Part shown: in pieces, positions 1 to 28,141 of the stretch
Position numbering within the stretch: the first letter of the stretch is position 1
Layout: each line of letters starts with the position of its first letter
Source of the DNA: a virus
Length of the DNA stretch: 28,141 nt
Reading direction: 5' to 3' (one strand)
Virus record (IMG/VR): IMGVR_UViG_3300044731_001718
Span: 1-28,141 of that record
Position numbers and translations under genes: made by a program
Notes under the pieces: generated by a model
The model's database searches: none
Seen by the model: the letters and a program-made list of their open reading frames with translations, nothing else
Told to the model about the DNA's origin: nothing

Positions 1-305
1 AACTCAGAGCCAGTTTCAAGATGTTCTATTTTTTTATCTGTTACCTTGAAGGCCAGATTGTACTTATGTATCAAGTCCGCGAGCACTTTGTGCACGCTAT
101 CCTCGATTTTATTTTGTATCTCACGGCCACAAAAGATACGGACTTTGCGCGTATCTGCGAGATAGAGTAGCACCCGTGCCACAGCGTGGGTTTTACCGCT
201 ACCACGGCCACCTTCAAGTAGAAAATACTTATAATTGGCCAAATTTTCTACCATAGGTAGCAGCTTTGGAGGCATTCGCAGCATTTCTGGTAGCCTGATT
301 GACAT
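1..305 (-). CDS. terL: Phage terminase large subunit, PBSX family (N-terminal part, runs off left edge)
   Basis: This is the N-terminal 101 residues of a large terminase, the ATPase-nuclease that translocates and cuts DNA during capsid filling. A classic Walker A motif, GGRGSGKTH, sits at residues 32-40 after a hydrophobic strand (YKYFLLE). The following region (VRIFCGREIQNKIEDSVHKVL) matches the pattern of the PBSX/Terminase_3 family (pfam04466 type). The ATG at 303-305 lies three bases after the stop of the upstream gene, as expected for a terS-terL pair. The Walker B motif and nuclease domain lie outside the window. It is clearly a different family from the large terminase at the right edge, so it probably belongs to another packaging module. 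Confidence 0.88.
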   Translation of the reverse strand, partial: MSIRLPEMLRMPPKLLPMVENLANYKYFLLEGGRGSGKTHAVARVLLYLADTRKVRIFCGREIQNKIEDSVHKVLADLIHKYNLAFKVTDKKIEHLETGSE

Positions 306-308
306 CAA

Positions 309-827
309 CTAGCTACCATCTGTGCTGCTATCGTACTTTTGCACTACATCCTCGCCTACATCTATGGCTACCCCCTCTATCTGCTGCATACGCACATAAA
401 CAGGCCTTTTGCTCATATCCTCTTTTTCTTCATCAACCATATCTATGACTATTTTAGACGCAACTATAGCGTTCTTTTCATCCTCGCTCATCATCGCTGA
501 CTCTATGCGCTGCATCGCTATTGGCGCTAGGCGCTTGCGGGCGATATCCTTGTGCTTGCCCGCCTGGACTGCTAGGACTTCATCGCTAGTCCATCCATGC
601 AGAGTAAGCTGTTCTACTGCAACCTTGCCTTGCAGTATGAGTTCGGCTACTTTTTGGCGGTTTTCCGCGTCTTCTTCCGCCGCGCGCTGCTTGTTTATTT
701 CCATGATTCCCTTTCTTAGCTCCTCTTTTTCAGCTGCAAGTTGTGCTAGTTTATCCGCGTTGCGCTTGATATTTTTGGCCCTAAGTGTTGCCGCCTGCTG
801 CGGCGTTTGCGCGCTGCGCCAGTACAT
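309..827 (-). CDS. terS: Probable phage terminase small subunit
   Basis: A 172-residue, highly charged, mostly helical protein. The long N-terminal helix (about residues 15-65, rich in K, E, A and Q) can form a coiled coil. A central segment (GWTSDEVLAVQAGKHKDIARKRLAPIAMQRIE) looks like a small helical DNA-binding domain, and the C-terminus is acidic. The call rests mainly on position, immediately upstream of a PBSX-type large terminase with only three bases between them. The small subunit would recognise the packaging site and feed DNA to the large subunit. The start ATG has a GGGAG Shine-Dalgarno sequence. I cannot see a decisive family motif, so another packaging accessory protein remains possible. 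Confidence 0.6.
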   Translation of the reverse strand: MYWRSAQTPQQAATLRAKNIKRNADKLAQLAAEKEELRKGIMEINKQRAAEEDAENRQKVAELILQGKVAVEQLTLHGWTSDEVLAVQAGKHKDIARKRLAPIAMQRIESAMMSEDEKNAIVASKIVIDMVDEEKEDMSKRPVYVRMQQIEGVAIDVGEDVVQKYDSSTDGS

Positions 828-828
828 A

Positions 829-1068
829 TCAGGCTAGCTCCCCGCTTAAGTACCCGCTACAGCTTATACTCGCAGATATATCCGCAAGATCATCATCAAG
901 CATATCATCGGTAAGGGCATGCAGGCTAGCTTGCGAGCTTACGCAGCTCTTCTCCCTTTTCAAGCTCTCTCTCTGCGCAAGGGCCTCGCTAAAGCTGATA
1001 TGCGCATGTGCGCGCTCTGCTTTTCTGCTCTTTTTGTATTCTACAGTAAAATTATGTGGTTTCTGCAT
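829..1068 (-). CDS. Small hypothetical protein upstream of terS
   Basis: A 79-residue protein that I do not recognise. The N-terminal half is basic (HNFTVEYKKSRKAERAHAH) and the C-terminal half acidic (TDDMLDDDLADISA). The start is well supported by an AGAGGGG Shine-Dalgarno sequence a few bases upstream of the ATG, and the stop TGA lies one base before the terS start, so it is the first gene of the leftward packaging operon. A small regulator or packaging accessory is possible from position only. Overlapping plus-strand ORFs in this stretch lack comparable start signals. Confidence 0.55.
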   Translation of the reverse strand: MQKPHNFTVEYKKSRKAERAHAHISFSEALAQRESLKREKSCVSSQASLHALTDDMLDDDLADISASISCSGYLSGELA

Positions 1069-1286
1069 TTACACCCCTCTCTTTTGTGGTTGCAAAGATA
1101 CCTAAGCTTTTCGCCGCAAAATTGCAAGCGCAAAAGCAATGTGCAAAAATTGCACTTTAAAAGTGTTTTCCCGTGATTTCCTCAGACTCCGATTGAAAAT
1201 ATATAATGGTTTTGCAACCTAAAGTATTAATTAAGCTATAACAATATCAATTTCCGATTGTATATAAACTTGGTGGAGATTGTTTT

Positions 1287-1329
1287 GTATCGTAAAAACC
1301 CCCCTCTTTTTTGCGATACCTTTTTTTTT
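1287..1329 (+). terminator. Strong Rho-independent terminator
   Basis: Arms GTATCGTAAAAA and TTTTTGCGATAC pair over about 12 bp with one G.U pair around a C-rich loop, followed directly by C and nine T residues. The T tract is on the plus strand only, so it terminates rightward transcription. There is no recognisable rightward gene before it, so it either ends a short RNA starting near 1240 or insulates the early promoter from read-through. Confidence 0.85.
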
Positions 1330-1331
1330 AG

Positions 1332-1359
1332 TGCAGAATCTCTCTGCAATCTCTCTGCA
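1332..1359. promoter_or_regulatory. Three 11-bp-phased TGCAGA/TCTGCA half-sites
   Basis: TGCAGA at 1332, TCTGCA at 1343 and TCTGCA at 1354 are spaced by exactly 11 bp, one helical turn, and the last two are part of an 11-bp tandem repeat ATCTCTCTGCA. The first and second form an inverted repeat. The arrangement resembles a protein-binding site on one DNA face between the terminator and the early promoter. No candidate regulator is linked by direct evidence. Confidence 0.4.
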
Positions 1360-1472
1360 TTTTTATATATATATAAGTAGTATATCTTTAAAAATATTTT
1401 GCTACTAAGCTTTTGTTTTTATTGTGTTTTATTACTACTATAAAAAATAATTATATTTTTTGAAAAAAATTG

Positions 1473-1500
1473 TTGACGGGGATAAAAAGTTATATATACT
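1473..1500 (+). promoter_or_regulatory. Sigma70-like promoter of the early operon
   Basis: TTGACG (1473-1478) and TATACT (1495-1500) are separated by 16 bp, in an A+T-rich context preceded by AAAAAAATTG. Transcription should start near 1507. This argues against translation from the ATG at 1504 and for the ATG at 1561 as the first start codon. Confidence 0.75.
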
Positions 1501-1509
1501 TGCATGCAT

Positions 1510-1532
1510 CGAGAGAGCAAAAAGCTTTCTCG
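1510..1532 (+). promoter_or_regulatory. Leader hairpin near the early mRNA 5' end
   Basis: CGAGAGAGC and GCTTTCTCG form a nine-pair stem with one G.U around an AAAAA loop, only a few bases downstream of the predicted transcription start. A hairpin this close to a 5' end could stabilise the transcript; that role is inference. Confidence 0.4.
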
Positions 1533-1560
1533 CCACACAAAAAAAAGAAAAGAGGCACAG

Positions 1561-1749
1561 ATGCAGATAGAGATCGAGATCAAAAGCGTTTACGGCAAAG
1601 AGACTTTTTACCCCGCTTGCGAGCATAGCAAAATGCTATGCAAGCTGATGCATACAAAGACTTTGACGGTTGAGGCGCTGGCGACACTTAAAGGCTCTGG
1701 CTATGCGATAGCTATAGCAACTGCCGCCCCTAAAACTTTTGCACTTTAA
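1561..1749 (+). CDS. Small early protein, unknown function
   Basis: A 62-residue protein (MQIEIEIKSVYGKETFYPA at the start). The segment YGKETFYPACEHSKMLCKLMHTKTL followed by a segment ending GYAIAIATA resembles a small conserved protein I have seen beside phage and plasmid early genes, but I know of no function. A longer reading frame opens at 1504, yet that ATG precedes the likely transcription start, whereas the ATG at 1561 has an AAGAGG Shine-Dalgarno sequence at good spacing. It is the first gene of the rightward operon. Confidence 0.7.
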   Translation: MQIEIEIKSVYGKETFYPACEHSKMLCKLMHTKTLTVEALATLKGSGYAIAIATAAPKTFAL

Positions 1750-1773
1750 ACACAAAAACACGGAGATAAAATT

Positions 1774-2286
1774 ATGGCTTGGGAATATCCAAAACACGCA
1801 TGCGGACACGACGGCGAGAAAATACAAATGTATGGGCCGTACAAAGATAGGGCTTATAAGTTGGCGCGCATGGAAGAGCAAGAATGCCCGCAGTGCAGGA
1901 TAGCGGCTATTAGATCTGAGGCTGGTGGATTGCCAGCCTTGCAAGGCACAGATAAGCAGATTGCATGGGCTGATGATCTGCGAAAACAAGCACTTGCTAA
2001 GCTTGATAAGATAGCTGCGGCTGAAGTAGATATGGGCAACGGCAATCCAGAGGCATCAGAGGTAGTAGAATTAATATTTTGCTTAATTTTAGCTAAAATT
2101 AAAAAGCAGGCACAAGCGCGCTTTTGGATTGATGGGGCAGTGGATTATTACTCGGGCAAAAGCAAAAGTTATATAGCTAACTATTTTTTACAAAGGAACG
2201 GAAAGGCATTGCAAGCAGCGGGCGCGCAAAATTTGTCTGATTGCCTGCGAATAATACAAGCAGATGCAGATAAATTTGATTTATAG
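1774..2286 (+). CDS. Early protein with N-terminal zinc-ribbon-like motif
   Basis: A 170-residue protein. The N-terminus carries a CGH motif (residues 10-12) and a CPQC motif near residue 38, a plausible zinc-ribbon. After it comes LQGTDKQIAWADDLRKQAL, a short helical motif that recurs in phage and plasmid hypothetical proteins as G(S/T)(E/D)KQ.xWA..(I/L)R. The rest is helical without catalytic signatures. Function is unknown; nucleic-acid binding is a reasonable guess from the zinc motif. Its leader contains CGGAGATAAAATT before the ATG, the same leader type used by several following genes. Confidence 0.75.
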   Translation: MAWEYPKHACGHDGEKIQMYGPYKDRAYKLARMEEQECPQCRIAAIRSEAGGLPALQGTDKQIAWADDLRKQALAKLDKIAAAEVDMGNGNPEASEVVELIFCLILAKIKKQAQARFWIDGAVDYYSGKSKSYIANYFLQRNGKALQAAGAQNLSDCLRIIQADADKFDL

Positions 2287-2315
2287 GATTGTGATTTTAA
2301 AACGGAGATAAAAAG

Positions 2316-2633
2316 ATGATTACGCCAGAAATTTTAGTTGAACGCGAAGTTATTTGTTGCATATCAACCCTCATTTGTGAGTTGCGGGACTGTCCCAAAT
2401 TCGCAGAAGAAGAAGACTATATCACTATAACTTGTGGAAACGACGAAGAGGCAGAAATCTACGAGCAATGGGTTGTTACGCCGTATCTAGGGGAAAAACT
2501 GGCCGCGCATGGAGAAGCGGTTGTATACGATTTTTTAGGCTTCCCCGCGATTTGGGGCCGTACGACAAGTGGACAGATGAGAGCAATGGATTCAATCATC
2601 GAGAAAATCTGCCACGACATTAACAACCAATAA
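2316..2633 (+). CDS. Conserved small early protein, unknown function
   Basis: A 105-residue acidic protein. Its C-terminal half (EQWVVTPYLGEKLAAHGEA, then GRTTSGQMRAMDSIIEKIC) follows a pattern I recall in short phage and plasmid proteins: a W-V-x-x-x-L..KL...GE block followed by GR(T)T(T/S)GQ...(M/L)D..I. No function is known to me. The start has the CGGAGATAAAAAG leader. Codon use and spacing match its neighbours. Confidence 0.7.
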   Translation: MITPEILVEREVICCISTLICELRDCPKFAEEEDYITITCGNDEEAEIYEQWVVTPYLGEKLAAHGEAVVYDFLGFPAIWGRTTSGQMRAMDSIIEKICHDINNQ

Positions 2634-2663
2634 CAACATAAAGCAAAAAACGGAGATAAAAAA

Positions 2664-2891
2664 ATGACAAATCATTATTACTTTAGAAAGCCAGGCTCGG
2701 AAGAAATACAAGAAATTCTGGCTGCGTCGCACGCTAAAGCGCTTAACGAATACGCCCGAAATTTATGGCAGGGGGGCGATGAAAATATGCGCCAAAAAAT
2801 GGTAAATGGCCTTACAGTAGAATACCTTAAGGATGGTGCCCTTTGGGAAAAATGGGATATTTTTGCCGGAATAAAAAACAAAGGAGACTAA
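2664..2891 (+). CDS. Small early protein, unknown
   Basis: A 75-residue protein that I do not recognise. It is mixed charged and aromatic (NHYYFRKPGSEEIQEILAAS at the start) and probably folds as a small alpha/beta domain. The CGGAGATAAAAAA leader gives it a clear ribosome-binding site. The opposite-strand reading frame across the same bases has no such signal. It is separated by four bases from the next gene, so the two are likely translated together. Confidence 0.65.
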   Translation: MTNHYYFRKPGSEEIQEILAASHAKALNEYARNLWQGGDENMRQKMVNGLTVEYLKDGALWEKWDIFAGIKNKGD

Positions 2892-2895
2892 AAAC

Positions 2896-3177
2896 ATGAC
2901 CACACCACAAATCAAAGCAACTGTAGCAAACAAGTATTACGTTAAAATTATCGGCCAGGGTACATGGGGGCCGTACGAATTGCCTGTAGCTATGACTATG
3001 GCCGAAGAGTTATGTAGGGAGTTTGGCCGCAAAGCTATGGCTTGCATCTACGACTCGGAGGAACCATACATTGAGGCCAGGGACAGGGACGCACGCGAGA
3101 TTTACCGCTTGTATATATCGGCGATTACGGGCTCGCCTATTATTTATGAGTTACAAACCAAGCAACGGCTCCCGTAA
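2896..3177 (+). CDS. Small early protein, unknown
   Basis: A 93-residue protein. It starts at the ATG following AAGGAGACTAAAAAC, overlapping the leader of the operon pattern. The sequence NKYYVKIIGQGTWGPYELPV then a helix (MTMAEELCREFGRKAMACIY) suggests a beta-hairpin plus helix fold. No family recognised. A long alternative frame opens at 3023 inside it, but that belongs to the next gene, whose own start lies beyond the end of this one. Confidence 0.65.
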   Translation: MTTPQIKATVANKYYVKIIGQGTWGPYELPVAMTMAEELCREFGRKAMACIYDSEEPYIEARDRDAREIYRLYISAITGSPIIYELQTKQRLP

Positions 3178-3211
3178 TTTTGTCAGCAATAAAAACAAAA
3201 AAGAGGCATTT

Positions 3212-3760
3212 ATGGATTTTAGTTTTTTTGATGATTTGGCGGATCGTGCGCGCTTTGATTTTACCGCGAAGCATAAAAATCTTAATTGGGATCAAGCGGC
3301 GGACGACGGCAAGCAGCATTATATCTACCGCAAAGGGGGTGTAATTGTAGTTTATCTCCCGCTGATAAGCGCGGGGGCCGTTGCTACGATCTTTAAAGCA
3401 AAAAGATGCAATAAAGCAAAAAATTACGTTTCGATTGAGGATTTTATCTGCGATTATTACTACCCCTCTGAGTTTGATTGCAGCAATTGGCACGAGCTAG
3501 GGGCGGCCTTTAACCTCCGTCTACCCTACGAAGATGAGGATTTGGCCCTTGAGTATGAAGTGCGCGTAAAAATCTTGATCGAAAGAAATTTCGGGCCAAA
3601 TAGTCCGCGCAAGATCGAGTATGCGCTCGATGATGCCAGTAATGTGGCCATTTTTAAAGATTACAAAACCGCGCAAGAATATATAAATGCAGAAACTCAA
3701 GGATTTTATGCTCTTAAGCCTGGCGAAAAGAGCAAGCCTAAGTATAAAATTCTCAGTTAA
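3212..3760 (+). CDS. Early protein, unknown
   Basis: A 182-residue protein starting MDFSFFDDLADRARFDF. The ATG at 3212 has an AAAGAGG Shine-Dalgarno sequence and follows the stop of the preceding gene, whereas the frame's upstream start at 3023 would lie inside that gene. Sequence is rich in aromatic and acidic residues with no signal peptide or TM segment. The C-terminal part (IFKDYKTAQEYINAETQGFY then KPGEKSKPKYKILS) resembles a small domain with a basic tail. No function can be assigned. Confidence 0.65.
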   Translation: MDFSFFDDLADRARFDFTAKHKNLNWDQAADDGKQHYIYRKGGVIVVYLPLISAGAVATIFKAKRCNKAKNYVSIEDFICDYYYPSEFDCSNWHELGAAFNLRLPYEDEDLALEYEVRVKILIERNFGPNSPRKIEYALDDASNVAIFKDYKTAQEYINAETQGFYALKPGEKSKPKYKILS

Positions 3761-3761
3761 T

Positions 3762-3783
3762 AAAGGAGACTAAAAGGAGACTA
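3762..3783 (+). repeat. Tandem duplicated ribosome-binding leader
   Basis: The element AAAGGAGACTA occurs twice in tandem (3762 and 3773) just after a stop codon, but no start codon follows at usable spacing. It looks like leftover gene leaders, or a duplication or deletion scar, in an operon whose genes all begin with such leaders. Confidence 0.5.
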
Positions 3784-3822
3784 ACCCGACGCAAAATAAT
3801 AAACACAAAGGAAATTAAAAAA

Positions 3823-4191
3823 ATGAACACCTACAATAACTTGCGCGCTGAAAAATACCGCGCGACAGAAACCAAGATTGAAACACAAAAATCTTTATAT
3901 TGCTTTGAGGACGAGTACGGCGCTTTGTACGCCGAAGACGCGGACAAAGAAAAAGTTTTAAAGCTTTTGCGCTTGGCGATAGAAAAAAAAGCTGATGGTT
4001 TGCGTGATAGCGTGGCGGAAAAGCTGCAAGCTTATTCAAGCTATGGCGACGCGTATTCAGATGAACGCGCTAGGGTTGCATATTTCCACGCACAAGAAAA
4101 GCGCGTAGATGATGCCGCGGCGGAAGAAGCAAAATCTTGTTTTACGTTCTACAAAAAAATCATTTTGGATTTTGAAAAAGAAGGCGTTTAA
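3823..4191 (+). CDS. Early charged helical protein, unknown
   Basis: A 122-residue protein rich in K, E, D and A. Most of it is predicted helix, with a run from about residue 35 to 100 (EDADKEKVLKLLRLAIEKKA onward) that could form a coiled coil or helical bundle. AAAGGAAATTAAAAAA precedes the ATG. It is the last gene before the second promoter, and an A+T-rich gap of about 110 bases follows. No family recognised. Confidence 0.65.
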   Translation: MNTYNNLRAEKYRATETKIETQKSLYCFEDEYGALYAEDADKEKVLKLLRLAIEKKADGLRDSVAEKLQAYSSYGDAYSDERARVAYFHAQEKRVDDAAAEEAKSCFTFYKKIILDFEKEGV

Positions 4192-4237
4192 CCTTTTTTT
4201 GTTATAAATAAAAAATAATTATAAAAGATAAAAAAAA

Positions 4238-4268
4238 TTGTTGACAACAAAAATAATAATTGTAAACT
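4238..4268 (+). promoter_or_regulatory. Internal early promoter with palindromic -35 region
   Basis: TTGACA (4241-4246) and TAAACT (4263-4268) are spaced 16 bp. The -35 box is embedded in TTGTTGACAACAA (4238-4250), a perfect 13-bp palindrome around a central A, so an operator may overlap the promoter. Similar TTGTTGACA elements precede other promoters in the window. Confidence 0.65.
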
Positions 4269-4301
4269 GTAGAAACTAACAACAAATAAAAAAGAGGTTT
4301 T

Positions 4302-4508
4302 ATGTTGACGGAAATTGAAATTGAACGGTTAAATTTGGGAGAATTTGAGCTTTGCCAGCTGGCAGACTGGCTTATCAGCAAAGAAGATGCAGTCTTGAGC
4401 GATGATAAGCTTTTTAGCTTGATTTCTAGGGTTGCGCTGCTGGCCGAATCCTCAGAAAAAATGAAAATGCTTCTGTGGCTGCTGGAACGTAAAATACACC
4501 GCGCTTAA
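4302..4508 (+). CDS. Small helical early protein, unknown
   Basis: A 68-residue protein, almost entirely helical with leucine-rich amphipathic stretches (LNLGEFELCQLADWLISKED; LISRVALLAESSEKMKMLLW). It is the first gene after the promoter at 4241, with an AAAGAGG Shine-Dalgarno sequence before the ATG. Size and composition resemble small phage inhibitors or regulators, but there is no specific evidence for a function. Confidence 0.65.
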   Translation: MLTEIEIERLNLGEFELCQLADWLISKEDAVLSDDKLFSLISRVALLAESSEKMKMLLWLLERKIHRA

Positions 4509-4537
4509 AAACCTAAAAACAAAAAACGGAGACAAAC

Positions 4538-4975
4538 ATGGATACAATTTTTGACGATATTATTGCTCTTGGCACTAAAAAAACATGGGTAAGAAAAGAA
4601 CTCGATAGGATTTTTACAGCATTTGGCAAGCAGTTGGCGACAAGAGCAATGCAGGCTGGAATCAAACTTGACATTGACACTGTGTACGAGTTGGAGTCCT
4701 TTTCTCGCGACGCCTGTTGGGGATCCGCAAAAAGAATTTACAATATCAGGCTCTATGCGGGGCCTGATTTAGCAGAGCTTACACTAGAGCGCATTAATAT
4801 GGATGAGCACGGGCGAGTCACGCGCGTGGATCTGTGCGTGCTCGATGACAATACGGATTTCTGGATTGTGCGGCTAGCAGCGCAGTCCTTATCTAATGCT
4901 TTGTATGCTTTCAACAGTTTTATAGCCGCCGAACTGCAGGAATTAAATGACATTAAATTGGATAGCTGCGGCTAA
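4538..4975 (+). CDS. Early protein, unknown
   Basis: A 145-residue protein beginning MDTIFDDIIALGTKKTWVRK, with a CGGAGACAAAC leader. It appears alpha/beta, with a central strand-rich part (RIYNIRLYAGPDLAELTLER, then RVDLCVLDDNTDFWIVRLA) and a C-terminal helix. No TM segment and no recognised motif. A perfect 27-bp palindrome lies shortly after its stop. Confidence 0.65.
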   Translation: MDTIFDDIIALGTKKTWVRKELDRIFTAFGKQLATRAMQAGIKLDIDTVYELESFSRDACWGSAKRIYNIRLYAGPDLAELTLERINMDEHGRVTRVDLCVLDDNTDFWIVRLAAQSLSNALYAFNSFIAAELQELNDIKLDSCG

Positions 4976-4991
4976 AGTAGACGGACTATCT

Positions 4992-5018
4992 GTAGCGGTC
5001 ACAATTTGTGACCGCTAC
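4992..5018. promoter_or_regulatory. Perfect 27-bp palindrome between early genes
   Basis: Arms GTAGCGGTCACAA and TTGTGACCGCTAC are exact reverse complements around one central T. No T tract follows, so it is not a standard terminator. It could be an operator for a dimeric regulator, or an RNA hairpin that affects processing or translation of the next gene, whose Shine-Dalgarno sequence begins about 20 bases downstream. Confidence 0.6.
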
Positions 5019-5050
5019 GAAAGCAACATTAACAAAAAAAGGAGAAAAAT

Positions 5051-5365
5051 ATGATTCCCTCCCTGAGAAAAAACGGAAATTCCGATTTTCCTGATTCTGC
5101 CGACGACATAGTTGAGCACGGCGAAAAGTTCGCGCGCTGGTTTATTAAAGATAACGCTAATTTGATTCTCAAAAATCCACTTTTCTTCGAGCCGTTGCTG
5201 AAAGGGCTTTCAGCCGCCGTTGCGCTCGAGCTGGATGAAAAATACAACTATTTTTGCCCTCTTAAAAGGGAACTTTACGAAAACGGCGCGGAGGCAGAAT
5301 TTTTTAGCATTTGGAATAAAATGCTGGAATTGAAAGAATATGGGCTAGTCCTAGAAAAAAAGTAG
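5051..5365 (+). CDS. Early protein, unknown
   Basis: A 104-residue protein. The ATG is preceded by AAAGGAGAAAAAT. A proline-containing N-terminus (MIPSLRKNGNSDFPDSADDI) is followed by helices containing paired aromatic residues. No signal peptide, TM helix or known motif. The next gene uses an almost identical leader, so the two look like a matched pair in the operon. Confidence 0.65.
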   Translation: MIPSLRKNGNSDFPDSADDIVEHGEKFARWFIKDNANLILKNPLFFEPLLKGLSAAVALELDEKYNYFCPLKRELYENGAEAEFFSIWNKMLELKEYGLVLEKK

Positions 5366-5391
5366 AACTAACAGCAAAAAAGGAGAAAAAT

Positions 5392-5844
5392 ATGGAAGCT
5401 GAAGAAATCCAAACGCAGATAGCGCGCGGAAAAGAAAAAGGCTATATTAGGCAACTGCCTGACGGCAGGCTTGCCGCCCGCCCTAATACTCGGCAAGACA
5501 CCTGGCTAGCTATCAAGCATGACGCGCCTAAAAGCTTTTTGGTAGAAAGAAATAAAGTTGACCTTTCTTATTACGGGGATTGGAATGCGGCCATAGAAGC
5601 TATAAAGATTGAGATAACAAGAGCGCTAGAATCAACCCCATGCTACCTCTCAGAGGAAAAAATTACCACACTTAAAGAATGGGTCGACGGGAACGCAAAA
5701 ATTAATTGGCGCGAAATATCTCATGCCGAACTAATCTTAAAAGCGCCAGACCACTACTTAAACCGTAAGTGGGGTAACAAATATTTGGAAGAAATCGTAC
5801 GCAAAAAATCCGATGCAACATCAACAAAAAAAGCGATTTTATGA
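5392..5844 (+). CDS. Early protein, unknown
   Basis: A 150-residue protein beginning MEAEEIQTQIARGKEKGYIR and ending in a lysine-rich tail (RKKSDATSTKKAIL). The middle (DTWLAIKHDAPKSFLVERNK, then YYGDWNAAIEAIKIEI) suggests an alpha/beta fold. Leader AAAGGAGAAAAAT. Its stop codon overlaps an ATGA at 5841 that opens a 48-codon frame, but the next gene more likely starts at 5869, where a CGGAGAT Shine-Dalgarno sequence is present. Confidence 0.65.
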   Translation: MEAEEIQTQIARGKEKGYIRQLPDGRLAARPNTRQDTWLAIKHDAPKSFLVERNKVDLSYYGDWNAAIEAIKIEITRALESTPCYLSEEKITTLKEWVDGNAKINWREISHAELILKAPDHYLNRKWGNKYLEEIVRKKSDATSTKKAIL

Positions 5845-5868
5845 CCATATTAAGCGGAGATTTTAATT

Positions 5869-6048
5869 ATGATAACTTTATTTTTACAAGACGATTTGAG
5901 ATTTTCGGCGGAAAGGTGCGAAAAACTTTTGCTCTATCTACACAAGCTAATACATTTCTTGCGTTTGGAGCAAAGGCCGCAAGATGAAATAACGGAAGTA
6001 GAAAATCTTATCGAAGAAATACACGACGAAATGGAATTTAATTTGTAA
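5869..6048 (+). CDS. Very small acidic helical protein, unknown
   Basis: A 59-residue protein, MITLFLQDDLRFSAERCEKL and onward, ending in an acidic amphipathic helix (EITEVENLIEEIHDEMEFNL). CGGAGAT lies at good distance before the ATG, the same leader used for larger genes upstream, which is the main support for it being real. Its small size, acidic charge and helical nature are compatible with a binding or mimic protein; that is only a guess. Confidence 0.6.
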   Translation: MITLFLQDDLRFSAERCEKLLLYLHKLIHFLRLEQRPQDEITEVENLIEEIHDEMEFNL

Positions 6049-6068
6049 CCGAGTGCAAAGGGGGATTT

Positions 6069-6227
6069 ATGATTACGATTGATTACAACGAACAACTAGA
6101 AATATTTGAGGTTTTTTCGGGGGCCACTTTAATCTCAGCTGAAAAAACTGAAGTTGCGGCAAAAACCGTTGCGGAATTGTTGGCGGCGGCGGAAGAATGC
6201 GCCTTGGTGCGTATACTTAAACTCTAA
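6069..6227 (+). CDS. Very small protein, last gene of the early operon
   Basis: A 52-residue protein, MITIDYNEQLEIFEVFSGAT then an alanine-rich helix (EVAAKTVAELLAAAEECALV). AAAGGGGGATTT precedes the ATG at good spacing. Two beta strands followed by a helix are likely. The terminator at 6298 lies 70 bases after its stop, marking the operon end. No family recognised. Confidence 0.6.
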   Translation: MITIDYNEQLEIFEVFSGATLISAEKTEVAAKTVAELLAAAEECALVRILKL

Positions 6228-6297
6228 GTTTCCAGCCGCCTGTTTCTCTCTCTAGGGCTTGAGATAGCGAATAAAAAATTTTTTGCAATCAAAAAAC

Positions 6298-6336
6298 AAA
6301 AAAGCCGCTGCGATTTTACTCGTTGCGGCTTTTTTA
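6298..6336 (+). terminator. Strong bidirectional intrinsic terminator
   Basis: AAAAAAGCCGC and GCGGCTTTTTT form an 11-bp stem with further pairing inside (TGCG with CGTT), flanked by A and T runs on both sides. It can therefore end the rightward early operon and also any leftward transcript coming from the dnaC side. Confidence 0.9.
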
Positions 6337-6339
6337 GTA

Positions 6340-6549
6340 ACTAATAACGATTGTTTTCAATAAAGTTTTTAGTTTTTTTCTTTTAAATCCTCGCCTGCTA
6401 ACTTTTACCAAGTCGCAGGACGACACCCCCACGTGTATGGGGAAGTGTTCGCGGCGGAAAAAAGTGCAAACGCTATAACAAAAATGCTACAAGTTTTCTT
6501 CGCCGCCGCAAAGCAAAGTTTCATAAATATTTTTCGGCGGTATTGTCAA
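6340..6549 (-). ncRNA. Candidate structured small RNA or structured 3' UTR
   Basis: This stretch has no credible ORF. Read on the minus strand it has a TTGACA at 6549-6544 (the matching -10 is poor: TTTATG at 16 bp), then a GC-rich stem (GCGGCG near 6506 with CGCCGC near 6451), a second hairpin at 6426-6443 with a 7-bp stem and a 4-base loop, a third stem CCTGC/GCAGG (about 6396-6420), and the terminator at 6298-6336. The second hairpin has the geometry of a type I-E CRISPR repeat. It might be an independent small RNA or simply the tail of the dnaC transcript. Confidence 0.35.
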
Positions 6550-6568
6550 CGCAAAAAATCTTTAAACC

Positions 6569-6582
6569 TGTCGAATTCGACA
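6569..6582. promoter_or_regulatory. 14-bp perfect palindrome
   Basis: TGTCGAATTCGACA is an exact palindrome in the gene-free stretch, 20 bp upstream (on the minus strand) of the TTGACA at 6549. It may be a regulator site for the candidate small RNA promoter; there is no other support. Confidence 0.35.
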
Positions 6583-6646
6583 CCTTTTATCTAAGCCCGT
6601 TTTCTTTCGATTTAAAGTGCCTTTTCTGTTGCTAGCTATGGCTATA

Positions 6647-6674
6647 GCAGAGCATGCAATCTACCCTGCTCTGC
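6647..6674 (-). other. Stem-loop just after the helicase-loader stop
   Basis: GCAGAGCA and TGCTCTGC form a perfect 8-bp stem with a 12-base loop, seven bases after the minus-strand stop codon at 6681. There is no T tract after it on the minus strand, so it is not a standard terminator. It might protect the 3' end of the message. Confidence 0.45.
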
Positions 6675-6680
6675 GCCCGC

Positions 6681-7472
6681 CTAATGAGCAGCAATCGAGG
6701 TAAGTGTTGGCCTGGCAGACTCCCAATTGAACACCAGCAAGCGTCCGCCATTTTCGCAAAGACGATCTACGCCTTGCGGTGTGACATACGCGCTAAGCTC
6801 GTCTAAGCTTACGTTTGATGCCAAAATTGTTGCCTTGTTTTGCTGATAGCGTGCATCAATTATTTCGAGCAGTAAGTGCTTTTCCGCTTGTGACCCGTGC
6901 TGCCTGCCCACCTCGTCCAGGATTAAAAGGTCTGGTTTTACAAGCTGCTGGATTGCTTGATCCGTGGTAATCGTGGCCGCTTGTGAGTAGGTGCTTTTAA
7001 TCAGCCTCATTGCTTGGCTTGTGCTCATGTAAAGCGCAGTTTGCCTTAACTCCACCATAATGTAGTTTGCAATCGCGCAAGCTAAATGCGTCTTACCAGT
7101 GCCCCAAGAGCCAACCAAAATTAAGCTTCTGCCAGTGTCGCGATGTCCTAAGAAGTTTTCTGCATAATCCTTGCAAACGTTATAAATTCTGCGCTGTTCA
7201 GGGCTTTTTATCTCGTAATGATCAAAACCCTTGCCTGTGTATTTGGGCGGGATTGCAGCGCGTCCGATTGCCGCTTTTAGCTCAGCATTGCGGGCGGCAA
7301 AGGCTAGCTCCTGCTGCTTTTTTTGCTTGCGCTCCTTGTCCTGTTGGTCAAACTCAGAACGGCATAAATCGCAGATTTCAGAGCCATACCAGCTGCCGTT
7401 TAGCAGGTGATGCGTTAGCTTACGCTCGCCGTGTTTGTCGCAGTTTACAACGATTTGCTTAGTTTCTGGCAT
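6681..7472 (-). CDS. DnaC-like replicative helicase loader (AAA+ ATPase)
   Basis: A 263-residue ATPase of the DnaC/IstB class, which delivers the host replicative helicase to an origin opened by a phage initiator. Walker A GSWGTGKTH lies near residues 121-129 and Walker B LLILDEVG near 182-189; a basic, Q-rich linker and a Cys/His cluster (C11, H14, C34, C37) precede the AAA+ domain. C-terminal RLCENGGRLLVFNWES fits sensor 2 of phage DnaC-like loaders. I chose ATG 7472, which has GGGGG upstream, over an upstream TTG at 7487. It overlaps the end of the initiator gene by 14 bases, as expected for translational coupling. Confidence 0.88.
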   Translation of the reverse strand: MPETKQIVVNCDKHGERKLTHHLLNGSWYGSEICDLCRSEFDQQDKERKQKKQQELAFAARNAELKAAIGRAAIPPKYTGKGFDHYEIKSPEQRRIYNVCKDYAENFLGHRDTGRSLILVGSWGTGKTHLACAIANYIMVELRQTALYMSTSQAMRLIKSTYSQAATITTDQAIQQLVKPDLLILDEVGRQHGSQAEKHLLLEIIDARYQQNKATILASNVSLDELSAYVTPQGVDRLCENGGRLLVFNWESARPTLTSIAAH

Positions 7473-8376
7473 TGCTACCCCCAACAACCAAACCCTTCCA
7501 ACTGCCCACGTAGTCTATGTTTTGGCGGTTTGCGTAAGGATCTGGCAACTTGTTTTGCGTGTAGCTGCGCGCACCAGAGTCGCGCTCTGCCTTGCTTTGC
7601 CTAATCGCCGCGTCAAAATACCTGAACCCCTTAATTTCCCCCGCTTTTTTGAGCGCGCAAAGTCGCTCTACGGTCGGGATGATGTCAAGTGCTGCGCTAC
7701 AGCCGTCCAAAAGCCAGTCGGTTATCAGCATCGAGTTGGCGGTCATCAGATTTGGGGCAAGGTCGATAATCGTTTTAAAAACTTTTGCCCTTTCATCGCC
7801 TATCTCGTCCAAAGATTTTTCCCCCTCGCGCGGAGTAGTATTACTATTACTAATTATAGTATTACTTACTTCTTTCTTAGTAATAGTATTATTACTATTA
7901 CTACTCTCATTCGTTACTGTAACGTTACATAAGGATTCAAGATCAATATTTTGAAAGCCCTCGTCTAGTTGTAACAATCCAGTCTTTAAGCCGCTTTCAG
8001 CCCCCCTTTTCTTCTCCCTATGTCTTCTTACACGCTTCGCAGAATCGAGAGAATTTGGAAAAAATTTTGAAAAATTTTCTAAAAAAATCTGAAAATTTTC
8101 TGAAATTTTTATCATCCCCCTACCCTTAAGTAACGTTACAATGGCGTTACATGTCTTGGCAGTTCTGCCTGTCATAGTTGCAAGGTCTTCAATTGTGCAG
8201 CCTGTGCGACCGTCGTTTATTTGATCGTTTTCGTTATGCGCGCGCACCGCCAAAGCAATTATTTCATGATACAATCTAAACTCTGCATCACTCAGGGTGC
8301 GATATTCTGGGCTTTGAAAATAATCGCCTCCGTATTGGCGGAACCAAACATTTTTTGGGCGGTTACGTGTATGCAT
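7459..8376 (-). CDS. Phage replication initiator (winged-helix, lambda O-like organisation)
   Basis: A 305-residue protein directly upstream of the helicase loader. The N-terminus (residues 1-95) has a winged-helix pattern: TLSDAEFRLYHEIIALAVRA, CTIEDLATMTGRTAKTCNAI and LLKGRGMIKIS. The middle (about 110-200) is low-complexity, basic then rich in N, S and T. The C-terminal part (YANRQNIDYVGSWKGL) resembles phage primosome proteins. The middle coincides with AT-rich repeats and phased CGTTAC motifs in the DNA, as in lambda O, where the origin lies in the initiator gene. ATG 8376 has an AGAGGT Shine-Dalgarno sequence. The role is inferred from domain, neighbour and embedded repeats; no single diagnostic motif is present. 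Confidence 0.75.
   Translation of the reverse strand: MHTRNRPKNVWFRQYGGDYFQSPEYRTLSDAEFRLYHEIIALAVRAHNENDQINDGRTGCTIEDLATMTGRTAKTCNAIVTLLKGRGMIKISENFQIFLENFSKFFPNSLDSAKRVRRHREKKRGAESGLKTGLLQLDEGFQNIDLESLCNVTVTNESSNSNNTITKKEVSNTIISNSNTTPREGEKSLDEIGDERAKVFKTIIDLAPNLMTANSMLITDWLLDGCSAALDIIPTVERLCALKKAGEIKGFRYFDAAIRQSKAERDSGARSYTQNKLPDPYANRQNIDYVGSWKGLVVGGSNARN
7835..8155. other. Probable phage replication origin inside the initiator gene
   Basis: Two copies of CGTTAC-N5-CGTTACAT, at 7912-7930 and 8134-8152, place repeats exactly 11 bp apart. Each includes the palindrome GTAACGTTAC (7919-7928 and 8130-8139). They flank an AT-rich tract (8050-8113) with repeated GAAAATTTTCT-type units; a second AT-rich stretch of ATTACT repeats lies at about 7838-7904. 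Iteron-like sites plus an easily melted tract within an initiator gene is the lambda-type origin layout. Confidence 0.6.
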
Positions 8377-8456
8377 AAGTTACCTCTGTGTATTGATTAT
8401 TAATCGTGGATTGAAATAGCGGACATAAGAATTTATTAGCGGCAATTGCAGCTTGT

Positions 8457-8732
8457 TTAGCCGTCCAAAAGATACAACAATCTAATTTGGTTGTTTTCTA
8501 TCGGAGTAATAAAATTATTTTCCACCAGCTCTTTACGTAGCTTAAGCCATTTATTGGTTTGCGTATGAAGATATGTAAGAGCTAAATTCTTTTCAGCAAT
8601 TATATCTTTTTCTTCGCGCGGATTATGTGCGGCCGCAAGCATTAATAAAACATAAGCGCCCATAGCTTCAAGGCTTAGCCTTCTGGATTCGCGGATAAAA
8701 TCAGAACTAAATGGGAGTTTTTTTCTTGCCAT
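8457..8732 (-). CDS. Small DUF1376-like replication-region protein
   Basis: A 91-residue protein whose segment LSLEAMGAYVLLMLAAAHNP matches the core of the DUF1376 (YdaU-like) domain found at the N-terminus of phage replication proteins. Here the domain stands alone, followed by a winged-helix-like end (WLKLRKELVENNFITPIENN) rather than a long C-terminal region. It lies between the regulator and the initiator on the same strand and has AGGGGG before its ATG. It could be a replication accessory or a reduced initiator; activity is not predictable. Confidence 0.6.
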   Translation of the reverse strand: MARKKLPFSSDFIRESRRLSLEAMGAYVLLMLAAAHNPREEKDIIAEKNLALTYLHTQTNKWLKLRKELVENNFITPIENNQIRLLYLLDG

Positions 8733-8741
8733 TTGCGCCCC

Positions 8742-8882
8742 CTAAGACTGGGTGGCGAGGCGGTGCAGATTTTGCATGAGATCCTCTTTGTGGGAGTTGA
8801 TAATTGCGGTGGAATAAAACGGGGCAGGCGCACCACAAATACGCTTTTCAATCGGCCAATCTAGCCCCGAGAATTTATACAT
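8742..8882 (-). CDS. Possible 46-residue protein
   Basis: An open frame MYKFSGLDWPIEKRICGAPA and onward, ending LATQS, with its stop just 10 bases before the next gene's start. It fills a gap between two minus-strand genes and has protein-like composition, but there is no clear Shine-Dalgarno sequence before the ATG. A plus-strand frame covering 8804-9016 overlaps the regulator gene and is less likely. Confidence 0.35.
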   Translation of the reverse strand: MYKFSGLDWPIEKRICGAPAPFYSTAIINSHKEDLMQNLHRLATQS

Positions 8883-8980
8883 TTATTACTAAACTATTTT
8901 ACTCAGGGCGCAAGCAAAAAAATGTAGTCATTCGCATTTTCTTAACCTTCCAAGTTCCAAAAGTAAACTTTAAAAAAACT

Positions 8981-9202
8981 TTAAATTGCAGCCTGCTCTT
9001 GCGAAAGTTTGTCTAGCGCCTTTTTATATCGCTCGACTGCAATCGCTGGAACATCTTGCCCCCGCTCGATTCTATAACCGTAAGACGTGGAAAGTTTTGC
9101 GGCTTTAATTACCGTGCAGATTTTTAAATTTGCGTTGATGCGCCGATGCAAAAGTTCGCCGATTGCTTGTTGGTCAAGCCTGACATAGTCGGATTTTATC
9201 AT
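8981..9202 (-). CDS. Small HTH regulator (Cro/CI position)
   Basis: A 73-residue protein. The segment LKICTVIKAAKLSTSYGYRIERGQDVPAIAVERYKKALDKL has a helix-turn-helix-like pattern (helix, turn at LSTS, recognition helix) similar to small XRE-type regulators. It is the first leftward gene from a divergent promoter region, with AAGGGG upstream of its ATG. It lacks the long C-terminal peptidase domain of LexA-like CI repressors, so if it maintains lysogeny it does so as a minimal repressor; a Cro-like or activator role is equally possible. Confidence 0.6.
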   Translation of the reverse strand: MIKSDYVRLDQQAIGELLHRRINANLKICTVIKAAKLSTSYGYRIERGQDVPAIAVERYKKALDKLSQEQAAI

Positions 9203-9239
9203 TTCTAACCCCTTAAGTTGTAAAACTACATATTACAGC

Positions 9240-9324
9240 AACAAATATATGTTATTTCTCCTGAATGTCAACAATTTTTTTTCAGAAAAGAAATTATTGA
9301 CATACTCATAAACGGAGATATTCT
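9240..9324. promoter_or_regulatory. Divergent promoters with operator-like palindrome
   Basis: Leftward: TTGACA (9271-9266) and TATATT (9249-9244) with 16-bp spacing drive the small regulator and replication genes. Rightward: TTGACA (9297-9302) and TATTCT (9319-9324), also 16 bp, drive the 99-residue gene. The near-palindrome AACAAATATATGTT (9240-9253) overlaps the leftward -10 box and is a good operator candidate. This is the expected layout of a phage early switch. Confidence 0.7.
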
Positions 9325-9344
9325 TAGCAAAAGGTAACCTACAG

Positions 9345-9644
9345 ATGAATATGACAGAACTTTTAAAACTACATAGAAAAGAACGAATAGAATTAATGAA
9401 CAGCTTGGCGAGCGCCGTAAGAGCTTATCAAGTGGCTTGTGATCGTAAATTGCCAGCCTGCTTTATAGCTACTCTCTACGCGGGGTTGGTTGAGGCGCTA
9501 TTTCTCGAGGATAAGTTTTTAGCAAAGAAAAGTGGGGAAGAAGACGATGAAGAATATCTTAAAAATATTGCCAGTGCTGATGTTGCAGTTGTTGATTTTG
9601 AGCGCTTTCGTCGCGCTAGAGCTAAAAAGGACAAAAGAAGCTGA
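9345..9644 (+). CDS. Small early protein, unknown
   Basis: A 99-residue protein, the first rightward gene after the divergent promoters. Helical N-terminus (MNMTELLKLHRKERIELMNS), a middle with aromatic and alanine residues, an acidic patch EEDDEEYLKN and a very basic C-terminus (RFRRARAKKDKRS). An AAAGGT Shine-Dalgarno sequence lies 10 bases upstream of the ATG. An RNA- or DNA-contacting tail is possible; no function is known. Confidence 0.6.
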   Translation: MNMTELLKLHRKERIELMNSLASAVRAYQVACDRKLPACFIATLYAGLVEALFLEDKFLAKKSGEEDDEEYLKNIASADVAVVDFERFRRARAKKDKRS

Positions 9645-9732
9645 AGCGTCGTTTATTGCAGAAACGCTAAACACAAATCCTTGCATGGAGCTTTACACGC
9701 CAGATTATTGCTTAACTATGGCTGGCTTCTAA
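9547..9732 (+). CDS. Possible small membrane peptide overlapping the previous gene
   Basis: This frame encodes MKNILKILPVLMLQLLILSA and onward, ending LYTPDYCLTMAGF (61 residues), with a hydrophobic N-terminal helix long enough to span a membrane. Its first half overlaps the end of the 99-residue gene in another frame, but the last 88 bases are not covered by any other gene and read well. GGGGAAG precedes the ATG. It may be real, or the hydrophobic half may be a chance shadow. Confidence 0.3.
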   Translation: MKNILKILPVLMLQLLILSAFVALELKRTKEAEASFIAETLNTNPCMELYTPDYCLTMAGF

Positions 9733-9808
9733 AATCATAAAACAGAAAGATAAAGATGGAAGAGAATTGTTTTACTCTAAAAATAATTGTAAACGTCAAA
9801 AAAAAGCG

Positions 9809-9836
9809 TTGACAACAATTTTTTTTGGTATAAGTT
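9809..9836 (+). promoter_or_regulatory. Promoter of the recombination genes
   Basis: TTGACA (9809-9814), within GTTGACAAC, is followed by a T run and TATAAG (9829-9834, spacing 14) or TAAGTT (9831-9836, spacing 16). The core repeats the GTTGACAAC of the 4238 promoter, so the same regulator may act on both. Confidence 0.5.
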
Positions 9837-9869
9837 ACAAGAACAACATTAACAACAAACGGGGATATT

Positions 9870-10631
9870 ATGCCAAGCCAACAATATAAAGATATGGAAG
9901 GAATCAACTTTTCATCTTTAAAATACATGTTAAATGGGCCAGACCATTATAAATACTGGCAAGAAAATAAGCGCCCCCAATCAGACGCAATGCGCCTGGG
10001 AGAATTAATCCATCTAGCGATTTTAGAGCCAGAAGTTTTTGCGGAACAAACTTACATGGGACAAAAATTTAATCGTACGACAAAGCAAGGCAAAGAGTTG
10101 CATGCTCAACAAATCGAAAATGCTGGCAATAGAACTATAATCTTACCAGAAGATAAGGAAGCAATAGACCGCGCACTCTTAGCTTTGTCACGCTGCGATT
10201 TGTGGCAAGAGCTACAAAAAAGCGGGTCACCAAAAGTGGAAGTGGCTATGCAATGGGAAGATCCTTTAACTGGTTTGGGCTTAAAGGGTTGTGCAGATTA
10301 CATAATGGAATCCCCTGCTCTTGGTGGCGTGGCAATCATAGATGTTAAAACAGCGCGCGAACCAATAACGCGTTGGGACATAGCTAGATACCATTACGAC
10401 ATGCAGGCGGCTTATTATCTAGCGGGATATAGAGCTTTAACAGGAGTTGACGCAGAATTTCTATGGTTGCTAGTTGAAACTGGCGAACCTTACGGCTGCC
10501 AGTTTATAGCAGCCAGCGAAGATACTATCTTGCGTGGCAAAGATAAAATGAACGAGGCCCTAAAAAAACTAAAAGAAACTATGACAAGCCAAGATTGGTT
10601 TTCACGGTATAACGAAATTACCATCATCTAA
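9870..10631 (+). CDS. RecE-type phage exonuclease (PD-(D/E)XK)
   Basis: A 253-residue nuclease of the exonuclease VIII/YqaJ-like class, which resects double-stranded ends to give single strands for the annealing protein encoded next. Motifs in order: GELIHLAILEPE (about residues 49-60, the conserved G-x-x-x-H-x-x-x-L-E-P), the acid-containing GCADYIM, then VAIIDVKTA (D and K of the PD-(D/E)XK core, about residue 155) and QAAYYLAGY (about 180). The length matches the isolated nuclease domain of RecE. A CGGGGAT Shine-Dalgarno sequence precedes the ATG. It forms a two-gene recombination cassette with Bet. Confidence 0.88.
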   Translation: MPSQQYKDMEGINFSSLKYMLNGPDHYKYWQENKRPQSDAMRLGELIHLAILEPEVFAEQTYMGQKFNRTTKQGKELHAQQIENAGNRTIILPEDKEAIDRALLALSRCDLWQELQKSGSPKVEVAMQWEDPLTGLGLKGCADYIMESPALGGVAIIDVKTAREPITRWDIARYHYDMQAAYYLAGYRALTGVDAEFLWLLVETGEPYGCQFIAASEDTILRGKDKMNEALKKLKETMTSQDWFSRYNEITII

Positions 10632-10651
10632 CAACAATTGGAGACACTAAA

Positions 10652-11602
10652 ATGACTAAGGAAATAGCAGCACAAGAGAAGCAGACGCCTATAACGCTTT
10701 TAGCAGGGCGATACAATATAGACCCTATAGAGATGCAGAAAACGCTTAAAGGAACGGTTGTCCCGAACGGTACTACTGATGCAGAATTTGCAGCGTTTTT
10801 GATGGTTGCTTACGAATATAAGTTAAACCCAATTCTACGCGAAATTTATGCTTTCCCTAAAAAGGGTGGTGGCATACAGCCGATAGTTAGCATTGACGGC
10901 TGGATGAATATTATAAATTCCCATCCGCAATTCGACGGGCTAACTTTTGACGAAAAATTAGAAAACGGCAAAATAGTTTCGATAACCGCAAAAATTTTTA
11001 GAAAAGATAGATCTCATTCTGTGGATGTAACTGAGTACATGGCGGAGTGCGCTAGAGGAACTGAACCCTGGAAGCAATGGCCTGCAAGAATGCTTAGGCA
11101 TAAAGCCGCCATACAAGCGGCGCGCTACGCCTTTGGCTTTAGCGGCATTATGGAGCCAGATGAAGCCGAAAGAATGCTAGATGTTACCCCTAACCAACCG
11201 ACGGGCTTTGCAACAAAGCTTGCCGAAGCAGCAAAGAAGCGCAAAGAGCAGCAGCCTGAAATCATAATCGCCGAGACGGGGGAAGTGGTAACTACTCAGC
11301 CAGAAGAAGAAGGCAGGCTTTCATCAATAATTGCAACGCCCCTAGTGGATATAATTTTACCTGATGAATCACCTAGTACCTTTGGTATTGGTGGAGCTAT
11401 CAGTCCGCCTGAACTTGTGCAGCTTATAGGCTCATGGGCCGTCGAAGACAGAACAAAATTTATCATCAAGAACGAAGACGTTTTAATTGCTATTAATGCG
11501 CGCTTAATAGCAGCTGGGCTTGGTAAAGCAGCCGAGCGGCTTAACGAAATGCGCGTAGATATACAACAAAACGGAGGATTAATCTACGGAGGTTTAATCT
11601 AA
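10652..11602 (+). CDS. bet: Bet/RecT-family single-strand annealing protein
   Basis: A 316-residue recombinase. The region LNPILREIYAFPKKGGGIQP, VSIDGWMNIINSHPQFDGL, IFRKDRSHSVDVTEYMAEC and WPARMLRHKAAIQAARYAFG is the conserved signature of phage recombination protein Bet (RecT superfamily). It anneals complementary single strands made by the exonuclease encoded just upstream (20-base gap). The C-terminal part after about residue 185 is more variable. GGAGA lies upstream of the ATG. Its stop overlaps the start of the next gene. Confidence 0.92.
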   Translation: MTKEIAAQEKQTPITLLAGRYNIDPIEMQKTLKGTVVPNGTTDAEFAAFLMVAYEYKLNPILREIYAFPKKGGGIQPIVSIDGWMNIINSHPQFDGLTFDEKLENGKIVSITAKIFRKDRSHSVDVTEYMAECARGTEPWKQWPARMLRHKAAIQAARYAFGFSGIMEPDEAERMLDVTPNQPTGFATKLAEAAKKRKEQQPEIIIAETGEVVTTQPEEEGRLSSIIATPLVDIILPDESPSTFGIGGAISPPELVQLIGSWAVEDRTKFIIKNEDVLIAINARLIAAGLGKAAERLNEMRVDIQQNGGLIYGGLI

Positions 11603-12174
11603 TGAACACTTACATTTTACTTTGCGTTATCACAGCAGCCTTCTTTGTTACTTGGTATATAATTGGTTGGCACGTCTCTTTTGTGAGAGGCCACGTGCAC
11701 GCGCTAAAAAAACGGCTTGAGGCGCAAAAACAGCCAGCTGAAATAATGTCTTTGCAATGGAAGGACGCACAAAAAGAAGCACTTAAAGTACTGATTAGAG
11801 AAGAGCTTTTTGAAATACGATCAAGGATGGGTCAACATGTAGCGGCAATCTCGCAGTTAACAAAAGAAAATAAATCAATAAGAGATCATCAAGAAAACCT
11901 GGATTCCTTGATCGAAGAACTAAAGGCCGATTGCCTAGAACTAACTGGCCCAAGGCGGGGGTTTTCTCCAATAATAGTTCCTAAAAACGAAAAACCAGCG
12001 CCGCAAAGAGTGCAAGAGTTCTTAGAAAAAAAAGGGCCTAGCAAACGTATAGAAATCATTAGGGGAACTAAAATTTCGAAGACCCACGTTAGCAAAGTTT
12101 TGAAAGAACTAGCTGCTGCTGGCGTTATCGAAAAAACCGAAGAGAAAACTTACAAACTAAAGGAAAAAATATGA
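11602..12174 (+). CDS. Membrane-anchored coiled-coil and winged-helix protein
   Basis: A 190-residue protein with an unusual order of parts: an N-terminal TM helix (YILLCVITAAFFVTWYIIGW, residues 4-23), a charged helical or coiled-coil region (about 30-120), and a C-terminal winged-helix (residues about 143-186; RIEIIRGTKISKTHVSKVLK then ELAAAGVIEK) as in MarR/ArsR-type modules. The start overlaps the bet stop (TAATG), with GGAGG upstream, so it is co-translated with bet. It may tether DNA or a replication complex to the membrane, or sense a signal there. No family member known to me has this arrangement. Confidence 0.65.
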   Translation: MNTYILLCVITAAFFVTWYIIGWHVSFVRGHVHALKKRLEAQKQPAEIMSLQWKDAQKEALKVLIREELFEIRSRMGQHVAAISQLTKENKSIRDHQENLDSLIEELKADCLELTGPRRGFSPIIVPKNEKPAPQRVQEFLEKKGPSKRIEIIRGTKISKTHVSKVLKELAAAGVIEKTEEKTYKLKEKI

Positions 12175-12230
12175 GCCAGAAACCAATTACAAAACGCAAG
12201 CCAAAACCAATAAAAAAGGGAGGAAAGTAA
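12171..12230 (+). CDS. Possible 19-residue basic peptide or re-initiation leader
   Basis: ATGA overlap with the previous stop opens MSQKPITKRKPKPIKKGGK and ends two bases before the next start. Nearly half of its residues are K or R. The GGGAGG ribosome-binding site of the next gene lies inside it. It may serve translational coupling rather than make a functional peptide. Confidence 0.35.
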   Translation: MSQKPITKRKPKPIKKGGK

Positions 12231-12232
12231 AA

Positions 12233-12826
12233 ATGGATAATAAGCTTTATCATTACGTGGCTGGTGTACGTGTAGAGGGGGTGCATAAAGGAATCATGGG
12301 CGATACCAGCGGGATCTATGGCGACGTCAGCAAAATCTCTGGAAGCGTCAGTGACATTTATGGAAACGTCAGCGAAATTTGGGGAGACGTCAGCAGGATC
12401 CATGGCGATGCCAGCAGAATCCATGGCGATGCCAGTAGAATCCGTGGAAATGTCAGCAGCATTTGGGGAATCGTCAGCGGAATCTCCGGAAGCGTCAGCA
12501 GCATTTCTGGAAAGGTCAGCAAAATCTCTGGAGACGTCAGCAGAATCCGTGGATATGTCGGCGGAATACGTGGAAATGTCATTAAAATTTCTGGCGACGT
12601 CAGTGACATTTATGGAAACGTCAGTAAAATTTCGGGAGACGTCAGCAGAATTTGGGGAATCGTCAACGGCCTTTATGGAAACGTCAGTAAAATTTCGGGA
12701 GACGTCAGCAGAATCTATGGAAATGTCAGCGGCCTTTTTGGCGACGTTACAGACCTCAAGGGAGATATGACTAGCCTAAAAGGGAAAGCCTCAACACTTT
12801 TAAAGGAGCAAGAGAATGACAAATGA
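12233..12826 (+). CDS. Heptad-repeat (GDVSxI) protein 1
   Basis: A 197-residue protein with a short N-terminal cap (LYHYVAGVRVEGVHKG) and then 24 uninterrupted heptads of consensus x-G-[DNS]-V-S-x-[IL], ending in a charged tail (LLKEQENDK). The V-to-I and I-to-V distances are 3 and 4, the hydrophobic spacing of a coiled coil, but a glycine in every heptad and the V/S/I content also suit a beta-solenoid. I recall similar unnamed repeats in other phages, without function. GGGAGG precedes the ATG. It is followed by two relatives; the next gene overlaps its end by 11 bases. Confidence 0.8.
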   Translation: MDNKLYHYVAGVRVEGVHKGIMGDTSGIYGDVSKISGSVSDIYGNVSEIWGDVSRIHGDASRIHGDASRIRGNVSSIWGIVSGISGSVSSISGKVSKISGDVSRIRGYVGGIRGNVIKISGDVSDIYGNVSKISGDVSRIWGIVNGLYGNVSKISGDVSRIYGNVSGLFGDVTDLKGDMTSLKGKASTLLKEQENDK

Positions 12827-13385
12827 GCTTTATCACTACGTAGACGGGGTAAAAGTAAAAGGTCCCCACGAAAAAATCACGGGTGATGCGTCCAGGATTT
12901 ACGGCAATTGCACGCATATCCGCGGCGATGTCTCAGACCTTTCTGGCGAAGTTTCAAATATTTGTGGAGATGTATCGGGCCTTGGCGGAGATGTATCAGA
13001 TCTCGAAGGAGACGTCGGCGGAATCTCTGGAAACGTCGACGAAATTTGGGGAGACGTCAGCAAAATCTCTGGAAGCGTCAGCGGAATCTCTGGAAGCGTC
13101 AGCAACCTTTCTGGAGACGTCAGCGGAATCTCTGGCGACGTCAATCAAATTTGGGGATATGTCGGCGGAATCTCTGGAGAAGTCAGCGGCCTTTACGGAG
13201 ACGTCAGCGGAATCTCTGGAGGCGTCAATCAAATTTGGGGATATGTCGGCGAAATCTCTGGAAGCGTCAACGAAATTTGGGGAGACGTCAGCGAAATTGT
13301 TGGCGATGCCAGCAACCTTTTTGGAAACGTTACAGGCCTCAAGGGAGACGTGACTAACCTAAAAGGGAAAGCCTCAACACTTTTA
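12288..13385 (+). repeat. Array of 21-bp coding repeats
   Basis: DNA encoding the heptads of the two neighbouring proteins is a degenerate tandem array of 21-bp units (core GGAGACGTCAGC), with many GACGTC sites. The 3' ends of both genes, 12746-12818 and 13329-13401, are almost identical, including the ribosome-binding site of the following gene, which points to tandem gene duplication. The array stays open over long stretches in several frames on both strands. Confidence 0.8.
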
Positions 13386-13415
13386 AAGGAGCAAGAGAAT
13401 GCAAGAAATGGATGA
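12816..13415 (+). CDS. Heptad-repeat (GDVSxI) protein 2
   Basis: A 199-residue paralogue of the gene just upstream. Cap LYHYVDGVKVKGPHEK, then again exactly 24 heptads (for example RGDVSDL, SGNVDEI, WGYVGGI), then LLKEQENARNG. The start overlaps the previous gene by 11 bases and uses AAAGGAG within it. The first heptads (TGDASRI, YGNCTHI) match those of the third paralogue at 14066 better than those of the first, so the three copies look mosaic. Function unknown. Confidence 0.8.
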   Translation: MTNELYHYVDGVKVKGPHEKITGDASRIYGNCTHIRGDVSDLSGEVSNICGDVSGLGGDVSDLEGDVGGISGNVDEIWGDVSKISGSVSGISGSVSNLSGDVSGISGDVNQIWGYVGGISGEVSGLYGDVSGISGGVNQIWGYVGEISGSVNEIWGDVSEIVGDASNLFGNVTGLKGDVTNLKGKASTLLKEQENARNG

Positions 13416-13566
13416 TAAAATGCATGAAGAAATGAAGCAGACAAGGGCTTTAATGCCTGAGCGCACGCCGCAAAATGACCTCTTTGCAAGGTATTTGTCG
13501 GAGATTAATTTAGGCCAGATTGCTAAGCAAAAAGAAAACGCAAGCACAAAAAAAAGTGGGGAGTAA
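13399..13566 (+). CDS. Small helical protein, unknown
   Basis: A 55-residue protein (MQEMDDKMHEEMKQTRALMP onward), methionine-rich and charged at the start and lysine-rich at the end. Its ribosome-binding site AAAGGAG lies in the duplicated 3' end of the preceding repeat gene and its start overlaps that gene by 17 bases. The next gene begins directly after its stop. No family recognised. Confidence 0.6.
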   Translation: MQEMDDKMHEEMKQTRALMPERTPQNDLFARYLSEINLGQIAKQKENASTKKSGE

Positions 13567-13989
13567 ATGGAAGACAGAAAAAAAGAAGCAAAAGAGTTTT
13601 ATCTCGCTATTAAAAAAATGGCCTCAACTTATCGGGTTAAAATATTATATATAACCGAAATGTTGGGCGTCGCAGTCACGACCCCTAGCTTATGCAACCG
13701 AGGCGTGTCTGCTGCCCCGATTGATTGGCGGGAAAAACTCGAAGAAATTTCTAAGGATTTAAAAATCATAGCGGACCAAGAGAAAGACAAAAAATCTGAG
13801 CGCGCAAAAGCCAGGAAGTCAAAAGAGACCTTTATTGTTTGGGACAGAAAAGAAGTGAATGGTTTTGCTATTTTTCTTATTTCCCGTAACGGCAAGTTGG
13901 AATTGACAGCTCCAGGCGATTTTTTTTATAACAAAGCAGTTAGCGATTGGATCCATAAGAATAGCCGCTGCAGAAAAGCAACCCATTGA
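13567..13989 (+). CDS. Unknown protein with possible N-terminal HTH
   Basis: A 140-residue protein starting directly after the previous stop (TAAATG), with GGGGAG upstream. The N-terminal part (YRVKILYITEMLGVAVTTPS, then a helix) could be a degenerate helix-turn-helix. A lysine-rich linker (KDKKSERAKARKSK) leads to a C-terminal part of likely beta structure (VWDRKEVNGFAIFLISRNGK). No known domain assigned. It separates the second and third repeat genes. Confidence 0.6.
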   Translation: MEDRKKEAKEFYLAIKKMASTYRVKILYITEMLGVAVTTPSLCNRGVSAAPIDWREKLEEISKDLKIIADQEKDKKSERAKARKSKETFIVWDRKEVNGFAIFLISRNGKLELTAPGDFFYNKAVSDWIHKNSRCRKATH

Positions 13990-14065
13990 CATATATTGAT
14001 TGTTACCCATCTCTTTTCTGCAATCCCGCTGTTTTATTCTGCATTAATTTTAAAGGAGAGAAAAA

Positions 14066-14581
14066 ATGGATAACGAGCTTTATCACTACGTAGACGGGGT
14101 AAGAGTAAAAGGCCCCCACAAAGGCCCCTACGGAGAAATCACGGGTGATGCGTCAAAGATTTATGGCGATTGCACGAATATCTACGGCGATGTTTCTAAA
14201 ATTACAGGCGATTGCTCTAAGATACGGGGGTACATTTTTGTGCTTAGAGGCGATGTCTCAAATATTCGCGGCAAGGTGTCGTGCATTTGGGGCAGTGTTA
14301 CAAACCTCAAGGGCAATGTCTCAGATATTCGCGGCGATGTTTCTAAGATTACAGGCGACTGCTCTAAGATATGGGGGTGCGTTGATCTGCTTACAGGCGA
14401 CGTTACAGACCTCAAGGGCAATGTTACAAACCTCAAGGGCAATGTCTCAGATATTCGCCGAGATTTGAATAAAATTTATCTTAACTTTTTTATAAAAAAC
14501 GTTATAAAATACGTACTTTTCCCAGTTTTTGTGACCTTTTTGGGCGTTGCTTATTTCTTGCTTATTAATGATTTTTGGTAA
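14066..14581 (+). CDS. Heptad-repeat protein 3 with C-terminal TM anchor
   Basis: A 171-residue relative of the two repeat proteins upstream: cap LYHYVDGVRVKGPHKGPYGE, 16 heptads (several with Cys in place of Val, such as TGDCSKI), then a C-terminal membrane helix (YVLFPVFVTFLGVAYFLLIN). The membrane anchor shows that at least one paralogue is held at the inner membrane, with the repeats on one side as a stalk or solenoid. AAAGGAG precedes the ATG. Together with the next membrane protein it suggests an envelope-related function such as superinfection exclusion, which is inference. Confidence 0.75.
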   Translation: MDNELYHYVDGVRVKGPHKGPYGEITGDASKIYGDCTNIYGDVSKITGDCSKIRGYIFVLRGDVSNIRGKVSCIWGSVTNLKGNVSDIRGDVSKITGDCSKIWGCVDLLTGDVTDLKGNVTNLKGNVSDIRRDLNKIYLNFFIKNVIKYVLFPVFVTFLGVAYFLLINDFW

Positions 14582-14587
14582 GATAAA

Positions 14588-15259
14588 ATGACAACATCTT
14601 GGTTAGGCCTTTTATTGCTGTTGCATGCCGTGCAGCAAATAGGCTCAGCTTTTCTGTTATTCGGTGAGTATGAATTTATTGTTTGGGACATAACCAACGT
14701 TGTGTCCGTCACATTGTTGTCATATTTGCTGTTTCGGAATATCTCTTATCGTTCCCCCCGCCGCAAATTGACAAGTTTTATCTTCTTACTTGTTTCTTCT
14801 TGGTCTGCCGCAAGCTACGCGGTTATTACTCTTTTCCAGCAATCATTATTAATATTCAGTATTTGCTTTTTTGTTAGCATGATTCCCTTCTTCTTTTGGG
14901 CGGCTATGAGAGATTTCGAATTTAGATCAGATAAATATTTAAAAAGTTGCAGTTACTTGATATATAGTCAACCTATAGGTGTCGTTGGTTTAATAGCTCT
15001 TTGCGTTGGTTTCCGTGGTGCTGGCGTATCTCTAGTTGTCAACGGTCGCGAGTTTTCTTACTCGCGAGCTTTCGAAGGCTGGATAATCACAGAGAAAAAA
15101 CATAGGCATCAAAAAAATGGTGTAAAATATCAAAAAATTCGTGACGTGGATTTAGCGCATGCAAGAGAACTCATCGGCAAAAAATGGCACTGGCGGAAAA
15201 ACTGTCTCAGCACATTTTCGCGATACCAAGACAGAAAATGCCCCTGCTGGTGGGCCTGA
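14588..15259 (+). CDS. Multi-pass membrane protein, unknown
   Basis: A 223-residue protein with four or five hydrophobic helices (around residues 3-25, 30-48, 62-80, 84-105, 121-142) and a basic soluble C-terminus. It follows the TM-anchored repeat protein by six bases. The last 33 codons overlap the next gene in a different frame, and the end (RYQDRKCPCWWA) reads unlike normal protein, so the C-terminus may be non-functional or affected by a frameshift. No family recognised; interference with superinfecting phage is one possibility. Confidence 0.55.
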   Translation: MTTSWLGLLLLLHAVQQIGSAFLLFGEYEFIVWDITNVVSVTLLSYLLFRNISYRSPRRKLTSFIFLLVSSWSAASYAVITLFQQSLLIFSICFFVSMIPFFFWAAMRDFEFRSDKYLKSCSYLIYSQPIGVVGLIALCVGFRGAGVSLVVNGREFSYSRAFEGWIITEKKHRHQKNGVKYQKIRDVDLAHARELIGKKWHWRKNCLSTFSRYQDRKCPCWWA

Positions 15260-15608
15260 TTTTCCGTGGGGTGAAATACACAAAAGAACAGAATCAACTT
15301 GTGAGCGAATTGTAGCTGAAAAATTCCACGAAGCTAAACAGCAATTTAAAGACGATATAGACCGAATCTTGCGGCCCATGAACGCCCTCATAAAATATAT
15401 GATTGCCCCTCTCCTTGCGGCCCTTTGCAGCATTTCTATTTTTATCTTTTCCCTCATGTACAACCAGTTGACCAATCTCAATTTATCAGTCCAGGCCCTT
15501 AATCAAACAATTGCAACAATCGCTGCAAATCTGCACTCCATAGAAAAGGACTCTGAAGAGAATAAGCGTGCTATAGAAAAAGTGGAAGACCGCATTTATC
15601 AGCGATAA
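15159..15608 (+). CDS. Coiled-coil protein with one TM segment, unknown
   Basis: A 149-residue protein: a soluble N-terminus with PAGGPDFPWGEIHKRTE, a charged helix, one TM helix (YMIAPLLAALCSISIFIFSL, about residues 80-100) and a C-terminal helix with heptad character (IATIAANLHSIEKDSEENKR). It overlaps the upstream membrane protein by about 100 bases. No in-frame start exists after that overlap until deep in the protein, so the long overlap seems real. The Shine-Dalgarno sequence is weak. It may be an accessory of the lysis region; similar one-TM coiled-coil proteins accompany holins. Confidence 0.6.
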   Translation: MQENSSAKNGTGGKTVSAHFRDTKTENAPAGGPDFPWGEIHKRTESTCERIVAEKFHEAKQQFKDDIDRILRPMNALIKYMIAPLLAALCSISIFIFSLMYNQLTNLNLSVQALNQTIATIAANLHSIEKDSEENKRAIEKVEDRIYQR

Positions 15609-15613
15609 AATTC

Positions 15614-15641
15614 TTGCAATTAAAAATTATATATCTAGATT
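15614..15641 (+). promoter_or_regulatory. Possible promoter of the lysis genes
   Basis: TTGCAA (15614-15619) and TAGATT (15636-15641) at 16-bp spacing, in an A+T-rich stretch just after the previous stop. Match to consensus is moderate. Confidence 0.4.
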
Positions 15642-15675
15642 CCTTTCACTACTTGTTGTTAGTTTAGTGCTATAC

Positions 15676-15709
15676 GGCGCGGGGCGGGAACCTCCACCAA
15701 CTCCGCGCC
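15676..15709 (+). other. GC-rich hairpin before the lysis cassette
   Basis: GGCGCGG and CCGCGCC pair perfectly (7 bp) around a 20-base loop containing GGGAACCTCCACC. Only four T residues follow, so termination would be weak. It lies just upstream of the AGGAGG ribosome-binding site of the 69-residue gene and may time lysis by attenuating transcription or translation. Confidence 0.5.
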
Positions 15710-15727
15710 ATTTTAGGAGGAACAAAC

Positions 15728-15937
15728 ATGGAAGTTTTTTTAGGTCTATTTGCCGCTCTTGGCGTAACTCTCTCTTTGTTTTTTACGCTTCTTTATCAAA
15801 TTATTTTGGCTCTTTTTATTTGTCTCTGCATGTTTAGCTATGCGGTCCTGCAAGTAGGCGCGTTGCCTTTTCGCGCGGTTGCTAATCTAACTTGTCGTGT
15901 TTACTGGTATGCACGACGCAAAGTGTTTTTGGGTTAG
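15728..15937 (+). CDS. Small two-TM protein of the lysis cassette (possible holin or antiholin)
   Basis: A 69-residue hydrophobic protein with two predicted membrane helices (about residues 2-22 and 25-47) and a basic C-terminus (YWYARRKVFLG). An AGGAGG Shine-Dalgarno sequence is present. It precedes a GTA-type holin and an endolysin, so a role in timing or forming the membrane lesion is likely, but size and topology alone do not separate holin from antiholin. Confidence 0.6.
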   Translation: MEVFLGLFAALGVTLSLFFTLLYQIILALFICLCMFSYAVLQVGALPFRAVANLTCRVYWYARRKVFLG

Positions 15938-15942
15938 CTCGC

Positions 15943-16353
15943 ATGTCGTTGGAGCTTATTAGCGGCGGCATTAATTTAATTAATTCCGTTGTAAATCGCA
16001 TTTGGCCTGATGCGACAGAAGCCGAGAAACAAAAATTAACTTTAGCGCTATCTGAACTAGATGCAGAGCGCGAGACGATGCGCGCTCAGGCGGAAATAAA
16101 TTTACAAGACGCTAAAAGCGAAAATAGGTTTAACTCTGGATGGCGTCCATTTGTGGGGTGGGTATGTGGTATATCTTTTGCTTATGCAGCGTTCTTGGAG
16201 CCGCTCTTACGTTTCATATCTGCAGTTATTTTTGGCTATAGCGGGCCTTTCCCTCAAATTGATACAACTATTACTATGCAAGTTCTTTTCGGTTTGTTGG
16301 GGTTTGCTGGTTTTAGGTCTTTCGAAAAAATCTCAAAAATGAAAGTTAAATAA
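15943..16353 (+). CDS. Three-TM phage holin (GTA-type holin family)
   Basis: A 136-residue protein. An amphipathic N-terminus (MSLELISGGINLINSVVNRI), a charged central helix (EAEKQKLTLALSELDAERET), and the signature FNSGWRPFVGWVCGISFAYA with two further hydrophobic helices and the C-terminal GFAGFRSFEKISK, which matches the 3TM holin family (PF11351 type: GWRP..GW... and LG..G.R..EK). Holins permeabilise the inner membrane to release endolysin. I chose the ATG at 15943 rather than one at 15892, because the latter would overlap the upstream gene. The stop overlaps the endolysin start (TAATG). Confidence 0.85.
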   Translation: MSLELISGGINLINSVVNRIWPDATEAEKQKLTLALSELDAERETMRAQAEINLQDAKSENRFNSGWRPFVGWVCGISFAYAAFLEPLLRFISAVIFGYSGPFPQIDTTITMQVLFGLLGFAGFRSFEKISKMKVK

Positions 16354-17009
16354 TGAACGCATTTAAATATTTTCAACTTAACGATTTTGCTTCACCTGAT
16401 GCAGCTGGCTCTGGCTCTAAAATGGATCATGACTTCATCAGTAAGCTAGATAATTACAGAGAGAAATTTGGCGCTCCTTTGATTGTAACTTCTGGCTATC
16501 GCACGCCTAAGCATAATAGTAAGGTAGCTAGTACTGGCAATGATGGGCCACACACAACGGGACGGGCGGTTGATTTGCAGCCTAAATTGCCAAGCAGTGC
16601 GCAAGCGTTTCTGCTTCTAAAGCTTGCGTTCGAAGCGGAGTTTACTGGCATTGGTTTGCGTCAGGAAGGTCAAGAGCGGAGAAAGAACTTTATCCATTTA
16701 GATGATCTGCAAGAACCTGATTATCCGCGCCCCTCATTCTGGACATATCCCTTGCCGAATGCTGAAAAAATTATTCTTCCTAAAACTAAGAATTTTTGTT
16801 TTGGCACTAAGGCTTATCAGCTTTTGCGCAGTACTGTCATTAACAGTAAAGAGCCAGTCGTAATCTTTGTCCGCCAGCATGGGCCTATAGAAGACAGATT
16901 TATTGCAATGGATTTGAACGAAGATTCTAAAATGTCTCACATTCACACGGTAACAACTTGCTATATGGATCAGCTTGAATATGAGTTTTACAATCAAGCA
17001 ACACGATAG
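16353..17009 (+). CDS. Endolysin, M15-type zinc peptidase with C-terminal extension
   Basis: A 218-residue protein. Residues 1-120 form an M15_3-like peptidase domain that cuts peptidoglycan peptide bridges: VTSGYRTPKHN (45-55), zinc ligands H67 and D74 in HTTGRAVDL, and H115 in FIHLDD. No signal peptide, so it needs the holin encoded immediately upstream. The roughly 90-residue C-terminal part (after 130, including VFVRQHGPIEDRFIAMDLNE and ending QATR) is not part of the usual minimal peptidase and could bind cell wall or be an unrelated fused domain. The start overlaps the holin stop, so the two are coupled. Confidence 0.82.
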   Translation: MNAFKYFQLNDFASPDAAGSGSKMDHDFISKLDNYREKFGAPLIVTSGYRTPKHNSKVASTGNDGPHTTGRAVDLQPKLPSSAQAFLLLKLAFEAEFTGIGLRQEGQERRKNFIHLDDLQEPDYPRPSFWTYPLPNAEKIILPKTKNFCFGTKAYQLLRSTVINSKEPVVIFVRQHGPIEDRFIAMDLNEDSKMSHIHTVTTCYMDQLEYEFYNQATR

Positions 17010-17364
17010 GCTAGACCGCAAAAGCAAAATCATTCTGTTGCAAGCGCTTTGGGATATTGCGGTTTTTGCGGAACAGTCTGAACGCAAAACCAAAAAGGCT
17101 TTGTCCAAATTTGTTGATACTATCTTTGTTGATTCTCATATTCATGCGCATAGAAATGCTTTGTCGGAAGAAATTGTTAATGCCGCCGATAAAATACTAG
17201 GGGAATCTTGGTTTAGTTGGTTGTTTTATGATCGCGAAAAAGGGAAAGAGGGCGCCGAAATTACTATAGATGGGCAAAAATATAGTATTTCTTCCATTGC
17301 TCATTTAGCTGAATTAATCTTACAAAAAGAGGCATCATGCATTTACTTAATATCAAGCCGCTAA
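16981..17364 (+). CDS. Unknown protein after the endolysin
   Basis: A 127-residue protein. The ATG at 16981 overlaps the endolysin end by 29 bases; a TTG two codons upstream is less likely. Largely helical (KSKIILLQALWDIAVFAEQS) with a C-terminal strand-helix part (AEITIDGQKYSISSIAHLAE). No recognised domain. It overlaps rusA by 28 bases, so the three genes are tightly packed. Confidence 0.6.
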   Translation: MSFTIKQHDRLDRKSKIILLQALWDIAVFAEQSERKTKKALSKFVDTIFVDSHIHAHRNALSEEIVNAADKILGESWFSWLFYDREKGKEGAEITIDGQKYSISSIAHLAELILQKEASCIYLISSR

Positions 17365-17702
17365 GTGTTAATGATGCATGGCAAGGGCGACGCTTCAAAA
17401 CCCCTGAATATAAACGCTATGCCCGCGACATAATGTATCTATTGCCTAAGTTTGAACTCCCACCCGCTCCTTATGCGTTGATTTTAGAATTTGGCGTCGG
17501 CGCTAATTCGGATTGGGATAACCCCGTAAAGCCATTCCAAGACATCATGCAAAAGAAATACGGCTTTAATGATCGTGATGTTAGGGCCGCATTGGTACGC
17601 AAGAAGACGGTTAAAAAAGGAGAGGAATATATTTACTGGAGCATGATAACTTTTGATGAAGGTCTATGTGATCGAATCGATAAATCTTTTTTTAGCAAAT
17701 AA
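17337..17702 (+). CDS. rusA: RusA-family Holliday junction resolvase
   Basis: A 121-residue protein of the usual RusA length. The signature SDWDNPVKPFQDIM (about residues 58-71) carries the catalytic D-x-D-N, followed by FNDRDVRAALVRKK. Acids D59, D61 and D79 or D81 would bind metal. RusA-type enzymes cut Holliday junctions and other branched DNA; in phages they clean replicating or recombining DNA before packaging, which fits with Bet and the exonuclease upstream. AAAGAGG precedes the ATG. Confidence 0.87.
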   Translation: MHLLNIKPLSVNDAWQGRRFKTPEYKRYARDIMYLLPKFELPPAPYALILEFGVGANSDWDNPVKPFQDIMQKKYGFNDRDVRAALVRKKTVKKGEEYIYWSMITFDEGLCDRIDKSFFSK

Positions 17703-17724
17703 TTGCAACTGCAAAGGATGCGTA

Positions 17725-17970
17725 ATGAATCAAAATTACAGGGAAGTATTAACAGCCTGCGTTTCTATGCGCGAGGATCTAAGCATTCAAATAGACGCGG
17801 AGGCCGCAGAGAATTTTAAAAATATTAACCAGAATGATTTTAATAACATCGTTCAGATGGTGCTTGCTGCTGCTTCGCAGTTAATGGCTGAAAGGCAAGC
17901 GCGCCTTTCTGTAGAGCCAAAAAAAGAACGCAATAAACTAGTCAAAAAGCCCGTTCTCTCCATAGTATAA
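17725..17970 (+). CDS. Small helical protein, last rightward gene
   Basis: An 81-residue protein starting MNQNYREVLTACVSMREDLS, with an AAAGGATG Shine-Dalgarno sequence; a longer frame begins at 17653 inside rusA and is not needed. Helical, with a basic C-terminus (PKKERNKLVKKPVLSIV). No family recognised. Its stop is two bases from the stop of the convergent minus-strand gene, and no terminator is visible between them. Confidence 0.6.
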   Translation: MNQNYREVLTACVSMREDLSIQIDAEAAENFKNINQNDFNNIVQMVLAAASQLMAERQARLSVEPKKERNKLVKKPVLSIV

Positions 17971-17971
17971 A

Positions 17972-18418
17972 TTATGCAGTTGTTGGCGTTTCTAATTCTG
18001 GCTCAAAGAGGAAATCTAGTTTTTCCCACGCATTAACTTTTATCGGCTGAAAGTTAATTGGATTTATAGCTATTACACCATCAATTTCAATGTAAGCAAA
18101 AGGCGCGCGAGCAATTGGTAATAGGTCTAGTTCTATTTCGGAATCAAGCATTTCTATAAATTGCTTAGCAAATACCGCGTGGTTCTCACCCAAATCATAA
18201 TCTTCAGTAGGCCTACCATCCACAACTTGTTTTTTCCCGCCAGACAAATCTTCCAGCAATTTGATTCTTGCCTCTTGAATCGTCGCGGCTTCAACGGCAA
18301 TCACTTTTTTTCTTCTTATTAGCTTTAAACTATTATCCATAGTCAATTTAGTTGTTAAGAGCGCGTCCAAGCAAGGGGCGGCTATCAACAAATCATTTAT
18401 TTTTACTTTGATTGTCAT
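17972..18418 (-). CDS. Hypothetical protein at the distal end of the structural operon
   Basis: A 148-residue protein I do not recognise. The sequence suggests an alpha/beta fold: MTIKVKINDLLIAAPCLDAL then LTTKLTMDNSLKLIRRKKVI, and later FAYIEIDGVIAINPINFQPI. No TM helix. It lies after the fibre gene, where phages often carry fibre assembly or virion accessory proteins. The Shine-Dalgarno sequence is weak. Convergent with the rightward operon. Confidence 0.6.
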   Translation of the reverse strand: MTIKVKINDLLIAAPCLDALLTTKLTMDNSLKLIRRKKVIAVEAATIQEARIKLLEDLSGGKKQVVDGRPTEDYDLGENHAVFAKQFIEMLDSEIELDLLPIARAPFAYIEIDGVIAINPINFQPIKVNAWEKLDFLFEPELETPTTA

Positions 18419-18470
18419 AATTTTAAATCCATTAGTAGGTTGTAATTCTGCCGCAATCTAAAAAACAAGT

Positions 18471-18782
18471 CTAATCATCATCAAAAAAGACCAGAGATTG
18501 CTGCGCTGTCCCAAAATTAGGGTCTAGCTGCTTTTTAATATAGTCATAAATCATCTTATAAAGGATCGGCGGTACAGGTAGCGCCTCTATGCTAAAAGTT
18601 ATGTCTCTCTGAGTGATTACAGGGTCGTTTTTAGAGGCTGAAAAGTATGCCGTACAAAAGATTTGATAAGCACCTTTAACAGGTCTATTCTTTTTTACTG
18701 AATAAGACCCTTTGATACTAAAGTAAATGTTTGGAAGGGGTGGAAGTCCGTCAAGACTATATGTTTCAATAGTAGAACCCAT
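18471..18782 (-). CDS. Small hypothetical protein after the fibre gene
   Basis: A 103-residue protein, beta-rich (YFSIKGSYSVKKNRPVKGAY), with a C-terminal helical stretch (YKMIYDYIKKQLDPNF) and an acidic end (VFFDDD). AGGATG lies upstream of the ATG. No family recognised. Its position next to the fibre gene suggests a virion or fibre-associated role. Confidence 0.6.
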   Translation of the reverse strand: MGSTIETYSLDGLPPLPNIYFSIKGSYSVKKNRPVKGAYQIFCTAYFSASKNDPVITQRDITFSIEALPVPPILYKMIYDYIKKQLDPNFGTAQQSLVFFDDD

Positions 18783-18806
18783 AGTGTTTTATCATCCTAA
18801 AGATAG

Positions 18807-20567
18807 TTATAAACTTATAAATTTTATCGTCATAAATAATGGAAAATCTAAAGTATAAAATTTAGCACCAAAACAATAAACCTCATATCCCCCCGATGGT
18901 CTTGTTAATTGAGACCCTGATAGATTAACAATAAAAGTATTTATAGCACTTGATGATTGATAAGCAATATTGTAAAATCTTACATTGATTATGTTTAAAT
19001 CTATTGAAGCAAATAAAGTCGATTGAGCCACGGCATTTCCTGTTATATTAACCTCATATAAAGCCGGAAATGGTGGATTAACCTGTCTGTCTGAATTCGA
19101 CAAAAAAAACCCATTATTAAAAGTAGTAGGTCCCGCAGTCCAAAATTCCCACGTGACTATCCCATTATTAAAAGCCGTTGAACGTAATTGACAATAAGCA
19201 GGGGAATAACTGTATAAACCTGCTTGAGCATCTACTAAGCACGTATTCGCACCTTTGCCGCTTACTAAATTACCAGAAGTGCCATTTGTGCTCAGGACAA
19301 TTTCGTTCGAAGCAGTGGCGGTGGAGCCTTGCGTAAAAGGCCCTAAATACATGTTGGCATTGCCGCCAGTTTTATTAAATCCTGAATACTGGCCTACTGC
19401 TAAATTGTCTCTTGCAGTGCCGCCAAGATAGAGAAAAGTCCCTAAGCCTATCCCAATATTACGACCATCGCCCGCCGTGAGGGGTGAGGAAGCGGTTGAA
19501 AAAGAGCCCGCGCCAATGACGATATTACCGCCACCTGTGGTTATACTTGCAGCAGCATCGCCAATGATAATGTTAGTTGACCCGCTTGTTATATTTGGCC
19601 CTGCATCATCGCCCAAAAGTTGATTGTCCGTGCCTAAAGTCGAATCTCCAGTCCTCAAAAAATGCGGCGTCGCAACAACATCTAAAGTGCTAGATGCAAA
19701 AGATAAATTGCTACCTGTGGCAATCTCCTGCGCGGCTCCTGTGCCCGCAGACGTTCGGCCCAAAAGCTTTCCAGTTGTCATTGTTAGGCCGTTACCCGAA
19801 GCATAGGCGGACGGTGCGACATAATCAGTAGCTACGCCAGCTATGCTTAATACTCCTGTTGACGTGGTATTTTTAACTATGCCAGTGGCCAGAGAGCCTA
19901 AAAATTGTGCGCCAGATAACCCGCTATCTGCCGTGCCCTGCACGATAAATTTATTGGCAAAAGGCACGTCTGCCGATCCATCCGTGCTATTACCAGCTAA
20001 GGCTCTTGGTGTAGTCCACTTAGCAGCAGTGGTTGCGGTAGCGGCGTTTCCTACCAATGCGCCAGTAAAAGTCGTGGCCGCGAGGTTGTTCGTGTTTGAG
20101 TTGTAAGCCAGACCAGTATTCGTCTTTGCCGCAATGCTGCTTTGCGTCCCGCTATCAGTCACAAAGGTTAAAAAGCATGTGGCATCTGTCGCTTCATTTG
20201 CCGTCGTTATATTGGTGGCCGTGGTAGCGGTTGTGGCGGTAGTGGCGGTAGTGGCCGTAGTAGCTGTCGCCGCATTACCTGAGATGTCAATCCCAGCAGT
20301 GCCAGAAGCAATATTGGCCGCAGTTAAATTGGTTAAATTTGCGCCAGAAACAGCTCCAAAGGAACCGCTCCAAGTGCCAGTTGTGATTGTGCCCACCGTA
20401 TCAATTGAGGTCAGGCCGCGATTAATCCACTTGGATGATGTTTGATCGTAAGATAAAAAGTCTTTATTGGCTAAAGTAGATAGTTGAACATCATCTAAAA
20501 GAGATAGCCTGGAGACCCCAGACCCACCCACGCCTGCGCCTAAAAGCGATGTAAGTAAGCTGCTCAC
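18807..20567 (-). CDS. Tail-fibre or spike-like protein
   Basis: About 586 residues. The N-terminal part includes ANLTNLTAANIASGTAGIDI and GNAATATTATTATTATTATT, as in phage fibre shafts. The middle has repeats of the head-domain style of trimeric adhesins (NIIIGDAAA, GNIVIGAGS, DNLAVGQYSG). The C-terminus (about 140 residues, GNAVAQSTLFASIDLNIINV) is beta-rich and C1q-like, a plausible trimeric receptor-binding tip. I chose the GTG at 20567, which overlaps the previous stop by one base (TAGTG); a GTG at 20645 would overlap by 79 bases, and neither has a strong Shine-Dalgarno sequence. It would bind the host surface. Confidence 0.8.
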   Translation of the reverse strand: MSSLLTSLLGAGVGGSGVSRLSLLDDVQLSTLANKDFLSYDQTSSKWINRGLTSIDTVGTITTGTWSGSFGAVSGANLTNLTAANIASGTAGIDISGNAATATTATTATTATTATTATNITTANEATDATCFLTFVTDSGTQSSIAAKTNTGLAYNSNTNNLAATTFTGALVGNAATATTAAKWTTPRALAGNSTDGSADVPFANKFIVQGTADSGLSGAQFLGSLATGIVKNTTSTGVLSIAGVATDYVAPSAYASGNGLTMTTGKLLGRTSAGTGAAQEIATGSNLSFASSTLDVVATPHFLRTGDSTLGTDNQLLGDDAGPNITSGSTNIIIGDAAASITTGGGNIVIGAGSFSTASSPLTAGDGRNIGIGLGTFLYLGGTARDNLAVGQYSGFNKTGGNANMYLGPFTQGSTATASNEIVLSTNGTSGNLVSGKGANTCLVDAQAGLYSYSPAYCQLRSTAFNNGIVTWEFWTAGPTTFNNGFFLSNSDRQVNPPFPALYEVNITGNAVAQSTLFASIDLNIINVRFYNIAYQSSSAINTFIVNLSGSQLTRPSGGYEVYCFGAKFYTLDFPLFMTIKFISL

Positions 20568-20920
20568 TATAGTGCTCGCGTGACTAATGTCATAAGGCAA
20601 TCCGCCGCTTGCGACGCATTGCTCTCGAGCTTTATAAAGCGACACCCAGCAAGATCAAAAGGCACAAGGGCATAGTAAAATCCTGCTGCGCAAGTTATTG
20701 TTGCTGGACTATTGTCGGTGTTACGCACCTGTTGATAAGTGCCGCCGAAAGTGGTTGCAGAGTGTACGGTAAGAGATGATCCAGTAAAGCCAGCAGGTAT
20801 TGATAGGCCGATTAGCGCAGTGCCGTGGAGGTCCAAGGCGTTAGAAAAGGTATCTCCAGCCTGTATCATCGCAAGAGTGTCTGATCTTAAGACCGATTGA
20901 AACTCGCTACTGCTGGACAT
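20567..20920 (-). CDS. Small beta-rich structural protein
   Basis: A 117-residue protein (MSSSSEFQSVLRSDTLAMIQ onward) with alternating small and hydrophobic residues typical of a beta-sandwich; GFTGSSLTVHSATTFGGTYQ is a pattern I recall in head or tail accessory proteins of alphaproteobacterial phages. AAAAGGTAAAAA precedes the ATG. It directly precedes the fibre gene and may connect the fibre or decorate the virion. Confidence 0.65.
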   Translation of the reverse strand: MSSSSEFQSVLRSDTLAMIQAGDTFSNALDLHGTALIGLSIPAGFTGSSLTVHSATTFGGTYQQVRNTDNSPATITCAAGFYYALVPFDLAGCRFIKLESNASQAADCLMTLVTRAL

Positions 20921-20923
20921 TTT

Positions 20924-21196
20924 TTACCTTTTAAATAATCTGCTAAAAAAGCCTTTATTTTTATATTGCGCCACCACAACCTTTTTTACTATTTGCTCTA
21001 TCTTGATTTGTGTACCCACAAAAAGCATAGGCGCGGCCTGTATTTCCGCGACGATTTCTACTGCTGATCCTTTGCGCAAGAGCTGCTCTGCATGCTCCTG
21101 TGGTAAGATATAAGTCCTACCTGCCATAAAGTTTACGTACTCGCGGCCATTATAGGCTACTTTATCGTCTTTTATGCAGCGCAAGATCATCGTCAT
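20924..21196 (-). CDS. Small structural-region protein B, related to the one at 22103
   Basis: A 90-residue protein with the pattern VNFMAGRTYILPQEHAEQLL-RKGSAVEI, seen widely in small phage virion-region proteins (a G-x-x-x-x-(I/L)P...A..L...G.A). The gene at 22103 has the same pattern, and both end in a basic, aromatic tail (here FFSRLFKR). The ATG overlaps the upstream stop (ATGA). Likely a small head or connector accessory; no function known. Confidence 0.65.
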   Translation of the reverse strand: MTMILRCIKDDKVAYNGREYVNFMAGRTYILPQEHAEQLLRKGSAVEIVAEIQAAPMLFVGTQIKIEQIVKKVVVAQYKNKGFFSRLFKR

Positions 21197-21594
21197 GAGA
21201 TTACCGCCTGGACTTTTAGATTGGTTGACCCAGTATAAGTTCCCACTGTCACATACTTAACACGCAGTTGAGTGCCTATTAGTCCGTCAACGCAGGTGTT
21301 ATCCCCCAGGCTACCATCTGTTGGAGTCACAATTGATGTTTTAGGCGTTACAGAGACTAAGTTAAAAAGGCGCTGCAAGCTCGCAGTTGTAGCTGCAAAG
21401 CAAGCAATGTCCACCCAGGTCACGCCGCCATCAAAAGTAGTTTGCACGTAAGCTTTAGCGCTTGTGCCGCCTGATCCGTACGCAAAAACACACTGCAAGG
21501 CGATTGCTTTGCAGTAGTTTGGGACAAAAACAGAGCCAACACCAGAGCCAGCTGCAGCGATGTTGAGATTCAATAATTCTGCTGTGTAGGCCAT
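21193..21594 (-). CDS. Beta-rich virion protein
   Basis: A 133-residue protein, strongly beta-rich with Gly, Ser and Thr (MAYTAELLNLNIAAAGSGVG; AYVQTTFDGGVTWVDIACFA). The FDGG.TW segment suggests a jelly-roll or carbohydrate-binding-like fold. It is packed between two other structural genes. A decoration or fibre-anchor role is inferred from neighbourhood only. Confidence 0.65.
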   Translation of the reverse strand: MAYTAELLNLNIAAAGSGVGSVFVPNYCKAIALQCVFAYGSGGTSAKAYVQTTFDGGVTWVDIACFAATTASLQRLFNLVSVTPKTSIVTPTDGSLGDNTCVDGLIGTQLRVKYVTVGTYTGSTNLKVQAVIS

Positions 21595-21596
21595 AT

Positions 21597-22106
21597 TTAA
21601 GCCACCTTTTGCAGCAGGACAGCGAATTTAATTGATCCTGTGCTATGGTCTGTAGTCCCGCCAGAATATTGGAAACGGATTGCTGAGCCAGCTGCAGAAG
21701 CGGTATCGGATGTGCCAGTAAGATAAGGCAACTTCGTATCGCCCCAATGCAAAGACGCAGCAGGAGCGGCCTCTAAATCCGCGTTTGCAACAGTAGTCCA
21801 GGTAGTTGTCCCGTCCGTTAAAGATAATAATCTATTACCGCCTGCGCCAAAGTTAGTCCCGCCGCCAACTAAAACAATACCTCGGATTTTATATTGATCT
21901 CCCGCAACACCTGCGATGACTGGTACTGTGCCAGCACCATCAAGCAAAGCTGCAGTGCAAGTCACATCAACCCACTTGAGTGAGCTCATTACCACGCCAT
22001 CGCTTTTAAGCGTATCATGCGCGCAATCAATTGATCCGCCAGGTTTAACAATCAAATTATCCCCACCTTGCTGCAAAAGCACTTTTGTATTGTAAGTTTC
22101 CGTCAT
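21597..22106 (-). CDS. Beta-rich virion protein
   Basis: A 169-residue protein dominated by Gly, Ala, Thr, Val and Asp, with predicted strands (WVDVTCTAALLDGAGTVPVI; KIRGIVLVGGGTNFGAGGNR; IRFQYSGGTTDHSTGSIKFA) and no TM segment. Composition fits a head decoration or fibre-type protein. Its ATG overlaps the stop of the preceding 80-residue gene. No family assigned. Confidence 0.65.
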   Translation of the reverse strand: MTETYNTKVLLQQGGDNLIVKPGGSIDCAHDTLKSDGVVMSSLKWVDVTCTAALLDGAGTVPVIAGVAGDQYKIRGIVLVGGGTNFGAGGNRLLSLTDGTTTWTTVANADLEAAPAASLHWGDTKLPYLTGTSDTASAAGSAIRFQYSGGTTDHSTGSIKFAVLLQKVA

Positions 22107-22345
22107 GATCTTTTACCTCTAAAAAATGGTTTGGACTTTTGATTGTTTTGCGGCTGCACTACTTGTGCAATCGTTTCTTTATAGTCTTCGTTTTTGTCTA
22201 AAATTACGATTGAACCGCGATGAAGAAACTGAATCGCTAAATCTTCGCTGATTTCAGCTTCTTCACCAAGTTTAAATCGCCTGACGTGAAGACCATTTAA
22301 GGCCCCCACATCAGATTTAAGAAAATGAACTCTTACAAGCTGCAT
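22103..22345 (-). CDS. Small structural-region protein A
   Basis: An 80-residue protein: RRFKLGEEAEISEDLAIQFL-HRGSIVIL repeats the pattern of the 90-residue gene at 20924, and the tail KPFFRGKRS is likewise basic and aromatic. The two genes appear to be duplicates, each followed by a beta-rich gene. One base separates it from the upstream stop. Probably a head accessory. Confidence 0.65.
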   Translation of the reverse strand: MQLVRVHFLKSDVGALNGLHVRRFKLGEEAEISEDLAIQFLHRGSIVILDKNEDYKETIAQVVQPQNNQKSKPFFRGKRS

Positions 22346-22346
22346 C

Positions 22347-22775
22347 TTACGCAGTGGCTTGAGTTACAGGCGACAACGCAGGATGACTCAAGACCGCAAC
22401 CGCAGCAATTAGCGCTGCACTGGCATTGCTAGCAGGGGTTATAGTCAGTCGGATATAGCGCTTTGGCCCTTTATAGCCTATTTTACGTACTTGATCATCA
22501 CTTGCAAAAGTGAAGCTAGCCTCTGCCTCAGTCCCGACTAAAAAATCGTCCGCAACTGCCGCATTATCAGACAGCGCCGAATTGTCGCCATCCTCGACTA
22601 GAACGGTAAAAGTCGCATCGGCATCAGCAATTGATCCTAATGCAATGATAAACTCAGCCGAATCATATCCGCTTGTATCAATGATTTCAGACACTCGCGC
22701 GGTGTTATCGGAGACAGAAACGGGCGATATAGCCCGCTTCACTTGGATTTCATGGTGTATTGCTCTGCTTGGCAT
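22347..22775 (-). CDS. Probable head decoration or stabilisation protein
   Basis: A 142-residue beta-rich protein directly after the major capsid gene. YDSAEFIIALGSIADADATF, TEAEASFTFASDDQVRKIGY and KRYIRLTITPASNASAALIA match a pattern I recall for proteins next to HK97-type capsid genes in alphaproteobacterial phages. AAGGAG precedes the ATG. The position after the capsid gene is that of a head decoration protein; the exact role is not shown. Confidence 0.7.
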   Translation of the reverse strand: MPSRAIHHEIQVKRAISPVSVSDNTARVSEIIDTSGYDSAEFIIALGSIADADATFTVLVEDGDNSALSDNAAVADDFLVGTEAEASFTFASDDQVRKIGYKGPKRYIRLTITPASNASAALIAAVAVLSHPALSPVTQATA

Positions 22776-22787
22776 ATTAATAGCTCC

Positions 22788-23996
22788 TTATGCTGCTAAT
22801 TTTTGGATTTTTATTGCTTCAAAATTAATCACGTCTCCGCCAGTACGCTTACGCGCATAAAAAAGCACCTGACCTTTTATTGTGAATGGATCCCTGAGAA
22901 TGCTAATTCCAGTCCTGTCAACCACTTTATAGCCCATTTTGAAATTGCCATACGCGCCAGCTAGAGCGTTAGATGCAATAGCAGGCATGTCAGAGGCAAA
23001 ATAAACAGGCGCGCCAAGTAGGTCAAAAGCAATGCCAGCGCGGCGATCAAGGTTTTTATTGAACAGATATTCGCCATCACCAGATTTTAATTTCATAATC
23101 TGAGTGAAGGACTGGCGACGGAAAATAAACGCCGCTCCAGCTTGATAAGGCTCAAGCAAAGAACCTTGCAAGTCAATTAGTCCGTCAGCTGTAAACGTAC
23201 CAGCCGAGCCAGAATTAACCTGTTCGATCTTGCCTGCTTCGTAAGTTCCTGCTGTAGTCCAGGCCGCATAATTTAAAAAACCAGTCGGCTTCGCAGAGCC
23301 GTTACCAGCAACAAAAGCCGCGTTTTCTACGCGAGAAAACTTTGAGCTGATCTTGCCTGCAAGCCATGCCTCAATATCAACCGCCGCATCTTCGAGCAGC
23401 TGCTGAGATGATTTAGGCTCTGAGTATTGCTCGTGGACTGTAATTAGCTTTTCACGTAACTGAGAATTTTGAGTTTCAGCGCGTGTTGACTGCTCGCCAA
23501 CCCAACCGCCAGAGGTGTCCTCGCCATCATCCAAGACGAATTTTAGCGAATCACTTTGAGAGATTGTTGTAACGTCAGCGATAGTCCGCACAGGAGATGT
23601 TTCGAATATACGCGCAGTGATCATGGCTTCGACAGTTGGAGAGACTAAATAACCGCCATCTGGATTAGTACCACGATTCATTGATTTTGCAGAAAGCTCT
23701 TTTATAGCCTTCTCATCTCCACGCATAAAACTCTTGAAAGCCTCGCGGGACTCGTCAACCTCTTTTGTGTTTAGTCCGCTTTGCTCAATGCGCTGATTTC
23801 CGCGCGCTAAAGCCGCTTCGAGTTGCTCCATACGCTGCTTCATTTCCATCGTATCAAGTACTACTTTATCGGCCTTTTCTTGAGTTGCCAGGTTCAGAGC
23901 ATCGTACTTCTTTTGATGCATTTCATTTGCTTCGCGGGACGCTTTTAAAGCTAACATGGCCTCATCTAATTTTAATGAGATTTCTTGATTTTCCAT
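22788..23996 (-). CDS. HK97-family major capsid protein
   Basis: A 402-residue coat protein. An N-terminal charged helical segment (EISLKLDEAMLALKASREAN to about residue 110), the scaffold-like delta domain cut off by the protease, is followed by the HK97 fold: SMNRGTNPDGGYLVSPTVEA, PVRTIADVTTISQSDSLKFV, and FIFRRQSFTQIMKLKSGDGE, then LLGAPVYFASDMPA. The C-terminal GDVINFEAIKIQKLAA is a typical end. I chose ATG 23996, preceded by AGGAG, over an in-frame start nine codons upstream. The gene lies two bases after the protease stop. Confidence 0.93.
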   Translation of the reverse strand: MENQEISLKLDEAMLALKASREANEMHQKKYDALNLATQEKADKVVLDTMEMKQRMEQLEAALARGNQRIEQSGLNTKEVDESREAFKSFMRGDEKAIKELSAKSMNRGTNPDGGYLVSPTVEAMITARIFETSPVRTIADVTTISQSDSLKFVLDDGEDTSGGWVGEQSTRAETQNSQLREKLITVHEQYSEPKSSQQLLEDAAVDIEAWLAGKISSKFSRVENAAFVAGNGSAKPTGFLNYAAWTTAGTYEAGKIEQVNSGSAGTFTADGLIDLQGSLLEPYQAGAAFIFRRQSFTQIMKLKSGDGEYLFNKNLDRRAGIAFDLLGAPVYFASDMPAIASNALAGAYGNFKMGYKVVDRTGISILRDPFTIKGQVLFYARKRTGGDVINFEAIKIQKLAA

Positions 23997-23998
23997 TT

Positions 23999-24652
23999 TC
24001 AGGACTCCTGTATAAGTTTGCAAAATTGGTCCAGTTTCTGCTGGATTTCTTCGCGACTCACAGCGTCCCGCTGATCATCTCTTTTTTCTTTTGGTTGAAA
24101 ACCAGACGCAATTGTCTTTGCATCTGATCTAGATAGCCCTGCATCACGCAAGACTTTTTCTAACTCTCTTAGTGTACGAATATCAGCGGCTTTTACATCT
24201 GTAACCCGCGCTGCGTCGTTTGCGGGGAAGGTGACTAAAGATATTTCGAAAAGATCTAGCTCTTTAATGACTCTTACACCCGACCTGAGAATGTCATAAT
24301 TTTTGACTTTATAGCCTATTGATAGACCAGTTACAGCCCCCTGCTTAAGCAAAGAATGGGCTTCCCTGGCTTTTTGCACATCAAGATTCAGCCTGCCCTC
24401 TACGAATAGTCCGCGCGAATCCTCTTTTATTGAGGTGTAAACGCCGAGAGGCTCGGTAGAGTCATGCTGCCATAAAACAGGCATTTTTTTTTGGTCGTCA
24501 AATTTTTGCAGCGAAGTCAAAAAAGCCCCGCGCTGAATTACGTCATTAGTCAAATCAATGTTATCAAAAACACTGCCATAGCCAGCAAAGTTGCCATCAT
24601 CCTTGATAGCTTCAAACTTTATCTGCATGTCTGAAAAGTCTTTTGTGTCCAC
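23999..24652 (-). CDS. HK97-type prohead protease
   Basis: A 217-residue serine protease (U35 family) that matures the capsid by trimming its N-terminal scaffold domain. FAGYGSVFDNIDLTNDVIQR-GAF (22-43) is the N-terminal signature, H63 in VLWQHD and S111 in GLSIGY are the catalytic pair, and LDLFEISLVTFPAND (about 132-146) completes the core. The helical C-terminus is expected to be removed. It starts at GTG 24652 with an AAGGGG Shine-Dalgarno sequence; an ATG eight codons later lacks one. Confidence 0.92.
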   Translation of the reverse strand: MDTKDFSDMQIKFEAIKDDGNFAGYGSVFDNIDLTNDVIQRGAFLTSLQKFDDQKKMPVLWQHDSTEPLGVYTSIKEDSRGLFVEGRLNLDVQKAREAHSLLKQGAVTGLSIGYKVKNYDILRSGVRVIKELDLFEISLVTFPANDAARVTDVKAADIRTLRELEKVLRDAGLSRSDAKTIASGFQPKEKRDDQRDAVSREEIQQKLDQFCKLIQES

Positions 24653-24678
24653 GCGTAACCCCTTAATGCTTTGGGAGT

Positions 24679-24705
24679 TATGTAGATTTGCGCGACTATT
24701 GTCAA
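24679..24705 (-). promoter_or_regulatory. Possible promoter for protease and capsid genes
   Basis: On the minus strand, TTGACA (24705-24700) is followed after 15 bp by TACATA (24684-24679), in an 84-base gap that is wide for this operon. An extra promoter would raise capsid protein synthesis. The spacing is slightly short, so support is moderate. Confidence 0.4.
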
Positions 24706-24736
24706 TCCTGGAATCAATAATTAGCTATAAAATAGC

Positions 24737-25525
24737 TTAATCATCCTGCATCTTGTACGTTTGTACGCATCTGCAACGGATCGTATTTTTTAGGCTTGCC
24801 CTTGGATCTCCTGGATATTCCATCATCTCACCACCAACTTTAAAACGCCCATCCATTGGCACTGTCTGGTTATTGGCTGCGCTATGAGCTGGCCTAGTTC
24901 TGCCATCTTCAGCAGAGAGCCAGGTTTTTAGAAGGTCTACTTCGTAGTCCTCCGCCAGCATATTTGTCATGGTGTTTTCCGCAAACATGGACGCAGTATG
25001 AGTTTCAGTGATTGCGATTGTTGCGGCGCGGTGACTAGATAAAGCAGGCGCAACGCCCATTATATCTCTAGCAATATCTTCGTAAGAGCTGCCTTCTTCT
25101 TGGCGGTCTTTGATAATGTCTCTAATATCTTCTATTGTCGTTTCAGCTATTTTGCGCGCTTTTAATAGCGATACAGAGGTTATAAACTCATTAAAAGCAT
25201 TAGCATAGCGCACAGGTATCTTGATCGTGACTTTATCAAGAAAAGACTTTTTCTCTAATTTGCCACCGACTATTTCGGCAAACTTAATTAGAGCGCGACG
25301 TGCAAAGACGGTTTCAACTCGCCTGTAATGCCTTGCTAAAATCTGCTGGAATTTTAACACCGCGTAATAGCCACCCTGCTCAGAAAAATAGCCATTTTCA
25401 GCTATAAAATCTGCTGACATTTTATAGGCCTTTTCTAAGGCGTCCCGCATTTCTTGTTGAGTTTTTTTCTCAAGTGCAAGTAATAGCTTTAGTTTAGCCC
25501 GCTTTTCTGCTGTATTTTTATCCAT
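24737..25525 (-). CDS. Minor head protein, SPP1 gp7 / Mu F-like
   Basis: A 262-residue head morphogenesis protein. The N-terminal half is helical (AEKRAKLKLLLALEKKTQQE), and residues about 165-255 carry the SPP1 gp7-type domain: HRAATIAITETHTASMFAEN, LLKTWLSAEDGRTRPAHSAA-N, the GDPRAS turn, and the C-terminal Cys pair RCRC. Such proteins bind the portal and are carried in small numbers in the head. The gene overlaps the portal gene by eight bases. A longer-than-usual gap follows before the protease. Confidence 0.88.
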   Translation of the reverse strand: MDKNTAEKRAKLKLLLALEKKTQQEMRDALEKAYKMSADFIAENGYFSEQGGYYAVLKFQQILARHYRRVETVFARRALIKFAEIVGGKLEKKSFLDKVTIKIPVRYANAFNEFITSVSLLKARKIAETTIEDIRDIIKDRQEEGSSYEDIARDIMGVAPALSSHRAATIAITETHTASMFAENTMTNMLAEDYEVDLLKTWLSAEDGRTRPAHSAANNQTVPMDGRFKVGGEMMEYPGDPRASLKNTIRCRCVQTYKMQDD

Positions 25526-26867
25526 AGACCAACCCCGCCGTTTCTTCTGCCTGCGCCCTTGTCATGCCAGATTTTTGCAAGTAGTCCGCGTATTCTGCTT
25601 TTGATGCATCAAGGGGCGGGGGCTGTATATCCTTTGCTATGCCAGCCTGATCAATCGGTATTTGGGAGCTTTGTACCAGTAGCACATCGCCTCCCTCGAT
25701 AGCGTCTAGGCCGTCTGCTTGTCTTTTTTCGTTGATTGTAAGCCAGTCAGACTCTTTTAGTCCGCGTCGTAGCTCCTCCTTGCGTAGCGATAAAGCGGAG
25801 ATGGAGTCTTTATCAATCTCTAGGTAATGATCAGCACCGTATATTTGCGCAAGCCAGTTATTAAATTCGGCCAAAACGTAGTTAACCAGCGGCATTATTG
25901 TCTCCTCATATAATGCCAGTTTCGCCTCGCGCACGTTATTAAAAGTCGAATCACCAGGGATGCCTAGCAAGATTGGAGGCACTCCAAAAGCAAGCGAAAT
26001 ATTCCGTGCCGCTGAATTAACCGATTCTATAAAGTCCATGTCTTTAGGAGATAGACTAAATTCTTTCCATTGCAGGCCGCCCTCTAAAAGTAGCGGCTTA
26101 CCAGCGTTTTCACCGCCTGACATGCTTTTTTGTATCTGATCTTTCAGCGAATCAAATTGTTGCGGACTTAGGGAGCCGCTAGGATTAGTCTCGGACGGGG
26201 TCACCATCAACGCGCCACTAGGACGAGCGCCATTTTGTAAGAGCGCGTAATTCCACGCGCTGGCTTCGTTGTGCTGGTCTATCGCGTATGCCGCAGGCTC
26301 TGCCTGACTTAGTCCGCGCCAGATGTCTAAAGGCGAAAAGTCTTTTATATGCAGGATGTCGCATTTGCCGCTTATCTGATCAAATGGAAAAGACTTTTTA
26401 CCACTGCCCGTAGTGTACTCGTATGCGCTCGGAACGCCCGCAGAACCAGGGATAACTGTCATCACATTGGGCGCGTGGATATAAAGTTCTTTTGCCGCCT
26501 TGCCTATCATAGTCCTTTCGATAAAGACCTCGCCACCAAGGAGTAATGTGCTATATAAAGCCCGAAAGAATGAATCATCGCCCTGCATTAGATTAGGCCT
26601 GTACAGTAAATCCAATATTGGGTGTGAGTCTATCTGTGCCCTGTTCTTTTCTCCGCCGCGAAAGAGCTTTAAATCTATGCCAGCAGCCGCAACGGCAATG
26701 CGCCTAATGCATTGATTAGCAATAACATTTTCGCGGTAGACTTCTTTTGCCAGTAAGTCGTATGACCTGCGCTGATGTTGCGGCCTGCCCTGTACATACT
26801 GGACTATAAAGCTTGCAGCAGCGCTGGCTTTTTGCTGCACTAGCGCCTTCTTGCGGAAAAAGCTCAT
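25518..26867 (-). CDS. HK97-type portal protein
   Basis: A 449-residue portal. VYRENVIANQCIRRIAVAAA, HPILDLLYRPN, LLLGGEVFIERTMI, DILHIKDFSPLDIWRGLS, LAFGVPPILLGIPGDSTFNN and EETIMPLVNYVLAEFNNWLA are in the conserved order for HK97-family portals. The portal dodecamer forms the DNA entry gate and docks the terminase encoded upstream. The ATG overlaps the terminase stop (ATGA), so they are co-translated. The length is in the normal range. Confidence 0.95.
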   Translation of the reverse strand: MSFFRKKALVQQKASAAASFIVQYVQGRPQHQRRSYDLLAKEVYRENVIANQCIRRIAVAAAGIDLKLFRGGEKNRAQIDSHPILDLLYRPNLMQGDDSFFRALYSTLLLGGEVFIERTMIGKAAKELYIHAPNVMTVIPGSAGVPSAYEYTTGSGKKSFPFDQISGKCDILHIKDFSPLDIWRGLSQAEPAAYAIDQHNEASAWNYALLQNGARPSGALMVTPSETNPSGSLSPQQFDSLKDQIQKSMSGGENAGKPLLLEGGLQWKEFSLSPKDMDFIESVNSAARNISLAFGVPPILLGIPGDSTFNNVREAKLALYEETIMPLVNYVLAEFNNWLAQIYGADHYLEIDKDSISALSLRKEELRRGLKESDWLTINEKRQADGLDAIEGGDVLLVQSSQIPIDQAGIAKDIQPPPLDASKAEYADYLQKSGMTRAQAEETAGLVYG

Positions 26868-28141
26868 AAACTTCTGACTCCAAATTTTTGTTGCTGAGTG
26901 CTGGTCCTGCTTGCCCAGCTTAAGAATTGAGTGGTCGAGTCTACCTGGTCGAAGTGATCAGAGCTAGGAAAAGTCAACATTTCAGCCATATATGTGTAAA
27001 ACCAATTTGTTTTTTTGCTAGGGACTAAAACGCGTCCTTCACAAATTATAGATGATACTACGTGCGCTCTTGTAAGCTTACTGCCTTGTGGGTTTATAGG
27101 CTGTACTGCAAAGGAGCAATTGGCCCTGAGATCTTGTATTAAGCTTTGGCCGCTCGACTTATCTTCGATCAATACCAGGCTTGCGTCGAATTCGGCGGCA
27201 TGCATAATAGTCTTTGCTTTAAGTTTCGGATAATCCAATCTGCCAACAAAAACGTCAATAAGATAATAGCGATTGCCAGAAATAGCCCATGTTGTGCAGG
27301 CGGAAGGGTCGTTTAGCTCCTCCTCTTTTGATGCGGTGTCCCAACTCTGGACTATAATAGCGTCTTCTGGTACGACGGAGTAAGGGACAAACCAACCATC
27401 TTTAAAGACACCGCCACCAAGTGGCGCAGGCTCCTGCTGGTACTGTCCAGCCCATCCATAGGGCGTTAGAGCCACTTTCTCGCGCTCTATTTCCGCCGCC
27501 CCCATGCGCGCCTCGTGCAATAACTCGCCGTCCTGGACTTTTTTTTCTTTCTTTGAATGCGGGAAAATATAAGTCTTTGCGACTTGCTCAAGCGGTATCT
27601 TTAAATGCTCCCATCCGCCCTTTTCGAGCAGATAGCCCGACAAGTCATTTTCGTGCAGGCGCTGCATCACCACAATAATTACGCCGTTGACTTTATCGTT
27701 TAGTCGGTTAGAAAAAACCTGGTCGAACCAGGTGTTTGCGCGGTCTCTAAAGCGCTTGGAAAAGCCCTGTAACGCACTTGTGGGGTCATCTACAATCAAG
27801 TAATTACCGCCCTCTCCCGTTGCCATACCACCCACAGAGGTTGAAAATCTGAAGCCCCGCTCCGTGGTCATAAACTTGGTTTTTGTATCTTGCCCTTCAG
27901 CTATAATAGTCCGCGAAAAAAGCTCTTTGTACCACTCAGACTCTAGCACCAGCCTGCAATCTTGGGAGGCCCTCACAGCAAGATCTTTTGAGTAAGAGGC
28001 GGCCATTATACGCGCAGAAGGATCGTGCCCCAACAACCACGCAGGCCATGCAACAGATACCGAAATAGTCTTCATAAATCGCGGCGGGATATTAATAATC
28101 AGGCGCTTTATACCGCCTTTTGAACATGCCGTTAAATAGTC
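26864..28141 (-). CDS. terL: Phage terminase large subunit, TIGR01630-like family (5' end beyond the window)
   Basis: The open frame continues to the window edge, so the gene is incomplete at its 5' end. The 22 codons before the ATG at 28075 give GIKRLIINIPPRFMKTISVS, the ATP-binding motif of this family, so that ATG is an internal Met and not the start. NYLIVDDPTSALQGFSKR is the Walker B region. The nuclease domain shows VQSWDTASKEEELNDPSACT, LVLIEDKSSGQSLI and later FPSSDHFDQVDSTTQFL. This differs from the PBSX-type enzyme at the left edge. It packages DNA through the portal encoded next. Confidence 0.94.
   Translation of the reverse strand, partial: DYLTACSKGGIKRLIINIPPRFMKTISVSVAWPAWLLGHDPSARIMAASYSKDLAVRASQDCRLVLESEWYKELFSRTIIAEGQDTKTKFMTTERGFRFSTSVGGMATGEGGNYLIVDDPTSALQGFSKRFRDRANTWFDQVFSNRLNDKVNGVIIVVMQRLHENDLSGYLLEKGGWEHLKIPLEQVAKTYIFPHSKKEKKVQDGELLHEARMGAAEIEREKVALTPYGWAGQYQQEPAPLGGGVFKDGWFVPYSVVPEDAIIVQSWDTASKEEELNDPSACTTWAISGNRYYLIDVFVGRLDYPKLKAKTIMHAAEFDASLVLIEDKSSGQSLIQDLRANCSFAVQPINPQGSKLTRAHVVSSIICEGRVLVPSKKTNWFYTYMAEMLTFPSSDHFDQVDSTTQFLSWASRTSTQQQKFGVRSL

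Follow-up and report, generated by a model that had tools for sequence, protein, structure and literature searches.

The window analysed here is the whole of a 28,141-base IMG/VR virus record, which carries between its recombination and its lysis genes three genes encoding long, regular arrays of heptads. This raises the question of what kind of protein these genes encode, how it folds, and what it does in a phage. The original prediction, made from the same DNA, described three capped paralogues, left coiled coil and beta-solenoid side by side as possible folds, and proposed an envelope-associated exclusion system or a surface scaffold.

Three repeat proteins between recombination and lysis genes

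The repeat genes and the neighbouring genes described in this paragraph lie on the plus strand, except for the virion genes. Upstream, a RecE-like PD-(D/E)XK nuclease (DUF3799; 9870..10631) is followed by a RecT single-strand annealing protein (10652..11602). The gene directly upstream of the first repeat gene (11602..12174) encodes a protein that has an N-terminal transmembrane (TM) helix, is probably a coiled coil in its middle, and ends in a winged helix; it is possibly a membrane-tethered DNA-binding protein. Repeat gene A (12233..12826) encodes 197 aa consisting of a cap (aa 1-21), 24 heptads (aa 22-189), and the tail LKEQENDK. Its end is overlapped by 11 bases by the start of repeat gene B (12816..13415; 199 aa, cap aa 1-21, 24 heptads aa 22-189), the end of which is in turn overlapped by a small ORF of 55 aa (13399..13566). 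After a gene encoding 140 aa (13567..13989) follows repeat gene C (14066..14581; 171 aa) with a cap (aa 1-25), 16 heptads (aa 26-137), and a C-terminal TM helix. The next gene (14588..15259) encodes the predicted multi-pass membrane protein, which has four hydrophobic segments. Searches for relatives of this membrane protein and of the 140-aa gene yielded the sister phage alone. Further downstream, a 3-TM holin (15892..16353) and a Peptidase M15 endolysin (16353..17009) are encoded, while the virion genes (terminase, portal, capsid) lie on the opposite strand from about 18.8 kb toward the far end of the window. The placement between recombination and lysis genes and outside the virion module was therefore as originally described, and the latter also applies family-wide (see below). 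The long fibre-like gene of the window (18807-20645) differs from its counterpart in the sister phage (L005:8422-10614), in which a collagen-like GPQGTQGPPGEKGEPG stretch lies close to the start; the 3' ends differ too. This suggests that the tail fibre region has been exchanged.

The existence of three paralogues with a common cap and 24, 24, and 16 heptads was confirmed by translation and permutation. The caps read MDNKLYHYVAGVRVEGVHKG in A, MTNELYHYVDGVKVKGPHEK in B, and MDNELYHYVDGVRVKGPHKG in C, and all three contain the N-cap pattern [LI][YFW][HY]..G....G.[HN] in the form LYHYV.GVRV.G.H or near it. The arrays occupy 12296..12799 (A), 12879..13382 (B), and 14141..14476 (C) on the plus strand. 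All heptads are in register, with no single-residue indel across the 24, 24, and 16 units, and the longest in-register G....[IL] run is 25 in A, 25 in B, and 16 in C, compared with maxima of 4, 4, and 3 in 20,000 permutations per protein. The unit is degenerate at positions 3-6 (D in 47% and N in 18%, V in 74%, S in 64%, I in 71% or L in 29%), and the Gly found in 100% of heptads follows from the construction of the register. The hydrophobic residues at positions 4 and 7 have the predicted 3-4 spacing of coiled coils, unlike simple beta alternation, which counts against a solenoid. At the DNA level, the arrays of A and B have periods of 21 bases and multiples thereof (21 in A; 21, 42, and 84 in B), and C encodes the same motif with different codons. 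The region of A and B (12233-13415) contains 12 GACGTC sites, arising from GAC-GTC codons, which are all the GACGTC sites of the window; C has none despite encoding the same motif. The net charge of the arrays is +4 in A, -16 in B, and +5 in C. The TM segment of C, YVLFPVFVTFLGVAYFLLI (14510..14566, plus strand), is backed by a 19-residue window with a Kyte-Doolittle value of 2.33 (aa 149-167), in agreement with the original prediction.

A family of heptapeptide-repeat proteins in uncultured phages

Direct searches matched only the sister phage contig (L005, 36.9 kb) and MW202691.1 (Manatee Spring), the copy of which reads GDCSSLRGDCSSLYGDCTGL. Among 50,697 phage records, a single clear member was found, where it is annotated as hypothetical. 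An alignment search led to 78 viral loci, a search with a V-type DNA pattern to 50 stretches, and a genome scan to four bacterial assemblies. In total, 156 repeat genes are found on 124 loci (about 110 contigs, some loci being on the same contig) with one to four copies per locus, and nearly all carriers are uncultured phages. The contigs often start or stop within arrays (e.g. L022/L029, L019/L023, L121/L128); assemblies thus break there, and the true copy numbers are likely higher than those counted.

All three proteins of the window conform to the family heptad x-G-[DN]-[VC]-[ST]-x-[IL], in tandem and in register. Two subtypes can be distinguished by their core pair, V/I (G-D-V-S-x-I) or C/L (G-D-C-S-x-L), with the unit being otherwise the same; in C-type heptads, position 4 (a in coiled-coil notation) is Cys in 96%. 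Position 3 is Asp in about two thirds of the heptads of the family, and the charge has a median of about -0.35 per heptad with a range from -1.0 to +0.3. The N-cap LYHY..G....G.H/N is common to V-type and C-type members. A C-cap, GNLD.CEIT.EER..GI.I..LI, is frequent in both subtypes and not universal, a loose pattern of it being present in 70 of the 156 members. The C-cap pattern G[ND][LI]D.C.[IL]T..[ED]R..G..I..LI is absent from A, B, and C, which end with KGKASTLLKEQEN or the TM helix. In some members (L058:6058-6759, L063:5980-6543, L075:1-366) an extra C-terminal domain (LEGEIIATLWVWRYPIVKI.GKKEIIAVGCMRFEKKPTYEEV) replaces the C-cap; for the domain of L058, no match was found in Pfam or NCBIfam. 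Two very long members of 607 and 686 aa (L122:6030-7850 and L129:1748-3805), on the 46.8-kb contig IMGVR_UViG_3300027863_001052, contain more than one array or segments that are fused. The repeat is not described by any Pfam, PHROGs, or NCBIfam model, and motif searches of the open literature returned nothing relevant. Thus, the heptapeptide-repeat proteins are a real, large, widespread, and previously unnamed phage family.

Heptad-patterned proteins draw spurious profile labels such as minor head protein, SlaB, and Lpp, and automated annotation would wrongly assign this family to virion or envelope proteins. Apart from Lpp and MSG, which reflect only the heptad or the Cys pattern, the library matches are short or far under the cut-off. 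The leucine-zipper lipoprotein Lpp (PF04728) was rejected for A and B, which score above its cut-off and yet have no signal peptide or lipobox and contain 17-22% Gly in their arrays. Plasmid matches in Salmonella autotransporter loci were set aside; the one region examined aligned with the opposite strand of the annotated gene. The apparent best match is the PHROG phrog_19577 ('minor head protein'), with E-values down to 1e-20. By tblastn, it is traced to orf378 of Bacillus phage phiNIT1 and its relatives, an identification that rests on the length of 378 residues and the RefSeq name. This protein reads KTDMTTAKSDISTLKSDVGNAK and shares with the family D-V-S-x-L heptads and 3-4 spacing. Its KTDVSTL heptads, however, have K/Q-T-D instead of x-G-D and no Gly in the unit, its composition is that of a helical coiled coil, and it has no caps and another domain plan. 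It is therefore a look-alike, and the repeats do not trace to established virion proteins by this route. Decoys preserving only the a/d positions missed phrog_19577 and reached other weak families, so that the weak PHROG, Pfam, and NCBIfam matches are treated as heptad noise.

Sequence constraint and predicted fold of the arrays

Between heptads of one array, pN/pS is 0.36-0.48 at the core positions (2, 3, 4, 5, and 7) and 0.76-1.35 at positions 1 and 6. Compared with A and B, C has kept the motif with largely different codons (between-array core pS 0.82-0.83). Core constraint and codon divergence together indicate that the motif is held at the protein level and is more than a DNA repeat. Orthologues with flanks of about 97-100% identity differ in length by 28, 35, 42, 56, 63, or 91 residues, which could partly be due to assembly collapse of repeats in metagenome contigs. 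All of these differences are whole heptads, in odd as well as even numbers, and the odd changes indicate that heptads are interchangeable. The sister phage has no B, and its A-type array runs straight into a B-like 3' end.

AlphaFold2 (AF2) models were calculated as monomers for two family members with 27 and 24 family sequences, respectively. Both show mostly one five-residue strand and a two-residue Gly-[Asp/Asn] turn per heptad and no helix in the arrays. Mean pLDDT was 62 and 68, and the central part of the second model reaches 83. AF2 has been documented to over-predict or invent beta-solenoids for repeat sequences (PMC11795689), and the modelled solenoid is therefore not proof. Independent of AF2, a solenoid is supported by the Gly content of the arrays (21%), a helix cost of 0.61 kcal/residue (phage coiled coil 0.50, GCN4 0.37), the Cys of C-type heptads, and the conserved end caps. 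The Gly-[Asp/Asn] pair, which is typical of tight beta-turns, points the same way. Neither model has a confident match among solved structures. A profile search of PDB sequences gave a weak match to the Lolium beta-roll 3ult (E 0.009), and Foldseek returned generic beta-helices, none of them significant, with pentapeptide-repeat proteins among the nearest of the second model. The single match in a viral structure library (E 9.5e-4, TM 0.16) is not meaningful. Stacking in 14-residue coils should make residues two heptads apart correlate. This signal seemed present at first but fell to a z of about 2 after filtering of redundancy and recent duplications; it is thus weakly positive, which counts against the solenoid.

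An alpha-helical coiled coil, trimeric or other, with V at a and I at d and serving as a stalk, tether, or trimerisation rod, would account for the perfect 3-4 spacing and for weak profile matches to Lpp, the SlaB coiled coil, the gp26 tail needle, and trimeric autotransporters. Some weak PHROG families are, however, also reached by the a/d-only decoys, and the best-scoring coiled-coil protein has no Gly in its unit. The family has an invariant Gly at f and, in C-type heptads, the nearly constant Cys at a; about half of the heptads have another Gly, at position 6. Together with the high helix cost and the helix-free AF2 monomers, this makes a coiled coil quite unlikely. Little probability is likewise given to an intrinsically disordered protein that has no fixed fold and is kept by repeat expansion. 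Low pLDDT, a composition rich in Gly, Ser, and Asp, and the solenoid bias of AF2 (PMC11795689) are compatible with disorder, but the fixed heptad length, the constrained core, the conserved caps, and the two hydrophobic positions in every heptad are not what it would lead one to expect. Between the two folds originally considered, chemistry and models thus favour the solenoid at low AF2 confidence, and the arrays probably fold as beta-solenoids.

Association with recombination genes and candidate functions

Conservation of the neighbourhood had been regarded as informative at the outset, and family-wide the recognised neighbours are dominated by recombination genes. In a neighbour survey of 149 genes, at most three genes from a repeat gene, the commonest recognised PHROG categories comprise RecE-like exonuclease, exonuclease, ERF annealing protein, helicase, exonuclease VIII, Gam-like end protection, and Sak4; the commonest Pfam neighbours are YqaJ, ERF, and PDDEXK. 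A placement test on whole contigs used YqaJ, ERF, or PDDEXK_1 as recombination markers and portal or terminase as virion markers. A recombination marker lies within 3 kb of the repeats on 11 of 19 marker-bearing contigs compared with 3.8 expected (p=0.00025), and within 5 kb on 16 of 19, which none of 20,000 random placements reached. PDDEXK_1 is a broad nuclease superfamily; with YqaJ and ERF alone, p is 0.004. On a contig binned as Patescibacteria (L091), apparent ERF and YqaJ genes, as judged by sequence, come immediately after the repeat gene. Closeness to recombination genes is an association and not a function, and the tightness of this link provides a concrete, testable functional lead.

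A virion or tail fibre component would fit the general observation that phage tails commonly hold repeat-rich proteins, and the PHROG label 'minor head protein' points the same way. This reading is highly improbable, since the labelled protein is a coiled coil without the family motif, portal or terminase genes were found within 3 kb of the repeats on none of eight contigs, and the virion genes of the window are encoded on the opposite strand, beyond about 18.8 kb.

The proposed envelope-associated exclusion system or surface scaffold fares hardly better. In its favour, C bears a TM helix and could act as anchor with A and B as partners, a membrane protein is encoded next to it, and the winged-helix protein upstream likewise has an N-terminal TM helix. 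Among the 156 genes, however, a C-terminal TM anchor is limited to C and the copy of the sister phage, a doubtful N-terminal extension in L043 being the only other possible TM segment; envelope exclusion is thus left unsupported. The sister phage has no B, and the neighbouring genes are orphans shared by these two phages. The residues ahead of the TM helix of C, KIYLNFFIKNVIKY, are rich in Lys, for which the positive-inside rule predicts an array on the cytoplasmic side. Neighbours were also checked for defence systems, and none could be tied to the family, with only generic helicase, restriction, and methylase matches being found. Superinfection exclusion at the envelope or a membrane scaffold is accordingly regarded as very unlikely.

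A DNA mimic of the pentapeptide-repeat (Qnr/MfpA) kind, blocking gyrase or nucleases, is also unlikely, though it draws on several observations. These are the Asp at position 3, the negative median charge of the family, the weak likeness of one model to AlbG, EfsQnr, and MfpA as nearest solved folds, and the presence of pentapeptide-repeat genes close to the heptad arrays of four loci (L020, L024, L030, L071). As a general reading it was rejected on the charge test, because the arrays of A and C are net positive. Only B is negative, the family range extends to positive values, and with such non-uniform charge no single electrostatic mechanism fits. Furthermore, orthologue changes by odd numbers of heptads fit a mimic of fixed length badly. 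The Pfam pentapeptide repeat (A[DN]LXX) has no match in the proteins of the window, the period of which is seven.

What appears most consistent with these data is an early, cytoplasmic, capped beta-solenoid rod that is accessory to the recombination region and has a variable binding surface, a picture for which belief and doubt are evenly balanced. Each heptad would contribute one short beta-strand ([VC]-[ST]-x-[IL]-x) and then a tight turn of two residues, Gly-[Asp/Asn]; stacked on one another, these strands would build a straight rod closed by the N-cap and often a C-cap. The small core residues are fixed, and the variable positions 1 and 6 may constitute the binding surface. The rod would be made early, from or beside the recombination/replication operon, where it would most likely act as an accessory or host-takeover binding factor. 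Given the analogous position of Gam in lambda red, its target may be a host nuclease, topoisomerase, or nucleoprotein. Its length is quickly retuned by gain or loss of 21-bp units, and in the lineage of the window phage one copy has become a tail-anchored form with its array probably facing the cytoplasm. Of this picture, the family with its caps, its place in the genome, and its length changes by whole heptads are shown, and the fold, early expression, and function are inferred. A bolder version is tentative: a new, widespread heptapeptide beta-solenoid class would serve the recombination module, one way being to hold or block host nucleases, and would here have partly moved to the inner membrane. 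Recombination among its own 21-bp units, perhaps aided by the adjoining annealing protein, would tune the length of the rod.

Several known systems resemble parts of this picture. The IRI antifreeze protein of Lolium perenne (PDB 3ULT) is a beta-roll with coils of 14-15 residues (PMC7383708). It resembles the family in forming a beta-roll from short repeats and in the weak profile match, but is a plant ice-binding protein for which homology to the family is not shown. Qnr, MfpA, and AlbG share with it a short tandem unit, a core of small and aliphatic residues, a rod-like solenoid (predicted for the family), and the absence of a catalytic motif, along with the weak fold match; in contrast, the family unit has seven residues instead of five, an invariant Gly, a different motif, and a charge that is not uniformly negative. 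The heads of YadA/Hep_Hag proteins are short-repeat beta-rolls as well. Weak matches to Hep_Hag and stalk chains were obtained, whereas the family has neither a signal peptide nor a membrane-anchor domain of this type and is not located among surface genes. Lambda Gam and other accessory proteins of recombination modules have no sequence similarity to the family, and a common role would be hypothetical; the likeness lies in their place beside exonuclease and annealing protein genes. The seven-residue unit would join the known short-repeat solenoids as a new member, and with V and C versions on one scaffold and length changes by whole units, it offers a good system for studies of repeat-protein evolution and design.
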